Below, one piece after another: positions 1 through 64,000 of a stretch of 64,000 bases of DNA; the first letter of the stretch is position 1, and each line of letters begins with the position of its first letter. The notes beneath the pieces were generated by a model. It was given only the letters and a program-made list of their open reading frames with translations, was not told the origin of the DNA and searched no databases. The stretch is from Sphaerisporangium fuscum (GTDB lineage: Bacteria; Actinomycetota; Actinomycetes; Streptosporangiales; Streptosporangiaceae). The translations under genes were made by a program, and so were the position numbers. The stretch covers positions 1 through 64,000 of the forward strand of contig NZ_JAHDTF010000010.1 in the NCBI RefSeq assembly GCF_018531465.1, given 5' to 3'.

Positions 1-75
1 TGTGTTGTGCAATCCCCCCCGCGGGGGGGGGCGGGGCCCCCCCCCCGGGGGGGGGGGGGGGGCGGCTGCCCCCCC
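1..75. other. G/C homopolymer low-complexity sequence at the window edge
   Basis: Runs of 7 to 18 G or C follow each other with almost no other bases. No codon structure or functional motif is visible. A stretch like this at the very end of a sequence is most simply a contig-edge or assembly artefact, although a long G/C hairpin downstream of the neighbouring minus-strand gene could also cause the assembly to stop here. Confidence 0.6.
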
Positions 76-107
76 CGCTCCTCGAGGTCCAGGCCGGCCC
101 GGGCGGC

Positions 108-428
108 TCAGCAGCCGTCGGTCACGTAGCAGCCCTTCACGTACCACTTGCCGCTGTAGTAGGCGCCGCTGGTGGCCTTGCTCGTGCCGCCCACGGAGAC
201 CAGGCTGCCCGGCACGTAGGAGCAGGACGAGGTGGAGCAGAAGTAGCCGTAGACCCGGAAGTAGGTCTCGAGCCCGCTGGTGCACTTGACGCTCACGGAG
301 TGGTCGGTGCTCGCGGTCTTGGAGCAGCCGCTGACCGCGGCGGCGGGGGAGGCGGTGCCACCGACGAGGGCGGCGGTTCCGAGAACGATGCCGGCGACAC
401 CGGAAAGGATCTTTTTGTTCACGGGCAT
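108..428 (-). CDS. small secreted cysteine-rich protein, function unknown
   Basis: This 106-residue protein has a clear Sec signal peptide: positively charged N-terminus (MPVNKKIL), a hydrophobic core to about residue 25, and an Ala-rich cleavage region ending SPAAA around residue 31. The mature part is about 75 residues, rich in Ser, Tyr and Gly, with eight cysteines. Two sit in a CSTSSC pair, one is near the start (SGC) and two are at the C-terminal end (GCYVTDGC). That pattern suggests a disulfide-stabilised extracellular mini-protein. I do not recognise the family. Many actinomycetes secrete small proteins of this type, with roles including inhibitors, surface proteins and toxins. The gene stands alone on its strand. 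No catalytic motif is visible, so no activity is assigned. Confidence 0.75.
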   Translation of the reverse strand: MPVNKKILSGVAGIVLGTAALVGGTASPAAAVSGCSKTASTDHSVSVKCTSGLETYFRVYGYFCSTSSCSYVPGSLVSVGGTSKATSGAYYSGKWYVKGCYVTDGC

Positions 429-553
429 CCATGATCGCTTGTCGGGTCGCTCTTTACAACCTAGAGCGTGATTCTTGACAGATCGTCCCGTTCCGGTCCG
501 TCATGATGCTCTGAAGTACGGCGCCTCGAACGCTGTCCGCCGCAGCGGGACGC

Positions 554-1252
554 TCAAGGGCGGTCGCCGGTGGCGAGTTTGAGGCCGAGGGCGATGAGGA
601 CCGAGCCGACCAGGGTGTCCATGACCCGCTCGAAGTGGCGGTGGTCCACCAGGCGGGCCGTGCGGTCGGCCGTGATCGCGAAGACGAACTGGCCGGTCAG
701 ATTGGAGGCGGCCGCGATGAGCGTCAGGCCGATGATCAACAGCGTGGCGGTGCCGTCGTGGGCGGTGACGAACTGCGGCAGCAGCGCCGTGAAGAATGCC
801 GCGGCCTTGGGATTGAGCAGGTTGGTGGACAACCCCTGCCGAAAGAGCGCCCTGGACGAGGCGTGGGCTCCGGGGGAAGCGGCGTTCGTACCGGCCGCGG
901 AGACGCTGGTGGTGGCCGGGGCGGCGTCGGCGGGGCGAGGGCCGGCGGTGGCCGGGGCCGACGAGCGCCAGGCGCGCCACAGCATCCGCACTCCCATGTA
1001 GCCGAGGTACGCGGCTCCGGCCAGTTTGAGCACGGTGAAGGCCACCATGGAGGCCGCGAGGAGCGCGGCGATGCCCGCGCACGCCGCGAGCCCCCACAGC
1101 AGGAGACCCGCCGCGCTGCCGAGGCCCGTCCGCACCCCCGCGCCCCACCCTTGGCGCATGGCGTTCCGCACCACCAGCGCGGTGTCAGGGCCAGGAGTGA
1201 TGGTGATCATCGCGACGATGCCGAGATAGGCGAGCAGTGCCTCACGAGTCAT
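554..1252 (-). CDS. LysE/RhtB-family amino-acid exporter
   Basis: A 232-residue inner-membrane protein of the LysE/RhtB translocator family, whose members export amino acids or their derivatives. The N-terminus carries the family signature: a first hydrophobic helix followed by TPGPDTALVVRNAMRQG at about residues 19-35. Hydrophobic segments follow at about 42-62, 68-88, 145-165, 175-195 and 208-228, giving the usual six-helix layout. A long Ala/Thr/Ser-rich loop at about residues 95-135 is longer than usual for the family. The gene diverges from an EamA-type exporter, so two small metabolite exporters share one intergenic region. The substrate cannot be read from the sequence. Confidence 0.88.
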   Translation of the reverse strand: MTREALLAYLGIVAMITITPGPDTALVVRNAMRQGWGAGVRTGLGSAAGLLLWGLAACAGIAALLAASMVAFTVLKLAGAAYLGYMGVRMLWRAWRSSAPATAGPRPADAAPATTSVSAAGTNAASPGAHASSRALFRQGLSTNLLNPKAAAFFTALLPQFVTAHDGTATLLIIGLTLIAAASNLTGQFVFAITADRTARLVDHRHFERVMDTLVGSVLIALGLKLATGDRP

Positions 1253-1357
1253 GATCCGACTCTAGCGATGGATTGGTCTGCTGTTTCGTCGCTTATTGGC
1301 ACTTCCGACGCTCAAGCCCGGTGACCACGATGGCTTTCCGTGAAGGCGATACGAAAC

Positions 1358-2281
1358 ATGGCCGACCGGCGGCGCGGGATGATCGGTGCGGCGACCGCGA
1401 TGTTCCTGGTCGGCACGCTGACAGGGGTCTCTCCGGCCCTGCACGCCTACCCCTTGTACGGCGGGCAGGCCATTCGGTACGCGATCGCCGCCGCCGTGCT
1501 GTTCGCCGTCCTCCGCGTGAGAGGGCTGCCGGCGCTGCGGCCGACCCGCCGCGAGCTGGTGCTCGTCGTGCTGCTGGCCGTGGTCGGGCTGGTGGCGTTC
1601 AACGCGTTCGTCGTGGAGGCGACCCGGCACGCCGACCCGGCGACGGTCGGCACGATCGTGGCGACGGTCCCCGTCGTCCTGGCGGTGGTCACGCCGCTGA
1701 TGGAGGGCAGGCGCCCGACGTCGTACGTCGTGGTCGCGGCCGTCGTGGTGGCCACGGGGGCGGCCGTCACGATCGGCCTCGGCGGCGCGACGCTCGCCGG
1801 GGTGCTGCTGGCGTTCGGCGCGCTCGCCGGTGAGGTCGGATTCTCGCTCCTCGCCATCCCGTTGCTGCCGCGGTTCGGCGCGGTCCGGGTGGCGGCGTAC
1901 TCGGCCGCCGCGGCGGTGCCGCTCTTCCTGATCGCGGGGCTCGCCGAGGACGGCACCCGGCTGCTGCGCGTGCCCACGCCGTCCGAGGCGGCCGTGCTCG
2001 GCTACCTGGCCGTGGTGGTGACGGCGTTGGCGTTCTTCTGCTGGTACGACGCGCTGCCCCGACTCGGCGCCGACCGCGCGGGCCTGTTCTCCGGCTTCCT
2101 GCCGCTCGGCACGATCGTGGCCTCCATGGTGCTGGGCACCGGTCACCCGGGTCTGCCGGAGCTGCTGGGGGCCGCGCTGGTGATCGCGGGCCTGCTGCTG
2201 GGGTTTCGTCCTCGGCCGGCCCGCCGTGTCGCGGTGGAGGATCCCGGCGAGGGGGTTCGCAGCGCCGTGGACGCCCGCTGA
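1358..2281 (+). CDS. EamA/DMT-family transporter
   Basis: About 307 residues with ten predicted hydrophobic segments arranged as two five-helix EamA repeats, the layout of drug/metabolite transporters of the RhaT/YdcZ/EamA type. The first helix pair contains the usual Tyr-Gly-Gly-Gln-Ala-Ile-Arg-Tyr turn, and the second repeat begins near residue 145. The C-terminus ends in an Arg-rich tail. I prefer the ATG at 1358 because AAGG lies 11 bases upstream; an in-frame GTG at 1340 would add six residues. It is divergent from the LysE-type exporter. Members of this family export amino acids, purines or small metabolites, and the substrate here is unknown. Confidence 0.85.
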   Translation: MADRRRGMIGAATAMFLVGTLTGVSPALHAYPLYGGQAIRYAIAAAVLFAVLRVRGLPALRPTRRELVLVVLLAVVGLVAFNAFVVEATRHADPATVGTIVATVPVVLAVVTPLMEGRRPTSYVVVAAVVVATGAAVTIGLGGATLAGVLLAFGALAGEVGFSLLAIPLLPRFGAVRVAAYSAAAAVPLFLIAGLAEDGTRLLRVPTPSEAAVLGYLAVVVTALAFFCWYDALPRLGADRAGLFSGFLPLGTIVASMVLGTGHPGLPELLGAALVIAGLLLGFRPRPARRVAVEDPGEGVRSAVDAR

Positions 2282-2558
2282 TCGGACGGTGCGGGGATCC
2301 GGCCGCGCCGAATGGCCGGGAGCGGGGAGAGCGGGCCGCCGTAGCCGGTCGATTTCCGGTGATGCATTCACGGAATTCGGTGATCCGGTGGCGTGGGGGG
2401 TTCGGCGATTCGCCGGTGTCGCGTTCTCGGGATACCGCCTGGAAAATCTCTTTGCGGCGGTTTTTCGATTGGGTTTCCGGGTTTTCGGTTCACCGTCGGG
2501 CGGCTGGTGCGGCCGCCAGGGGCGACGTGCGTCGCGCGGTGCTCTGAACAGGGAGTTC
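2282..2558. other. intergenic, no gene seen
   Basis: Between the EamA gene and the repeat peptide gene the DNA has a moderately lower GC content and no reading frame with actinomycete codon bias. No promoter, hairpin with a T-tract or family motif is evident. Confidence 0.5.
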
Positions 2559-2687
2559 TCAGTCCCAGGTGGTGCCGGCGGTGCGGGAGTACGAGTCCCA
2601 GGTGGTGCCGGCGGTGCGGGAGCGGGAGTCCCAGGTGGTGCCGGCGGAGCGGAGGATGGAAATCGCGGAGGCGGCCGAGTTCTTCAT
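2559..2687 (-). CDS. 42-residue peptide with three TAGTTWD repeats, candidate RiPP precursor
   Basis: An ATG-to-TGA frame encodes 42 residues. Residues 1-13 (MKNSAASAISILR) form a short leader-like segment. The rest is three copies of an 11-residue unit: SAGTTWD at 14-20, TAGTTWD at 25-31 and TAGTTWD at 36-42, separated by SRSR and SYSR, with the stop straight after the third Asp. Third codon positions are almost all G or C, as in real genes of this genome, while the other frames over the repeat lack a sensible product. A purine-rich stretch (AAGAGACGAAGAA) directly precedes the ATG and can serve as ribosome binding site. Repeated Thr/Trp/Asp cores resemble multi-core precursors of ribosomally made modified peptides. 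No modifying enzyme, protease or dedicated exporter lies next to it; the EamA transporter downstream is convergent. I do not recognise a named family, and function is inference. Confidence 0.55.
   Translation of the reverse strand: MKNSAASAISILRSAGTTWDSRSRTAGTTWDSYSRTAGTTWD
2561..2652. repeat. 33-bp tandem repeat, 2.8 copies
   Basis: The sequence AGTCCCAGGTGGTGCCGGCG starts at 2561, 2594 and 2627, giving an exact 33-bp period with only a few substitutions between copies. The period is a multiple of three and the repeat is in frame with the minus-strand peptide gene, where it encodes the TAGTTWD units. Confidence 0.9.
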
Positions 2688-2993
2688 TTCTTCGTCTCTT
2701 TTCTTGAGGGATTTCGAATTCGTCCTTGCACAATCAACTCTGCGGCATTCGAAGCCCTAGAACCAGACGAATGGACGGCAGCAACCTGCACGCCGTTGGC
2801 CGCATCCTGCCACCTCTGTCCGGATGGCGTATTACCGCTGCTCAGGGCGGGGGAGCGGGCCGTGCGCGGGCGACGTGGCGGCGTGATCACCAGAGCCGGA
2901 CGGCCTCCGCCGCGAGAAGTGGCCGCGCATGTACATTGAGTGATCATCGTGTCGCCCGAGGGCGGGAGCGCCCCGGCTGTCTCGGAGGTCGTC
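2688..2993. other. intergenic region upstream of two divergent genes
   Basis: This stretch must hold the promoters of the repeat peptide (minus) and of the secreted protein at 2994 (plus). Two TTCGAA palindromes occur at 2714-2719 and 2749-2754. No convincing -35/-10 pair stands out on either strand, and no further gene is visible. Confidence 0.4.
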
Positions 2994-3497
2994 ATGATCG
3001 TCATATCCGCCGCCCGGCCCGTCCGCGGTCTCGTCGTCGCCGCGCTGGGCGCGAGCGCCCTGGCCCTGCCCGCCGGTGCCCACGCCGCCGCGGGGGTCCC
3101 CTGTACGGCCCCGGTGACCACCACCGGTTCCGTGCCGGGCGACACCGGGTCGAAGATCCCGGTCGGCAGCACCGGCCGGCCGGACGCCACCTGCGGCGAC
3201 GCCGCCCAGAAGACCGTGGACGGCACGCTCGCCTCCGTGCAGGACGACGTGAAGGGGTTCGAGGCCAAGGTCAAGAGCGAGTGGGGACGGCTGTGCGTAC
3301 TGGCCGGCCTGGGCGCGCAGGAGCTCAAGAACCACCTGGCGGCCATCGGCCTCGGTCCCGACGACAGGGCCCTGGACCAGCAGCCGAAGAGCGAGCAGGA
3401 CCGGCTCGACCTGGTCATCAGGTACGTGACCACCACCCAGTGCCCCGCCCCGGCCACCCCCGAACGCAACCCCGCCCCCCGCCCCGTCACCGACTGA
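2994..3497 (+). CDS. secreted protein of unknown function
   Basis: A 167-residue protein with an N-terminal signal peptide (MIVISAARPVRG, then a hydrophobic core ending in AGAHAAA near residue 30). The start at 2994 is favoured by GGAGG five bases upstream; an in-frame ATC-rich extension to 2940 would put 18 non-hydrophobic residues ahead of the signal peptide and is unlikely. The mature part has four Cys (VPCTAP, ATCGD, LCVLAG, TQCPAP), a central helical stretch predicted from Lys/Glu/Ala-rich sequence at about 75-135, and a Pro-rich tail. No conserved catalytic motif is recognised. It is monocistronic. An extracellular or envelope role is inferred only from the signal peptide. Confidence 0.7.
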   Translation: MIVISAARPVRGLVVAALGASALALPAGAHAAAGVPCTAPVTTTGSVPGDTGSKIPVGSTGRPDATCGDAAQKTVDGTLASVQDDVKGFEAKVKSEWGRLCVLAGLGAQELKNHLAAIGLGPDDRALDQQPKSEQDRLDLVIRYVTTTQCPAPATPERNPAPRPVTD

Positions 3498-3548
3498 CAC
3501 GCCCGGCCCCGGCTGAGCGGACCGACCCGGCCCCCTCTGAAGGACCGC

Positions 3549-3650
3549 CGGTCAGCGGCTGAACGGCCCTGGATACCGGCTGGGCGAGCCCGGCCCCCGC
3601 CTGAAGGACGGTCCGGTCAGCCGTTCAAGGGACCCGGTCGGCGGTTCAAG
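3549..3650. repeat. degenerate short repeats in the convergent intergenic region
   Basis: Three related 16-mers, CGGTCAGCGGCTGAAC (3549), CGGTCAGCCGTTCAAG (3614) and CGGTCGGCGGTTCAAG (3635), lie between the convergent genes ending at 3497 and 3704. The two longer stretches beginning CTGAAGGAC also repeat. They may form a diffuse terminator structure; no clean T-tract follows. Confidence 0.45.
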
Positions 3651-3703
3651 AGACGGCCGCCCGCCATCGCCTGGCGAGCGGCCGGCTTCGGTGTGCGGGA
3701 GGT

Positions 3704-4621
3704 TCAGGGCGAGGGGGTGCCCGCGGGCCGGGGGACGAGAGCGGGCCCGGCGTCCAGCAGGGCGGCCTCCGACAGCCTGGCGTTGGGCACGGTGGAGCCG
3801 AGCCTCGGCGTGTCGCACTGGGCCCTCTCGGCGCGGGTCATCGGGCCGGTCCGCTGGTAGACGCGGTCCGGGTTGACCGCCGAAGGGCTGTCGAGCGTGA
3901 CGTTCCTCGCCTCGTAGTCGTAGTCGCCCCACACCTTCGGCTTGGACTTCAGATCGAACACGATGCGGTGCCTGGCGTACTGGATCTCGATCCAGCTCGC
4001 CTCTCCGGGCAGCACCGTGGCCTCCACTTTCTTGACGTAAGGGCCTTCCACCCATTTCCCGTCGATCTGGACCGGCTTGGGGTTCTTCCAGATCCACTGC
4101 TCGTCGTATTTGGCCAGCAGGACGCCCTCGATCCATTTGATGGATTCGTTCTTCGGGCCGGTGGTCTTCTCGTCGTAGACGAGCCTGCCCTTGGCGTTGT
4201 CGATGCTCGTGGTCTGGAGCGGGATCGCCCGAGGGTCTTTCACGCTTTCTCTGGTGCAGTTTATGTAGACCTCTCCGATGCCCTTCGGCCTGCTCCAGTA
4301 TTCGGTGTTGCGTACCTCGGTCCAGGTGCATCTGCTCTGGTCGCTGCACCTGTCGATGACGTCCTCGACCGTGGCCGGTTTCGGGTTCTCGCCCTTGTAG
4401 GTGTACACGGCCTGGACGTCGGGCAGCGGCGGGATGCCCGGGAATCCGGGGGTGGCCCCGGCGGGGGACATCACCGCCACGGCGAGAGCGACCGGCACGG
4501 GGGACGCCAGGAGCGCGAGCCGTCCGCGTCGCGGCAGGTGACGCCTCCGATGCGCGGCCGGGGCGGGGTCGCCTTTCCCCGGAACGGGTTCCGGCGGGTG
4601 GAGTCCATGGTCGTTCGGCAA
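3704..4621 (-). CDS. secreted protein, paralogue of the next gene upstream; possible beta-rich pore-forming fold
   Basis: About 305 residues. The likely start is the TTG at 4621, seven bases after GAAAGGA, the same arrangement as the paralogous gene just upstream. An Arg-rich N-region and a hydrophobic stretch (LALLASPVPVALAVAV) form a signal peptide ending near ATPG. The mature protein begins with a CSDQSRCTW segment, then a GEVYINCT segment, then alternating beta-like sequence with PGEASWIEIQ and a late YQRTGPMT. These landmarks (Cys pair around SRCT, an INC cysteine, and Pro-x-x-x-x-W near the middle) match those of the upstream paralogue and of a group of Streptomyces secreted proteins that I associate loosely with aerolysin/ETX-MTX2-like folds. 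The fold assignment is inference; the paralogy is directly visible. Confidence 0.7.
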   Translation of the reverse strand: MPNDHGLHPPEPVPGKGDPAPAAHRRRHLPRRGRLALLASPVPVALAVAVMSPAGATPGFPGIPPLPDVQAVYTYKGENPKPATVEDVIDRCSDQSRCTWTEVRNTEYWSRPKGIGEVYINCTRESVKDPRAIPLQTTSIDNAKGRLVYDEKTTGPKNESIKWIEGVLLAKYDEQWIWKNPKPVQIDGKWVEGPYVKKVEATVLPGEASWIEIQYARHRIVFDLKSKPKVWGDYDYEARNVTLDSPSAVNPDRVYQRTGPMTRAERAQCDTPRLGSTVPNARLSEAALLDAGPALVPRPAGTPSP

Positions 4622-4680
4622 GGGTGCGTCCTTTCTGGCGGTGGAACTCGTGCCGTGCTTCGCCGAGCCGCTGCGGCGGG

Positions 4681-5679
4681 TCAGCGGGAACGGGGGGTCA
4701 GCCGGACGACCTTGCCGGCCTTCCAGTCCGCCCTCGCCGGCCCGATGTCGACGAGGCCGTCCGGCGACGGGGTGCCGGCGGCCGTTCCCGTGGTGCGGAG
4801 GCCGGGCGGCCGGGTGATGCGCCCGCACAGACCGGCGGGGACGACGGAGGTCATCGCGAAGATGAAACTCCGGTTCACCGTCGAGGGGCCCTGGGCGGCG
4901 ACGTTCTCGACGTGCTTGGAGGTGTCGCCGACCCTCAGCGCCCCCACGACCCGGGTGACGGCGTTCTTCCCGACGAACCACAGCATGTCGTTGGGCGCGA
5001 TCCTCGTCTTGTACGAGGTGGCCTCGGTGTTCTTGTCGGACCATTCGCGGCTGTAGGCCATCTTGAACGCCGCCATGAAGCTGATCTTCGTGCCGACGGT
5101 GTTGCTGCCCCTGGCGGTGCCCTTGGTCGCGTCCTGGCTGGTGTTCTTCTTGGTGATCTCGTCGTTCGGGCCCTTGTCCTTCGGCGCGGTGTGGTGCGTC
5201 GAGGAGTCCTCCTTGCCGTCCTGGTGGGAGGCCTCCGCGGTCCCCTCGGCCGTGGTGTCGGTGGTGCCGTCCGTGCTCACCTGCCCGCTGATCTCTCCGC
5301 TGATGTTGTCGGTGCTGCTCTGTTCGAGCGTGACCGTCCGGTCGACGTCGATGTCCTTCATCGAGCAGTTGATGATCGCGTTGCCCAGCGCCACGACGCC
5401 GTCGTAGTACTCACTGGAGGCCGACTTGTCGATGGTGAACGTGCAGCGGGAGGCGTTGGTGCACAATTTCGTCACCTCGCGGACGGACGGCAGCGGGGTG
5501 CTCCCGTCGTACGCCTTCGCGGCCGGCATCTCCGGAACCGGCGCTTCCCCGGAATCGGCCGCCGCGGCCGGCGTCACGGTGGACACGAGCACCACCAGGG
5601 AGGCGGCGGCGGCCGAAAGCGGCGATCGCCCCCGAGCGGGCCGGTGCGGCGTCGAATGGACATTCTGTTTCATCAGCAA
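4681..5679 (-). CDS. secreted protein with Ser/Thr-rich central segment; possible aerolysin-like pore former
   Basis: A 332-residue protein with a TTG start seven bases after GGAAAGGA and a signal peptide ending TPAAAA near residue 41. The mature part opens with LCTNASRCTFTID and GNAIINCSM, as in its downstream paralogue. It then has a strikingly Ser/Thr/Asp/Gly-rich block at about residues 120-175 (ISGEISGQVSTDGTTDTT and similar), followed by a segment with Lys, Trp and Thr that ends in IAPNDMLWFVG. Amphipathic Ser/Thr-rich hairpins flanked by beta strands are typical of aerolysin/ETX-MTX2 toxins, where they form the membrane-inserting barrel. That is family knowledge applied by resemblance, not proof. 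The gene lies 59 bases upstream of its paralogue and probably shares its transcript. Confidence 0.7.
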   Translation of the reverse strand: MLMKQNVHSTPHRPARGRSPLSAAAASLVVLVSTVTPAAAADSGEAPVPEMPAAKAYDGSTPLPSVREVTKLCTNASRCTFTIDKSASSEYYDGVVALGNAIINCSMKDIDVDRTVTLEQSSTDNISGEISGQVSTDGTTDTTAEGTAEASHQDGKEDSSTHHTAPKDKGPNDEITKKNTSQDATKGTARGSNTVGTKISFMAAFKMAYSREWSDKNTEATSYKTRIAPNDMLWFVGKNAVTRVVGALRVGDTSKHVENVAAQGPSTVNRSFIFAMTSVVPAGLCGRITRPPGLRTTGTAAGTPSPDGLVDIGPARADWKAGKVVRLTPRSR

Positions 5680-6057
5680 GATATCGTCCTTTCCGGCGGC
5701 AGGACCCGGAGGAATCCTTTTCCTGCCGGTGCGAACGATTATCCAGACGCCGGAGCCCCGGTCCCGGCTGCGGCGACCGTCGTGAGGGCGAGAATTGGCG
5801 GGGGACGGTGAAATTCCTCGCCAGGCGCCATCGGCCGTATTTCCGGAAAGGCCGGTCCTCGGTCAAAGCCCGCATGTGTCCGAGGTAATGAAGTTAGAGG
5901 CGCGCGGCCACTCCGACGATAGAAATCTACAATGTAAAGGCGCGCGACCGTAGCCCGGCGGAAGGCGCACGGGATCGGCCGGCTCGGTGAGGTGCCTGTG
6001 TGAGACCGGCTCAGCGCGGCGACGCGTCAGTGCGGGATCGGCCGGTGCGGCGAGATG
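5680..6057. other. intergenic, probable promoter and leader of the paralogous secreted pair
   Basis: This 378-base gap lies upstream of the minus-strand gene starting at 5679. It holds a direct repeat AGGCGCGCG(G/A)CC near 5898 and 5938 flanking an AT-rich core with TACAATGTA, which is a near-perfect palindrome. No additional gene is seen. The AT-rich core is the best place for a promoter reading to the left. Confidence 0.4.
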
Positions 6058-7200
6058 TCAGTGCGGGATCGGCTGGAGTTCGGCGACGTGGCGGATCAGG
6101 TCGCTGACGTGGACCACCCCCATGCAGCGTCCAACCTCGTCGACCACGACCAGGTCGTCGTACACGCGAGCCGCGTCCTTGCCCGCCACCTGCGTCGCGG
6201 CGATCGCGGGCGTGGTCTTGGGCACCACCCGTGGTGGGTCGGCCAGGCGGTGCGCCGGCTTCTTGGCGTGCAGGGCGTGCCCGTACGGCCCGGCGATGGA
6301 CAACAGGAACCGGCTGCGCTCCAGGCTGGCTCTCGGGCGCTGGTATTCGTCCACCAGGACGACGCTGGTGATCGACGGCTCGGTGCCGAAGGCCTCCACC
6401 ACGTCCTCGGCGGTCGCCAGCATGTCGAGGGTCACCGCCGGCAGGAGGAACTCCTGGACGCGCGGGCCCAGGTCGATCACCCACGGCTCGGGTTCGGCCG
6501 CCGGCACCGGCAGGGGGACGTGGACGCGTCCGTGCGAAGGCCGCCAGTCGAGCGGGGCGAGCAGTGGTCCCTGGGCGAGCCTTATGCCCCAGCCCCGCAC
6601 CGCCGCGAGCTGCCCCTCGTCGGTGACCTGCGGGGCGAGCACGTGGACGCCCATGCCCTTGGCCATCCGCGACACCGCTTCGCCGACGGCGTTGCGCCGA
6701 GCGTCCCGGGGAACCCGTTCGATCAGCTCGGGGGAGATCACCACCGCGTACGGCGAGGCGTCGGCGAGCAGGTCCAGCGGCACGTGGGAGGCGCCGACGC
6801 CGCCGACCGCGACGAGGTAGCCGATGGCCCGCAGGCCGTCCATCCCCGTCAGCAGGGCGGAACGGTCCTCCGTGGCGAAGTCGCCGGCGATGACGAGGAT
6901 CACCTCACGCGGGCGGCGGCTGGTCGCCCGCAGGGACTCGTGCAGGGGGGCGAGGGCGGCCGATCCCTGGATCACGGCCGCGGAGGGGACCGTCAGGACG
7001 AGGGGGAGCAGGGCCTCCTCGCGGGCGGCCGCGTACACGGCGGCCACCGTGGGGGAGACGTCACCGGACGGCCCGAACGGGGCGAACTCGGCGGCCGCCT
7101 CGACGGCGATCACCCCTCCGGAGTCGAGGTCGACGATCGGGAAGAAGGTCGCGGCGGAGTGGGAGGCTCCGTGGAGTCCGGACGAGTGCGAAGGGGCCAT
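6058..7200 (-). CDS. degenerate EAL-domain protein with C-terminal CBS-like region
   Basis: A 380-residue cytosolic protein. Residues 15-240 follow the outline of an EAL c-di-GMP phosphodiesterase domain: a FFPIVDLDSGGVIAVEAAAEF start, an IAGDF strand, a GVGAS strand and a WGIRLAQGPLLAP end. The diagnostic Glu-Ala-Leu is replaced by Glu-Ala-Ala, and several acidic metal ligands are not evident, so enzymatic activity is doubtful and a c-di-GMP-binding or scaffolding role is more likely. Residues 255-375 contain two hydrophobic beta-alpha units ending in DDLVVVDEVGRCMGVVHVSD, typical of a CBS module. EAL-CBS proteins occur across actinomycetes. The gene is alone on its strand with more than 500 bases upstream. 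Confidence 0.75.
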   Translation of the reverse strand: MAPSHSSGLHGASHSAATFFPIVDLDSGGVIAVEAAAEFAPFGPSGDVSPTVAAVYAAAREEALLPLVLTVPSAAVIQGSAALAPLHESLRATSRRPREVILVIAGDFATEDRSALLTGMDGLRAIGYLVAVGGVGASHVPLDLLADASPYAVVISPELIERVPRDARRNAVGEAVSRMAKGMGVHVLAPQVTDEGQLAAVRGWGIRLAQGPLLAPLDWRPSHGRVHVPLPVPAAEPEPWVIDLGPRVQEFLLPAVTLDMLATAEDVVEAFGTEPSITSVVLVDEYQRPRASLERSRFLLSIAGPYGHALHAKKPAHRLADPPRVVPKTTPAIAATQVAGKDAARVYDDLVVVDEVGRCMGVVHVSDLIRHVAELQPIPH

Positions 7201-7760
7201 CGAGGCTCCCAGGGATGCGGGGGCGGGTCACCGGGGGACGTGCGCGGTGCGGAACTCTAGTGCCGTACGCGCACGCGTCGATTCTCCTGCCACGGGCAGG
7301 GGAAGAGCGGCGCAGCGCAGGGAAATTCACCGATATTTCCCCCGATGTTGGAAGGGAAGAATTCTTTACGCAGAGTCGAGAAATCAGTCATTTACGTATC
7401 CGGGTTTCGGGCCATCCCTTCCGTGTCGGCAGTCCCCCGCCTCATGCGCATCCGGGTGTATCCACCATGCATCATCCACATACCACCCAAATCACGCGAT
7501 ACCGTGCCCGCCTGGAAGCGGATGGCCCGTGTGCGCCCGATGCCGTGCGATGTTCTGCCGCGCCTCGGTGGGAGCGCGTAGCCGGTTTGCGCGGTCCCGC
7601 GCGATATATCGCCATGCTGCCGTGAAAGTCCCTGATGTGCCGCCGCACCTCCGCCGGATACAACGACCTGCCATCGCGGTCGGCGCCGATATGAGGCTCC
7701 GCTGTGGCCGGCGCCGGTCGTGAGGCGCGGCGGCACGGTTCCTGCCGGGTCCGTTCCGGC
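7201..7760. other. long intergenic region, no convincing gene
   Basis: A 560-base gap with lower GC than its surroundings. Short frames exist on both strands but none has third-position GC bias, a ribosome site or a recognisable motif. It contains the perfect palindrome listed at 7601-7612. It could be the remnant of a lost gene. Confidence 0.5.
7601..7612. promoter_or_regulatory. perfect palindrome GCGATATATCGC
   Basis: A 12-bp perfect palindrome with the core CGATATATCG. The same ten-base core recurs at 44042-44051, there directly in front of the aldo/keto reductase gene. Two occurrences of such an AT-centred palindrome in very GC-rich DNA suggest an operator, but no gene start lies close to this copy. 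Confidence 0.35.
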
Positions 7761-8219
<459 letters not shown>

Positions 8220-8280
8220 CTTTAATGATCTGATTACGTTCTGTACAGGCCGGTTCATCAGGATGCCCTGACCAGTGCAG

Positions 8281-8303
8281 GGCGCATGCGCCGGCGGTAC
8301 AGT
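8281..8303 (+). promoter_or_regulatory. palindrome and -10 box of the TetR gene
   Basis: GGCGCATGCGCC (8281-8292) is a perfect 12-bp palindrome. TACAGT (8298-8303) is a good -10 hexamer placed six bases before the GTG at 8310, which fits a leaderless transcript. The palindrome would sit in the spacer of this promoter and could give autoregulation. Confidence 0.45.
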
Positions 8304-8309
8304 GCGAGC

Positions 8310-8963
8310 GTGACGGGAGGAACGGCCCAGACCGGGCGGGCGGCTTCACGTGGGCGCATCGACAAGCGGCGGGCGATCCTGGACGCCGCCTTCACCGTGT
8401 TCGCCCGCCGGGGCTACTCCGAGGCGTGCGTGCAGGAGATCGCCGAGGAGGCGGGCGTCGCCAAGCTGACGGTCTACAACCACCTTCACGACAAGGAGAA
8501 CCTGTTCCGGCACGCCCTGGAGGCGGCGGCCGAGGTCGTGGCCGCCGAGAACCTCGCCGTCGTCGAACGGCTGCGCGAGCCGGGCGACGACCTGCGCGCC
8601 GCCTTGGAGGACGTCGCCTACCGGATGCTCCGGGTCTGCTCCAGTGAGCGCTCGCGATCACTGCGCTGGCTGACCTACGCCCAGGTGGCCCGTTTCCCCG
8701 ACATCATCGAGATCGTCCAGGGTCGTACCTCGCGAGGGCTGGCCGAGGCGCTGGCCGACAGGCTGGCCCGGCTCTCCCTCTCCGGACGCCTACGGCACTG
8801 CGACCCCGCCCAGGCCGCGGAGCACTTCCTGGCCCTGCTCACCGCCCCCATGGAGACACGCTCCCGCCTCGGCACCCGCAAGGTCCCGTCCACGGAGACC
8901 CGCCAGGTGGCCACGGCCGCGGTCGACACGTTCCTGAGAGCCTACGGCCCACCGACGACCTGA
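8310..8963 (+). CDS. TetR/AcrR-family transcriptional regulator
   Basis: About 217 residues. The N-terminal TetR DNA-binding domain is clear: KRRAILDAAFTVFARRGY, then VQEIAEEAGVAKLTVYNHLHDKENLF with the recognition helix LTVYNHL. The C-terminal helical domain binds an unknown ligand. The GTG at 8310 is preferred over the ATG at 8286 because a TACAGT -10 box ends six bases before it, making a leaderless start likely, and because the ATG lies upstream of that box. It is divergent from the Dabb-domain gene, with two inverted repeats in the shared region, so it probably represses itself and that gene. Ends eight bases from the convergent acVLRF1 gene. Confidence 0.88.
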   Translation: MTGGTAQTGRAASRGRIDKRRAILDAAFTVFARRGYSEACVQEIAEEAGVAKLTVYNHLHDKENLFRHALEAAAEVVAAENLAVVERLREPGDDLRAALEDVAYRMLRVCSSERSRSLRWLTYAQVARFPDIIEIVQGRTSRGLAEALADRLARLSLSGRLRHCDPAQAAEHFLALLTAPMETRSRLGTRKVPSTETRQVATAAVDTFLRAYGPPTT

Positions 8964-8970
8964 CCGCCGC

Positions 8971-9666
8971 CTACGGAGCGGGGTCGAGGAGGCGGATACG
9001 GACGGCGCGGAAGGTCTTGGGGGTCTCCTGGAGGACGGCCAGCCGGGGGTCGGGCACGTCCAGGAACGGCGGCGTCTCAAGCGCGAAGACGGCTTCCAGT
9101 CGCCGGTCTGCGCGCAGGGCGTCGACCGCGCGGCGATCTCCTCCGAGGACGACCGCGTCCAGCGCGTCCACCTGGGGCACCAGCACGCGTACGGCCACCT
9201 CGGCCGCCGCCCGTGACGCCTCGCCCGCCTGCTTCTCCCTCCGCCGGGCGAAGCGCTGCTGCGACCAGCCGCCCGCCGCGCTGCGGCCGTGGACGAGCCG
9301 CGAACCGACCTTGGACGTGATCAGCCGTTCCCCTTCGAACACACCTGCCGCGTAGCCGCCGAGCCGGACGAGAAGAACACCTATCCGGCGCTCGGTGTCG
9401 GCGTGTGCCACCAGGGCGCGCAGCACGACGGCCCCGGCCGCGGGCTCGCCGGTCTCCGGGGGTGGCGAAGGGACTTCGGGTAGCGGAGGAAAGGGCACAT
9501 GCAGTTCCGCGACCGCGCCGTCGGTGGCCCGCACCCGTACGACGTCACCTGAGGTGTCGATCTTCGCGGCTCCATGCCGCTCGACGAACCTGCCGAGCCA
9601 GCCCTCGAGCCGCTCCGGGCCGACCGCGACCCATCGCCCCCCACCTGCCGCCGGTCGTCCTGCCAT
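8971..9666 (-). CDS. acVLRF1 family peptidyl-tRNA hydrolase (ribosome quality control)
   Basis: A 231-residue actinobacterial Vms1-like release factor. The diagnostic loop is GGWSQQRFARRRE at about residues 132-144, preceded by SRLVHGRSA. In eukaryotic Vms1/ANKZF1 and eRF1 the corresponding GGQ-type loop, with a catalytic Gln, releases the nascent chain from peptidyl-tRNA. Here GGW-SQQ keeps the adjacent glutamines. The C-terminal half follows the eRF1 domain-2/3 outline (VDALDAVVLGGDRRAVDAL, then a Pro/Asp-rich end). The role is hydrolysis of peptidyl-tRNA on split or stalled ribosomes in the cytosol. The N-terminal 75 residues are Pro/Glu-rich. Monocistronic and convergent with the TetR gene. 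Confidence 0.85.
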   Translation of the reverse strand: MAGRPAAGGGRWVAVGPERLEGWLGRFVERHGAAKIDTSGDVVRVRATDGAVAELHVPFPPLPEVPSPPPETGEPAAGAVVLRALVAHADTERRIGVLLVRLGGYAAGVFEGERLITSKVGSRLVHGRSAAGGWSQQRFARRREKQAGEASRAAAEVAVRVLVPQVDALDAVVLGGDRRAVDALRADRRLEAVFALETPPFLDVPDPRLAVLQETPKTFRAVRIRLLDPAP

Positions 9667-9999
9667 GACCCGCGACAGTACAGCAACCAGGGAGGAACCG
9701 GTCGGCCGCCGTAGTGGGGCGCCGGATTCGCCGTACTGCTTCTCGCCGTCGCGGCGCCGTTCCGTGGGTGTCGGACGGGGGCGGAGATCGCGGACGCCGC
9801 GGGGCGGGGGGTTGAGGGGCGGCCGGATGGAGGTGCGGGCGCTGGGGAGGTCGGACGGGGGGAGTGCTCGGTGGAGGAGGGTGAAGCGCTAAGAGGGACG
9901 CCGCGGGGCGGGGGCGTTGACGGGGAGGTCGGACGGGGGGAGTTCCCGGAGGTTGGACGGGGTGGGGGTGTTGGGGGAGGGGCGGGGTGGGTGGGGTTG
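9667..9999. repeat. G-rich intergenic region with interspersed direct repeats
   Basis: The plus strand is extremely G-rich. GACGCCGCGGGGCGGGGG occurs at 9793 and 9897, and GGGGAGGTCGGACGGGGGGAG at 9844 and 9922. Repeat spacing is not uniform (104 and 78 bases), so these are interspersed rather than strict tandem copies. The G-runs on one strand could form quadruplexes upstream of the monooxygenase operon promoter. No gene is supported. Confidence 0.55.
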
Positions 10000-10028
10000 T
10001 TGACAGGGAAACATAGTTTTCCTACTGT
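10000..10028 (+). promoter_or_regulatory. consensus promoter of the monooxygenase/ABC operon
   Basis: TTGACA (10000-10005) and TACTGT (10023-10028) are separated by exactly 17 bases, an almost ideal housekeeping-sigma promoter and rare in such GC-rich DNA. The -10 lies in CCTACTGTTTATATAGG (10021-10037), whose ends CCTA and TAGG are inverted, so a repressor site overlapping the -10 is plausible. Transcription would start near 10035, leaving a leader of about 180 bases before the first monooxygenase gene. Confidence 0.7.
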
Positions 10029-10066
10029 TTATATAGGTAATACCCCGTGTGGAACGAGGTGCCCTG

Positions 10067-10219
10067 ATGACCGTTCCCTCTGTTGTGCCTGATCGCGTGA
10101 GTCGCGGTGCTCTCGAAAGGGTCCGCCGCCGTGGTCTCGCCCGTCTGCTCCCACCCCGCCGGCACGGCCCCGGCCGGTGCCGTCCGCGGGGGCGCGGACG
10201 GGGCGGGTGGGGCGTATGA
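10067..10219 (+). CDS. possible 50-residue leader peptide overlapping the first operon gene
   Basis: From the ATG at 10067 an open frame of 50 codons runs to a TGA at 10217-10219 that overlaps the ATG of the first monooxygenase gene (TATGA). An in-frame GTG at 10049 could extend it by six residues. The product is Arg-rich and Gly-rich (VRRRGLARLLPPRRHG) and has no recognisable domain. Its value would be as a translated leader coupled to the operon. Coding bias in this frame is only moderate, so it may be fortuitous. Confidence 0.3.
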   Translation: MTVPSVVPDRVSRGALERVRRRGLARLLPPRRHGPGRCRPRGRGRGGWGV

Positions 10220-11571
10220 CGGCGCCGCCCAAGAAGCAGGTCCATCTGGCCGCGCACTTCCCCGGGGTGAACAACACCACCGTGTGGGCGGACCCGCGAT
10301 CGCGCAGTCAGATCGACTTCTCCTCCTTCGAGCACCTGGCCCGGACCGCCGAGCGCGGCAGGTTCGACTTCTTCTTCCTCGCCGAAGGCCTGCGGCTGCG
10401 CGAGCTGAAGGGGCGGATCCACGACCTCGACGTGGTCGGGCGTCCGGAGTCGCTCACCGTCCTGGCCGCCCTCACGGCGGTCACCGAGCGGCTCGGCCTG
10501 GCGGCGACGGTCAACGCGACCTTCAACGAGCCCTACGAGCTGGCCAGGCGCCTCGCCACCCTCGACCACCTCAGCGGTGGGCGGGCGGCCTGGAACGTGG
10601 TGACCACCTCCGACGCCTTCACCGGCGAGAACTTCCGCCGCGGCGGCTACCTCGACCGCGCCGACCGCTACACCCGGGCCGAGGAGTTCGTACGGCTGTC
10701 GCGCCGGCTGTGGGACTCCTGGCGGCCCGGGGCGATCCTCGCGGACCGGGAGGCGGGAACGTTCCTGAGGCCGGGCTCGGTCGCGACGGTCCGGCACCGG
10801 GGCGAGCAGTTCGACGTCGAGGCGCTGTTCAACGTGCCGCGCAGCCCGCAGGGGCACCCGGTGGTCATCCAGGCCGGCGACTCCGACGAGGGCAGGGAGT
10901 TCGCCGCCGCGAACGCCGACATCATCTTCAGCCGCCACGGCACCCTGGAGGACGGCCGGGCGTTCTACGCCGACGTCAAGCGCCGCCTGGCGAAGTACGG
11001 CCGCGCGAGGCACGAGCTGAAGATCATGCCCGCCGCCACCTACGCCCTGGGGGACACCGACGCCGAGGCGGCGGAGAACGCGGCCGAGATCCGCCGCCTG
11101 CAGGTCGGCCCGCAGACCGCGATCGCCTTCCTGGAGCAGGTGTGGGGCCGGGACATGTCCGCCTACGACCCCGAGGGCCCGCTCCCCGACGTCGAGCCCG
11201 CGCTGGAGCAGGACCTCTCGCAGGGCCGGGTCCGGCTCGCCGACCGGGGCGCGGTCGCGGCCAAGTGGCGCGCGGTGGCCGAGGAGAAGGGCCTGAGCAT
11301 CCGCGATCTGGTCATCGAGATGACCGGCCGCCAGTCGTTCGTCGGGTCGCCGGAGACGGTGGCCCGGCGGATCGAGGAGTTCGTCCGCGCCGACGCCGCC
11401 GACGGCTTCATCCTCGTCCCGCACCTCACCCCCGGAGGGCTGGACGACTTCGTCGACCGGGTCGTCCCGCTCCTGCAGGAGCGCGGCGTGTTCCGCGCCG
11501 AGTACGAGGGGAGCACGCTCCGCGACCACCTCGGCCTGGCGGTGCCCGCCTGGCCCGGAGTGGCGCCGTGA
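10216..11571 (+). CDS. LLM-class flavin-dependent monooxygenase, NtaA/SnaA/DszA type
   Basis: A 451-residue luciferase-like monooxygenase of the NtaA/SnaA/DszA subgroup, using reduced FMN supplied by a separate reductase to oxygenate C-N or C-S bonds. Landmarks are HLAAHFPGVNNTTVW at the start, [29 protein letters not shown], the YLDRADRY-to-LWDSW segment, VVIQAGDSDEGREFAA and [15 protein letters not shown] near the end. Members act on nitrilotriacetate, EDTA, dibenzothiophene sulfone or alkyl thioether compounds. It is the first gene of an eight-gene operon that ends in a peptide-type ABC importer. The ATG at 10216 is chosen because homologues start just before the HLAAHFPG block. No flavin reductase gene is in the operon, so reductant must come from elsewhere. 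Confidence 0.9.
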   Translation: MTAPPKKQVHLAAHFPGVNNTTVWADPRSRSQIDFSSFEHLARTAERGRFDFFFLAEGLRLRELKGRIHDLDVVGRPESLTVLAALTAVTERLGLAATVNATFNEPYELARRLATLDHLSGGRAAWNVVTTSDAFTGENFRRGGYLDRADRYTRAEEFVRLSRRLWDSWRPGAILADREAGTFLRPGSVATVRHRGEQFDVEALFNVPRSPQGHPVVIQAGDSDEGREFAAANADIIFSRHGTLEDGRAFYADVKRRLAKYGRARHELKIMPAATYALGDTDAEAAENAAEIRRLQVGPQTAIAFLEQVWGRDMSAYDPEGPLPDVEPALEQDLSQGRVRLADRGAVAAKWRAVAEEKGLSIRDLVIEMTGRQSFVGSPETVARRIEEFVRADAADGFILVPHLTPGGLDDFVDRVVPLLQERGVFRAEYEGSTLRDHLGLAVPAWPGVAP

Positions 11572-11583
11572 CGGCCCTGTCCC

Positions 11584-11609
11584 CGCGCCCGCCACTGCCG
11601 GCGGGCGCG
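11584..11609 (+). promoter_or_regulatory. perfect 10-bp hairpin between the first two operon genes
   Basis: CGCGCCCGCC (11584-11593) pairs with GGCGGGCGCG (11600-11609) around a six-base loop. No T-tract follows, so it is either a partial terminator or an mRNA-stabilising stem that lets the first monooxygenase be made at a different level. Short repeats of CCGCAGGAATCCG follow it up to 11690. Confidence 0.55.
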
Positions 11610-11698
11610 AAGCCGTCAGGAGGCCGCGGCGGTGCCCTGTCCCCGCAGGAATCCGTCGCCGTCCCGCAGGAATCCGCCCCCGTCCCGGAAGGAACGTT

Positions 11699-12955
11699 GT
11701 GACGACCGCCCCCTTGCACCTGGCCGTCGCCCTCGACGGCGCCGGATGGCACCCGGCGGCCTGGCGCGACCCGGCCGCCGCCCCCAGGGCGCTGCTCACC
11801 GCGCGGTACTGGGCCGGGCTCGCCGCCGAGGCCGAGCGCGGCCTGCTCGACTTCGTCACGATCGAGGACTCCCTCGGGCTGCAGTCCACGCTCCTCGACG
11901 GTCCCGACGGACGGGCCGACCAGGTCCGCGGACGCCTGGACGCGGTGCTGATCGCGGCCGCGATCGCGCCCCTGACCAGCCGCGTCGGCCTGGTGCCGAC
12001 CGCCACCACCACCCACACCGAGCCGTTCCACGTGGCGATCGGCATCGCCACTCTCGACCACGTCAGTCTCGGACGGGCGGGCTGGCGGGTGCAGGTCTCG
12101 CCCCGCAGGTCCGAGGCCGCGAACTTCGGGCGCAGGGACGTGCCCCTCCTCGACCCGGACGACCTGTCGCCCGACCGGGTCGCCGGCCTGTTCGAGGAGG
12201 CCGCGGACGCCGTGGAGGTGGCCCGCCGCCTGTGGGACAGCTGGGAGGACGACGCCGAGATCCGCGACGTGGCGACCGGCAGGTTCGTCGACCGGGACAA
12301 GCTCCACTACATCGACTTCGCCGGGCCGGCCTTCTCGGTGAAGGGCCCCTCGATCACCCCGCGCCCGCCCCAGGGCCAGCCGCTCGTCACGGTGCTCGAC
12401 CACGGCCGCTCCCGGGTGCCGTACGAGCTGCCCGCCCGCTCGGCCGACGTGGTGTTCGTCACCCCGCACAGCCGCGAGGAGGCCGAGGCGATCGTCCGGC
12501 AGGTCCGGAGCGTCCCGAGGGAGGGGGAGCCGCTGAAGATCTTCGCCGACCTGCTGGTCTTCCTCGGCGAGGACGCCGTGGAGCGCAGGGCCCGGCTGGA
12601 CGAGCTGGCCGGGGCGGAGCCGGTCTCCGACGCCGCCGTGTTCGCCGGGAGCGCGGGGGAGCTGGCCGACCTGCTGCTCGACTGGCGGCGCGCCGGGATC
12701 CAGGGCTTCCGGCTGCGCCCGGGCGTGCTGCCGCTGGACCTGGAGGCGATCAGCCGACGGCTGGTCCCCGAACTGCGCGCCCGCGGCGCCTTCCGGGACC
12801 GGTACGAGGCGGCGACCCTGCGCGGGCTGCTCGGCCTTCCCCGTCCCGCCGGCCGCTACCGGACGCCGGAGGGCCGGGACCGGCTCGTCGACCCGCGCAA
12901 GGTCCTCGACCCCCACCACCCCGCCGACCTGCACGAGAAGGCGACCACAGCGTGA
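11699..12955 (+). CDS. LLM-class flavin-dependent monooxygenase (second of four)
   Basis: A 418-residue protein of the same superfamily as the first operon gene but clearly different in sequence. The GTG start is preceded by GGAAGGAACGTT. It has the TIM-barrel landmarks [11 protein letters not shown], an [25 protein letters not shown] strand/helix, [26 protein letters not shown] and [17 protein letters not shown], and it ends with a Pro/His-rich tail. The TLDH-x-SLGRAGW motif is the flavin-site segment also seen in the NtaA group. It lies 127 bases after the first gene and its stop overlaps the start of the third (GTGA). Substrate is unknown; the four paralogues probably act in sequence or on related substrates brought in by the linked importer. 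Confidence 0.87.
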
Positions 12956-13986
12956 AGTTCCTCGCGATCACCCTCATCGCGCACGACGGCAGGGTCTCCA
13001 CCACCGAACGGTTCCGCGAGGTCGTCGCCGGCGCGGTGCTGGCCGAGGAGCTCGGCTTCGACGGGTTCGGGGTGGGGGAGCGGCACGAGCGGCCGTTCAT
13101 CTCCTCCTCGCCGCCCGTGGTGCTCAGCCACATCGCCGCCAGGACCTCTCGCATCCGGCTGTTCACCGCCGTCACCACCCTCAGCCTCCTCGACCCCGTG
13201 CGGGCCTACGAGGACTACGCCACCCTCGACCACCTGTCCGGCGGCCGCCTCGAACTGATCATCGGCAAGGGCAACGGATCCGCGCAGGCCGAGCTGTTCC
13301 ACGTCACCACCGAGGACCAGTGGGACCGCAACGCCGAGGGGTACGACCTGTTCCGCCGGCTGTGGCGGGAGGACAAGGTCACCTGGGAGGGCCGCTTCCG
13401 GCCCTCGCTCACCGACGCCGAGGCCCTGCCGCGGCCGTTGCAGCGGCCGATCCGCGTCTGGCACGGCAGCGCCACCAGCAAGGACTCGGTGGACCTGGCC
13501 GCCCGCTACGGCGACCCGCTGTTCTCCGCCAACGTCACCAACCCCATCGAGCCGTACGCCGAGCTGATCGACCACTACCGCGAGCGGTGGGCGTACTACG
13601 GGCACGACCCGGCCGGCGCCCTGGTGGGGGCCGGGACCGCGGCGTTCTACACCGCCCCCACCTCGCAGGAGGCGATCGAGACCTACCGGCCGATCTTCGA
13701 GGCGCGGCAGGAGACGTTCAGGAGGTACGGCGCGCCGCGGGTGTTCGACTCGCTGGAGGACGCCGTCGAACGCGGCTCGCACCTCGTGGGCAGTCCCCAG
13801 CAGATCATCGACAAGGTCCTCCGCTACCACAAGCGTTTCGGGCACGAGGTGATGCACCTGCACGCCGACGCCGACGGGCTGCCCCCCGCCCGGCACCGCG
13901 CCGCGCTCGAACTGTTCCAGGCGGAGATCGCCCCCGTGCTCCGCCGAGAGATCCCCAGCAGGCCGTTCCCGGAAGGGCTGTCATGA
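12952..13986 (+). CDS. LLM-class flavin-dependent monooxygenase (third of four)
   Basis: About 344 residues, starting at the GTG that overlaps the preceding stop codon. The barrel begins [13 protein letters not shown], followed by [70 protein letters not shown], and [23 protein letters not shown]; the GERHE and [14 protein letters not shown] segments are classic for bacterial-luciferase-like oxidoreductases. The C-terminal section has [28 protein letters not shown], the usual end helix. It is translationally coupled on both sides. The reaction and substrate cannot be read from sequence. The subgroup differs from the other three LLM enzymes of this operon. Confidence 0.87.
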
Positions 13987-15119
13987 CCGTTCCCCTGTCC
14001 ATCCTCGATCTGGCACCCATCCCGTCCGGGAGCACCGCCGGCGACGCGCTGCGTGACACGCTCGACCTCGCCCGGCGGGCCGAGGAGTTCGGCTACCACC
14101 GGTACTGGCTGGCCGAGCACCACTTCGCCGCCGGGGTCGCGAGCTCGGCCCCGGCCGTCCTGATCGCCCTGGTCGCCGCCGCCACCAGCCGCATCAGGGT
14201 GGGCTCCGGCGCGGTGCAGCTCGGGCACCAGACGCCCCTGGCCGTGGTCGAGCAGTTCGGCCTGATCGACGCCCTGCATCCCGGCCGCGTCGACCTCGGC
14301 CTCGGCCGGTCGGGGCAGCGCCGGGCCGAGCTGGCCGGACAGACCGCCAAGCCGCCGGAGCGGCCGGCCGGGCCCGCCGGCTCCCGCGTCGTGGACGGGC
14401 TGCTCATCCCGCCGCCGTTCGACTGGTCCGCGCTGGCCCGGTCCCCGCAGCTGGCCTTCCAGGCGTCGCTGCTGCAGCAGCCGGGCGCGCGGACCCCCGA
14501 CTTCGCCGAGCAGGTCGACGACGTGATCGCCTTCCTGCGCGGCACCTTCACCTCTCCGGACGGGTACGCCGCGCACGCGGTGCCCGGCGAGGGCGCGGAC
14601 GTCGAGGTGTGGATCCTGGGCAGCAGCGGCGGGCAGAGCGCCCAGGTGGCGGGGGAGCGCGGGCTGCCGTTCGCGGCGAACTACCACGTCAGCCCGTCCT
14701 CGGTGCTGGAGGCCGTGGAGGCCTACCGCGAGGCGTTCAAGCCCTCGGCGACGCTGGCCGAGCCGTACGTGGTCGTCTCCGCCGACGCGGTCGTGGCCGA
14801 GGACGACGCCACGGCCGCCGAACTCGCCAAGCCGTACCCGCTGTGGGTGCGCAGCATCCGCACCGGCCAGGGCGCCATGCCGTACCCCAGCCCGGAGGAG
14901 GCCGGCGCCCACGTCTGGAGCGAGGCGGACCGGGCGCTGGTGGCCGACCGGGTCGACACGCAGTTCGTCGGGTCACCGGAGACGGTGACCGAACGGCTGC
15001 GGGTGCTCCAGCGCGCCACGCGGGCCGACGAACTCCTGGTCACCACCGCGACGCACGCGCACGCCGACCGCGTGCGCTCCTACGAACTGCTGGCCGCGGC
15101 GTGGCGGGAAGGCCGATGA
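13983..15119 (+). CDS. LLM-class flavin-dependent oxidoreductase (fourth of four)
   Basis: About 378 residues, ATG overlapping the previous TGA. Strong family landmarks: [21 protein letters not shown], the [21 protein letters not shown] segment with the AEHH motif, [41 protein letters not shown], a long insert after QTAK, and [23 protein letters not shown]. This is the MsnO8-like subgroup of LLM oxidoreductases, which often occurs beside sulfur or amine catabolism genes. [15 protein letters not shown] closes the domain. The gene is coupled at its end to the binding-protein gene by another ATGA overlap, showing that monooxygenases and importer form one translational unit. Confidence 0.87.
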
Positions 15120-16756
15120 CCGTGGCGGGAGGACCGAAGATCTCCACCCGGCGCGTGCTCCCCGCGCTGGCCGCCGCCCTGCTGGCGGCCGCGTGCGGGA
15201 CGCAGGCCGGCCCGGCCCCCGAGACCGCCTCCGGCGGGTCGCTGACCTGGGCCGTCGAGACCCAGCCCATCACCTTCAACCCCCAGCAGTGGGCGCAGAA
15301 CAAGGCCAGACTGCTGGTGTTCGATCAGTTCGACGCGCTCGTGGCGCGCACGAAGGACGGCCGGTTCGTCCCCTGGCTCGCCACGTCCTGGCAGGTCTCC
15401 AAGGACGGGCGGACCTACACCTTGCGGTTGCGCGACGACGTCACCTTCCACGACGGGGAGAAGTTCGACGCCGCCGCGGTCAAGGCCAACCTCGACCAGC
15501 TGCACGCCCCCGGCTACAACCCGGCGGTCGCCGCGATCCAGCTGCACGCCTACGACCACACCGAGGTCGTCTCGCCCACCACCGTCAAGATCGTCCTGAA
15601 GGAGCCGGACGGGCTGTTCCTCGACTTCCTGTCCTCGCCGTACGCCGGGCAGGTCTCACCCAGGTCCCTGAAGAACGCCAAGGACCTCAAGGCGGGCGGC
15701 CCGGACGTCGTCGGCACCGGGCCGTTCATCCTCGACCGGTACGTGCGCGGCCAGGAGGCGCACTACCGGCGCAACCCCGCCTACAAGTGGGCGCCCGCCA
15801 CCGCCGGCCACCAGGGACCGGCCCACCTCGCCGAGATCACCTACCGCTTCCTGCCCGAGGCGTCGGTCCGCGTCGGGGCGCTCACCTCCGGCCAGGTGCA
15901 GGTCATCGACGGGGTGCCCGCCACGGAGGTCGCCCTGGTGAAGAACGACCCCGGCCTGACCTACCGGACCGCCCTCAACTCCGGCACCTCGTACTCCTAC
16001 TACTTCAACACCTCCCACGCCCCCTTCGACGACAAGCGCGTACGGCAGGCGTTCCGCGAGGCCGTCGACCTGGACAAGGTGCTCGCCTCGGTCTACCAGG
16101 GCACCGCCACCCGGGCCTGGAGCATCGTGGCGCAGAGCGGCCAGTTCTACGACCCGAGCCTCGAGCACACCTACGGCGGCGACGCGGCCAAGGCCAACGC
16201 CCTGCTCGACCAGGCCGGATGGACCGGCAGGGACGCCCAGGGATATCGCACCAAGGACGGCAGGAGGCTCACCGTGCGCGAGGTCGCCTCCGCCCCCTTC
16301 GTCCGCGACCGCCGCGAGATCCTGGCCCAGGCCATCCAGGCCCAGGTCAAGCAGACCGCCGGCATCGACTTCCAGGTGAAGGTCGTCGACCAGGGCACGG
16401 CGCAGAAGGCGCTGGACGACGACCAGTACGAGCTGTTCGGCAACTCCCGTGGCGACTCCGACGCCGGGACCGCGCTGAACCTGATCCTGCCGGAGAAGGG
16501 CGCGATCAACCGCACCCACTTCAAGGACGCCGAGGTCGACAGGTGGCTGGCCGAGGCGTCGGCCGGCTCGCGGATCGGGGAGCGCAAGGCCCTCTACGCG
16601 AAGATCCAGCGGAAGGTCGTCGCCGACGAGGCCATCGTCTGGCCGGTGTACGTGCCGAGCGACCAGATCGCCGCCCGCAAGGAGATCCAGGGCCTCGGCT
16701 TCGAGCCCGGCTCCGGCACGCCCGCGAGCGCCTACGACGTCCGGATCGGCACGTGA
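15116..16756 (+). CDS. ABC transporter substrate-binding lipoprotein, peptide/opine/nickel family
   Basis: A 546-residue family-5 extracellular solute-binding protein. The lipoprotein signal peptide has the lipobox LAAAC with the acceptor Cys at residue 27. Family landmarks follow: [88 protein letters not shown] and the end-section [12 protein letters not shown]. Such proteins bind peptides, glutathione, opines and many small organic compounds on the outer face of the membrane and hand them to the permease pair. Linkage to four monooxygenases suggests a non-peptide ligand such as an organosulfur or amine compound; this is inference. Starts and stops overlap with both neighbours. Confidence 0.93.
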
Positions 16757-17736
16757 GCGAGCGCGCGCTCAGCCTCGGCCGGCGTCGGGCGGAGAAGGAC
16801 CGCCGGGGCCGGCGGACGGGGGTGGCCGTCGCCCGGCGGCTCGCCTCGGGGCTGGCCGTGCTGTGGGCGGCGGCGACCGCCGCCTACCTGGCCCTCCTGC
16901 TCGCCCCGGGCGACGTCGTGGACGTCCTCATCGGCGACGGGGCCGACACTCCCGAGATCCGGGCGCGGATCGCCGCCGAGTGGGGGCTGGACCGCCCGGC
17001 GGCCGTCCGGTACCTGACCTATCTCGGCCGGCTCCTCCACGGCGACCTCGGCCGCTCCTACCAGCTGCAACGGGGCGTGGGGGAGGTCCTCGCCTCGCAG
17101 ATCGGGCCGACCGCGCAGCTCACCCTGGCCGCCGCGGCGACCGGCGTCGTCCTCGCCGTCGCGGTCGCGCTCGCCACGGCGGGCCGGGGCGCCTGGGCCC
17201 GGCGCGTGGCCTCCGGCGCCGAGCTGGTGGCCGTGTCCGTGCCGCCGTTCGTGATCGGGCTCCTGCTGCTGGCCGTGCTCTCCTTCAGGCTCGGCTGGTT
17301 CCCCGTGTCGGGCGCCCAGGGCTGGAACGCGCTGGTGCTGCCCGCGCTGACGCTCGGGCTGCCCATCGCCGGGGTGCTCGGCCAGGTGCTCAGGGAAGGG
17401 CTGGAGCGGGCCATGGAGCAGCCGTTCGCGGTCACGGCCCGCGCTCGCGGGCTGACCGAGCGGGCCCTGGTGGCCCGGCACGCCCTGCGCCACGCGCTGC
17501 TGCCCGCGGTCACGCTCACCGGCTGGTTCACCGGCCTGCTGCTGAGCGGGGCGATCATCGTGGAGGCCGTGTTCGGCCGGCCCGGACTCGGCCAGGTCAC
17601 GCTGCTCGCGGTGACCGGCAAGGACATGCCGGTCGTGATGGCGCTGGTGATCCTTTCGGCGCTGGTGTACGTGACCGTCAGCACCCTCCTCGACATCGCC
17701 TACCGCCTCATCGACCCCCGGCTGAGGACCGGCTGA
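16753..17736 (+). CDS. ABC transporter permease, DppB/OppB type
   Basis: About 327 residues with a GTG start overlapping the previous stop. After an Arg-rich cytosolic N-terminus the first helix (LASGLAVLWAAATAAYLALLL) is followed by the DppB-type periplasmic loop (APGDVVDVLIG, then EWGLDRPAAVRYLTYLGRLLHGDLGRSY) and five further helices. The EAA loop, which contacts the ATPase, is the ARARGLTERALVARHALRHALLP segment. IVEAVFGRPGLGQ near the C-terminus is a hallmark of OppB/DppB permeases. It forms the channel with the next gene product. The stop overlaps the next start by one base (TGATG). Confidence 0.93.
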   Translation: MSERALSLGRRRAEKDRRGRRTGVAVARRLASGLAVLWAAATAAYLALLLAPGDVVDVLIGDGADTPEIRARIAAEWGLDRPAAVRYLTYLGRLLHGDLGRSYQLQRGVGEVLASQIGPTAQLTLAAAATGVVLAVAVALATAGRGAWARRVASGAELVAVSVPPFVIGLLLLAVLSFRLGWFPVSGAQGWNALVLPALTLGLPIAGVLGQVLREGLERAMEQPFAVTARARGLTERALVARHALRHALLPAVTLTGWFTGLLLSGAIIVEAVFGRPGLGQVTLLAVTGKDMPVVMALVILSALVYVTVSTLLDIAYRLIDPRLRTG

Positions 17737-18566
17737 TGGCCGGGATCGCCCTGCCGGCGCGCCGCCGGCCGTACCGTCTGGCGCCCGCGGCCGTCGTCCT
17801 CGCCCTGCTGGTCGTGGCGGTGGCCGCACCGGAGGTGCTGACCGGCGCCGACCCCCTCGCGGCCGACCCGCTGCAGGCGCTGCGGCCCCCCGGCGCCGCC
17901 CACTGGTTCGGCACCGACCACCTCGGCCGCGACGTCCTCGCCCGGGTCGTGCACGGGGCACGCCACTCCACGGGCATCGGCCTGCTCGCGGTCGGGCTGG
18001 CCGCGGGCGCCGGCGTGCTGACCGGCCTGGCGGCGGGGCTGTCGCCCCGCTGGGCCGACGAGGCGCTCGCCCGGTCGCTCGACGTCCTGTCGACCCTCCC
18101 CGAACTGCTCCTCGCCCTGTTCGTCATCGCGATCACCGGGCCGGGCACCGGCAGCGTGATCGTCGCGATCGGCGTCGCCCAGATCCCCACCTACGCCCGC
18201 GTCGTCCGCGCGCAGACCTTCGTCGTACGGCGGTCGGCGTACGTCGAGCAGGCCGTGACGTTCGGCCTGCCCCGGGCGGTCCTGATCGTGCGGCACGTGC
18301 TGCCCAACGTCCTCGGGCCGATCCCGGTGCTGGCCACCGTCGGGCTCGGGCAGGCGATCATCGCCGCCTCCGGGCTCAGCTTCCTCGGGCTGGGCCCGCA
18401 GCCGCCCTCCCCGGAGTGGGGCGCGATGCTGTCGGAGGCCCGCGGGTACCTGCGCATCGCCTCGTGGGAGGCGCTGTTCCCGGCGGCCGCGATCATCGCC
18501 ACGGTCGCCTGCCTGACCGTGACCGGACGGCGCCTGCAACGCCGCTTCGACGGGAGAACCCGATGA
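17736..18566 (+). CDS. ABC transporter permease, DppC/OppC type
   Basis: About 276 residues. The N-terminal helix is followed by the DppC hallmark HWFGTDHLGRDVLARVVHGARHS, then helices and the EAA loop (AYVEQAVTFGLPRAVLIVRHVLPNVLGP). The SGLSFLGLGPQPPSPEWGAMLSE stretch is nearly diagnostic for OppC-like permeases. It pairs with the preceding permease to form the membrane channel of the importer. It overlaps the ATPase gene by four bases (ATGA). Nothing unusual is missing. Confidence 0.93.
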   Translation: MAGIALPARRRPYRLAPAAVVLALLVVAVAAPEVLTGADPLAADPLQALRPPGAAHWFGTDHLGRDVLARVVHGARHSTGIGLLAVGLAAGAGVLTGLAAGLSPRWADEALARSLDVLSTLPELLLALFVIAITGPGTGSVIVAIGVAQIPTYARVVRAQTFVVRRSAYVEQAVTFGLPRAVLIVRHVLPNVLGPIPVLATVGLGQAIIAASGLSFLGLGPQPPSPEWGAMLSEARGYLRIASWEALFPAAAIIATVACLTVTGRRLQRRFDGRTR

Positions 18567-20362
18567 CCGAGATCGCCGACCGCCGGGCACCGGGGACGTA
18601 CGGGGGGACGACGGCCGGAGGGGAGGAGCGGGGGATCGACGCCGCCTCGCCCGTGGTGTCGGTGGCCGACCTGCGGGTCGCCTTCCCCGCCGCCGGGGTC
18701 GAGGCCGTGCGAGGCGTGTCGTTCACGATCGGCCCGGGCGAGTGCGTCGCCATCGTGGGCGAGTCGGGCTCGGGCAAGAGCGTGACCGCGCGCTCGCTCC
18801 TCGGCCTGGCGGGGCCCGGCGCCGTGGTGACCGCCACCCGGCTGGAACTGGGCGGCCGGGACGCCCGGTCGTTCCGCCCGGCGGACTGGCGGCGGCTGCG
18901 CGGACGGCACGCCGGCCTGGTCCTTCAGGACGCCCTGGTCTCGCTCGACCCGCTGCGCACCGTCGGCGCCGAGATAAGCGAGGCGCTCGCCGCGCACCCT
19001 TCCCTGCCGAGGGGCGGGCGCACGGCGCGGGTGCTGGAGCTGCTGGAGGCGGTGGGCGTCCCCGAGCCCGCGGTGCGGGCCCGGCAGCACCCCCACCAGC
19101 TCTCGGGCGGGCTGCGGCAGCGCGCGCTCATCGCCTCGGCGATCGCCGCCGAACCGCCGCTGGTCATCGCCGACGAGCCGACCACCGCGCTCGACGTCAC
19201 CGTCCAGGCGCAGATCCTCCGGCTGCTCGCCGAGCGCCGGGCCGGCGGCACGTCGCTGCTGCTGATCAGCCATGACCTGGCCGTCGTCTCCTCCATCGCC
19301 GACCGGGTCCTGGTGATGAAGGACGGGACCGTCGTCGAGGAGGGGACGGCCGGGGAGGTCCTGACCGCCCCGGCCCACCCGTACACGCGGACGCTGCTCG
19401 CCGCCGTCCCCTCCGCCGCCTCGCGCGGCACCCGCCTGTCACGGCCCGCGGTCCCGGCGGCGAACGCGGCGCCACCGGCTGCCGGCCTGGCACGGCCCGC
19501 GGGCGGCGGGACGCCGGGACCGGCGGCGCCACCGGTTCCCGGCCGCGGGGCGGACACCGGGCCGTCGCCTGCCGGGCCGCCGCGCTCCGCGCCCGTGCTG
19601 ACCGTCTCAGGCCTGTCGGTCTCCTATCCCGGCCGCCGGGCGGTGGACGGGGTGTCGTTCGCCCTGCACCCGGGGGAGACGCTCGGGCTGGTGGGCGAGT
19701 CGGGGTCGGGCAAGACGACGGTGGCCCGGCTGGTCCTCGGGCTGCTCGCGCCGTCGGAGGGCGAGGTCCTGCTCGGGGGCCGCAGGTGGAGCGGTGTGCC
19801 CGAGCGGCGGCGCCGTCCGTACCGCTCGGCGATCCAGCTCATCTCGCAGAACCCGCTGGACTCCTTCGATCCCCGGCTGACGGTCGCCCGCCTGGTGGCC
19901 GAGCCGCTGCGCGGCCTGCCGCGCGGGCGGCGCGCGGAGCGGGCCCTCGAACTGCTCGACCGGGTCGGGCTCCCGCCGGAGACGGCAGGGCGTCACCCGC
20001 GCGAGCTGTCCGGCGGGCAGCGTCAGCGGGTGGCGATCGCCCGTGCTCTCGGCCCCCGTCCCGAGGTGCTGGTCTGCGACGAGCCGGTCTCGGCGCTGGA
20101 CGTCTCCATCCAGGCACAGGTTCTCGACCTGCTCGCCGACATCCAGGCCGAGGAGGGCACCGCGCTGCTGTTCATCTCCCACGACCTCGGGGTCGTCCAC
20201 CACCTGTCCGACCGGGTGCTGGTGATGAAGGACGGCCGCGTGGTGGAGGAGGGCGAGGTGGACGAGGTGTTCCTCCGTCCCCGGCACCCCTACACACAGG
20301 CCCTGGTGGCCGCCGTCCCCCGCCTGACGGGAGCGGCCTCGCAGCCGAGCGGAGCGAGGTGA
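18563..20362 (+). CDS. fused double ABC ATPase, DppD-DppF type
   Basis: A 599-residue protein carrying two complete nucleotide-binding domains. Domain 1 (about residues 33-290) has Walker A GESGSGKS, signature LSGGLRQR, Walker B PLVIADEPT and the oligopeptide-ATPase C-terminal extension ending AHPYTRTLLAAVPS. Domain 2 (about 345-590) has GESGSGKT, LSGGQRQR, VLVCDEPVSALD and RHPYTQALVAAVP. A Pro/Ala/Gly-rich linker of about 50 residues joins them. Most peptide importers use two separate ATPases, and the fusion gives a fixed 1:1 stoichiometry. The fused form is known in other actinomycetes. It energises the importer encoded by the three preceding genes and is the last gene of the operon. Confidence 0.93.
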   Translation: MTEIADRRAPGTYGGTTAGGEERGIDAASPVVSVADLRVAFPAAGVEAVRGVSFTIGPGECVAIVGESGSGKSVTARSLLGLAGPGAVVTATRLELGGRDARSFRPADWRRLRGRHAGLVLQDALVSLDPLRTVGAEISEALAAHPSLPRGGRTARVLELLEAVGVPEPAVRARQHPHQLSGGLRQRALIASAIAAEPPLVIADEPTTALDVTVQAQILRLLAERRAGGTSLLLISHDLAVVSSIADRVLVMKDGTVVEEGTAGEVLTAPAHPYTRTLLAAVPSAASRGTRLSRPAVPAANAAPPAAGLARPAGGGTPGPAAPPVPGRGADTGPSPAGPPRSAPVLTVSGLSVSYPGRRAVDGVSFALHPGETLGLVGESGSGKTTVARLVLGLLAPSEGEVLLGGRRWSGVPERRRRPYRSAIQLISQNPLDSFDPRLTVARLVAEPLRGLPRGRRAERALELLDRVGLPPETAGRHPRELSGGQRQRVAIARALGPRPEVLVCDEPVSALDVSIQAQVLDLLADIQAEEGTALLFISHDLGVVHHLSDRVLVMKDGRVVEEGEVDEVFLRPRHPYTQALVAAVPRLTGAASQPSGAR

Positions 20363-20504
20363 TCGAACGAGGCCATCGAGCAGGTGGCCTGAGCGCGAAG
20401 ATTTCCGACATTTCACTTTTTGGGCGTGCAAAGTCTTGCCGCCCGTTACCCAAAGCTGATCGAATGGTGCGGCCCTCAAGCAAGAACGCGCAAAAGGAGC
20501 AGGC

Positions 20505-22289
20505 GTGCAGATCAGCTTTCGGCGTTGGGCGGTGGGGCTGGCGGCGGCGACGCTGTCCGCGTTCACGGTCGTGCCGTCGGGACCCGCGGAGGCCAAGCAG
20601 CCTCCCGTCGACGTGCAGCTACTGTCGATCACCGACCTCCATGGATACCTGAAGCCGCAGAGCGACGCCGCCAACGGCACCGTGAAGGACGCCCAGGGGA
20701 ACACCATCGTCGTGGGCGGCGCCCCCTACATCGCCACCCACCTGAAGAACCTCAGGGCGGGCCACCGCAACTCGATCACCTTCTCGACCGGCGACAACTT
20801 CAGCGGCTGGCCCAACGAGGTGTCGTTCCACATGGACGAGCCGACCATCGAGTTCCTCAACTCCATCGGAGTGCAGTTCTCCGCCGTCGGCAACCACGAG
20901 CTCGACCTCTCCATGGAGTTCCTGCGCGACCACATGGAGCGGGGCGGCTGCTTCAGCACCATCGACGTCGACAGCTGCTTCACCGACTCCAGCGGCCGAC
21001 GCTTCCACGGCGCCGACTTCCCGTTCCTGTCGGCCAACATCACCCCCAAGGGCTCCACCAAGCCGATCCTCCCGCCGTACGTGATCAAGTACGTGGAGGC
21101 CGGGCGCGGGCACAAGCGCATCCCGATCGGCTTCATCAACCTCACGACCCCGACCACGGTCGAGGGGTCGACCTCCTACCAGCCGGGCCTGGACAACCTG
21201 CCCATGCTGGAGACGGCGAACAAGTACGCGGCCGAGCTCAAGCGGCGCGGCGTCGAGGCGATCATCGCCAACGTCCACGAGGGCGGCACCGCCGGGGACG
21301 TCTTCGACCGGTGCAACACCAACCCCACCGGGCCGGTCTTCGACTTCGCCAGGCAGGTCACCCCGGACATCGACGCGATCGTCACCGGTCACTGGCACGC
21401 GCTGTTCAACTGCACCGTCCCCGACCCGGCCGGCAACCCGCGCCCGGTCGTCGAGGCGGCCAACCACGGCCGCCTGATCAGCGAGATCAACCTCAAGATC
21501 GACCCGAAGACCCGGGACGTGATCCGTTCCGCCACCGTCTCCGTCAACCACCCCGTCACCCGGGACGTCACCCCCGACCCGGCCGCGGCGAAGATGGTCG
21601 ACTACTGGCTGGCCCGGTCCGACCAGACGTACGCCCGTCCCATCGGCAAGATCAGCGGTGACATCACCCGCGCCCGCGCCGCCGACGGCGAGAGCACGCT
21701 CGGCAACCTGATCGCCGACGCCGAGTACGCCGACTCCCAGCGGACCGAGGGCGGGAAGGCCGACCTCGCGCTGGTCGCCACCGCCCCGCTGAAGGGCTCC
21801 AACAGCCTGCGCGGCGACCTGCGCTTCGCCAAGGGGAGCAACCCGGCCGACGCCGACGGCACCGTGCTGTTCGGCGAGGCCCGCGCCGTGTACGGCTACG
21901 CCAACCCGGTGCTCACCGTCTCCCTCAGCGGGCAGCAGATCGACCAGGCGCTCGAACAGCAGTGGCAGACCCAGGCCGACGGCACCGTGAAGTTCACCCC
22001 CTTCGCCGTCTCGGCCAACGTGCGCTACTCCTACGACGCCCGCAAGCCGGTCGGCGAGCGCGTCGACCCGGCCGGCGTGCTGATCAACGGCGCGACCCTC
22101 GACCCCTCGCGCACCTACCGGGTGGCGGGACTCGCCTACACCTTCATCGGCGGGGACGGCTTCACCGCCTTCACCGGTTTCACCGACCCCGTGCGCGGCT
22201 CCCGCGACTACGAGGCCTTCCGGTCGTACTTCGCCGACGGCCGGACGGTGGCGCCGCCCGCGCTGGACCGCGTCACCGCGGCCGGGTGA
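20505..22289 (+). CDS. secreted bifunctional metallophosphatase/5'-nucleotidase
   Basis: A 594-residue UshA/YfkN-type enzyme that hydrolyses extracellular nucleotides to nucleosides and phosphate. A signal peptide ends near PAEAK (residue 31). The metallophosphatase domain has its metal ligands in SITDLHGYL, STGDNFSGWP, AVGNHELD and GHWHALF; the C-terminal 5'-nucleotidase domain starts around residue 385 (RPIGKISGDI, then STLGNLIADAEY) and binds the base with aromatic residues near the end (LAYTFIGGDGF). The GTG start is preceded by AAAAGGAGC. Two CysCys pairs in the phosphatase domain fit secretion. The gene is monocistronic and ends at a strong terminator. Phosphate control is likely for this class, but I see no clear Pho box. 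Confidence 0.93.
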   Translation: MQISFRRWAVGLAAATLSAFTVVPSGPAEAKQPPVDVQLLSITDLHGYLKPQSDAANGTVKDAQGNTIVVGGAPYIATHLKNLRAGHRNSITFSTGDNFSGWPNEVSFHMDEPTIEFLNSIGVQFSAVGNHELDLSMEFLRDHMERGGCFSTIDVDSCFTDSSGRRFHGADFPFLSANITPKGSTKPILPPYVIKYVEAGRGHKRIPIGFINLTTPTTVEGSTSYQPGLDNLPMLETANKYAAELKRRGVEAIIANVHEGGTAGDVFDRCNTNPTGPVFDFARQVTPDIDAIVTGHWHALFNCTVPDPAGNPRPVVEAANHGRLISEINLKIDPKTRDVIRSATVSVNHPVTRDVTPDPAAAKMVDYWLARSDQTYARPIGKISGDITRARAADGESTLGNLIADAEYADSQRTEGGKADLALVATAPLKGSNSLRGDLRFAKGSNPADADGTVLFGEARAVYGYANPVLTVSLSGQQIDQALEQQWQTQADGTVKFTPFAVSANVRYSYDARKPVGERVDPAGVLINGATLDPSRTYRVAGLAYTFIGGDGFTAFTGFTDPVRGSRDYEAFRSYFADGRTVAPPALDRVTAAG

Positions 22290-22308
22290 CCCTCTCCCGG
22301 ACGTGACC

Positions 22309-22343
22309 CGAAAGGCCTGCCGGCTCCGCCGGCAGGCCTTTCG
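22309..22343. terminator. strong bidirectional hairpin terminator
   Basis: CGAAAGGCCTGCCGG (22309-22323) and CCGGCAGGCCTTTCG (22329-22343) form a perfect 15-bp stem with a five-base loop. It sits between the convergent nucleotidase and histidine kinase genes, and the AAA/TTT part of the stem provides a short U-run on both transcripts. Confidence 0.9.
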
Positions 22344-22353
22344 CTGTGCGCGG

Positions 22354-23370
22354 TCAGCGAGAGACGCCGGCGGCCAGGGGAAGCTGGAGGACGAAACACG
22401 CGCCCCCGGTCGAGGACTCCTCGACGCGGATGGAGCCGCGGTGGGCCAGGGCGACGTCCTTCACCAGGGCCAGGCCGAGGCCGGTCCCCTCCAGGTCGCG
22501 CTCCGGGGCCGTCCTGAGGCGGACGAACCGCTCGAAGATCCGCTCCCGGTCGACCTTGGCGATGCCGTGCCCGTCGTCGCACACCGCCAGCTCCGCCTTG
22601 CCGTGGGTCCGGTAGACCTCGACGTCCACGACGGAGTCGGCGTAGCGCTGGGCGTTGTCGAGCAGGTTGGCCAGCGCCCGGCACATCTCGCTGCGGACGA
22701 CGTCGACCATCACCCCGCGGGTGAGGCACAGGTCGATCGGGTGCCGGTCGCTCCGCCGGCGCACCTCGTGCCGCACGAACTCGCCCAGATCCAGCACCTC
22801 GTGACCACCGGGCGACTCCGCGTCGTTCATCTGGGCCATGAACAGCAGGTCGGAGACGATGGCCTCCAGCCGCTCGACCCCGTCGAGCGCGTGGTCGACG
22901 AGGGCCGTCGCGTCGAGCTGCTCGGGGTGCAGCCGCGCCTCCTCCAGCTCCGTGCGCAGGCCGGTGATGGGTGAGCGCATCTCGTGGGAGACGTTGGAGG
23001 CGTACTGCCGCTCACGGTCCAGCATGTCCAGCGTCTTGTTGACGCACCTGACGAGCTGGCTGATCTGGGCCGGGTCGTGCCCCAGGCCGAGCTGGTCGTG
23101 GCGGTCCCTCTCGTTGATCCCGGTGAGCTCCCTCGCGATGGCGGCGATCCGCACCAGCAGCCTGCGGCCCAGCGCGCGCCCGCCGAGGACGGCCAGCAAG
23201 ATCACCACGGTGCCGGAGAGGGCATTCAGAGATGCGCGATCGCCCGCCCCCGGCGCGCGGGCGTCTCGCCGCCACGAGATCATCGTCCTCACCGGTCGTC
23301 CCCCCGTCCCGGCGCGGCCGGGCATCCGCGTGTCCAGGCGTCGCCGGAGTGACGTGACGGGAATCGCCAC
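22354..23370 (-). CDS. sensor histidine kinase, N-terminally short and without adjacent response regulator
   Basis: A 338-residue HAMP-HisKA-HATPase kinase. One hydrophobic segment (about residues 48-66, ALSGTVVILLAVLGGRAL) is followed by a HAMP-like linker, the HisKA box SNVSHEMRSPITGLRTELEEA with the phosphorylated His, the N box LANLLDNAQRYA, and glycine boxes DDGHGIAKVDRERIFERF and GTGLGLALVKD. Members usually have a first transmembrane helix plus a sensor loop of 60-150 residues before the HAMP. Here these are absent and no frame upstream encodes them. No response regulator is adjacent. The start codon (GTG at 23370) has no good ribosome site. It may be a truncated remnant or an orphan kinase acting with a distant partner. 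Confidence 0.8.
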   Translation of the reverse strand: MAIPVTSLRRRLDTRMPGRAGTGGRPVRTMISWRRDARAPGAGDRASLNALSGTVVILLAVLGGRALGRRLLVRIAAIARELTGINERDRHDQLGLGHDPAQISQLVRCVNKTLDMLDRERQYASNVSHEMRSPITGLRTELEEARLHPEQLDATALVDHALDGVERLEAIVSDLLFMAQMNDAESPGGHEVLDLGEFVRHEVRRRSDRHPIDLCLTRGVMVDVVRSEMCRALANLLDNAQRYADSVVDVEVYRTHGKAELAVCDDGHGIAKVDRERIFERFVRLRTAPERDLEGTGLGLALVKDVALAHRGSIRVEESSTGGACFVLQLPLAAGVSR

Positions 23371-23545
23371 CGCTCGATGGCGGGCGCCGGGTCGCGCCGC
23401 GCCGGAAGGCGCCGGGCGGAGACGATTGATTCCCCCGAACTCCTCACTTTACGCGCTCGTAGCCGCCTGGGCACGCTCGGCGATCACACCGTGCGCCCCG
23501 GCCGTCGCCGGTGGTCGGATATCAATCCCGGCGGGGAACCGGCCG
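23371..23545. other. intergenic between histidine kinase and ABC-F gene
   Basis: No coding bias is evident. The missing N-terminal sensor part of the divergent kinase would be expected here and is not found in any frame. The right-hand part leads into the promoter of the ABC-F gene. Confidence 0.4.
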
Positions 23546-23575
23546 TACACTAGGCGTATGCGCTCCCCTGACTGA
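23546..23575 (+). promoter_or_regulatory. -10 box and leaderless mini-ORF ahead of the ABC-F gene
   Basis: TACACT (23546-23551) is a good -10 hexamer. Six bases later lies ATG CGC TCC CCT GAC TGA (23558-23575), a five-codon leaderless-type mini-ORF (MRSPD). The ABC-F start is a further 114 bases downstream. Leader peptides in front of antibiotic-resistance ABC-F genes are known to control attenuation, so a regulatory role is possible. Confidence 0.4.
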
Positions 23576-23689
23576 TCAGCGCGCTCACGGAAGCGGGCCG
23601 AGCCGCGCGGCCGCCCTGCGTCATCCCCGCTTAGTTCCGAAGGCATCTCCTGCCCCATCGTTCCCCGCTCTCGGAGTTCTCCCTCAGCC

Positions 23690-25288
23690 ATGATCATCGC
23701 CTCTGACATCGAACTGCGCGCCGGTGCCCGCCTGCTCATCGAAGGGGCGTCCTTCCGCGTCAACCCCGGTGACCGCATCGGCCTGGTCGGCCGCAACGGC
23801 GCCGGCAAGACCACCCTGTGCAAGGTCCTCGCCGGTGAGGGCCTCCCGGCCGCCGGCACCGTCAGCACCACCGGCAGCGTCGGCTACCTCCCGCAGGACC
23901 CCCGCACCGGAGACCTGCAGGTCATCGCCAGCGACCGCATCCTGTCGGCGCGCGGCCTCGACCAGGTGCTGCGCGAGCTGCGCGAGGCCGAGCTCGGCAT
24001 GGCGTCCGACGACACGCGTGTGCGCGACCGCGCGGTCCGTGCGTACGGCCGCCTGGAGGACCGCCTGCACGTGCTCGGCGGGTACGCCGCGGAGGCCGAG
24101 GCGGCGTCGATCGCCTCCAGCCTCGGTCTGCCCGACCGGGTGCTCAAGCAGCCCCTCGAGACGCTCTCCGGAGGGCAGCGCCGCCGGGTCGAACTGGCCC
24201 GAATCCTGTTCAGCGGGGCGGAGACTCTCCTGCTTGACGAGCCGACAAACCACCTCGATGCGGACTCAATCGGGTGGCTTCGTGATTTTTTACGATCCCA
24301 CCAGGGCGGCTTGATCATTATTAGCCACGATGTCGGCCTCCTTGAAGCAACGGTCAACAGGGTCCTGCACCTCGACGCCAACCGCGGCGTCATCGACACC
24401 TACAACGTCGACTGGAAGACCTATCTCGCCCAGCGCGAGAGCGACGAGCGCCGCAGGAAGCGCGAGCGCGCCAACGCCGAGCGCCAGGCCTCGCAGCTGC
24501 TGCAGCAGGCCGACCGCATGCGGGCCAAGGCCACCAAGGCCAAGGCCGCGCAGGACATGGAGCGCCGGGCCAAGCGCCTGCTGGCGGGTGTCGAGGAGGA
24601 GCGGCGCAGCGACAAGGTCGCCAAGCTGCGCTTCCCCGACCCGGCGCCCTGCGGGCGCACCCCGCTGGCCGCGACCGGGCTGTCGAAGTCGTACGGCTCG
24701 CTGGAGGTCTTCACCGACGTCGACGCCGCCGTCGACCGGGGGAGCCGCGTGGTCGTGCTCGGCCTGAACGGCGCCGGGAAGACCACCCTGCTGCGCATGC
24801 TCGGCGGGCTCGAGGAGCCCGACAGCGGCGAGATCCGCCCGGGGCACGGGCTCAAGCTGGGCTACTACGCCCAGGAGCACGAGACCCTGGACGCCGGGCG
24901 CAGCGTGCTGGAGAACATGCGATCGGCCGGTCCCGACGTCCCTGACGTCGTCCTTCGCAAGGTCCTCGGCTCGTTCCTGTTCTCAGGTGACGACGCCGAG
25001 AAGCCCGCGTCCGTCCTGTCGGGAGGCGAGAAGACGCGACTGGCCCTGGCCACGCTGGTGCTGTCGAGCGCCAACGTGCTTCTGCTGGACGAGCCCACGA
25101 ACAACCTCGACCCGGTGAGCCGAGATCAGGTACTTTCTGCGCTGAGGTCCTATTCTGGGGCAATTGTCCTTGTTACACATGATGAGGGTGCCGTAGAGGC
25201 CCTACGACCGGATAGGGTGATCTTGCTACCAGACGGAGTTGAAGACGCGTGGAGCGACGAATTTTCCGATCTTGTGGCACTTGCCTGA
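23690..25288 (+). CDS. ABC-F family ATPase, ribosome-associated
   Basis: A 532-residue soluble protein with two ABC domains and no membrane segments. Domain 1 has Walker A GRNGAGKT (residues 34-41), signature LSGGQRRR (159-166), Walker B LLLDEPTN (180-187) and ISHD. A Lys/Arg/Glu/Ala-rich linker (about 240-310, YLAQRESDERRRKRERAN) is the P-site tRNA interaction motif type. Domain 2 has GLNGAGKT, LSGGEKTR, LLLDEPTN and VTHDE. ABC-F proteins bind the ribosomal E site and either relieve stalling or protect against antibiotics. This branch is conserved in actinomycetes next to the small HTH protein that follows. Two patches after the Walker B motifs have unusual codons, including a TTA at codon 201 (see findings). 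No strong ribosome site is visible before the ATG. Confidence 0.92.
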   Translation: MIIASDIELRAGARLLIEGASFRVNPGDRIGLVGRNGAGKTTLCKVLAGEGLPAAGTVSTTGSVGYLPQDPRTGDLQVIASDRILSARGLDQVLRELREAELGMASDDTRVRDRAVRAYGRLEDRLHVLGGYAAEAEAASIASSLGLPDRVLKQPLETLSGGQRRRVELARILFSGAETLLLDEPTNHLDADSIGWLRDFLRSHQGGLIIISHDVGLLEATVNRVLHLDANRGVIDTYNVDWKTYLAQRESDERRRKRERANAERQASQLLQQADRMRAKATKAKAAQDMERRAKRLLAGVEEERRSDKVAKLRFPDPAPCGRTPLAATGLSKSYGSLEVFTDVDAAVDRGSRVVVLGLNGAGKTTLLRMLGGLEEPDSGEIRPGHGLKLGYYAQEHETLDAGRSVLENMRSAGPDVPDVVLRKVLGSFLFSGDDAEKPASVLSGGEKTRLALATLVLSSANVLLLDEPTNNLDPVSRDQVLSALRSYSGAIVLVTHDEGAVEALRPDRVILLPDGVEDAWSDEFSDLVALA

Positions 25289-25402
25289 TCTTAATTTGAG
25301 CGGGTACGGATCTTTTCCCACGGAGTAGGTAGCCGATCCGGCTGAAATGACTGATCATGGCGTGAGTAACGCTGCGGAAGTCTGGCACTACAGGAGGTAC
25401 TC

Positions 25403-25618
25403 GTGGCCGAGACTCTGAAGAAGGGCACCCGGGTGACCGGGGCCGACCGTGAAAAACTGGCCGCCGATCTCAAGAAGCGCTACGCCGCGGGTGAGAGCAT
25501 CCGCGCGCTGGCCGCCTCGACCGGCAGGTCATACGGGTTCATCCACCGCATCCTCAGCGAGTCCGGCGTGACTCTGCGGGGGCGCGGCGGAGCCACCCGA
25601 GGCAAGTCGAAGCGCTAG
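25403..25618 (+). CDS. small helix-turn-helix protein
   Basis: A 71-residue basic protein with a GTG start after the very strong ribosome site AGGAGG. It contains an HTH of the resolvase/Mor-like type: residues 16-55, DREKLAADLKKRYAAGESIRALAASTGRSYGFIHRIL, where SIRALAASTGRSYGFIHRIL spans helix-turn-helix, followed by a basic RGRGGATRGKSKR tail. Small proteins of this kind are widely conserved in actinomycetes, often between an ABC-F gene and an enoyl-CoA hydratase-like gene as here. The target is unknown; DNA binding is inferred from the fold and charge. Confidence 0.85.
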   Translation: MAETLKKGTRVTGADREKLAADLKKRYAAGESIRALAASTGRSYGFIHRILSESGVTLRGRGGATRGKSKR

Positions 25619-25758
25619 AAGCCGCCTCGGATACGCGCGACCGCAGCCGCTCGTCCCGTTCAGTCGGTACCCGTCCCGCCCGCGCCGGTAGAATCTGATT
25701 CTGGAACCTCCACTGGGTTCGGGCGTGACGGGACAGCGACACACGGACGGAGCGGGCG

Positions 25759-26661
25759 ATGCCGGAAGCGACGCTTGGGGGGAGTGCGGCGGCGATCTCG
25801 GCGAGTGAGAACGCCGGAACGCAGGAAGCGTCGGCGCGCGCCGGAGGGGTGCGTGACGAGGCCGGCGGAGTTCCCGGCGACGACGAGCTCGCGGAGATCG
25901 GTTTGCGCTTCGAGGTGGACGGCGAGATCGCGACGATCACGCTGGACCGGCCGGAAAAGCGGAACGCACAAACGTTCGCGACCTGGTCGGCCCTTGCACG
26001 GATCGGCAGCACACTGCCGAAGCAGGTACGTGTCGTCGTGGTCCGAGGCGAGGGGCCGTCCTTCTCAGCGGGCATCGACCTGCGGATGTTCACCCCGGAG
26101 GGAGTGCCGGGGCAGGGGTCGTTCGCGTCGGCGGCCGCGCTCGACGGCGATGCCTTCGAGGAGCGGATCAGTCAGGCACAGGAGGGGTTCCTGTGGCTGC
26201 GCCGCCCCGACATCGTGTCGATCGCGGCGGTCCACGGGCACGCTATCGGGGCCGGCTTCCAGCTCGCCCTGGCCTGCGACCTGCGGGTCATCGCCGACGA
26301 CGCCAGATTCTGCATGAAGGAACCCGCGCTTGGGCTGGTCCCTGACCTGACCGGCACCAAGCCCCTGGTCGACATCGTCGGCCTGCCCAGAGCCGTCGAG
26401 ATCTGCCTCACCGCCCGCGTGGTCGAGGCCGAGGAGGCGCTCAGGCTGGGGCTCGCCGAGCAGCTCGTCCCGAGGGCCGAGCTCGAGGCGGCCACCCGAA
26501 GGCTCGCCTCCGCCCTGCTCTCGACGAACAGGGACGCGGCGGCGGCGACCAAGCGGCTGCTCCAGGGTGCCTCGGGGCGCACCTTGGAGGAGCAGGCCGC
26601 CGCCGAGAGGATCGAGCAGGCCGCCCGCGTCCGAGCCCTGTTCGGCGGCCAGGGGGGCTGA
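25759..26661 (+). CDS. enoyl-CoA hydratase/isomerase family protein
   Basis: A 300-residue crotonase-superfamily protein. After a 45-residue Ala/Gly/Glu-rich N-terminal extension that lacks family homology, the crotonase core begins at LRFEVDGEIATITLDRPEKRNAQ. The CoA-binding oxyanion segment is GPSFSAGIDLRMF, and the second oxyanion region is AAVHGHAIGAGFQLALACDLRVIADDARF. The usual two catalytic Glu of true hydratases are only partly kept (CMKEPALGLVPDLTG), so isomerase or another CoA chemistry is possible. TAGAAT near 25687 may be its -10 box. It lies downstream of the HTH gene in an arrangement common in actinomycetes. Confidence 0.88.
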   Translation: MPEATLGGSAAAISASENAGTQEASARAGGVRDEAGGVPGDDELAEIGLRFEVDGEIATITLDRPEKRNAQTFATWSALARIGSTLPKQVRVVVVRGEGPSFSAGIDLRMFTPEGVPGQGSFASAAALDGDAFEERISQAQEGFLWLRRPDIVSIAAVHGHAIGAGFQLALACDLRVIADDARFCMKEPALGLVPDLTGTKPLVDIVGLPRAVEICLTARVVEAEEALRLGLAEQLVPRAELEAATRRLASALLSTNRDAAAATKRLLQGASGRTLEEQAAAERIEQAARVRALFGGQGG

Positions 26662-26851
26662 TCACGGCCGAAGGCGGCGGCGCGCGAGCGGCCGCCCAGC
26701 GGAGGGATCACCGTCGCCGGGAGGAGATCGATCGTTCGCCAGAAGCTGAGCCGGGAATGGCCCGACCGGTTCGCATGCTTCGCCGGAATGAGGAGACGGA
26801 GGGCGTGCCCCCGTCTCCCGGGACGCGGGGAAAGGAACGGCGAAGGACGAC

Positions 26852-28726
26852 ATGGCGATGATGCACGGGGGATACGGGCCCCAGGTGATGCGGTCCCTGC
26901 GGCGCGACAGTTCGGTGACCAAGGAGCGGCTCACACCGGGCACGGTGCCCCGTATCGCCCGCTACGCCAAGCCCTACCGCTGGCAGATCGCCGCGTTCCT
27001 GGCGCTGGTGGTGCTCGACGCGGTCATCGTCGTCGCCAAGCCGCTGCTGCTGAAGTCGATCATCGACGAGGGCATCCTGCCGCGCCGCACCGGCGTCGTC
27101 GTGGCGCTCTCGCTGGTCATCGCGGGCCTGGCGGTGCTGGACGCCGGGCTCGGGCTGGTGCAGCGCTGGTTCTCCGCGCGCATCGGTGAGGGCCTGATCT
27201 ACGACCTGCGCACCGAGGTCTTCGACCACGTGCAGCGCATGCCCGTGGCGTTCTTCATGCGGGCCCAGACCGGCGCGCTGGTCTCCCGGCTGAACAGCGA
27301 CGTCATCGGCGCGCAGCGCGCCCTGACCAGCACCCTGTCGTCGGTGGTGTCCAACGTCGTCAGCCTCGTCATGGTGCTCGGCGCGATGCTGGTGCTGTCG
27401 TGGCAGGTCACGCTGGTGGCGCTGGTGCTGCTGCCGGTCTTCATCTTCCCGGCCCGCTGGGTGGGGCGCCGCATGTCGGGGCTGACCCGCGAGCAGATGC
27501 AGCTGGACGCCGAGATGAGCTCGGTGATGACCGAGCGCTTCAACGTCGCCGGCGCGATGGTCGCCAAGCTGTACGGCCGCCCCGACGACGAGGCGCACCA
27601 CTTCGGCGACCGCGCCGGCCGGGTGCGCGACGTCGGCATCACCGTCGCCATGTACGGCACGGTGTTCCGGATCGCGCTCGGCCTGGTCGCCGCCCTCGCC
27701 ACCGCCCTGGTGTACGGGGTGGGCGGCGCGCTGGTCGTGGACGGCGCCTTCGCCATCGGTACCCTGGTGGCCCTCGCGGCCATGCTCATGCGCCTGTACG
27801 GGCCGCTGACGAGCCTGTCGAACGTCCACGTCGACGTCATGACCGCGCTCGTCAGCTTCGACCGGGTCTTCGAGGTGCTCGACCTGAAGCCCATGGTCTC
27901 CGAGAGCCCGGACGCGCGGCCGGTCCCGGACGGGCCGGTCACCATCGACTTCGACGACGTCCGGTTCCGCTACCCGGCCGCCGAGGAGGTCTCCCTGGCC
28001 TCGCTGGAGTCGGTGGCGCGCCCAGACACCGGGCCGAGCCAGGAGGTGCTGAAGGGGGTCGGCTTCACCGCCCGCCCGGGCGAGCTGATCGCCCTGGTCG
28101 GGCACTCCGGCGCGGGCAAGACCACGATCACCTCGCTGGTCTCCCGGCTGTACGACGTCACCGGCGGCGCGGTACGGGTCAACGGCCTCGACGTGCGCGA
28201 GGCCACCCTCGACTCGCTGCGCGAGACCGTAGGCGTGGTCATGCAGGACGCCCACCTGTTCCACGACACCATCGGCGCCAACCTCCGCTACGCCCGGCCC
28301 GGCGCGACCGACGAGGAGATCTGGGAGGCCCTGCGCGCCGCGCAGATCGGCGAGCTGGTCGAGTCGCTGCCCGACGGCCTGGACACGGTGGTCGGCGACC
28401 GCGGGTACCGCCTGTCGGGCGGCGAGAAGCAGCGGATCGCCCTGGCGCGCCTGCTGCTGAAGGCGCCCCGCGTGGTGGTTCTCGACGAGGCCACCGCCCA
28501 CCTCGACTCCGAGTCCGAGGCGGCCGTGCAGCGGGCGCTGAAGTCGGCCCTGGCCGGCCGCACGTCCCTGGTGATCGCCCACCGGCTCTCCACGATCCGC
28601 GAGGCCGACATGATCCTCGTCGTGCAGGACGGCCGCGTCGTGGAGCGCGGGCGCCACGACGACCTGCTGGCCGCGGGCGGCGCCTACGCCGAGCTGTACC
28701 GGACCCAGTTCGAACACCAGCGGTGA
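26852..28726 (+). CDS. ABC transporter, type IV exporter half-transporter
   Basis: A 624-residue protein with an N-terminal transmembrane domain of six helices (about residues 40-350) fused to one nucleotide-binding domain (about 360-620). Walker A is GHSGAGKT, the signature LSGGEKQR, Walker B VVVLDEATAHLDSES, and the H-loop IAHRLSTI. The Glu after Walker B is present, so ATP hydrolysis should be normal. It would act as a homodimer or with a distant partner. Members export lipids, peptides or drugs; the substrate cannot be told. GAAGGACGAC precedes the ATG. It is convergent with the sulfotransferase gene. Confidence 0.92.
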   Translation: MAMMHGGYGPQVMRSLRRDSSVTKERLTPGTVPRIARYAKPYRWQIAAFLALVVLDAVIVVAKPLLLKSIIDEGILPRRTGVVVALSLVIAGLAVLDAGLGLVQRWFSARIGEGLIYDLRTEVFDHVQRMPVAFFMRAQTGALVSRLNSDVIGAQRALTSTLSSVVSNVVSLVMVLGAMLVLSWQVTLVALVLLPVFIFPARWVGRRMSGLTREQMQLDAEMSSVMTERFNVAGAMVAKLYGRPDDEAHHFGDRAGRVRDVGITVAMYGTVFRIALGLVAALATALVYGVGGALVVDGAFAIGTLVALAAMLMRLYGPLTSLSNVHVDVMTALVSFDRVFEVLDLKPMVSESPDARPVPDGPVTIDFDDVRFRYPAAEEVSLASLESVARPDTGPSQEVLKGVGFTARPGELIALVGHSGAGKTTITSLVSRLYDVTGGAVRVNGLDVREATLDSLRETVGVVMQDAHLFHDTIGANLRYARPGATDEEIWEALRAAQIGELVESLPDGLDTVVGDRGYRLSGGEKQRIALARLLLKAPRVVVLDEATAHLDSESEAAVQRALKSALAGRTSLVIAHRLSTIREADMILVVQDGRVVERGRHDDLLAAGGAYAELYRTQFEHQR

Positions 28727-28732
28727 CCGCCG

Positions 28733-28749
28733 CGGGGGCGCATCCCCCG
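28733..28749. terminator. short hairpin between convergent genes
   Basis: CGGGGG (28733-28738) and CCCCCG (28744-28749) pair around a five-base loop, followed by GTTT. It lies between the ABC exporter and the sulfotransferase and is a modest terminator candidate. Confidence 0.45.
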
Positions 28750-28760
28750 GTTTCGGCGTG

Positions 28761-29645
28761 TCACATGTAGCCGAGCCGGGTCAGCTCCTCCTTGGCGATC
28801 TTCTCCACCAGGGCGGCGTCGTCGGGCTTGAGGCGCGAGCGCCACGCGCCGACCTTCGGGGCCGCCGCGCCGTACAGCGCGACCTTGGAGACGCGGCTCT
28901 CCAGGAAGGCCGACACGGTGGCGATGGTCTCGGCGGGTGAGGCGGCCATGTCCTCGTAGCGGATCGTGAGGAGCTGGTCCTTCGGCATCTCTTGGCGCAG
29001 CGCGGCGCTCAGGCGGACGGCGCTGCGCCAGCGCAGTGCGCACTTGCCCGCCGAGCTCATCCGCGTCCACTTGTCGCGGTGCTCGCCGGAGTTGACCCCG
29101 AGGAAGGGGTTGGGGAACTCGGTCTCGTCGCTCAGCATGCTGGTGCGGAACAGGCTCATGGAGGCGCGGTCGGCGAGCATGTCGGCGGCGACGTCCCTGC
29201 CGTCGCGGATGAGCTGGACGAAGCGCGCGTCGGGGAAGGCCTGGATCAGCACCGGCGCGCTGTAGAGCAGGTCGGGGTTGGCGTCGCCGAACCTCACGAT
29301 CGTGCCGGGGGAGGCGCAGGGGCCCTCGCCGGTGACCGCTCCGGCGTCCCTGCAGGGCGCCGGGCACTCCGCGCAGGCCCCGGGGACGATCTGCCAGGCC
29401 TCGGCGAGCGCGTCGCGCAGCACCCGCACGGCGCCGCCGCCCTTCCTCCGCATGATCGACGGGCGCCGGGCGAAGGCGTACACGACGTGCGCGACGGCGG
29501 CCCGTCCCATGGTGACGTGGAAGCCGGGGGAACGCTTGAGGGCACGCGCCAGGAGGTCCGCGCCCGAGTGGGGGGCGCCGAGCACGAACACGGGTCTACG
29601 GACCTTGATGCCGTTGACCACGAGGATGTGGGGCGGGGGTCGCAT
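28761..29645 (-). CDS. sulfotransferase family protein
   Basis: A 294-residue PAPS-type sulfotransferase. The 5'-phosphosulfate-binding loop is VFVLGAPHSGADLLARAL (about residues 19-36), and the 3'-phosphate-binding segment is FVQLIRDGRDVAADML (about 141-156). The KDQLLTIRYEDMAASP segment is the usual later landmark. An insert at about residues 95-112 holds a cluster of four Cys (ACAECPAPCRD, GPC) that could bind a metal or form disulfides and is not part of the core fold. The acceptor is unknown. It lies between an ABC exporter and an LD-carboxypeptidase, neither of which predicts it. Confidence 0.82.
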   Translation of the reverse strand: MRPPPHILVVNGIKVRRPVFVLGAPHSGADLLARALKRSPGFHVTMGRAAVAHVVYAFARRPSIMRRKGGGAVRVLRDALAEAWQIVPGACAECPAPCRDAGAVTGEGPCASPGTIVRFGDANPDLLYSAPVLIQAFPDARFVQLIRDGRDVAADMLADRASMSLFRTSMLSDETEFPNPFLGVNSGEHRDKWTRMSSAGKCALRWRSAVRLSAALRQEMPKDQLLTIRYEDMAASPAETIATVSAFLESRVSKVALYGAAAPKVGAWRSRLKPDDAALVEKIAKEELTRLGYM

Positions 29646-29800
29646 AAGTAAGGACAGTCTGACACCCTTTGCGAGGTGAGCGAACCGGTCACGCCCCGCC
29701 CGTCGGTGGCATGTGACGCGACCGGGGTAAGAGTACCCACAACAGGGGATTTATCCGTGCACTTCGAACCATGCACCCTCGCTGATGAGGGGACCGGCCG

Positions 29801-30730
29801 ATGAGCGGCCGGCGGCTGTGGATCCCGGCCCGCCTGCGTCCTGGCGACCGGGTCGCCGTCGTCGCGCCCTCCGGCCCCGTCGACCCGGTACGGCTCGCGC
29901 GCGGCAGGCAGGTGCTCACCGAGAAGCTCGGCCTCGACGTGGTCGTCATGCCCAGGGTGCTCAACCGGCGCGGCTACCTCGCCGGGTCCGACGCCGGCCG
30001 GGCGGCCGACCTGCAGGAGGCCTGGCTGGACCCCGAGGTGCGGGCGGTGATCTGCGCCCGCGGCGGATACGGCGCCACCCGGCTGCTCGACCTGTTCGAC
30101 TGGCCCGCCATGGCGGCGGCCCGGCCCAAGATCCTGCTCGGGTCGAGCGACATCACGGCGCTGCACCAGGCCTTCGCCGTACGGCTCGGGGTGGCCAGTT
30201 GCTTCGGCCCGATGCCGGCCTGCGAGACGATCGCCGACGAGACCGGCCCGGAGCCCGCCACCCTCGCCCACCTGCGCGCGTCGCTGTTCGAGCCCGGACT
30301 GCCCGACCCGGTGGCCGCCGAGCAGGTGATCGTCCCCGGTCACGCCGAGGGGCCGCTCACCGGGGGCAACCTGGCGCTGCTCGCGGCGCTGTGCGGCACC
30401 CCCTACGCCATGCGGGCCGAGGGGCGCATCGTGCTGCTGGAGGACGTCGGGGAGGAGCCGTACCGCATCGACCGCATGCTCACCCAGCTCCTCCAGGCCG
30501 GCTGCCTGGAGGGCGCCGTGGGCATCGCGCTCGGCTCCTGGGTGGACTGCGGCGATCCGATGAACGTGCTGGTCGACAGGCTGGCCCCGCTGGGCGTGCC
30601 CATGATCGCCGGCCTGCCGATCGGCCACGGCACACCACAGTTCACCGCCTGGTTGGGGGCGGACGCGGCCATTGATACGGAATCGTGCTCTTTGACTTGC
30701 CTGTTCCGCGACCCGGCGACGACACTGTAG
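29801..30730 (+). CDS. LD-carboxypeptidase (muramoyltetrapeptide carboxypeptidase, S66 family)
   Basis: A 309-residue serine peptidase that removes the terminal D-Ala from muramoyl tetrapeptides during cell-wall recycling. The catalytic triad is visible: Ser116 in LLGSSDITALH, Glu214 in VLLEDVGEEPYRIDR, and His276 in LPIGHGTPQ. The N-terminal LRPGDRVAVVAPSGPV and the ARGGYGATRLLDLFD segment are family landmarks. No signal peptide is present, so it is cytosolic, as is usual. GAGGGGACC precedes the ATG. The next gene starts 41 bases downstream, possibly as part of the same transcript. Confidence 0.93.
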   Translation: MSGRRLWIPARLRPGDRVAVVAPSGPVDPVRLARGRQVLTEKLGLDVVVMPRVLNRRGYLAGSDAGRAADLQEAWLDPEVRAVICARGGYGATRLLDLFDWPAMAAARPKILLGSSDITALHQAFAVRLGVASCFGPMPACETIADETGPEPATLAHLRASLFEPGLPDPVAAEQVIVPGHAEGPLTGGNLALLAALCGTPYAMRAEGRIVLLEDVGEEPYRIDRMLTQLLQAGCLEGAVGIALGSWVDCGDPMNVLVDRLAPLGVPMIAGLPIGHGTPQFTAWLGADAAIDTESCSLTCLFRDPATTL

Positions 30731-30771
30731 GGCCAGGTCCGGGGAAGACAGCTGCAGTTGGGAGCCTTCGC

Positions 30772-31683
30772 GTGGGCTTGTTCAGGCGGAACCGGAACCG
30801 CGACCGGCGGGCCGGCGTGCCACGCCGCCCGATCGAGGACGTCGATCTCGACTCCCTGCTCGCGCTCGTGGCCGACAACCTCGGCTACGACTGCGCGTTC
30901 GACGCCGACGGCTCCTCGCTCACCCTCAGCGGCCCCCGGCACGTCACCGTACGGCTGTCCGGGCTGCGCCGCGAGGCCGTGCGGCGGCCCCGCGAGGACT
31001 GGCCCGTGCTCGTCTCCGGGCACCTGACCCGCGCCGTCTCCCGGGCCGACGGCCTGCCCGACGTGTGCGACCTGCCGCAGGTCCGCCCGCTGCTGCGCAC
31101 CCGCGTCGTGCGCGCCGAGGACCTCGGCGACGACCCCTCCCGGCTGATCGGCCGTCACATCGGCTCCGACCTGGTGGAGATCCTCACCGTGTCCGGCCGC
31201 GCGGTACGCCCCGAGGAGGCCTTCTGCTGGCCCCTCCCGCCCGGCGAGGCCCTCGACGTGGCCGTCGGCAACGTGCTGGCCGACGAGAAGCTGTCGGCCG
31301 AGCGCGTCGACCTCGACGGCACCCCGGCGTGGGTCATGACGGGCTCGGCCGAGAGCGCCGCCGTCCACCTGCGCCGGATCGGTGACTACCTGCCGGCCGC
31401 GCCCGACGGCCTCATGGTGGCGCTTCCCCGCCCCGGCGAGATGGTCGTGCATCCCATCGGCGGCCTGTCGGTGATGCGGGCCATCGAACGGCTGTGGCTG
31501 CTCGCCCGCCGCGAGTACCACTCGCACGACGACGGGCTCAGCCCGCACGTCTACTGGTGGCACCGCGGGCGGCTGGCCCGCATCGAGACCGAACTGGTCG
31601 ACCAGAACGGCCAGCGCCGCCTGGTGGTGACCCCGCCCCCGGAGTTCGCCCGCCTGCTCGCCACCTTCGCCCAGGGCCACTAG
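30772..31683 (+). CDS. conserved protein of unknown function
   Basis: A 303-residue soluble protein. The GTG at 30772 is favoured by GGGAG eight bases upstream; the open frame extends further 5' only into the end of the LD-carboxypeptidase gene. After a basic N-terminus (FRRNRNRDRRAG) it has alternating alpha/beta sequence with landmarks GYDCAFDADGSSLTLSGP, SRLIGRHIGSDLVEIL, FCWPLPPGEALDVAVGNVLADEK and LMVALPRPGEMVVHPIGG. The middle faintly recalls the DUF1444 (YtpQ) layout, in which a WP-rich segment precedes a DxAxxNL helix and a substrate-like beta hairpin, but I cannot confirm this. No catalytic motif is evident. It may be co-transcribed with the gene before it. Confidence 0.7.
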   Translation: MGLFRRNRNRDRRAGVPRRPIEDVDLDSLLALVADNLGYDCAFDADGSSLTLSGPRHVTVRLSGLRREAVRRPREDWPVLVSGHLTRAVSRADGLPDVCDLPQVRPLLRTRVVRAEDLGDDPSRLIGRHIGSDLVEILTVSGRAVRPEEAFCWPLPPGEALDVAVGNVLADEKLSAERVDLDGTPAWVMTGSAESAAVHLRRIGDYLPAAPDGLMVALPRPGEMVVHPIGGLSVMRAIERLWLLARREYHSHDDGLSPHVYWWHRGRLARIETELVDQNGQRRLVVTPPPEFARLLATFAQGH

Positions 31684-31695
31684 CGGATCAAGGGT

Positions 31696-31724
31696 CGCCC
31701 GGGTGAGGTCTCCCACCGGGGGCG
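31696..31724 (+). terminator. imperfect GC-rich hairpin after the unknown gene
   Basis: CGCCCGGGTGAG pairs imperfectly with CCCACCGGGGGCG. It follows the stop at 31683 and precedes the convergent GH15 gene. There is no T-run, so termination strength is uncertain. Confidence 0.35.
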
Positions 31725-31787
31725 ATGCCGCGGGCCCAAGGAACGAGGCTGGATCCAGGGCACACCCGGTGAAGTGGGCGGCGGGGA

Positions 31788-33593
31788 CTACCCGCGCAGC
31801 TCGGCGTAGCGGGGCGTGCAGCTCGCCCGCGACAGGGTGTGGGCGGTGTGGATCAGCGGGACATGGCTGAAGGCCTGCGGGAAGTTGCCCACCTGGCGGC
31901 CATAGCGCGGGTCGTACTCCTCGGCGAGCAGCCCGACGTCGTTGCGCAGCGCCAGCAGCCTCTCGAACAGCTCGACCGCCTCGCGCCGCCGGCCGGCCAT
32001 CGCCCGCGCCTCGGCGAGCCAGAAGCTGCACGCCAGGAACGCCCCCTCCCCGCCGGACAGGCCGTCGACGGTGCTCCGCTCGGCCAGCGGGTAGCGCAGC
32101 AGGAAGCCGTCGGACATCAGCTCGCGCTCGACCGCGTCGATCGTGCCGATCACCCGGGGGTCGTCCGGCGGCAGGAACCCGGTCTGCGGGATCAGCAGCA
32201 GCGAGGCGTCGAGCTCGTGCGAGTCGTACGACTGGGTGAAGGTGTTCCTCGCCGGGTCGTAGCCCTTCTCCAGCACCTCGGCGTGGATGCGGTCGCGCAG
32301 CACGCGCCAGCGGTCGAGCGGGCCGCTCTGCCCGAACATCTCCACCTGCTTGATCGCCCGGTCGGCGGCGACCCAGGCCATCACCTTGGAGTGGACGAAG
32401 TGCCGGCGCGGCCCCCGGATCTCCCACAGGCCCTCGTCGGGCTCGTCCCAGTGGGATTCGAGGAAGTCCATCAGCGACCGCTGGATCGACCAGGTGCGCT
32501 GGCTGGCCATGAGGCCCGACGCCCGCGAGACGAACAGGCAGTTCAGCACCTCGCCGTAGACGTCGAGCTGCAACTGCTCGACCGCGCCGTTGCCGATGCG
32601 CACCGGGCGGGAGTCCTCGTAGCCGTCGAGCCAGGGGACCTCCATCTCGGGCAGGCGGCGCTCGCCCGCCACGCCGTACATGATCTGCAGGTCCTGGGGG
32701 CGGCCGGCGATCGCGCGCAGCAGCCACTCGCGCCAGTCGCGGGCCTCCTCGACGTACCCGGCGCAGATCAGCGCGTCGAGCGTCATGGTGGCGTCGCGCA
32801 GCCAGCAGTAGCGGTAGTCCCAGTTGCGCTCGCCGCCGAGGTCCTCGGGCAGGGAGGTGGTGGGCGCGGCCACGATGCCGCCGGTGGGGGCGTACGTCAG
32901 CGCCTTCAGGGTGATCAGCGAGCGGAGCACGGGCTCCTCCCACTGCTGCTCGGTGCGCGGCTCGCACCGGGCCGACCACCGCTTCCAGATCGCCTCGGTC
33001 TCCGCCAGCTCCACGATCGGGTCGATCTGCTCGGGGACCGAGGAGTGGGAGGGGTGCCAGGTGAACACGAACGGCATGCGGTCGCCCGCCGACAGCCGGA
33101 AGGTCGCCTTGTGGGCGTAGTCGCCGCCCTGGAGCGGCACGGGGGAGTGCACCCAGACCGAGTCGGGCCCGCCGACCGCCTGCAGCAGGCCGTTGCTGCG
33201 GCGGACCCAGGGCACGATACGGCCGTAGTCGAAGCGGATGCGGATCTCGGTGGCCATCTCGACGCTGCCGGCGACGCACTCCACGATGCGCACCAGGTCG
33301 GGGTTGGCCTGCCGGGGCGGCATGAAGTCGGTCACCCGGACCGTGCCGCTCTCGGTGTCCCACTCGGTCTCGAGGATCAGCGTGCCCTCGCGGTAACGGC
33401 GCCTGGTGCTCAGCTGCCGGCCGGGCCCCGCGGGGCCGATCCACCAGTGGCCGTTGCGCTCCTCCCCCAGCAGCGCCGCGAAGCAGGCGGGGGAGTCGAA
33501 ACGGGGCAGGCAGAGCCAGTCGATGGAACCGTCACGGCCGACCAGGGCGGCCGACTGCATGTCGCCGATCATGGCGTAGTCCTCGATCCGCAT
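31788..33593 (-). CDS. glycoside hydrolase family 15 protein (glucoamylase/trehalase-like)
   Basis: A 601-residue cytosolic alpha-glucan or trehalose hydrolase. The N-terminal beta domain (about residues 1-230) begins IEDYAMIGDMQSAALVGRDGSIDWLCLPRFDSPACFA, the standard GH15 opening. The (alpha/alpha)6 barrel has EDLGGERNWDYRYCWLRDATMTL, LWEIRGPRRHFVHSKVMAWVAADRA and the late GLLAEEYDPRYGRQVGNFPQAFSHVPLI, which bear the acid/base Glu residues. Actinobacterial enzymes of this kind include GH15 trehalases. The ATG at 33593 is preferred because TAGCGT, a -10 box, ends seven bases upstream (33601-33606, minus strand), fitting a leaderless transcript; an in-frame GTG lies nine bases further 5'. It follows the YczE gene on the same strand. 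Confidence 0.9.
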   Translation of the reverse strand: MRIEDYAMIGDMQSAALVGRDGSIDWLCLPRFDSPACFAALLGEERNGHWWIGPAGPGRQLSTRRRYREGTLILETEWDTESGTVRVTDFMPPRQANPDLVRIVECVAGSVEMATEIRIRFDYGRIVPWVRRSNGLLQAVGGPDSVWVHSPVPLQGGDYAHKATFRLSAGDRMPFVFTWHPSHSSVPEQIDPIVELAETEAIWKRWSARCEPRTEQQWEEPVLRSLITLKALTYAPTGGIVAAPTTSLPEDLGGERNWDYRYCWLRDATMTLDALICAGYVEEARDWREWLLRAIAGRPQDLQIMYGVAGERRLPEMEVPWLDGYEDSRPVRIGNGAVEQLQLDVYGEVLNCLFVSRASGLMASQRTWSIQRSLMDFLESHWDEPDEGLWEIRGPRRHFVHSKVMAWVAADRAIKQVEMFGQSGPLDRWRVLRDRIHAEVLEKGYDPARNTFTQSYDSHELDASLLLIPQTGFLPPDDPRVIGTIDAVERELMSDGFLLRYPLAERSTVDGLSGGEGAFLACSFWLAEARAMAGRRREAVELFERLLALRNDVGLLAEEYDPRYGRQVGNFPQAFSHVPLIHTAHTLSRASCTPRYAELRG

Positions 33594-33612
33594 GCCCGTC
33601 ACGCTAGTACGC

Positions 33613-34239
33613 CTACGCGGATTCCGCAGATCGGTGGGGGCGGGGACGCATGAGCGGCATGAAGAACTGGGTGAGGGGGCCGATCGTGACGGCGAAGACG
33701 ACGGTGCCCACGCCCACCGTGCCGCCGAGCAGCCAGCCGGTGGCGAGCACGGTCAGTTCGATGACGGTGCGGGCCAGGCGGATCGACAGCCCCAGCCGGT
33801 TGAGGCCGGTCATCAGCCCGTCGCGCGGGCCGGGGCCGAGGCCCGCGCCGATGTACAGGCCGGTGGCGGCCGCGACGAGCACGACGGCGGTGACCAGGTA
33901 GAGCCAGCGCGCCGCGAGGTGGCCCGGCGTCGGGGCGAGCCAGATGGTGGCGTCGGCCGAGAGTCCGACGAGGACGATGTTGCTGATCGTGCCGATCCCC
34001 GGACGTTGCCGGAGGGGGATCCAGAAGAGCATCACCAGGGCGCCGACGACGATGATCCAGGTGCCGATCGACCAGCCGGTGCGGATGGAGAGCCCCTGGT
34101 GGAACACGTCCCAGGGGTCGTTGCCGAGCCCCGACTCGACCTGGAGCCCGATCCCGGCCCCGTACAGTGCGAGCCCGGCGTACAGGCGGAGGAGGCGGCT
34201 GGGGAACGAACCGAGGCTCGGAAGGGATATCTCACTCAT
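33613..34239 (-). CDS. YczE family membrane protein
   Basis: A 208-residue integral membrane protein with about five or six hydrophobic helices. The segment GLQVESGLGNDPWDVFHQGLS followed by GTWIIVVGALVMLFWIPLRQRPGIGTISN is characteristic of the YitT/YczE family. It is divergent from a MocR-type regulator, the conserved YczE/YczR pairing described in Bacillus and actinomycetes, so it is almost certainly that regulator's target. Function is unknown for the family; transport of a pyridoxal-related or amino compound has been suggested on the basis of the regulator class. The GH15 gene begins 20 bases past its stop, with its own promoter signals. Confidence 0.85.
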   Translation of the reverse strand: MSEISLPSLGSFPSRLLRLYAGLALYGAGIGLQVESGLGNDPWDVFHQGLSIRTGWSIGTWIIVVGALVMLFWIPLRQRPGIGTISNIVLVGLSADATIWLAPTPGHLAARWLYLVTAVVLVAAATGLYIGAGLGPGPRDGLMTGLNRLGLSIRLARTVIELTVLATGWLLGGTVGVGTVVFAVTIGPLTQFFMPLMRPRPHRSAESA

Positions 34240-34262
34240 AGTGCAGGTAATGCTCTGATGCC

Positions 34263-34287
34263 ATTGGCTTGCCTATAAAGGGCCAAT
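34263..34287. promoter_or_regulatory. inverted ATTGGC/GCCAAT in the YczE-MocR intergenic region
   Basis: ATTGGC (34263-34268) and GCCAAT (34282-34287) are perfectly inverted across a 13-base spacer containing TATAAA (34274-34279), a probable -10 for the MocR gene. The 64-base intergenic region serves both divergent genes, so this is a good operator candidate for the MocR protein. Confidence 0.5.
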
Positions 34288-34303
34288 CAGAGAAAGTGGC
34301 CTG

Positions 34304-35749
34304 ATGGAGCGCTACCTGAGCGGGCCACAGCTGGCCAAGCTCGTCGACGTGCCGCCGGGGGCCCGGCCGTACTACCGCGCCCTCGCCGAGGCCGTCCGCG
34401 GGCTGATCCTCGACGGGCGGCTGCCCATCAGGGTGCGCATGCCGGCCGAGCGGCACCTGGCCGAGGCGCTCGGCGTCAGCCGCACGACCGTCACCACCGC
34501 CTACGACCGGCTGCGCGAGCAGGGCTACCTGGACAGCCGCCAGGGCGCGGGAAGCTGGACCGCCCTGCCCGACCCGGGAGCCCTCGGCGCCGACAACCCC
34601 TGGATCGCCCCGCGCGACGACGGGCTGATCCCGCTGCACTGCGCGGCCTCGCCCGCCTCCTCGCTGCTGCCGGAGGCCATGGCCGCCGCCGTGGAGGCCT
34701 ACCCCCGCTACGGCCTCGGCATCGGGTACGAGCCGGTCGGCCTCGCGCCGCTGCGCGAGGCGATCGCCGCCCGCTACGACGCGCGCGGCGTCGCGACCAG
34801 GCCCGACCAGATCCTCGTCACCGCGGGCGCCCAGCACGCCCTCCACCTGGTGACGACGCTCCTCGCCGGTCCGGGCGACCCGGTGCTCGTCGAGTCGCCG
34901 ACCTACCCGCACGCGCTGGACGCCGTCCGGTTGCGCGGGGCGCGCATCGTCCCGGTGGGCATCCAGGACGACGGATGGCACATGGACCTGGTGACCTGTG
35001 CCATGCGGCAGTCGGCGGCGCGGCTGGCGTACCTCATCCCCGACTTCCAGAACCCCACCGGCCGCCTGATGGCGGACGCCGACCGCGCCGCGCTGGCCGG
35101 TGCCGCGCGCCGCTACGACACCACGCTGATCGTGGACGAGAGCTGGGCCGAGCTCGCCATCGACGACGAGGCGCGCACCTCGCCGGTGGCCGCCTTCGAC
35201 ACCGACGGCCGGGTGATCAGCATCGGGTCGTCCTCCAAGCTGTGGTGGGGCGGTCTGCGCATCGGCTGGATCCGCGCCACCACCGCGTTGATCCGCAGAC
35301 TGGCGGTGCTGCGCGCCGCCGTGGACATCGCCGCCCCGCTGCTGGAGCAGCTCACCGTCGCCCATCTGCTGGGCCGCGTGGAGGAGGCGAGGGCCGAGCG
35401 CCGCCGCCTGCTCGCGGCGTCGCGCTCGACGCTGGTGGAGGCGCTGCGCGAGCGCATCCCCGAGTGGGAGTTCACCGTCCCGGCGGGCGGGGGATACCTG
35501 TGGGTCCGCCTCGACTCACCCGTCGCCACCCCCCTGGCCGACGCCGCGGCCGCGCGAGGCGTACGGCTCGCGCCGGGCCCGTGGTTCGGCGTCGACGGCA
35601 CCCTCGAGCGCTATCTGCGCCTGCCGTTCACCATGCCGCCGCAGCTGCTGACCGAGGCCGTGCAGCGCCTGGCCGCCGCGCGCTCGCTCGGCGCGCCCGC
35701 CCCGGCCTACGAGCCCCGCGTGCGGGAGCCGTTGACGCCCACCCTGTGA
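34304..35749 (+). CDS. MocR-type (YczR) PLP-dependent transcriptional regulator
   Basis: A 481-residue regulator. Residues 20-85 form a GntR-type winged helix: YRALAEAVRGLILDGRLPIRVRMPAERHLAEALGVSRTTVTTAYDRLREQGYL. Residues 110-465 are a fold-type I aminotransferase domain with the PLP lysine at about residue 312 (ISIGSSSKLWWGGLRIG) and the DFQNPTGRLM substrate loop. It lacks a visible transaminase partner and is expected to sense PLP or an amino-compound adduct. Divergence from YczE matches the well-known YczE/YczR pair, so it most likely controls that membrane protein and itself. The ATG follows GAGAAAG. Confidence 0.92.
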   Translation: MERYLSGPQLAKLVDVPPGARPYYRALAEAVRGLILDGRLPIRVRMPAERHLAEALGVSRTTVTTAYDRLREQGYLDSRQGAGSWTALPDPGALGADNPWIAPRDDGLIPLHCAASPASSLLPEAMAAAVEAYPRYGLGIGYEPVGLAPLREAIAARYDARGVATRPDQILVTAGAQHALHLVTTLLAGPGDPVLVESPTYPHALDAVRLRGARIVPVGIQDDGWHMDLVTCAMRQSAARLAYLIPDFQNPTGRLMADADRAALAGAARRYDTTLIVDESWAELAIDDEARTSPVAAFDTDGRVISIGSSSKLWWGGLRIGWIRATTALIRRLAVLRAAVDIAAPLLEQLTVAHLLGRVEEARAERRRLLAASRSTLVEALRERIPEWEFTVPAGGGYLWVRLDSPVATPLADAAAARGVRLAPGPWFGVDGTLERYLRLPFTMPPQLLTEAVQRLAAARSLGAPAPAYEPRVREPLTPTL

Positions 35750-35758
35750 CGGCCGTCG

Positions 35759-37237
<1,479 letters not shown>

Positions 37238-37480
37238 GCCGGTCCACCTCTTCGTTGACTCGCCGGGTGAACTGCCCGTCATATGTAGTCGAAAAGCCGT
37301 TTCCTGCCGAATCCGCGACCAGGCCGGTGATCAGCGGCCCCATCGGTAACGATGGCGCTCACCCGGCCCTCGGGCGGCGAGGACGGCGGATCTTCTCCCT
37401 TTCCGGGTCTTGTTCCCGGTTCAGGGCGTGTGATGCGATGCAGGCCACCCCAGCACGCCGGTGCATTCTGGAGGCGTTAC

Positions 37481-39325
37481 ATGGCCGATCCCACCGTCCT
37501 CGCGCAACGTTCCGACATCGAGCGAGAGATCGGCGACCGCACGATCTGCGAGCAGCTGAAACTGACGGCCGAGCGGCATCCCGACGCGCCCGCCTACTCC
37601 GACGCCGCCGAAGGGGGCGGCTGGGACACCCTGACCTACGCGCAGGCGCGGCGGCGGGTGCTCGCCATCGCCGCCGGGTTCGCCGCCCTCGGCCTCGCCC
37701 CGGGCGAGGCCGTCGCGCTCATGATGGTCAACCGCAGCGAGCACGTGCTCGCCGACCTCGGCGCGGTGCACGCCGGCGGCGTGCCGTGCTCGGTGTACGC
37801 CACCTTCGCCCCCGAGCAGGTCGCCTTCGTCGCGCGAGACGTCCAGGCGAAGATCGCGGTGCTGGGCGGCCCCGCCGAGCTGTCCCGCTGGGAGCCGGTC
37901 CTCGGCCGGCTGCCCGGCCTGCGCAAGGTGATCGTGCTGGAGGGCGCGCCCGAGGGCGAGCTCTTCATGAGCTGGGACGACTTCCTGGCCTTCGGCGAGC
38001 ACGCCCTGGCGGCCGGCCCCGCCGAGGTGGAGGCCCGCGCCGCCGCCGTCACCGCCGACGACGTGCTGACCGTGCTCTACACCTCCGGCACCACCGGCGA
38101 CCCCAAGGGCGTGCCGCTGACCCACCGCAACATCTTCTACGAGGTGCTCGCCACCGAACGCATGACCGATCTCCCCGCCCACGGGTCGCAGATCTCCTAC
38201 CTGACCTACGCCCACATCGCCGAGCGGGTGCTCAGCCTCTACCTGCCGTTGTTCAAGGTCTACCACGTGCACTTCTGCACCGACCTCGCCCGGCTCGGCG
38301 GCGTGCTCGCCGAGGTGAGGCCGCTGCTGTTCTTCGGCGTGCCGAGGGTCTGGGAGAAGATGATGGCCCGCCTGCAGGCGCTGCTCGGCGCCCAGCCCGA
38401 GGAGCAGCAGGAGAGCGTCCGCGCCGCGATGGCCGCCGGCCTCGCCTACATCGAGGGCACCCAGTACGGCCGGGTCCCGGCCCCGGAGGTGGTGGAGGCG
38501 TACGAGCGGGCCGACGCGGCCCTGCTGTCGGTCGTCCGCTCCATGATCGGATTCGGGGACGCCGGCTGGCTCGCCTCCGCGGCCGCCCCGATGCCCGCCG
38601 AGGTGCAGCGCTTCTTCGCCGGGCTCGGCCTGCGGATCCTCGACGTGTACGGCATGACCGAGACCAGCGGCGCGTTCACCGCCAACAGCAACGACGGGTT
38701 CAAACTCGGCACGGTCGGCCGTTCCGCGCCGGGTGTCGAGGTACGGATCGCCCCCGACGGCGAGATCCTCACCCGCAGCCCGGCCAACACCCACGGCTAT
38801 CTGCGCCGCCCGGAGGCGACGGCCGACCTGATCGACGAGGACGGCTGGCTGCACACCGGCGACATCGGCTCCATCGACGAGGACGGTTTCGTCGGCATCG
38901 TCGACCGGAAGAAGGAGCTGATCATCACCGCCGGGGGCGAGAACATCTCCCCGGCCAACACCGAGAACCACCTCAAGGAGCACCCGCTCGTCGGGCAGGC
39001 GCTCGCGTACGGCGACCGCAGGCCGTACGTCGTGGCGGTCCTCACCCTCGACGGCGAGGTCGCCCCGGCGTGGGCACGCGCCCGGGGCATCGGGTTCTCC
39101 TCCCTCGCCGACCTCGCCGAGCACCCCGACGTGCTGAAGGAGGTCGAGGAGGCCGTCGCCGTCGCCAACGCCAAGCTCGCCCGCGTCCAGCAGGTGAAGA
39201 GGTGGCGGCTGCTGCCGGGGGAGTGGACCCCCGAGACCGAGGAGCTCACCCCGAGCCTCAAGCTCAAGCGCCGCGTCATCCACGCCAAGTACGCCGACGT
39301 GATCGACTCGATGTACGCGGGCTGA
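37481..39325 (+). CDS. long-chain acyl-CoA synthetase (AMP-forming)
   Basis: About 614 residues of the ANL superfamily, FadD15-like. The P-loop is VLTVLYTSGTTGDPKGVPLTHRNI, the second core motif YGMTETSG (residues 388-395), and the hinge region GWLHTGDIGSIDEDGFVGIVDRKKELIITAGGENISP with the adenylate-contacting Asp. The C-terminal catalytic Lys lies in LKLKRRVIHAKY. It activates fatty acids as acyl-AMP and then acyl-CoA. The ATG at 37481 is chosen because GGAGG lies seven bases upstream and because homologues start at the ADPTVL block; the frame is open further upstream without signals. Monocistronic. Confidence 0.93.
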   Translation: MADPTVLAQRSDIEREIGDRTICEQLKLTAERHPDAPAYSDAAEGGGWDTLTYAQARRRVLAIAAGFAALGLAPGEAVALMMVNRSEHVLADLGAVHAGGVPCSVYATFAPEQVAFVARDVQAKIAVLGGPAELSRWEPVLGRLPGLRKVIVLEGAPEGELFMSWDDFLAFGEHALAAGPAEVEARAAAVTADDVLTVLYTSGTTGDPKGVPLTHRNIFYEVLATERMTDLPAHGSQISYLTYAHIAERVLSLYLPLFKVYHVHFCTDLARLGGVLAEVRPLLFFGVPRVWEKMMARLQALLGAQPEEQQESVRAAMAAGLAYIEGTQYGRVPAPEVVEAYERADAALLSVVRSMIGFGDAGWLASAAAPMPAEVQRFFAGLGLRILDVYGMTETSGAFTANSNDGFKLGTVGRSAPGVEVRIAPDGEILTRSPANTHGYLRRPEATADLIDEDGWLHTGDIGSIDEDGFVGIVDRKKELIITAGGENISPANTENHLKEHPLVGQALAYGDRRPYVVAVLTLDGEVAPAWARARGIGFSSLADLAEHPDVLKEVEEAVAVANAKLARVQQVKRWRLLPGEWTPETEELTPSLKLKRRVIHAKYADVIDSMYAG

Positions 39326-39391
39326 CCGGCGGGCCCGCGTGCGGGCACGGCCTGACGCCGGGGCGCGCTTTGCCGGGGGAGGAGCGTGTCG

Positions 39392-39423
39392 GGGACCGGC
39401 CGTTACCGGCCGGTCCCTAGCGT
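39392..39423 (+). promoter_or_regulatory. 10-bp hairpin joined to the -10 box of the next gene
   Basis: GGGACCGGCC (39392-39401) and GGCCGGTCCC (39408-39417) form a perfect stem with a six-base loop, possibly the terminator of the acyl-CoA ligase. TAGCGT (39418-39423) follows directly and lies six bases before the ATG at 39430, consistent with a leaderless promoter for the secreted protein. Confidence 0.55.
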
Positions 39424-39429
39424 CCACCC

Positions 39430-40344
39430 ATGACCATGAGACGTTTGCTCGCGTCGCCGGTGGCAGTGCTGGCGGCGCTCACGGTCCTGGCGGAGGCGGC
39501 CCCCTGCCTCGCCTCCCGCGTCCCGCAGGCCCGCGCGGCCGCCCCGGCGCCGGACCGGCCGGCGATCAGGTCGGTCAAGGTCCGGCCCCGCTCCCCGGTG
39601 GCCGGGCCCCGGGGGGCGGTGAGGCTGGTGGTGGAGGTCGTCGCCCGGGGAGCCGCCGGGCGCGACGGGGTGACCCTGCGGGTGGAGCCGGCCGGGCACC
39701 GGCGGCGTGCGCGAGGCGGCCACAAGGCCGCCCGGAGGCACCCGGCCCCGGGGAGGCGCGGAGGCCGGGAGAGGCACCGCCGGGTCCCTGACGACGGGTA
39801 CGGCCGCGGAGGGGGGCGAGGGCCGGAGGGGACGGCCGTGCCGCCCGTCGCCGTGGTGCCGGTGGCCGTCCAGGCCCGGCCGGCGCCGGCGTGGGAGGTG
39901 TGGCGGTTCGATCCGCCGGTGGGCCTGACCCGCTGGTACCCCTCGGGCCGCTGGCGGGTCGTCGCGACCGCGCGCGACGCCGGGGGCGCCACCGCGACGG
40001 CGTCGGCGACCTTCCTGCTCAGAAAGGCGACCAGGTTCAGCGGGGTCCGGGTGACCCGGACACGGAAACGGCCGAGGAGGTTCGTACGGGTCAGCGGGAT
40101 GCTGCTGCGGGTCGATCCCGCCGGCAGGTTCGATTACTGGTCGTTCCCCGGGCAGCGCGTGACCGTGCAGTTCCGCGAGCGCGGGGCGCGAAACTGGAAA
40201 AGCGTGGCGAGGACTGGAACCGATCGAGATGGGTATTTCCACCGCCGGGTCAGGCGCGCGCGAGGCGTATGGCGGGTCGTCTACCGCGGGACGCGGTATT
40301 ACGCGGGTTCGGCCACATCGGGCCGACATATCTCTAGATATTAG
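39430..40344 (+). CDS. secreted protein with basic insert, related to the next gene
   Basis: A 304-residue protein with a signal peptide ending near APCLAS. It shares layout with the product of the gene at 40502: an N-terminal SVKVRPRSPVAG-type strand, a middle block around WRVVATARDAGGATATASATFLLRKATRFSGVRV, and a C-terminal block VSGMLLRVDPAGRFDYWSFPGQRVTVQFRERGARNWKSVARTGTDRDGYF ending WRVVYRGTRYYAGSAT. That C-terminal block looks like an immunoglobulin-like or fibronectin-like beta domain repeated in actinobacterial surface proteins. Between residues 85 and 140 there is a strongly Arg/His/Gly/Pro-rich insert that the paralogue lacks. Probably leaderless transcription (TAGCGT six bases upstream). 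Function unknown. Confidence 0.7.
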   Translation: MTMRRLLASPVAVLAALTVLAEAAPCLASRVPQARAAAPAPDRPAIRSVKVRPRSPVAGPRGAVRLVVEVVARGAAGRDGVTLRVEPAGHRRRARGGHKAARRHPAPGRRGGRERHRRVPDDGYGRGGGRGPEGTAVPPVAVVPVAVQARPAPAWEVWRFDPPVGLTRWYPSGRWRVVATARDAGGATATASATFLLRKATRFSGVRVTRTRKRPRRFVRVSGMLLRVDPAGRFDYWSFPGQRVTVQFRERGARNWKSVARTGTDRDGYFHRRVRRARGVWRVVYRGTRYYAGSATSGRHISRY

Positions 40345-40501
40345 GACAAATCCCCTTATTTCCGGCACTGCTCGGACAAAGTGTCCAATTTGTAATCATT
40401 TTTTTCGCTCGTATCGTGCAACTTTCCACCCGCTCAAGACATCTAGTAAGTAGGCACACCCCCATTGGTATGCCTTTCTCTACGGGGAGAGGAAGTTCCG
40501 C
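40345..40501. promoter_or_regulatory. AT-rich region between the two secreted paralogues
   Basis: This region is unusually AT-rich for the window. GGACAAA occurs twice 30 bases apart (40344, 40374) and the second forms GGACA-AAG-TGTCC (40374-40386), a short inverted repeat. ATATCTCTAGATAT (40328-40341), overlapping the previous stop, is a perfect palindrome. It should contain the promoter of the gene at 40502; no unambiguous -35/-10 pair was chosen. Confidence 0.45.
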
Positions 40502-41341
40502 ATGATGAAGCGCATCGCTACCGCTCTGGTAGCGGCCGCCATGGGCGCCTCGGCGCTATCCGTGGCGGCTCCGGCGCTGGCCGACACGGCGCCGGACGCG
40601 GTCAGCATCGAGTCCGTCAGGGTGACCCCCGACCCGGTGGTCATCCGCGGCAACGATGACGTTGCGGTCACGGCCACGGTCAACACCGTCGGCGCGGAGG
40701 ACGTCAAGATCGAGTTCGACCCGACGGGACAGGGCGGCGGTCAGTCCGACTGCAACCCCTGCGCCGGCGCGGCGAAGGCGACGTCCACCAAGTCCAGCGG
40801 TTGGAAGACCTGGGACAAGACGATCGTTCTCGACCGGCACGATCCGGACGGGAAGTGGAACGTCTACGTCGAGGCGACCGGCCAGGATGGCACGGTCGTC
40901 AGGGCCAAGTCCTCGTTCTGGGTGAAGCACGTGGAGGGCCACCGTCCTCACGGTCCGCGCGCGACGCGGATCGAGTTCGACGCGAGCCCCGAGCCGGTCA
41001 GGAAGGGCCGCAACCTGTCCCTCGAGGGCACGCTCGCGGTCGCCCGCTGCTACGGAGACTGGTGGTGGGACGGTGACGCCTACGTCGTGGGCGGAAACCA
41101 CTGCCGCGACGACTACCGCTGGCACAACTGGCGTAACCTCGGCTGGCAGGACATCAAGGTGTACTTCCAGCGCGCCCACGGTGGCCGCTGGGAGTACGTC
41201 GACACGATCCAGACCAACCCGGACGGGAGCTTCTACACGAAGATCCCGGCCTACTGGTCCGGCACCTGGAAGGTGGTCTTCGAGGGCTCGCGCGGCCTGT
41301 ACGGGTCGCAGGCGACCGACTTCGTGAGGGTCGTCCGCTAG
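40502..41341 (+). CDS. secreted beta-rich protein, paralogue of the preceding gene
   Basis: A 279-residue protein with a signal peptide (MMKRIATALVAAAMGASALSVAAPALAD). The mature part begins SVRVTPDPVVIRGNDDVAVTATV, a typical beta-sandwich strand pattern, then WKTWDKTIVLDRHDPDGKWNVYVEATGQDGTVVRAKSSFWVKHVEGH, and a C-terminal domain IKVYFQRAHGGRWEYVDTIQTNPDGSFYTKIPAYWSGTWKVVFEGSRGLYGS. The same C-terminal pattern occurs in the preceding gene product. Several Trp/Tyr/Cys-rich loops (RCYGDWWWDGDAY) are unique to it. Probably two Ig-like domains and an extracellular or cell-surface role. ATG at 40502 or 40505 follows GAGGAAG. Ends at a strong terminator. Confidence 0.75.
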   Translation: MMKRIATALVAAAMGASALSVAAPALADTAPDAVSIESVRVTPDPVVIRGNDDVAVTATVNTVGAEDVKIEFDPTGQGGGQSDCNPCAGAAKATSTKSSGWKTWDKTIVLDRHDPDGKWNVYVEATGQDGTVVRAKSSFWVKHVEGHRPHGPRATRIEFDASPEPVRKGRNLSLEGTLAVARCYGDWWWDGDAYVVGGNHCRDDYRWHNWRNLGWQDIKVYFQRAHGGRWEYVDTIQTNPDGSFYTKIPAYWSGTWKVVFEGSRGLYGSQATDFVRVVR

Positions 41342-41360
41342 TTCTCGAGTCACCGGCGAC

Positions 41361-41393
41361 GCGCCCGGCCCCCGGACCTCGGGGGCCGGGCGC
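41361..41393. terminator. strong hairpin terminator between convergent genes
   Basis: GCGCCCGGCCCCCG (41361-41374) pairs perfectly with CGGGGGCCGGGCGC (41380-41393) around five bases, followed by TTTG. It separates the secreted protein gene from the convergent small gene at 41413. Confidence 0.85.
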
Positions 41394-41412
41394 TTTGCCG
41401 TCACGGGGCCGT

Positions 41413-41703
41413 CTAGACCTCCCGCGCGAGCTCCAGCGCGGTCAGGTCCACGGCGCTCAGGGTGAAGATGTTGGCGATCTGCTCCAGCGGCATGCCGGCG
41501 TCGCCGAGCTGGGTCATGGTGACGGCGGCCCTGAGGAAGACCCGGCCGATCACGACCTCGTCGACGTCGGGCATGTCCTTGCGGAAGAAGTCGGCGAGCT
41601 GCTGGCCCACCTCGCGGTCGGCGTGGACCCGCGGGTGGTTCAGCTCGGGACTCGACAGGATGTCCGCCAGGTCCCGGCGCTCGTCGTCCGTGAGCTTGCT
41701 CAA
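41413..41703 (-). CDS. small protein of unknown function
   Basis: A 96-residue acidic, Leu/Asp-rich soluble protein. The TTG start is supported by GGGAGG six bases upstream. Sequence such as MSKLTDDERRDLADILSSPEL and VIGRVFLRAAVTMTQLGD suggests an all-helical fold. No motif is recognised. It sits on the same strand 109 bases downstream of the IHF-like gene and may share its transcript, but I cannot assign a role. Confidence 0.6.
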   Translation of the reverse strand: MSKLTDDERRDLADILSSPELNHPRVHADREVGQQLADFFRKDMPDVDEVVIGRVFLRAAVTMTQLGDAGMPLEQIANIFTLSAVDLTALELAREV

Positions 41704-41811
41704 AGGTCGCCTCCCGCAGCGATGTCGTTATGGGGAGACTATGCGCTCACGATCCTCGGGGAAATGCCGCCCCGGGCGGGGGGAGCCGTCCGTCCCCCCG
41801 CCCCCGGACGC

Positions 41812-42120
41812 TCAGGACGAGACGGCCTCGACGAGCTTGCGGCGCTGCTGGACGCCGAGGCCCCCGACGCGCCGCTTGTCGTCGACCCCGGCCCGCTCCA
41901 TCAGCGCGGCGGCCTTGGTGGGGCCGATGCCGGACAGGGCGCGGAGCGCCTGGGAAACCTTGATCTTCTTCGCGGTGTCGTCGTCGCGCTCGAAGAGCTG
42001 GGCGAGGGTGAGGTCGCCCTTCTTGAGCTGGGCGAGGAGCGCGGCGCGGGCCTGACGGGCCTCGGTGGCCTTGACGAGGGCGGCCTGGCGCTGCTCGGGG
42101 GTGAGGACGGGGAGGGCCAT
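41812..42120 (-). CDS. actinobacterial integration host factor-like protein, divergent paralogue
   Basis: A 102-residue basic nucleoid protein of the mIHF/sIHF family. It begins [35 protein letters not shown] and ends with the H2TH-type DNA-binding segment [32 protein letters not shown], the landmarks of the family. The essential copy in actinomycetes is normally next to guanylate kinase (gmk); this one is not, and it diverges in the central region, so it is probably a paralogue. AAGGAG lies seven bases before the ATG, and the further upstream extension of the frame has no support. It would bind and bend DNA in the nucleoid. Confidence 0.82.
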
Positions 42121-42370
42121 GGGTGGTTCTCCTTGGCGGTTCTGTCGGGGCCGTCGTGCGGGCCGCTGGTCTGGTCGGCAGTGTGTTACCCCCACGACGC
42201 GTGTTAATCATGGTTCTGCGATTAGTTGCCCGATCTGTTCCCCCTGGTGTTCGCCGGGTCCGATCCCCACAAGTCGTGAAATTTGGGCCTTCAAACTTCC
42301 GACCGTTGACCTGACTCTCAGTGCAGGCGCGTGCCAAACCCCCAGCAGCGCGCGCCCAAGGGAGGAACAG

Positions 42371-43645
42371 GTGAGACGTCGTCTGCTCGTCGCGTTGGCG
42401 ATCCTGGCGCTGTTGTGCGCCGGCGGGATCACCGGCGCCGGGGCCTCCGCGGAGCCGCCCTCCGGCCACCAGTACCGCGTCCAGGGGCCGAGCACCGCCC
42501 AGCAGAGGACCGCGATCGCGCGCACCGGAGCCGCGATCGACGAGGTGGAGGCCACATCGATCGTGGTCACCGCGTCGGACACCGAGATCGCCGAGATCAA
42601 GAGTCTCGGCTACACGGTCACCCGCATCGCCCGTCCGTTGTCCCCGACCCTGCCCAAGCCGCAGGACTTCCCGCCCGCCGACTCCGGCTACCACAACTAC
42701 GCCGAGATGACGGCAGAGGTGAACCGGGTGGTGGCGCAGTACCCGTCCATCGCCAAGAAGTTCAGCTACGGCACCTCCTACGGAGGCCGCGACCTGGTCG
42801 GTGTGAAGATCAGCGACAACGTGGCGACCGACGAGAACGAACCCGAGGTGCTGTTCACCGCCCACCAGCACGCCCGTGAGCACCTGACCGTCGAAATGGC
42901 GCTCTACCTGCTCAACCTGTTCACCAGCGGCTACGGGTCCGACAGCAGGATCACCGGCCTGGTGAACAGCCGGGAGATCTGGATCCTGCCCGACGTCAAC
43001 CCCGACGGCGGCGAGTACGACATCGCCAGCGGCTCCTACCGCTCCTGGCGCAAGAACCGCCAGCCGAACTCCGGCTCGTCCTACGTCGGCACCGACCTCA
43101 ACCGCAACTGGGCCTTCAAGTGGGGCTGCTGCGGCGGCTCCTCCGGCTCGACCTCCAGCGAGACCTACCGCGGGTCCGCCGCCGAATCGGCGCCCGAGGT
43201 GAAGGCGGTCGCCGACTTCGTGCGCGGCCGGGTCGTCGGCGGTGTCCAGCAGATCAAGACGAACATCGACTGGCACACCTACAGCGAGCTGGTCCTGTGG
43301 CCGTACGGCTACACCTACAGCGACACCGCGCCCGGCATGACCCAGGACGACCACGACGCCTTCGCCGCCCTCGGGCGGAACATGGCGAGCACCAACGGCT
43401 ACACGCCCGAGCAGGCCAGCGACCTCTACATCACCGACGGCTCCATCGACGACTGGCTGTGGGGCACCTACAAGATCTTCAGCTTCACCTTCGAGATGTA
43501 CCCGAAGAACGGCTCGCCGGGCTTCTACCCGCCGGACGAGCAGATCGTGCCGCAGACCACCCGCAACAAGGAGGCGGTACTGCGGTTCCTGGAGTACTCC
43601 GACTGCGTCTACCGCATCATCGGCAAGCAATCGCAGTACTGCTGA
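42371..43645 (+). CDS. secreted zinc carboxypeptidase, M14 family
   Basis: A 424-residue extracellular enzyme. The signal peptide ends near GAGASA (residue 26), and a propeptide of about 75 residues follows. The catalytic domain, of the carboxypeptidase T type, has the zinc ligands His167 and Glu170 in [11 protein letters not shown] and a distal His in [11 protein letters not shown]; the catalytic Glu is in [21 protein letters not shown] and GTDLNRNW hold substrate-binding residues. CCGG and [14 protein letters not shown] offer disulfides. GGGAGGAACAG precedes the GTG start. It would trim C-terminal residues of extracellular peptides for nutrition. Monocistronic. Confidence 0.93.
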
Positions 43646-43665
43646 CCCGCGAGGCCATTAAACCA

Positions 43666-43893
43666 GCGAGGGGCGCGGCGGTGGTCTGAGGAGGAGGGAG
43701 GGTGAGGTACGAGCCCGTACGACGACGAAGGCCGCCGCCTCAAGGAGCGCCCCTCGCCGCCGAGCGAAGGCGAGGCAGTCAAGCACGGGCGCGGCGGTGG
43801 TCTGAGGAGGAGGGAGGGTGAGGTACGAGCCCGGACGACGACGAAGGCCGCCGCCTCAAGGAGCGCCCCTCGCCGCCGAGCGGAGCGAGGCAA
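43666..43893. repeat. tandemly duplicated hairpin-forming intergenic element
   Basis: Two nearly identical copies of about 105 bases start at 43671 and 43787, a 116-base period. They differ at one base (CCCGTACG versus CCCGGACG) before diverging at the ends. The first copy is flanked by GCGAGGGGCGC (43666-43676), which pairs with GCGCCCCTCGC (43747-43757), and inner GGCGG/CCGCC and CTGAGG/CCTCA arms continue the stem; the tip has GTACG-AGCC-CGTAC. The second copy keeps most of these pairs. No gene is present. It looks like a REP/MITE-like element or a pair of structured RNAs. Confidence 0.7.
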
Positions 43894-44040
43894 TTAGACA
43901 GGGCCGCCGTCCCCACTCGGGCGGCGGCCGTACCTCCCCGTGCAGGTGAGCGGCGGGTCGGTGGCGCGAAGGCGCGAGCAGGAGCGAAGATCGTGAGCAG
44001 CGGGACCAAGCGGCCGTCACCCTCCGCAAGGGACGGACCG
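43894..44040. other. intergenic upstream of the aldo/keto reductase
   Basis: No gene is seen. The right-hand end leads into the palindrome and start of the reductase gene. Confidence 0.4.
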
Positions 44041-44052
44041 TCGATATATCGA
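44041..44052. promoter_or_regulatory. perfect palindrome TCGATATATCGA, candidate operator
   Basis: This 12-bp palindrome ends 16 bases before the ATG of the aldo/keto reductase, overlapping where a -10 box would be expected (TATATC). Its core CGATATATCG matches the palindrome at 7601-7612. The position makes it a good candidate for control of this reductase gene. Confidence 0.5.
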
Positions 44053-44068
44053 TTTGGGGAGTTCAGCA

Positions 44069-45061
44069 ATGAGACAGCGCCGCCTGGGCGGCCAGGGCCT
44101 CCGCGTCTCCGCGGAAGGCCTGGGCTGCATGGGGATGAGCGTGGCCTACGGCCCCGCGGACGCGAAGGAGGCCACGGCCACCATCCACCGCGCGCTCGAC
44201 CTCGGCATCACCTTCCTCGACACGGCCGACATGTACGGGCCGTGGACCAACGAGGAGCTCGTCGGCCGCGCGATCGCGGGGCGCCGCGACGAGGTGGTGC
44301 TCGCCACGAAGTTCGGCAACGAGGTCGAGGACGGCATGATCACCGGCCGCGTCAACGGCCGCCCCGAGTACCTCCGCCAGGCGCTCGACGGTTCCCTCAA
44401 GCGTCTCGGCGTCGACCACGTGGACCTCTACTACCAGCACCGCGTCGACCCGGACGTCCCCGTCGAGGAGACCTTCGGCGCGCTGGCGGAACTGGTCGCC
44501 GAGGGCAAGGTCCGCCATCTCGGCATCTCCGAGGCCGCGCCCGCCACGATCCGCCGCGCGCACGCCGTCCACCCCCTCGCCGCCGTGCAGACGGAGTACT
44601 CCCTGTTCACGCGGGACGTCGAGGGCGACGGCGTCCTGGCCACCACCCGGGAGCTCGGCATCGGCTTCGTCGCCTACAGCCCGCTCGGCCGGGGCTTCCT
44701 CACCGGCACCATCCGCAGCGTCGACGACCTGCCCGAGGACGACCGCAGACGCTTCTTCTTCCCGCGCTTCCAGGGGGACAACTTCGCGCGCAACCTCGCC
44801 GTGGTCGATTGCCTGCGCGTGCTCGCCGACGCCAAGGGCGTCACCTCCTCACAGCTGGCGCTGGCCTGGGTGCTCGCGCAGGGGGACGACGTGGTGGCGA
44901 TCCCCGGCACCAAGCGGCGGGCGTACCTCGAGGCCAACGCGGCCGCGGCGGAGATCACCCTCACCCCGGACGACCTGGCCGCCATCGACGCCGTCGCCCC
45001 TCCGGGCGTCGCCTCCGGCGAGCGGTACGCCGCCGCGCAGATGCGCACGCTGAGCCGCTGA
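44069..45061 (+). CDS. aldo/keto reductase
   Basis: A 330-residue NADPH-dependent oxidoreductase with an (alpha/beta)8 barrel. The tetrad is visible: Asp and Tyr in [11 protein letters not shown], Lys in LATKFGNEV and His in [10 protein letters not shown]. The cofactor region contains [11 protein letters not shown] and the final [15 protein letters not shown]. It most resembles the general, non-steroid subfamily that reduces aldehydes. The ATG at 44069 is supported by GGGGAG seven bases before it. A perfect palindrome 16 bases upstream suggests specific regulation. Confidence 0.92.
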
Positions 45062-45161
45062 CCTCCGAACGGCGGCTTCAGGCCTCCAGGCCCTCGGTGC
45101 GTTCGGCGGGGGCGTTACGCGGAATTCACCGTGCTTGCGAAGAGGGCATACGGTGTTGCGC

Positions 45162-45740
45162 ATGACGCAAGGAGATGGAGAGCTGGACGGCCTCGTGCGC
45201 AGACGCATCCGCGCCCTGCGGGTCGCCCAAGGCTGGTCCCTGGAAGAACTGGCGACCCGCGCCAACCTCAGCCAGTCCTCGTTGAGCCGCATCGAGAACG
45301 GTCAGCGCCGCCTCGCCCTGGACCAGCTCGTCACCCTCGCCCGCGCGCTGGACACCACCCTCGACCAGCTCGTCGAGACCGCCACCGACGACGTCGTCAC
45401 CAGCCCGATGGTCGACGGCGCCCACGGCCTGATGCGCTGGCCCGTGAAGGGTGACCCCGGCATGAGCGTCGTACGCCAGCGCATGACCGAGCCGCCGCCC
45501 GACAATCCCGCCCGCATGCGTGCCCACCCCGGCCGGGAGTGGCTTGTCGTGCTCTCCGGCACCGCGATCCTCATGCTGGGTCACCGGCGCTTCCGTCTGG
45601 AGACCAACCAGGCCGCCGAGTTCCCGACCATGATGCCGCACGCCATCGGCGCCGAAGGCGGACCATGCGAGATTCTGGGCATCTTCGACCGCGACGCCCG
45701 CCGCGGACACCAGCGCGACACTCCTGGCATCGGCGAATGA
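45162..45740 (+). CDS. XRE-family regulator with C-terminal cupin domain
   Basis: A 192-residue regulator. The N-terminal HTH spans residues 12-58 (RRRIRALRVAQGWSLEELATRANLSQSSLSRIENGQRRLALDQLVTLARALD), with recognition helix SQSSLSRIE. The cupin (about 105-180) has the two small-ligand motifs around RAHPGREWLVVLSGTAILMLGHRRFRLE. The ATG at 45162 is preferred since TACGGT ends seven bases earlier, fitting a leaderless transcript; an upstream TTG at 45135 lies before that box. Ligand unknown; such proteins often control small detoxification or transport genes nearby. It is 120 bases upstream of a methyltransferase gene that reads the same way. Confidence 0.88.
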   Translation: MTQGDGELDGLVRRRIRALRVAQGWSLEELATRANLSQSSLSRIENGQRRLALDQLVTLARALDTTLDQLVETATDDVVTSPMVDGAHGLMRWPVKGDPGMSVVRQRMTEPPPDNPARMRAHPGREWLVVLSGTAILMLGHRRFRLETNQAAEFPTMMPHAIGAEGGPCEILGIFDRDARRGHQRDTPGIGE

Positions 45741-45859
45741 CCGCGAGGCGCACCCTCGGTGCCGGTGCGCCTTGCGCGCCGGGCACCGCCACGCGCCGAT
45801 CTCTTGCGTGTTCCGGGAGCCATCGTGCCGTTCGAGCAAACCGGTCTTAGGTTGACGGC

Positions 45860-46714
45860 ATGACCCACGCACACCCGCAGACCCCTCACCACGGCCACCA
45901 CCAGGACGACGCCGGCCAGGCGGAGATCCTCGACCTGGACGCGGAGGTCCTCGCCGAGCACATCGCCGCCATCACCGCATGGCTGCCCCTGAGAACCAGC
46001 CCGCGCCGGATCGTCGACCTGGGCTGCGGCACGGGAGCGGGCACCTTCGCCCTTCTGAACCGTTTCCCCGAGGCTCACGTCATCGCCGTCGACGCCTCGC
46101 CCGGACACCTTCAGCGCCTGCGGCAGAAGCTGCGCGCCCAGGATGCGGACGACCGTGTGCGCACCGTGCAGGCCGACCTCGACGCCGCCCGCTGGCCCGA
46201 CCTCGGCACGCCGGACCTGGTCTGGGCCTCGGCCTCGATGCACCACATGGCCGACCCCGGCCACGCCCTGCGCAACGTCCACGACATGCTCCCGTCCGGC
46301 GGCCTGTTCGCCGTCGTCGAGCTGGCGGGGTTCCCCCGCTTCCTGCCGGAAGGCGCCCCCGAAGACCGGCCCGGCCTGGAAGATCGCTGTCACGCGGCGA
46401 CCGACCGCTTCCACGCCGAACACGTGCCCTACCGCGGCGCCGACTGGGGTCCGATGCTCACCGCCGCCGGGTTCGCCCTCGACGGCGAGCGCACCATCAC
46501 CGTGAACATCGACGGTGCCCGCTCCGAAGCCGTCGGCCACTACGCCCTGGGCGCCCTTCGGCGCATCCGCGGCGCCGCCGCCGAAGCGCTCCCGGGCGAA
46601 GACCTCGCCGCGCTCGACCGGCTGCTCGACACCGGCAGCCCCCACAGCATCCTGCGCCGCGACGACCTCTCGGTACGCACCGAACGCACCGTCTGGGCCG
46701 CGCGCCGCCCCTGA
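45860..46714 (+). CDS. class I SAM-dependent methyltransferase
   Basis: A 284-residue enzyme with a His-rich N-terminus (MTHAHPQTPHHGHHQDD). The SAM-binding motif I is VDLGCGTGAGTFALLNRF, motif II is VIAVDASPGHLQRLRQKL, and motif post-I/III include LVWASASMHHMADPG and LPSGGLFAVVELAG. The HH-rich start could bind metal or simply be a tail. TAGGTT lies eight bases before the ATG, so a leaderless transcript is likely. It is downstream of an XRE-cupin regulator and may be its target. Substrate unknown. Confidence 0.87.
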   Translation: MTHAHPQTPHHGHHQDDAGQAEILDLDAEVLAEHIAAITAWLPLRTSPRRIVDLGCGTGAGTFALLNRFPEAHVIAVDASPGHLQRLRQKLRAQDADDRVRTVQADLDAARWPDLGTPDLVWASASMHHMADPGHALRNVHDMLPSGGLFAVVELAGFPRFLPEGAPEDRPGLEDRCHAATDRFHAEHVPYRGADWGPMLTAAGFALDGERTITVNIDGARSEAVGHYALGALRRIRGAAAEALPGEDLAALDRLLDTGSPHSILRRDDLSVRTERTVWAARRP

Positions 46715-46919
46715 CCCTCGACTCACAGCCAGAACAGCGGAGGCCGCGTCCGGACTCGTCACGGCCGCCACGACGGCGGACACGCGCTTCGGGTCCGGCG
46801 CACCCCTAACTCCCGGAGGGCGAGACTAGGGGTATGTCCGCGCCGGGGCCGATGGTCCATTCTGGGAGGCGATCGGCGGAAGGCACGGCGTGGAGTGCCA
46901 CGGCATCGCGGAGGTCGGC

Positions 46920-47444
46920 ATGGAGGACTACGGCGTCACGGGGGCACGGGTCGACCTGGAGGCCACCGTCGACCTGCCGCCGGAGCGGCTCTGGGACCTG
47001 ATAACGTCCGTGCCGCGGCTGGGGGAGTGGAGCCCGGAGTGCGAGTACGCCGCCTGGCTCGGCGCGCCCGCCCTGCGCGAGGGACAGCGCTTCGAGGCGC
47101 GTAACCGCAGGCAGGACATGGTGTGGTCGGTCACCTGCGTGGTGACGGAGGCCCAGCGGCCGTCCTCGTTCGCCTGGCTGGTCCTCGACGGCCGCGACGA
47201 CCCGGACCGGCCCTCCTCGAGTTGGCGCTACGACCTGCTGCCGGGCGCCTCACCGGAGCAGACGGTCGTCCGTCACAGCTTCGTCCACGGCCCCGGCGGC
47301 AGCGGGCTGCGCGACATGATCGAGAACAACCCCCAGATCGCCTCGTTCATCCTGGAGGTCCGCCTCGAGGAGCTGCGCCGCCACATGTACGAGACCCTCG
47401 CGGCCATGACGGGCACCTCCCCCCAGATAACCCAGCCGGCCTAG
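46920..47444 (+). CDS. SRPBCC / polyketide cyclase family protein
   Basis: A 174-residue START-like domain protein: VDLEATVDLPPERLWDLITSVPRLGEWSPECEYAAW opens the domain and the C-terminal helix FILEVRLEELRRHMYETLAAMTG closes it. These proteins bind hydrophobic ligands in a cavity and include aromatase/cyclases and pathogenesis-related proteins. The ATG at 46920 is preferred because GGAGG lies seven bases upstream, giving a start just before the conserved domain. The ligand is unknown. The SDR gene downstream reads the same way after 140 bases. Confidence 0.8.
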   Translation: MEDYGVTGARVDLEATVDLPPERLWDLITSVPRLGEWSPECEYAAWLGAPALREGQRFEARNRRQDMVWSVTCVVTEAQRPSSFAWLVLDGRDDPDRPSSSWRYDLLPGASPEQTVVRHSFVHGPGGSGLRDMIENNPQIASFILEVRLEELRRHMYETLAAMTGTSPQITQPA

Positions 47445-47584
47445 AAAGTCCCCGCGCGCGGGCCCTTCCTGCGTTCGTGAACCACGTCCGAAACCCTCCA
47501 CAATCGGTGGTCTGATTCCAGCCGGTGGTCGCACGCTCCGTCCGAATACCTTCGTCACCACAAGCGAACGAAGGGAAAGATTCG

Positions 47585-48391
47585 ATGGATCTGCAGCTTT
47601 CCGGCAAGGTCGCCGTCGTCACCGGCGCCTCCAAGGGCATCGGCCTGGCGGTCGTCCGCACACTGCTGGAGGAGGGCGTGCGGGTGGTGGCCGCCTCCCG
47701 TAAGAGCAGCCCCGAGCTGGACGCGCTGGCCGGGCCGAGCCTCCACCACGCGGCCGTCGACCTGATGGACGCGGACGCGCCGGCCCAGGCGGTGGCGCAC
47801 GCCGTCGAGCGGTTCGGCGGCCTGGACATCCTGGTGAACAACGCCGGCGGGCCGCCCCCCGGCGTGAAGCTGCCGCGGTTCGGCTTCCAGACGCCGAGCG
47901 ACGCGGACTGGCGGGAGATGTTCGAGTTCAACCTGTTCTCCGTGGTCCGGGCGATCCGCGCGGCCATCCCCGAGCTGCTCGCCCGCGGCGGTGGCTCGAT
48001 CGTCAACGTCTCCTCGGTCCTCGCCCGGCAGCCCGCGCCGATGAACGTCGACTACAACGCGGCCAAGGCGGGCCTGAACACGCTGACCAAGGCGCTGTCG
48101 GAGGAGTACGGCCCGCAGGGCATCCGGGTGAACACCGTTTCGCCGGGGCCGGTGCGGACGGCGTGGTGGACCGAGGAGGGCGGTGCCGCCGACATCATCG
48201 CCGCCCAGGCCGGCACCGACCGGGACGCCGTGTTGGACACGGTCGCGCCGCAGATGATGAAGCTCGTCACCGGCCGCCTGGTCGACCCGCAGGAGATCGC
48301 CGACATGGTGGCCCTGCTGGCCTCCCCGCGCTCGGCCTCCACCACCGGCGCGGACGTCGCCGTCGACGGGGGCTTCCTCAAGGAGCTCTGA
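47585..48391 (+). CDS. short-chain dehydrogenase/reductase
   Basis: A 268-residue classical SDR. The cofactor motif TGASKGIG is at residues 13-20, NNAG at 85-88, and the catalytic Ser144, Tyr157 and Lys161 lie in NVSSVLARQPAPMNVDYNAAKAG. IRVNTVSPGPVRTAWW is the usual later motif. NADP preference is suggested by the Ala-Ser-Arg-Lys after the second strand. The ATG at 47585 is chosen for AAGGGAAAG before it and for position relative to the SDR start. Substrate unknown. Followed by a hairpin terminator. Confidence 0.92.
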   Translation: MDLQLSGKVAVVTGASKGIGLAVVRTLLEEGVRVVAASRKSSPELDALAGPSLHHAAVDLMDADAPAQAVAHAVERFGGLDILVNNAGGPPPGVKLPRFGFQTPSDADWREMFEFNLFSVVRAIRAAIPELLARGGGSIVNVSSVLARQPAPMNVDYNAAKAGLNTLTKALSEEYGPQGIRVNTVSPGPVRTAWWTEEGGAADIIAAQAGTDRDAVLDTVAPQMMKLVTGRLVDPQEIADMVALLASPRSASTTGADVAVDGGFLKEL

Positions 48392-48424
48392 CTCCGGCTT
48401 CCCTCGAGGGAGCTGTGACCGGCA

Positions 48425-48462
48425 CGGAAGGGGCCTTCTCCGAACGGCGGAGGCCCCTTCCG
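48425..48462 (+). terminator. hairpin terminator after the SDR gene
   Basis: CGGAAGGGGCCT (48425-48436) pairs perfectly with AGGCCCCTTCCG (48451-48462), with a 14-base loop that has further CTCCG/CGGAG pairing. It lies between the SDR gene and the DHA2-type exporter gene. Confidence 0.75.
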
Positions 48463-48556
48463 CGTGCTGTGGCCCCTTTTCACCCTCCTTGACCCAGGCT
48501 CGCGCCGTGCCCGGCCCGGTCGGGTCTCCCGTCGCCCGCCTCTTCCAGGAGCCTTG

Positions 48557-50041
48557 ATGGCCGCCCCCACCTGCCCTCCGCTCGGCTCTCCTCGGTCACC
48601 GGTACCGGTCCGGCGGCCCGCGGTGGCGCTGCTCGCCCTGGCGCCGTTCCTCGCCAACGCCGACGGCGGCATCGTGTCCCTGGCGATCCCGGACATCCAG
48701 CGCGATCTCGCGATGACCCTCGCGACCGCCCAATGGGTCACCAACATCTACGTGCTGGTCGTCGGCGGGTTGCAGGTGCTCGGTGGCAGGCTGGCCGACC
48801 ACCTGGGCGCGCGGCGACTGTTCCTCGTGTCCCTGGCCGGCTTCGCCGCGACGTCCGCCGCCTGCGGTGCGGCGCCCACAGCGGGGTTCCTGATCGCGGC
48901 CCGCGCCACCCAGGCCGTGGCCGCGGCCCTGCTGGTCCCCGCCGCGATGGCGGCCCTGGCCGGCGCGGCGTCCACACCGGCCCAGCGGGCCAGAGCCCTG
49001 GCCACCTGGGTCGGCGTCGGCGGCGCGGGGACTGTTTGCGGAGTCGTCCTCGGCGGCCTGGTGGTGAGCGATCTCGGCTGGCGGGCGGCGTTCTACCTCA
49101 ACCTCCCGCTCGTCGTCGCGGTCTGGCCCGTCGCCTGGCGGAGCCTGTCCCGGCGGACGCGTGCCGGAGGCTCCCTCGCGGAGATCCCCGGCGCTCTGGC
49201 TCTGATCGGCTGCCTGCTGGTCCTCACCCACGCGCTGGTACGCCTTCCGGACAGCGGCTGGGACCTTGTGACCTGGGCCGCCTTCGGCCTGGTCGTCGTC
49301 CAGGGGGCCCTCTTCGCGGCCGTCCAGGCCCGTAGCCCGCACCCGCTCCTCCCTCGCGGCCTGATGCGTGAGCGCGGGCTGATCTCCGGTTGCGCAGGTG
49401 TCTTCCTGGTGGCCGCCGCGACCGGCCCTGTCGTCTTCGGCAGCAGCCTCTATCTCCAGGGGGTCCACGGTCTCGACGCCCGGACCTGCGGGTTCGCGCT
49501 GCTGCCCGCGTTGGGCGGGGTGGTGCTGGCGGGCCGGAGCCACCGGCGCCTCCTGGCCCGCCTCGGACCTCGCGCCGCCTATCACCTCGGCTGTCTCCTG
49601 GTCGGGACGGGACTGGTGCTGCTGTCCGGCATCACCCCGGACGCGAGCTATGTGAGCGGCTTCCTGCCCGGCATGGCGCTGGCAGGGGCCGGGGCGCCGC
49701 TGATCTGGATGACGTGCGAGACCGCCGCGCTGGCCGGGACGTCCCCGGCCACGGCGGGAAGCGCGGCGGGGGTGGTCCAGTCGGCCGGAAACCTCGGCGC
49801 CGCCGTCGGCGTCGTGATCACGGTGGCCCTCTGCGGTGCTCCGCCGGGCGACGGAGCCGGGCTCGCCCAGGGAGTCCCGCACGCCTTCCTCATCGCGGCC
49901 GTCCTCATGGCCGGGGCGACGCTCGTTCCGTTCCCCCGGGTGAGCGGGGAAACGAGGTCGGGATCTGATGGGCGCCTGCGACGAGCTGGTCTCAGTGCGC
50001 GTCGACGACCTGGCCGTTCAGGGCGGTGCCGTCCTTGGTGA
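48557..50041 (+). CDS. MFS transporter, DHA2 (EmrB/QacA-like) family
   Basis: About 494 residues with 14 hydrophobic segments. The motif-A loop is GGRLADHLGARRLF after helix 2, the first helix has the family FLANADGGIVSLAIPDIQRDL, and WVTNIYVLVVGGLQVLGG is the QWVxxAY-like motif of DHA2 pumps. It exports toxic compounds by proton antiport. AGGAG precedes the ATG at 48557; the frame is open further 5' but without signals. The C-terminus runs 50 bases into the convergent ABM gene, giving an odd Arg-rich tail ([21 protein letters not shown]) unlikely to be functional; the last hydrophobic helix is complete before it. Confidence 0.87.
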   Translation: MAAPTCPPLGSPRSPVPVRRPAVALLALAPFLANADGGIVSLAIPDIQRDLAMTLATAQWVTNIYVLVVGGLQVLGGRLADHLGARRLFLVSLAGFAATSAACGAAPTAGFLIAARATQAVAAALLVPAAMAALAGAASTPAQRARALATWVGVGGAGTVCGVVLGGLVVSDLGWRAAFYLNLPLVVAVWPVAWRSLSRRTRAGGSLAEIPGALALIGCLLVLTHALVRLPDSGWDLVTWAAFGLVVVQGALFAAVQARSPHPLLPRGLMRERGLISGCAGVFLVAAATGPVVFGSSLYLQGVHGLDARTCGFALLPALGGVVLAGRSHRRLLARLGPRAAYHLGCLLVGTGLVLLSGITPDASYVSGFLPGMALAGAGAPLIWMTCETAALAGTSPATAGSAAGVVQSAGNLGAAVGVVITVALCGAPPGDGAGLAQGVPHAFLIAAVLMAGATLVPFPRVSGETRSGSDGRLRRAGLSARRRPGRSGRCRPW

Positions 50042-50282
50042 GAGCCATCGTGAGCGGTGCTTCCGGGAAGGTGGGGAGGGCGGCGAGCGCGGCGCCCAGC
50101 TGCTCGGTGGTCTCCCAGTGCCAGGTGTCGGTGTAGGTGCCGTCCTCGAGCCGGATCAGCACGGTGTGGGTGAGCCCGGGGTGTCCCTTCCGGACGGTCG
50201 CGATCAGCGAGCTGCGGCGGGCCAGGAACTCCTCCAGGTCGGCGCCGGCGACGGAGTAGCGGTGCGAGCGGACGACGGACAT
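49992..50282 (-). CDS. antibiotic biosynthesis monooxygenase (ABM)-domain protein
   Basis: A 96-residue ferredoxin-like protein with the ABM outline: MSVVRSHRYSVAGADLEEFLARRSSLIATVRKGHPGLTHTVLIRLEDGTYTDTWHWETTEQLGAAL, including the central His/Trp strand (DTWHWETTEQL). Such proteins act as cofactor-free monooxygenases or as dimeric stress proteins. AGAAGGAGACACCGAC precedes the ATG. It is the second gene of a two-gene operon after an AhpD-like decarboxylase, and its 3' end overlaps the convergent MFS gene. No enzyme substrate is suggested. Confidence 0.75.
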   Translation of the reverse strand: MSVVRSHRYSVAGADLEEFLARRSSLIATVRKGHPGLTHTVLIRLEDGTYTDTWHWETTEQLGAALAALPTFPEAPLTMALTKDGTALNGQVVDAH

Positions 50283-50317
50283 GTCGGTGTCTCCTTCTGT
50301 ACGTGGGGTCGGGGGGT

Positions 50318-50770
50318 TCACCAGCTGCCGGCGACCTGCCGGATCGGGGCGTTCAGGCGGTTGAAGAGGTTGGTGACGGCGGTCATCAGCAGGATCGAGG
50401 CCAGCTGCCGCTCGTCGAAGTGGCCGGCGGCGTTGTTCCAGACCTCGTCGGAGACGCCGCCGGCGTTCTCGGACAGCCGGGTCGAGGCCTCGGCCAGCTC
50501 CAGCGCGGCCCGCTCGGCGTCGGTGTAGTACGGAGCCTCCCGCCAGGCGGCGACCAGGCCGATGCGCTCGTCGCTCTCGCCCAGCTTGCGCAGGCTCTTC
50601 AGGCCGGCGTCGACGCAGAAGCTGCAGCCGTTGATCTGGCTCACCCGCAGGTGGATCATCTCCATGAGCTCCTGGGGGAGACCCTGCGACTGAGCGGCCT
50701 TCATCAGCTCCATGATCGGCTTCATCGCGGTGGGGATGATCGTGGCGGGGTTCTTCATCCGGGCTTCCAT
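50318..50770 (-). CDS. carboxymuconolactone decarboxylase/AhpD-like protein
   Basis: A 150-residue helical protein of the CMD/AhpD family. The active motif CxxC is in INGCSFCVDAGLKSL (residues 47-61), with the following helix (LRKLGESDERIGLVAAW) and the C-terminal TAVTNLFNRLNAPI hydrophobic segment. Members with CxxC are thiol-dependent peroxidase partners or alkylhydroperoxidases. GGAGGAACACG precedes the ATG. Followed by the ABM-domain gene; the pair lies opposite the large SARP-type regulator, which is the obvious candidate controller. Confidence 0.88.
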   Translation of the reverse strand: MEARMKNPATIIPTAMKPIMELMKAAQSQGLPQELMEMIHLRVSQINGCSFCVDAGLKSLRKLGESDERIGLVAAWREAPYYTDAERAALELAEASTRLSENAGGVSDEVWNNAAGHFDERQLASILLMTAVTNLFNRLNAPIRQVAGSW

Positions 50771-50865
50771 CGTGTTCCTCCGTCTCGGTTCGTGTGAGAT
50801 CAGAGTGTCCGCACGGATTGATACATTCGCTATGGGCGCACGATGCGATGGTGATTGGGGGGACG

Positions 50866-53667
50866 ATGCTGCGTTTCACCCTTCTCGGCCCCGTCCAGAT
50901 GGTCGTCGACGGTGTGCCGCTGACGGGCATCGCCCCACGTCACCGGGCTGTGCTGGCCTACCTTCTGCTCAACGCCGGCCGGGTGATCAGCATCGAGCGG
51001 CTGAGCGACGCGATGTGGGGCTACGACCGGCCCGACACCGCCCGATCGCAGATCCATGCCTCGATCACCGCGATCCGCAAGGCGCTGCGGGGCGCGGGAG
51101 CCGTACGGCTCCTCGAGACGCGGGCCGGCGGCTACGTCGCCCGGCCGGAGCCCGGGCAGGTCGACGCGCAGGAGTTCACCGATCTGGTGGCCGCGGGTGA
51201 GCTGCGCCGAGCCCTGGATCTGTGGAGCGGCGAGGCGCTTGAGGACGTGCACGCCCATTACGTCGGCGGCGTCCGGGAGCTCTGGAACGACCGGCGGCTG
51301 TCGGCGTACGAGCGTCTGGTGGAGGGCGAGCTCGCCGCCGGGCGGCACGGCGCCCTGCTCGACGAGCTCGCCGCCCAGGTGAGCGCCAACCCGCTCCGCG
51401 AGAAGCTCAACGGTCACCTCGTCCTGGCCCTGCACCGGGCGGGGCGGCAGGCCGACGCCCTGGCCGCGGCGCGCGCCTACCGTACGGCTCTCGCGGACGA
51501 ACAGGGGCTGGACCCCGGGCACGCCTTCACCGAGCTGGAGCGGGCGGTCCTGACGGACGACCCGGCCCTGCGCCTGCCCGATGCGGCACCGGTGGTGTCC
51601 GCCCCGGCGCCCCGCTCCACCTTGCCCTACGACATTCCCGATTTCTCCGGACGCGCGGCCGAGCTGGAGCGGCTGGTGGACACGCACCAGGGGCCGGCGG
51701 TCGTCACGATCGACGGCATGGCCGGGATCGGCAAGACCACGCTCGCCGTCCACGTGGCCCATCGGCTGGCCGCCCGCTACCCGGACGGCAGGCTCTTCCT
51801 CGACCTGCAAGCCCACACCGCGGGCCGCGAGCCCGTCGACGCCGCCGCCGCGCTGGAGGCGCTCCTCCGTCAGCTCGGGGTGCCCGCGGACCGCATCCCG
51901 GTCACCCCGGCCGAGCGGAGCGCCCTGTGGCGTGCCGAGCTGGCCGAACGCCGCGTGCTCGCCGTACTGGACAACGCCCTGGACGCCGAGCAGGTGCGCC
52001 CCCTGCTGCCGGGGCACTCCGACACCCTGGTCCTGATCACCAGCAGGCGGCGGCTCGTCGACCTGGACGGCGCCCACGCGCTGTCGGTCGACGTGCTGGA
52101 GGAGGAGGACGCCGCCGAGATGTTCGAGCGGATCGTCGGTGAGCGCGCCCGCCACGAGCCGGACGCCGTACGCGAGGTGCTGCGGCTGTGCGGGCGCCTG
52201 CCGCTCGCCATCCGGATCTCGGCAGCCCGCCTCCAGCACCGCCCGCGCTGGAGCGTGTCCTATCTGGCCGGCCGGCTGCGGGACCATCGCCGGCTCCTGG
52301 ACGGGGTGTCGGCGGCCTTCGCCCTCTCCTACGAACAGCTCCATGAGGACGAGCGGCGCATGTTCCGCCTGCTCGGGCTGGTGCCCGGGCGCGACATCGA
52401 CGCCTGCGGCGCGGCCGCGCTCGCGGGCATCCCGGAGGAGGAGGCGGAGGAGCTCCTCGAAGGCCTTCTCGACGCCCACATGCTCCTGCAGTTCGAACCG
52501 GGCCGCTACACCTTCCACGACCTGCTCCGCGAGCACGCCCGTTCGATCGCCGAGGACGACGGCGCGGTGCTGCGGCTGCTCACCTACTACCTGCACCGCT
52601 CCCGGGCGGCGATGGACCGGCTCTACCCCTACAGCGTCGCCCAGCGCGAGGGCATCCCACAGCCGGCCGCCCCGATCGCGCCCATCCGGGACGCCGCGGA
52701 GGCCATCGCCTGGCTCGACGCCGAGCGCTCCAACATCATCGCGACCGCCGTCCACGGGCCCGAGATCTGCCTGGGGATGCTGGCCCTGGCGCTGCGCCCC
52801 TATCTCGACCGGCAGGCGCACCACGACGACGCGCTCACGCTGCACACCCTGGCGCTCCAGCGCAGCCGCAAGCTCGGCGACCGCGAGGTCCAGGCGCGGG
52901 CGCTGACCGACCTGGCGTGGACCTACTGGCGGCTCGGCGAGTACGAGCAGGCCGAGGAGCACGCTCACCAGGCCCTCGAGGCGTGTGAGGAGGCCTACGA
53001 GCGGGCCCGGGCGCTGCTCACGCTGGGCAATGTCGCCGTGCGCCGGCGGCGGGACAGGCAGGCGGAGCAGTACCTCGACCAGGCGCTCGACCTCAGCCGG
53101 ATCGGCGCCGACACCTGGGGCGAGGCCCAGGTGCTCGGCGTCCTCGCGCTCGTCCTCGACCGGGCCGGCCGCCCCGAGGAGGCCCGGCGCCATCTCGACC
53201 TGGCGCTGGCGCTCCACCGCAAGGTCGGCAACCCGGCCGGGGAGGCGGTGGTCCTCGACCACCTCGGCGTCGTCCTCCGGCACCAGGGCGATCTCGCCCA
53301 GGCGCGCACCCGCCACGAGCAGGCCGCGGCGCTCTGCCGCAGGCTCGGCAACACCGCCGACGAGGCGGCCGCGCTCAACGGGCTGGCCGAGGCCGCGGAC
53401 GACCCGGCGCGGGCGGTCGAGGAGCACACCGCCGCGCTCACGCTCGCCGGCCTGACGCGCAACCGGCCGGAGCAGGCGCGTGCTCACGACGGGCTGGCGC
53501 GCGCCCACCTCGCGCTCGGGCGCCCGGAGCAGGCTCGTGAGCACGGGCGGGCCGCTCTCGGTCTCTACGGCGAGCTCGGAGTCCCGGAGGCCGACGAGGT
53601 CCGCGCCTTCCTGGAGCAGGTCGAAGAAAGTGAATTCAGGCCGCAATCTGACCGGATGGGCGTCTAG
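50866..53667 (+). CDS. SARP/AfsR-type regulator with BTAD, NB-ARC and TPR domains
   Basis: A 933-residue transcriptional regulator. Residues 1-90 form an OmpR-like DNA-binding domain ([20 protein letters not shown] and [32 protein letters not shown]), followed by a BTAD region (about 95-245). An NB-ARC/STAND ATPase follows (Walker [28 protein letters not shown]), and the C-terminal half carries TPR-like repeats ([22 protein letters not shown], and several similar). AfsR-like proteins integrate signals and activate secondary metabolism or specific local genes. The ATG at 50866 is preferred over 50794. It is divergent from the CMD/ABM operon and upstream of an epoxide hydrolase on the same strand. 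Confidence 0.9.
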
Positions 53668-53677
53668 CGTCACCCTC

Positions 53678-54808
53678 ATGGACGACATCCGACCCTTCCG
53701 TGTCGACATCCCGCAGGAGCAGCTCGACGACCTCCGGGACCGGCTCGCCCGCACCCGCTGGCCCGACGAGCCCCCCGGTTCCGGATGGTCGTACGGCGTC
53801 TCGCCCGGACGGGTGAGGGAGCTGGCCGAATACTGGCGGACCGGCTACGACTGGCGGGCGCAGGAGGCCCGGCTGAACGGGTTCCCCCAGTTCACCACGA
53901 CGATCGACGGGCAGAACGTCCACTTCCTGCACGTCCGCTCACCCGAGCCGGACGCGCTGCCGCTGATCGTCACGCACGGCTGGCCCGGCTCGGTGGCGGA
54001 GTTCCTCGAGATCATCGAGCCGCTGACCGACCCGCGCTCCCACGGGGGCGACCCGGCCGACGCCTTCCACGTGGTCGCGCCCTCGCTCCCCGGGTACGCC
54101 TTCTCCGGCCCGACCACCGAGGCCGGCTGGGGTGTCGAGCGCATCGCCCGCGCCTGGGCGGAGCTGATGCGGCGCCTGGGGTACGAGCGGTACGGCGCGC
54201 AGGGCGGCGACTGGGGCGGCAAGATCTCCCCGGAGGTCGGGCGCGCCGACCCCGAGCACGTCGCGGGGGTGCACGTCAACGCCTTCAGCGTCGCCCCGTC
54301 CGGCGACGCGGCGGACCTGGAGGGGCTGACCGAGGCCGAGCAGGCCCGGCTGGCGCTGCTGCGCCGCTGGCACACCGAACGGATGGGGTACGCCTCGATC
54401 CAGGCCACGCGCCCGCAGACCCTGGCGTACGCCCTCGCCGACTCGCCGGTCGGCCAGCTCGCCTGGAACCTCGAATGGTTCGACGACTACGGCGAGAACG
54501 TCGGCGCCGTGAACGCCGACGCCATCCTCACCAACGTGTCGCTGTACTGGCTGACCGGCACGGCGGGCTCGGCGGCGCGCCTGTACCGCGAGGGCGCGTC
54601 CGCGTGGGGGCGCGAGGTGGAGTTCTCCAAGGTCCCGCTCGGGGTGGCGGTCTTCCGCGGCGACTCCACGATCCGCCGCTTCGCCGAGCGCAACCACACG
54701 GTCGTCCACTGGTCGGAGTTCGACGAGGGTGGCCACTTCGCCGCCATGCAGGCACCGGACACCCTCGTCGCCGACGTCAGGACGTTCTTCCGCCGTCTCC
54801 GACCGTGA
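53678..54808 (+). CDS. epoxide hydrolase (alpha/beta hydrolase, EHN domain)
   Basis: A 376-residue enzyme with the N-terminal epoxide hydrolase domain ([28 protein letters not shown]) and the alpha/beta hydrolase core. The nucleophile Asp178 is in GGDWGG, the oxyanion motif is HGWPGS (residues 100-105), and the catalytic His in GGHFAAM near the end. It opens xenobiotic or fatty epoxides to diols. TAGCGT lies seven bases before the ATG, indicating a leaderless transcript separate from the SARP gene that ends ten bases upstream. Its 3' end overlaps the convergent DUF4832 gene by 32 bases. Confidence 0.92.
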
Positions 54809-56531
54809 CGGTGTGCAGCAGGAGGTTCATGCCGGTGCCCGCCTCCCAGGTGCCCTCGTCGGCCATGCGGACGGAGTACTCCGGCCGGTCGCCGAGCTTC
54901 GGGTCGGGCAGGTTGAGCAGGAGCGTGTAGGTGCCGGCGGGCATGGCCGGGGGCAGGGTGAGCGTCTGACCGACGGTGGTCGTGGTCCCGGCCGCCCAGC
55001 GCCGGGGATCACCGCTCAGGGGGAACCTGTAGACGGTGGACCCGTTGCGCAGGACGAGTTCCAGGCCTCGAGGGTTGACGGGCGCGGCGTACCCGTCGTT
55101 CCTGATGGTGACGCTGACGGGCAGCGGACCGCCTCGCGAGGCCGTGCTCGGGTAGGTGCCCCTCTGCAGGACGAAGCGGTAACCGAGGTCACGGCCGATC
55201 TCGGGCAGGCAGCCGCCCGCGCTCCAGCCGGCGAGCACGTCGGGCTGGTAGTCGGTGTTGAGGAAGGACCAGTGGAAGCGGGCCAGCTCGTCGCGGGCCG
55301 TCGGGCAGTCCGAGCGCGGCGGGTCGACGCCGCAGGTCTCGCCGCCCATGGCCAGGTAGCGGGTCTCGGCCGCCAGATAGGGGTACTCGGCGGCGGGGTC
55401 CTGGTAGGTGCCGTAGTCGTCGGGGCCGGCCAGGAAGCAGTCGTTGTGGTGGCCGAGCCGGGCGTTCGCCGAACCGCCGTAGGCCTGGCCGGGCGGCAGC
55501 GCGGCGGTGCCGTACATCGTCCGCTTGATGGCCGGTGTGCGCAGCTGCACCATGCGCGTGGACGGCAGCACGCTGAGGATCTTGTCGGTGACGGCCTTCC
55601 TGGCGGCCCAGTCGGCCGCGGTCACGTTGCCCGCGTTGCCGAAGTGCTGCGTGTAGTACCACTCGCCCCAGGCTCCGATGAAGCCGGCCTGCATGAGGTA
55701 GATGACGTCGCTGTTGGCGCTCAGGTAGGGCGCGAGCTGGTCCAGGTGGGCGAGAACCCGGTCCTTGGGCGCGTCGTCGCCGGTGGTGGAGGTGGTGTAG
55801 GCGAAGCGGAGGATCATCTTCAACCCGGCCGCCCGTACGGTGTCGAACTGCCGCTGGAGCCGGTCCAGCGCCGCCTTGCCGATCGGGGCGGCCTTGAACT
55901 CGGCCAGGTAGAAGACGCACATCACCAGGGAGATGTGCTGGTCGGTGCGGTAGCTCCGCAGGGTCGGCAGGGAGAAGTCGTTCTTGTCGCAGTCGCCGGT
56001 GTGGTGGTAGAGGCCGCGCTCCGGGTTGGCGAAGTTCTCCCCGGACGGCCGGTAGGTGACCGTCGTGCCGCCCCCGCCCCCGCCCCCGCCCCCGCCCCCG
56101 CTGTAGACGTGGGTGTACCTGGCGGAGGTCTCCAGCGGTGCCTCGACCTGGAAGACCAGGTCGGCGTCGTTGGGGGTGGCGCTCTCGCCGATGTCGGCCC
56201 GGTCCACCGTCCAGCGGGCGGTCCCGCCCGACGCGGAGTAGGCGACCGGCTTGACGAACGTCCAGCTCCACCCGCCGCCGTTGTGCCGGTACAGGCCGCC
56301 GTTCTCCAGCAGGTAGTCGGCGCCGACCGGCCCCTGGGCGAATCCGGTCCCGGGGTCGCGGTCGGTGTCGATGTAGGTGCGGGCGAAGGCCGGGCTGCCG
56401 GTGTAGGTGAACCGGTAGGTCACCGTGGTGGCCGTGTTGGTGGCCGACTGGCCGCCGATGGCCGCGTGCGCCGGAGGCGCGACGACGACCATCGCCCCTA
56501 AGAACACGAGTAACGCGAGGATTCGGGACAT
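54777..56531 (-). CDS. secreted DUF4874/DUF4832 protein, likely carbohydrate-related
   Basis: A 584-residue secreted protein. The signal peptide ends near PAHA (residue 23). An N-terminal beta domain (about 25-145) is joined by an 11-Gly linker to a DUF4874-type domain starting [30 protein letters not shown], followed by a DUF4832-type TIM-barrel-like region ([38 protein letters not shown]) and a C-terminal beta domain. These families are found in secreted or lysosome-like glycan enzymes and are often linked to sugar uptake. The gene is last in a sugar ABC transporter operon, so it probably acts on the same polysaccharide or glycan outside the cell. GGGAGAC precedes the ATG. Confidence 0.82.
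56071..56100. repeat. (CCCCCG)5 microsatellite encoding the Gly linker
   Basis: Five exact copies of CCCCCG encode the poly-Gly linker of the secreted DUF4832 protein on the minus strand. Because the unit is six bases, slippage would lengthen or shorten the linker in frame. Confidence 0.9.
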
Positions 56532-56567
56532 GGGGGTCTCCCTGGGCGAATGTGACGGTGAGTGGTT

Positions 56568-57380
56568 TCAGCCCTTGATGCCGGTGTGGGCGATGCCCTG
56601 GATGAACTGGCGCTGCAGGAACACGAAGACGGTGATGACGGGCAGGGAGGCGAGCAGGGAGCCGGCCATCAGCACGGGATAGTCGGTCTGGAACTGCCCC
56701 TGCAGGGAGGCGAGCCCGGCGGACAGGGTCATCTTCTCCGGGTCGGTGTTGACCACCAGCGGCCAGAACAGGTCGTTCCACGACCACAGCAGCGTCAGGA
56801 CGGCCAGCGCGACGAGGCCCGGCCGGGCGAGCGGCAGCATGACCGACCAGTAGATCCGCACCGGTCCGGCGCCGTCGAGCCGGGCCGCCTCCTCCAGCTC
56901 GGCGGGCAGGCTGAGGAAGAACTGCCGCAGCAGGAAGACGCCGAACGCGCTGAACAGCCCGGGGACGATGAGGGCCTGCAGGCTGTTGAGCCAGCCGAGC
57001 GAGCTCATGATCTGGTACTGGGGGATGACGAACAGCTGCGGCGGCACCATCAGCACCGACAGGAACACGCCGAAGATCACGTTCTTCAGCGGGAAGCGCA
57101 GCCGGGCGAAGGCGTAGGCCGCCATCGAGCAGAACAGCACCTGCCCGGCCGTCCGTCCGACGGCCATCAGCACGGTGTTGAGGAACTGGTCGCCGAAAGG
57201 CAGCAGGCCGAACACGCGGCCGTAGTTCTCCCAGCGGCCCTCCGGCAGCAGCGACGGCGGCACCCTGGTCGCGCTGCTCAGCGTCTTGAGCGAGGTGACG
57301 ATCTGCCAGACGAACGGCGCGACCACCGCCAGCGACGCGGGGATCAGCACGGCGTGCACGGCCAGGCGGCGGTCAGCCAT
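56568..57380 (-). CDS. carbohydrate ABC transporter permease, MalG type
   Basis: A 270-residue inner-membrane permease with six helices. The EAA loop is AELEEAARLDGAGPVRIYWSVMLPLARPG. WSWNDLFWPLV, followed by the periplasmic tail VNTDPEKMTLSAGLASLQGQFQTDYPVLMAGSLLASLPVITVF, is typical of MalG-like CUT1 permeases. It pairs with the upstream permease and overlaps it by eight bases. The operon lacks an ATPase; an MsiK-type shared ATPase is presumably used, as is usual in actinomycetes. Confidence 0.93.
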   Translation of the reverse strand: MADRRLAVHAVLIPASLAVVAPFVWQIVTSLKTLSSATRVPPSLLPEGRWENYGRVFGLLPFGDQFLNTVLMAVGRTAGQVLFCSMAAYAFARLRFPLKNVIFGVFLSVLMVPPQLFVIPQYQIMSSLGWLNSLQALIVPGLFSAFGVFLLRQFFLSLPAELEEAARLDGAGPVRIYWSVMLPLARPGLVALAVLTLLWSWNDLFWPLVVNTDPEKMTLSAGLASLQGQFQTDYPVLMAGSLLASLPVITVFVFLQRQFIQGIAHTGIKG

Positions 57381-58323
57381 AGTGCACCCACCTCCGCTGG
57401 AGCCGGAACTGCACGGCGGTGAGCGCGATGATGATGACCAGCAGCATCATCACGATCGCCGCCGCGTAGCCGCGGTCGTTGGTGACGAAGGCCCGGTCGT
57501 AGAACAGCTGCACCACGGTCTGCAGCCGCGGGTAGGCCGGGTTGGCCCGGGCCGCCGCACCCGACCCGCTCATCACGAAGACCAGGTCGAACAGCTGCAG
57601 CGAGCCGATCACCGACACGACGGACACGAAGAACGCCGTGGGCGACAGCAGCGGGATCGTCACCTTGAAGAACTGCCTGACCGGGCCGGCGCCGTCGATG
57701 GACGCGGCCTCGTAGTACTCCTTCGGGATGCCCTGGATGCCGGCCAGGAAGATGATCAGGTTGTATCCCAGGCTGCTCCACACCCCCACCACGACCAGCG
57801 CGTACAGCGCGGTGTCCGGATCGGCCACCCAGTTGGGGCCGTCGACGCCGACCAGCGACAGCAGGTGGTTGATCAGGCCGTAGTCGCCGTTGTAGAGCCA
57901 GCGCCAGACCATGGCGACGGCCACCGGCATGGTCACCACCGGCAGGAAGAACAACGTGCGGTACACCCCGACGCCCCGCAGCCCCCTGGTGTTGAGGAAG
58001 GCGGCGAAGACGATCGCCAGGGGGATCGCGGCCAGGCCGAGCGCCGTGTAGGTCAGCGTGTTGACCAGCGCGCGGCCGACCTCCGGGTCCTGAAGGAGCC
58101 GGAGGTAGTTGTCCAGTCCCGTCCAGGTGTGCCCGCCGAAGGCCCCCCACTTGGTGAGAGAGAAGTAGGCGGTCTGCAGCACCGGCCAGAGGTAGAACAC
58201 CAGCAGGCCCAGCCCGGTGGGCGCGATGAACGCGTAGGCCCACAGCGCCTCCCGCAGCCGGCTTCGCTCCCGCCGTCCGGGCGCCGCCTGCTCGACGCCC
58301 GGACGGGTGACGGTGAGGGTCAT
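57373..58323 (-). CDS. carbohydrate ABC transporter permease, MalF type
   Basis: A 316-residue CUT1 permease with six helices; FIAPTGLGLLVFYLWPVLQTAYFSLTKW opens it, and the EAA loop is YYEAASIDGAGPVRQFFKVTIPLLSP. The start overlaps the end of the binding-protein gene (ATGA), ensuring stoichiometric synthesis. It forms the membrane channel with the following permease for sugar uptake. The substrate is not evident from sequence. Confidence 0.93.
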   Translation of the reverse strand: MTLTVTRPGVEQAAPGRRERSRLREALWAYAFIAPTGLGLLVFYLWPVLQTAYFSLTKWGAFGGHTWTGLDNYLRLLQDPEVGRALVNTLTYTALGLAAIPLAIVFAAFLNTRGLRGVGVYRTLFFLPVVTMPVAVAMVWRWLYNGDYGLINHLLSLVGVDGPNWVADPDTALYALVVVGVWSSLGYNLIIFLAGIQGIPKEYYEAASIDGAGPVRQFFKVTIPLLSPTAFFVSVVSVIGSLQLFDLVFVMSGSGAAARANPAYPRLQTVVQLFYDRAFVTNDRGYAAAIVMMLLVIIIALTAVQFRLQRRWVHYG

Positions 58324-59561
58324 TCCTTGGCCAGCAGGTCGTTCATCGCGGCCGCCAGATCCTTGGCCGCCTGCTCGACGGGCACCTCGCCGGTCCAGGC
58401 CTTGGTGAGGTAGCTCAGCTCGGCCTCGTTCCACGCGGCGGTGTTCTGCGAGACGGGGAACGGGACGGCGTCGGGCACCTCGTCGATGAAGGTCTGGAGC
58501 TTGAACTCGGGGTGCGCCTTGACCCACTCGCCCTGGGTGCCGGTGTAGGCCGGGATGGGGCCCTTCGTGCCCAGGATGTCGGCGGCCTGCTTGGAGCCGA
58601 GGAACTTGGCGAACTCCCAGGCCTCCTTGGGGTGCGCCGTCCTGGCCGACACGACGTTGGCGACGCCGTGGATGATCGTGGCCTTCTTCTCCCCCTTGGG
58701 CAGCGGCGCCACGTCCACCTTGTCCTTGGTGTAGTCGTTGGTGGAGAACTCGGTGACGTTCCACGACCCGCCCCAGTACATGGCGATCTTGCCGGCCTCG
58801 AACAGCTGGATCGGCGTGGTGTCGGTCATGGTCTTCAGGTCGGGCGACTGCTTGTTCTTCAGCAGGTCGGTCCAGAACCGCAGGCCCTCGATGGTCTTCG
58901 GGTCGTCGTACCCGGACTTCTTGCCGCCCGGGGAGATCACCCAGCCGCCGGCCTGCATGATCGTGTTGTACTCGTACTCCTGGAAGCTGGTCAGCTCGGC
59001 CGCGGTGCCGTACACGCCCTTGGCGGGGTCGGACAGCTTGGCCGCCGCCTGCTTGAAGTCCGCCCAGGTCCAGTCGGCGGCCGGGTGCGGCACGCCCTTG
59101 GCGTCGAAGAGCTTCTTGTTGTACCAGACCCCGATGGTGTCCATGTCCTTGGGCAGGCCGTACAGCTTGCCCTGGTAGGTGTACAGATCCACCAGAGGCT
59201 TGGGGTACACCGAGGTGTCGACCTGCTCCTCGATCGGGCGGATCACGTCGTTGGCGGCGTAGAGCTGGAAGTTCGGGCCGTTCATCCAGAAGACGTCGGG
59301 CGTGGCGCCGCCGGTGACGGCCGCCTTCATCTTGGTCCAGTAGTCGGTCCACGGCGTCAGCTGCACGTTGATCGTGATATTCGGGTGAGTCCTGGTGAAC
59401 TCCCGCGCCAGTTCCTCCATCACCGGCTTCTGGTTGTTGTCCCACAAGGCGTAGGACAGCGCGACCTTCTCCTGCGCTGCCGGCTCGCCACCCGACGAGC
59501 AGGCGGAAAGGGCCATCGCCGCACCCAACGCGGCCGCACCCGCCCGCGCCCATGTCCGCAT
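58320..59561 (-). CDS. sugar ABC transporter substrate-binding lipoprotein
   Basis: A 413-residue family-1 extracellular solute-binding protein. The signal peptide carries the lipobox LSAC with the lipidated Cys at residue 21 when started at 59561. Landmarks are LSYALWDNNQKPVMEELAREFTRTHPNITINVQ, DVFWMNGPNFQLYAAND, WADFKQAAAKLSDPAKGVYGTA and AMYWGGSWNV. It binds a mono- or oligosaccharide outside the membrane for the two permeases encoded next. GAGGAG precedes the ATG at 59561, better than the further upstream in-frame start at 59609. It lies just downstream of the ROK repressor gene on the same strand. Confidence 0.92.
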   Translation of the reverse strand: MRTWARAGAAALGAAMALSACSSGGEPAAQEKVALSYALWDNNQKPVMEELAREFTRTHPNITINVQLTPWTDYWTKMKAAVTGGATPDVFWMNGPNFQLYAANDVIRPIEEQVDTSVYPKPLVDLYTYQGKLYGLPKDMDTIGVWYNKKLFDAKGVPHPAADWTWADFKQAAAKLSDPAKGVYGTAAELTSFQEYEYNTIMQAGGWVISPGGKKSGYDDPKTIEGLRFWTDLLKNKQSPDLKTMTDTTPIQLFEAGKIAMYWGGSWNVTEFSTNDYTKDKVDVAPLPKGEKKATIIHGVANVVSARTAHPKEAWEFAKFLGSKQAADILGTKGPIPAYTGTQGEWVKAHPEFKLQTFIDEVPDAVPFPVSQNTAAWNEAELSYLTKAWTGEVPVEQAAKDLAAAMNDLLAKE

Positions 59562-59619
59562 CCCTGGTCTCCTCACGAACGAGGCGCGCTCGGCGCCTCG
59601 GTGCTCCACAACTTGGGAT

Positions 59620-59649
59620 TAATCATGGAGTCCAGTGAAATTAAGTCAA
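59620..59649 (-). promoter_or_regulatory. promoter of the sugar ABC operon, with TTAAT/ATTAA half-sites
   Basis: On the minus strand TTGACT (59644-59649) and TGATTA (59620-59625) are separated by 18 bases, a good promoter that overlaps the end of the ROK gene. TTAAT and ATTAA half-sites flank it and resemble the CTAATAATTAG palindrome between the ROK gene and the dehydrogenase, so both may bind the ROK protein. Confidence 0.5.
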
Positions 59650-60791
59650 GACTCGATTCGGTTACGGGCGCCCAGGAAGTGCTCCGGCGCGGCGAGCTCG
59701 CCGGGTCCGTGCAGGGTCCGGTCGACGTGGTCCAGCGCGAGCCGTACCGCTCCCAGCGCCACGCCCTCGTCGCCGAAGGCCGACGCGCGGACCTCCGGCA
59801 TGCGCACGCACCACCGGTCCAGCTCGCGCCGCAGCGGTTCGAGGATGAGGTCGGCGGAGCGGGAGAAACCGCCGCCGACCACGATGAGTTCCGGATCCAG
59901 GGTCAGCACGAGCGCGGAGGCGCCGACCGCGATGTCCTTGACGTAGCGGCGCACGGCCGCGAGCGCCCTGCGGTCCCGGTCGCGGGCCGCCTGGAAGACG
60001 TCCGCGACGTCCGAGCCGGGCCAGGACGTCAGGTGCTGCTGCGCGCGGATCCAGCCGGCCATCGGGAGCGCGCCGATCTCGCCCGCGGCGTTGCCGAACC
60101 CGCGGTGCAGCTTCCCGTCGATGATCAGGCCCGTGCCGGTGCGCAGGCCCGCCAGCAGGAACACCACGTCCTTGGCGTAGCGCGCCACGCCCCGCCAGGA
60201 CTCGGCGAGGGCGGCGAGCTTGCCGTCGTTCTCCACCAGGACCGGCTCGGAGGACAGCCGCGCCACGTGGGCGGCCAAATCGACTCCCGTCCATTCCGGC
60301 AGCGCGTCCGAGAGCATCACCCGGCCGGTCCCGTCGACCAGGCCGGTCGTGGCGACCCCGGTGGCCCACACCGCCTCACCAGCCAGGACGCCCTGCACGG
60401 CCTGGTCCACCGCCGCCAGCCGGCCCATGCGGCCCATCTCCGGGTCGACGACGACGCGTTCGCTGCGCAGGACGGTTCCGTCGAGATCGGCCAGCAGCGC
60501 CAGGACCTTGTGCCCGCCGATGTCCACGCCGAGGACCCTCCCGGCGTCCGCCCGGAACCGGAAGCGCCGCGCCGGCCGTCCCACCGCGCCCGCCGTCGGC
60601 TCGGCCTCGGCCACCCAGCCGCGCTCGGTCAGCTCGCGCACCACGTCCTCGGTGGAGGCCCGTGACAACCCGGTGCGCTTGGCGAGCTCGGTCAGCGTGA
60701 GCACGGCCCCGCCGCGCAACGCCCGGATCATCACCAGCGCGTTGTGCTGGCGGAGCCGGGACAGGTCACCACCGCTCAGATCGTCGATCAC
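59646..60791 (-). CDS. ROK family transcriptional repressor
   Basis: A 381-residue regulator with an N-terminal winged HTH (residues 10-75: HNALVMIRALRGGAVLTLTELAKRTGLSRASTEDVVRELTERG) and a C-terminal ROK sugar-kinase-like domain (RVLGVDIGGHKVLALLADLDG, then GFGNAAGEIGALPM). The zinc-binding Cys motif of classic ROK proteins is missing, so zinc binding is not expected. GGGGGA precedes the GTG start. It is upstream of, and on the same strand as, the sugar ABC operon, and divergent from a Gfo/Idh dehydrogenase: all are its likely targets, released by the sugar or its phosphate. Confidence 0.92.
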   Translation of the reverse strand: MIDDLSGGDLSRLRQHNALVMIRALRGGAVLTLTELAKRTGLSRASTEDVVRELTERGWVAEAEPTAGAVGRPARRFRFRADAGRVLGVDIGGHKVLALLADLDGTVLRSERVVVDPEMGRMGRLAAVDQAVQGVLAGEAVWATGVATTGLVDGTGRVMLSDALPEWTGVDLAAHVARLSSEPVLVENDGKLAALAESWRGVARYAKDVVFLLAGLRTGTGLIIDGKLHRGFGNAAGEIGALPMAGWIRAQQHLTSWPGSDVADVFQAARDRDRRALAAVRRYVKDIAVGASALVLTLDPELIVVGGGFSRSADLILEPLRRELDRWCVRMPEVRASAFGDEGVALGAVRLALDHVDRTLHGPGELAAPEHFLGARNRIES

Positions 60792-60821
60792 CGTTCCCCC
60801 TTGAGGTACCCGCCGTCGCGA

Positions 60822-60847
60822 CTAATAATTAGGCACTCCTTGATAAT
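60822..60847. promoter_or_regulatory. CTAATAATTAG palindrome and -10 box of the dehydrogenase gene
   Basis: CTAAT-A-ATTAG (60822-60832) is an 11-bp palindrome in an AT-rich stretch between the ROK gene and the dehydrogenase. TGATAAT (60841-60847) is an extended -10 for the dehydrogenase, placing the palindrome over its -35 and spacer and close to the ROK start. A classic place for ROK repressor binding. Confidence 0.55.
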
Positions 60848-60864
60848 TCTGGGGAAAGGATCCC

Positions 60865-62112
60865 ATGTCTGGGGTGACTCTAGCCCTCGTCGGCGCCGGG
60901 CTGCGCGGGCAGTCCTACGCACGTCACGCGGTGGCGGCCGGCGCCGGGCGCGTGACCGCCGTCGCGGAGCCGGACCCGCATCGCCGCAGAGCCGTCGCCG
61001 CCGAGTTCGGCGTGCCCGCGGACCGGGTGTACGCGGACTGGTCCGAGCTGGCGGGGGAGGGCAGGCTGGCCGACGCGGCGATCGTCGCGACCCAGGACCG
61101 TCTGCACACGGCCCCCGCGGTACGGCTCGCCGACCTGGGTTATCACATCCTGCTGGAGAAACCCATGGCGATCAACGAGGAGGAGGCCGCTCTGATCGCC
61201 GGGGCCGCGCAGCGGAACAACGTCATGCTGGCCGTGTGCCACGTGCTGCGCTACACCCCCTACACCCGGGCGCTCAAGGGGCTGCTCGACGAGGGGCGCA
61301 TCGGCCGGCTGGTCAGCATCCAGCACCTCGAGCCCGTCGGGTGGTGGCACCACGCCCACTCGTTCGTCCGCGGCCACTGGCGGCGCCAGGACACCTCGGC
61401 GCCGATGCTGCTCACCAAGGCCTGCCATGACATCGACTGGCTGGTCCACCTGGCCGGCCGGATGCCGCGGAAGGTCAGCTCGTTCGGGAACCTCACGCAC
61501 TTCCGCGCCGAGGAACGCCCCGCGGGGGCGGCGGAGCGCTGTGTCGACTGCCCGGTGGAGACCACCTGCCCATATTCGGCCAAGCGGCTGTACCTGGACT
61601 GCCTCGGCGACCCCGACCGGGAGTTCTGGCCGCTCGGCGCGGTCACCGAACGGCGCGACACCGCCGGAGTGCTGGAGGCGCTGCGCACCGGCCCCTACGG
61701 CCGCTGTGTCTACGCCTCCGACAACGACGTCGTGGACCACCAGGTGGTCATCATGGAGTTCGACGACGGAACGACCTGCTCGTTCACGATGAGCGCCTTC
61801 ACCCCGATGGAGCACCGCAGGACCCGCCTGATGGGGACGCACGGCTACCTCGACGGCGACGGGCACACCATCCGCCTGGTCGACTTCAGGACCGGAGGCG
61901 AGGAGATCATCGACACCCTCGGCGACGCCGGTCCGTCGGCGGCCGACGGCCACGGCGGCGGCGATGAGGCGCTCACCCGGGCCTTCCTGTCCGCCGTCGC
62001 CCAGGGCGACGCCTCCCTCATCAGCTCCGACGCCGAATCCAGCCTCGCCACCCACCGCGTCGTCTGGGCGGCCGAACGCGCCAGAACCACCAACACGATC
62101 GTCACCCTGTAG
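60865..62112 (+). CDS. Gfo/Idh/MocA family oxidoreductase
   Basis: A 415-residue NAD(P)-dependent sugar dehydrogenase. Rossmann start TLALVGAGLRGQSYARHAV, then the EKP motif (LEKPMAINEEEAALIAG) and the catalytic His region of LTKACHDIDWLVHLAGR. A cluster of four Cys (CVDCPVETTCPYSA) lies at about residues 228-240 and may bind a metal or be structural; it recurs in some actinobacterial Gfo/Idh proteins. GGGGAAAGGA precedes the ATG. Its divergence from the ROK repressor and the linked sugar importer suggests oxidation or isomerisation of the imported sugar. Last gene of the locus on this strand. Confidence 0.9.
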   Translation: MSGVTLALVGAGLRGQSYARHAVAAGAGRVTAVAEPDPHRRRAVAAEFGVPADRVYADWSELAGEGRLADAAIVATQDRLHTAPAVRLADLGYHILLEKPMAINEEEAALIAGAAQRNNVMLAVCHVLRYTPYTRALKGLLDEGRIGRLVSIQHLEPVGWWHHAHSFVRGHWRRQDTSAPMLLTKACHDIDWLVHLAGRMPRKVSSFGNLTHFRAEERPAGAAERCVDCPVETTCPYSAKRLYLDCLGDPDREFWPLGAVTERRDTAGVLEALRTGPYGRCVYASDNDVVDHQVVIMEFDDGTTCSFTMSAFTPMEHRRTRLMGTHGYLDGDGHTIRLVDFRTGGEEIIDTLGDAGPSAADGHGGGDEALTRAFLSAVAQGDASLISSDAESSLATHRVVWAAERARTTNTIVTL

Positions 62113-62128
62113 CCGGACGCCGATGCCG

Positions 62129-62568
62129 TCACCGGACGGGAAGGACGTCCAGTGTCACCTCTGCGTCGTAGCAGAAGCAGGGCTCGTCGGTCTCGATGGG
62201 CGGGTATTCGGGGAAGGTGGCCTGTCCACGTCCGATGACCCGCCCCTTCCGGTCCTTGATGACGGCGCGGACGGTGATCCTCGAGTAGTCGGTGGCCCTC
62301 CTGCCGGGGAGATCGACCCACAAGAGGGGGAGCTGAGGTTCGGCGGTGCTGACGGTTCCTCCGGGGGAGTGGGAAAACGGGAGGCGGTGGGAACGTTCAG
62401 CTCGCCTCTCCGGCAGCGGCCACGCGCGTCACACAGTTCGTATGTGTGCGCGACCCTGTAGAGCGAGCGGCGCGCGGTGAGCGAGACGCCACTTCCCCGG
62501 CACGGGCCGCAGGCGACGGTGCGATCGGCGCATCCCGTAAGCACGAACACGGCCAGGGCCGCGCTCAC
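62129..62568 (-). pseudogene. lipoprotein gene interrupted by a frameshift
   Basis: The first part (from the GTG at 62568) encodes a lipoprotein start: SAALAVFVLTGCADR with lipobox LTGC, then a Cys-rich region (CGPCRGSG, YELCDARGRC). Past about 62395 this frame gives poor Pro/Ser-rich sequence. A different frame continues with good codon bias and sensible protein: PQLPLLWVDLPGRRATDYSR, VIKDRKGRVIGRGQATFPEYPP, CFCYDAEVTLDVLPVR, ending at 62129. The best explanation is a single-base insertion or deletion at about 62385-62398, by mutation or sequencing error. If repaired, the product would be an about 145-residue lipoprotein of unknown function with two Cys pairs. Confidence 0.55.
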
Positions 62569-62635
62569 CAGCGTCTGGAACTACCGTGGTCTCGACATGC
62601 TTCTCCGGCCCCGTCCGGCTCGCCTCCTGGGGATA

Positions 62636-62884
62636 TCAGGACGTGAAGTCGAACTCGCCGTCCTTGACTCCGGCGATGAAGGCCTGCCATTCGGCCCTGG
62701 TGTAGACGATGACCTCGCCGTCCGGGTGATGGCTGTGCCGTACGGCGACCCGCCCGCTCCCATCGGCCAACGGCCCGGCCTCGACACAACTCCCGCCGCC
62801 GTTCTCACTCTTCGTGCTGATGTGCCAGGCGATGTCCGGCAGTTCTCCAACGGGCGTTGTTCCCTGCAGTTCCGTCTCGTTCAC
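62636..62884 (-). CDS. DUF397 family protein
   Basis: An 82-residue protein with the DUF397 signature: AWHISTKSENGGGSCVEAGPL, then VAVRHSHHPDGEVIVYTRAEWQAFIAGVKDGEFDF, including the conserved W-x-AFI. DUF397 genes pair with DUF5753/XRE regulators in actinomycetes; the pair is often described as a toxin-antitoxin-like or signalling unit linked to development and antibiotic control (the Scr1/BldB/WhiJ type). The GTG start overlaps the regulator's stop (GTGA), so the two are translationally coupled. Confidence 0.9.
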   Translation of the reverse strand: MNETELQGTTPVGELPDIAWHISTKSENGGGSCVEAGPLADGSGRVAVRHSHHPDGEVIVYTRAEWQAFIAGVKDGEFDFTS

Positions 62885-63735
62885 CGCAGATCCTCTGCTG
62901 TAGCGGAGATAAGGTCAGCCGACTCTTTGGGATCGAGCGTCAGCTTTCGTAGCTCATCGTACGCTTGCACCAAGCGGCGATTATCTGGCGTCTCAACGTA
63001 GATCGCCCCTTTCGGGGTTTCGGCATACGCGACCTCAGGAAACCTTTCCTCCATGGTGAGAATGCGGAACGCTCCGGTCGGACTGGCGTGTGCTCCGGCG
63101 CTGAACGGCAGCACTCTTATCTCGATGTTCGGCCGTGCGGCGAGTTCGACGAGCCGTTGGAATTGAACCGAGAGGTCTCGGGCGCCGAGGACCTTGCGAT
63201 GCAGTACCGCCTCATCGACGATCGACAGGACATGCGGCGGGTTCTCGCTTTGGAGGACCTCTTGCCTCGCCATGCGCAGCGCGACCCACCTGTTGATTTG
63301 TTCGGTGTCGGCGTCGAACTCCGCAGCGGTGATGACCGCACGTGCATAGTGCTCGGTCTGGAACAGGCCGAGCAGCAGAGTGTTGTCGAAAGTTCGAATT
63401 CGGCGGGCGCGAGATTCGAGCCACACGTAGTCGATGAACGCTCCGGCGACTTCATCCGCGTACCCGTCCCACCAGCCCTTTTGCCAGACCTCTTGGCTGA
63501 GTTTCATGAGGTCCTCGCGTCGCCGGCCGTCGGCCACTCCGTACAGGTCCAGGAGGGCCAGCATGTCGGGTCGCCGAATCGGATACTCGCCTGACTCGAA
63601 CCGGCTGACGGTGGACGGGTCGCGCTGAAGGTACTCGGCCGCGTCCCTGAGCAGGAGGCCGTTGGCGTCACGCAACTCCCGAAGCTGCTGGCCGAGCCAC
63701 TGGGCTCGGAGGGTGACCCACTTGGGTGCAGCCAT
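62881..63735 (-). CDS. XRE-family regulator with DUF5753 domain (Scr1/WhiJ type)
   Basis: A 284-residue regulator. The N-terminal HTH (residues 14-70) is LGQQLRELRDANGLLLRDAAEYLQRDPSTVSRFESGEYPIRRPDMLALLDLY, with recognition helix DPSTVSRFE. The rest is the DUF5753 domain (AGAFIDYVWLESRARRIRTFDNTLLLGLFQTEHYARAVI and PHVLSIVDEAVLHR). With DUF397 it forms the WhiJ-like cassette found in many copies in filamentous actinomycetes. GAAGGGACGATC precedes the ATG. Its DNA has noticeably lower GC and more A/T-ending codons than neighbouring genes, consistent with the frequent exchange of these cassettes. Confidence 0.9.
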   Translation of the reverse strand: MAAPKWVTLRAQWLGQQLRELRDANGLLLRDAAEYLQRDPSTVSRFESGEYPIRRPDMLALLDLYGVADGRRREDLMKLSQEVWQKGWWDGYADEVAGAFIDYVWLESRARRIRTFDNTLLLGLFQTEHYARAVITAAEFDADTEQINRWVALRMARQEVLQSENPPHVLSIVDEAVLHRKVLGARDLSVQFQRLVELAARPNIEIRVLPFSAGAHASPTGAFRILTMEERFPEVAYAETPKGAIYVETPDNRRLVQAYDELRKLTLDPKESADLISATAEDLR

Positions 63736-64000
63736 GATCGTCCCTTCATCACCTGGTCGTGGAGCCTGGAGCTCTCACATTCGGAGCTCACTCAACTTGT
63801 GGAGCACCGTTTCGCATGTCACCATACCGAACGTAGCGACACGGCGACGCAGGGTGAGCGAATCTGGGATCGATCCTTCGACCCAGGAGTGTCGGGTCGC
63901 GTCCAGATCAGGAAAGAGGTCGGGCCGGGGTGGGACTCGCTTGCGACGGCATGCCCACTCCGGCCCTCGACGGAAGGAAGCGCTCGCATGGAGCACTCCA
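63736..64000. other. end of window, no gene seen
   Basis: The region upstream of the DUF5753 regulator holds its promoter on the minus strand and no convincing coding frame. Many cassettes of this type include a third gene (an ATP-binding anti-sigma-like protein) here; if present in this genome it lies beyond the window. Confidence 0.4.

Follow-up and report, generated by a model that had tools for sequence, protein, structure and literature searches.

The window, a stretch of 64,000 nucleotides from Sphaerisporangium fuscum, carries a short precursor gene on the minus strand at 2559..2687, recognised by its open reading frame, its homologues, and the conservation of its spacing and units. 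The gene comprises 42 codons and a TGA stop, and the peptide encoded from 2687 to 2559 is MKNSAASAISILRSAGTTWDSRSRTAGTTWDSYSRTAGTTWD. An ATG start and a short leader without a strong hydrophobic segment (residues 1-14, MKNSAASAISILRS; 2646..2687) are followed by three GTTWD cores spaced 11 residues apart, at 2628..2642, 2595..2609 and 2562..2576, the third of which abuts the stop codon. The initial annotation had described a 42-residue gene at this place without giving a strand, and most of its details held. The 33-bp period was recovered by Tandem Repeats Finder (period 33, 2.8 copies, 93% matches), TGA stands directly after the last Asp as it had stated, and the strong GC bias at the third position corresponds to 41 of 42 codons ending in G or C. 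It had read three TAGTTWD repeats; this is correct for cores 2 and 3, whereas core 1 reads SAGTTWD. On the 5' side of the ATG, on the same strand, lies an A/G-rich stretch (2688..2706), similar in relatives and presumed to be the ribosome-binding region. Further upstream lie, in this order, a conserved GCCGCAGAGTTG box (2734..2745), a CTGGTTC box (2760..2766) and a presumed operator, TGGCAGGAT-N19-TTGCTGCC (2777..2812), with one mismatch to the element TGGCAGSAA-N19-TTGCTGMC.

Pfam matches were obtained for six of the 10 genes nearest to the window copy (LysE-type and EamA-type transporters, EAL/CBS, Dabb, TetR and VLRF1 release factor). No peptide-modifying enzyme was found by Pfam among these 10 genes, four of which had no match, in agreement with the earlier remark that none is adjacent. 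Around the window copy, Rfam gave no hit at or above a family's gathering score. Positions 75-9500 of the window recur with 100% identity on a second contig of this assembly (C17, 10000-19425), so that two copies counted may be one; the identity reflects either assembly redundancy or a long perfect repeat. The contamination estimate of the assembly is 6.95. Low-complexity C/G runs occupy 14-63 at the contig start, just outside the C17-identical stretch, and a 116-bp direct repeat (1.9 copies, 97% matches) lies at 43671-43892. A plus-strand frame at 59455-59622 ends in STTWD before its stop; no version of the element occurs there within three mismatches, and the frame is probably due to chance.

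The best protein match in other genomes of the genus had an E value of 1.5e-15. In the own genome, a protein search gave further copies on contigs C5 (four), C13 (two), C57 (one) and C43 (one), and two additional ORFs with a GTTWD end lie on C69 and C23. The C43 copy (L031, 6199-6348) is decayed, as a TAG at the Trp codon cuts its third core. In a DNA pattern scan, GTTWD pairs, defined as two codings 6-36 nt apart, were present in 16 of 341 genomes of the taxonomic family and the reversed pattern in none. A scan of named genomes yielded 60 stretches; those in Streptosporangiaceae belong to Sphaerisporangium, Streptosporangium, Microbispora and Sphaerimonospora, and the remaining matches are spread across unrelated phyla. 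At the fetched loci, successive GGNACNACNTGG motifs were separated by 125 distinct spacings, every one of them a multiple of three. GTTWD occurred in 228 of 229 core units, and 19 of the 20 DNA differences among 16 distinct units fell at codon position 3, both results being favoured by the pre-selection of units with at least four of the five residues matching. Across 138 ungapped pairs of 42-residue copies from different genomes, the median dN/dS was 1.21, which indicates that the part outside the core is unconstrained, and in unlinked copies of one genome the pentapeptide is constant while linkers and leaders drift. Judged by the spacings and these substitution patterns, selection on the GTTWD cores acts at the protein level.

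A chance repeat was set aside in view of the homologues, the scan counts against the reversed pattern, and the spacings. A mobile-element relic was set aside as well, since the core is conserved as protein across several genera. The initial annotation had named two outcomes that would speak against it, namely a lack of homologues and conservation of the DNA without the frame. Homologues exist in the genus and in other genera, and the spacings and third-position differences show that the frame is kept. Its suggestion of an undescribed family also stands. Three peptides tested against Pfam and NCBIfam models gave no significant match, and no description of the peptide family, its motifs or its pairing with a regulator was found in our literature searches, outside which subscription papers and preprints mostly fell.

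Recognisable versions of the TGGCAGSAA-N19-TTGCTGMC element precede a set of 61 precursors, starting about 115-130 nt 5' of the ATG, with a CTGG box and then a GCAGAGTTG box downstream. In total, 93 sites combined an AGTTG-like box with no more than one mismatch, and 35 were left once near copies had been removed. The element also precedes aromatic and specialised-metabolism genes. By Pfam, the targets include prephenate dehydrogenase (PF02153), tryptophan 2,3-dioxygenase (PF03301), DAHP synthase (PF00793) and CMD (PF02627), and other representatives are an AMP-binding ligase, an MFS transporter, a short-chain dehydrogenase, a methyltransferase and an FAD-NAD(P) protein. A further target is c1, which encodes a protein of about 90 residues, at some loci with a short GTTWD-ending ORF in between. 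The c1 family (L169, 7440-7706, and relatives) has no Pfam match and a predicted ferredoxin-like fold, and in G009 c1 forms one ORF together with a GTTWD. The tryptophan-related and aromatic targets, the Trp kept in all core variants and the few GTTWD-ending ORFs before c1 would suit a Trp-codon leader that controls aromatic metabolism by Trp sensing or by ribosome-mediated attenuation. However, many copies have unrelated flanks directly after the stop, all five core residues are conserved and not only Trp, and Rfam gave no match at gathering score near the window copy. We consider such a leader hardly credible, and the attenuator was set aside on the basis of the flanks and the Rfam result.

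The distribution of the element is tied to a regulator gene, c10. Matches to c10 at E up to 1e-60 occur in 46 of the 341 genomes, and 41 of these hold a strong orthologue (E below 1e-140) in one copy each. The exact element was found in 34 of the 341 genomes, all among the 41 with strong c10, and the reversed control gave one match; the exact element is absent from all 295 genomes that have no c10 and from the five with weak c10. The hypergeometric p value of this co-occurrence is 4.9e-37, or 5e-13 when stratified by genus with genus counts taken by hand from the element genome list. Seven strong-c10 genomes have no exact element (G043, G053, G226, G229, G250, G253 and G270), among which G253 shows a near-element with an 18-nt spacer and G043 and G053 show near-elements with two mismatches. 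All 16 GTTWD-pair genomes contain c10 (p 8.9e-16, relatedness ignored). For four c10 genomes whose locus held no precursor, the single exact element at another genomic position revealed, in all four cases, an unseen NTWP-repeat gene with a hydrophobic leader. Within the family, the exact element and GTTWD pairs are limited to c10 genomes, and this co-occurrence shows that c10, the element and the precursor belong to one system. The own genome also holds a second, distant homologue of c10 (C33, 33955-34875; L242, L247; E 3e-55), which has neither an element nor a TW-repeat peptide nearby.

The c10 protein, 328 aa in most members, is predicted to consist of a TrmB-like winged helix, a PLD-fold domain and a LuxR-type HTH. 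In a structure model with a pTM of only 0.47, the middle domain adopts the TrmB effector fold. The c10 locus recurs with c20, MarR proteins (at some loci), c10, a precursor (at many), an epimerase (at some), an acyl-CoA carboxyltransferase (PF01039) and c1, and further with an Sfp-type PPTase (PF01648), a hydrolase and two membrane proteins; these gene calls came from a codon-usage script, and their starts may be off. At many loci, for example in G006, G149, G215 and G264, the precursor adjoins c10 or nearly so. The dispersed precursors are not adjacent to c10, and the window copy lies far from it.

Where c10 loci lack close GTTWD pairs, the promoter precedes precursors with GNTWP/NTWP, GNTWG, GTTWP or GNGWG repeats. 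G053 has a single NGQWG behind the promoter and G146 has widely spaced GTTWD. In all, a precursor was found in 37 of the 41 strong-c10 genomes, and none was found in the fetched stretches of G226, G229, G250 and G270. At the Streptosporangium c10 loci L261-L263, precursor-like ORFs beside c10 have cores that look degenerate (GTTRD, DTPWG), and the dispersed copies are intact. On the c10 tree, the split between GTTWD and N-type peptides needs one change over 36 labelled rows, where four rows first labelled as having none were relabelled NTWP after their precursors were found and G053, G226, G229, G250 and G270 were unlabelled; genus needs 11 changes, and three genera hold both types. On the trees of c8, c3 and c20, peptide type can likewise be explained by a single change, and on that of c6 by two. 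The fit of these neighbour trees indicates that the genes of the locus are inherited together as a unit; the pairing therefore lies within the locus and does not speak for direct binding. Accordingly, co-evolution specific to c10 was dropped. On the one hand, c10 identity is 0.73-0.74 between types versus 0.84 and 0.81 within types across genera; on the other hand, c8 identity, unlike that of c10, is 0.80 between types versus 0.79 and 0.85 within. Eight c10 columns are type-diagnostic in 32 genomes, and five of them lie in the PLD-fold domain. This larger divergence and the diagnostic columns are suggestive only.

These variants bear on whether the peptide might be a secreted effector or antimicrobial, a mere output of the c10 regulon without a signal role. 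Its operator is common to other outputs and its copy number is high in some genomes, as would be expected of an effector. However, the near-invariant core, the drifting linkers and the locus-tied core variants fit a recognition motif better, and at many loci the precursor adjoins the regulator itself, so that we regard an effector as very unlikely.

Precursors occur in two forms. A hydrophobic N-terminal segment is present in 34 of 74 listed precursors, with a best 17-residue mean hydropathy of 1.55 to 2.35. In these long forms, positive charge precedes the segment, and acidic repeats with 0-2 K/R follow it. The other 40, from six genomes including the own, have no such segment (-0.64 to 0.41), and the window copy scores 0.36. 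The list of 74 is the set of 61 minus the duplicate contig plus 14 variants; it contains neither truncated copies nor the short ORFs with a single terminal GTTWD in front of c1, which also have no hydrophobic segment. The window copy has 42 aa and the others listed have 31-142 aa, some exceeding 100. G005 holds both forms; they begin alike (MTNSTISPVNF and MTNQTVSPVNF), and the short form may have lost its hydrophobic part in frame. The leaderless copies, common in six genomes, and the operator shared by all copies, which fits a feedback loop, would allow that the peptide stays in the cell (short form) or at the membrane (long form), where its GxxWx unit would bind c10 or a partner as an intracellular co-regulator. 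Against this stand the long forms: by the positive-inside rule, their charge pattern would place the repeats outside the cell. We therefore hold such a co-regulator to be quite unlikely.

We also considered a multi-core RiPP precursor, in which GxxWx units would be modified by c20 or a distant enzyme and released as a natural product. Like graspetides and other multi-core RiPPs, the family has repeated short cores within one short ORF, and the c10 locus holds a PPTase and other biosynthetic genes. A YcaO-like gene, c20, stands beside c10 at many loci; YcaO-dependent RiPPs are marked by a YcaO protein in their locus. However, Pfam recognised YcaO in only four of 23 c20 members (best 7e-8), and the c20 profile matched no solved structure; c20 is a diverged YcaO-like gene, and peptide modification is possible. 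The 10 genes closest to the window copy, four of them without a Pfam match, showed neither an ATP-grasp ligase nor any other modifying enzyme, and the neighbours of the dispersed copies are mostly non-recurrent, which led us to set aside a graspedite-like or other RiPP with an adjacent enzyme; a distant enzyme is conceivable. GTTWD has both the Thr/Ser and the Asp/Glu of graspetide cores, whereas GNTWP, GNTWG and GNGWG have no Asp/Glu. Since GNGWG, from G139, contains no Thr, Ser, Cys, Asp or Glu, the residues used in graspetides and azoles are not the conserved feature. Typical RiPP leaders, moreover, differ from the hydrophobic segment of the long forms. We consider a RiPP unlikely. The initial annotation had offered a RiPP or a small signalling peptide; the signalling half is better borne out, given a partner regulator and a presumed operator recognised by co-occurrence, and the RiPP half is weak.

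Among known signalling systems, RRNPP pairs (Phr, NprX, PapR and others) are similar in their short precursor with a C-terminal core, possible intragenic repeats, and, at many loci, an adjacent regulator of 250-500 aa. PMC10075063 gives as their criteria a propeptide of 10-100 aa, Sec secretion, a receptor of 250-500 aa with TPR repeats, and adjacent genes. By these criteria, the lengths of the window copy and of c10 agree, although a receptor role of c10 is putative. A hydrophobic N-terminal segment that may serve Sec secretion is present in 34 of the 74 listed precursors and absent from the window copy, and adjacency holds at many c10 loci but not for dispersed copies, the window copy included. 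In contrast to RRNPP receptors, c10 has the TrmB/PLD/LuxR architecture, and its host belongs to Actinomycetota; Pfam, taken up to E 0.1, gave no TPR match for any of 33 c10 members. On this analogy, the best reading is that the c10-peptide system would work like RRNPP pheromone pairs but is not RRNPP. The predicted structure shares the winged helix and PLD-fold effector domain of TrmB-type regulators and, as in LuxR/NarL-type regulators, a C-terminal GerE HTH; c10 differs from TrmB-type regulators in adding this HTH and in its ligand, presumed to be a peptide and not a sugar. In the yeast alpha-factor precursor, an export signal stands ahead of pheromone copies that are arranged in tandem and separated by spacers, and the receptor is a membrane protein. 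The export signal and tandem copies are alike, but the eukaryotic host and membrane receptor differ, and it serves as an analogy only.

We consider that the window gene belongs to a multi-copy set of peptide-signal precursors in Streptosporangiaceae with c10 as the presumed sensor, a reading to which we assign a probability of roughly 0.55. As the family shares its promoter and partner regulator with specialised-metabolism genes, the peptide is probably a cell-to-cell signal of soil actinomycetes. This reading is based on c10 in all GTTWD-pair genomes, the restriction of the exact element to c10 genomes, the precursors to which the element led, their presence in most strong-c10 genomes and adjacency to c10 at many loci, the constant pentapeptide among drifting linkers, the hydrophobic segments with acidic repeats, and the TrmB effector fold of the c10 middle domain with its five diagnostic columns. 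Against it, we count that the window copy and 39 other listed precursors have no hydrophobic segment, that peptide type follows the whole locus, that four strong-c10 genomes have no precursor found, that the window copy is distant from c10 and has an operator mismatch, and that the c10 model has a pTM of 0.47.

In the mechanism we propose, c10 would bind the TGGCAGSAA-N19-TTGCTGMC element, and the hydrophobic segment would export the long-form precursor. Proteases would then free units centred on the pentapeptide, GTTWD here and GNTWP, GNTWG, GTTWP or GNGWG elsewhere. The peptide may re-enter the cell or be sensed indirectly to switch c10, the unit being a ligand of c10 or of a c10 partner. 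In turn, c10 would activate further precursor genes and an aromatic and specialised-metabolism regulon, with autoinduction expected because precursors carry the same element. As an outcome, aromatic precursors, PPTase and acyl-CoA carboxylation would be shifted toward a specialised product. In one group of Sphaerisporangium genomes, the own included, multi-repeat copies without the hydrophobic segment would have multiplied. The full scenario is more tentative: a ribosomal pentapeptide quorum sensing of Actinomycetota with secreted multi-core precursors, switchable pherotypes, a TrmB-PLD-LuxR sensor, a bipartite operator and a specialised-metabolism regulon, whose signal genes in Sphaerisporangium lost the export segment and multiplied as a promoter-plus-peptide cassette, could well be true, at somewhat less than even odds. 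According to PMC10075063, signals are typically enzyme-made small molecules in Actinomycetota and oligopeptides in Bacillota. If our reading is true, five-residue synthetic peptides would be a simple handle to wake silent gene clusters in metabolite-rich genera. Regulator, operator and target genes are all named, so that every step is testable, and in these genomes the promoter, and not the length, can serve to find genes of 30-50 codons.

Copies within a genome are alike over about 230-270 bp, from near TGGCAG to the stop codon, with unrelated flanks. Identities were 89.7-98.8% in six pairs of L028 (C5 of the own genome) and 91.8-98.4% in six pairs of L036 (C4 of G001), and stop codons differ between close copies. 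Similar blocks, with lower identity for some pairs, were seen in L034 (C141 of G008), and L033 has larger duplications of 0.3-1.5 kb. We infer that gene conversion between dispersed loci best explains the blocks of about 230-270 bp; alternatively, they may stem from a mobile promoter-plus-peptide cassette. L028, L034, L036 and L039 share a syntenic stretch, close to a Clp_N protein and two ABC transporters, in which several copies lie together. In L034 and L039, succinate dehydrogenase is located on the other side of this stretch, and the gene content between the copies varies.
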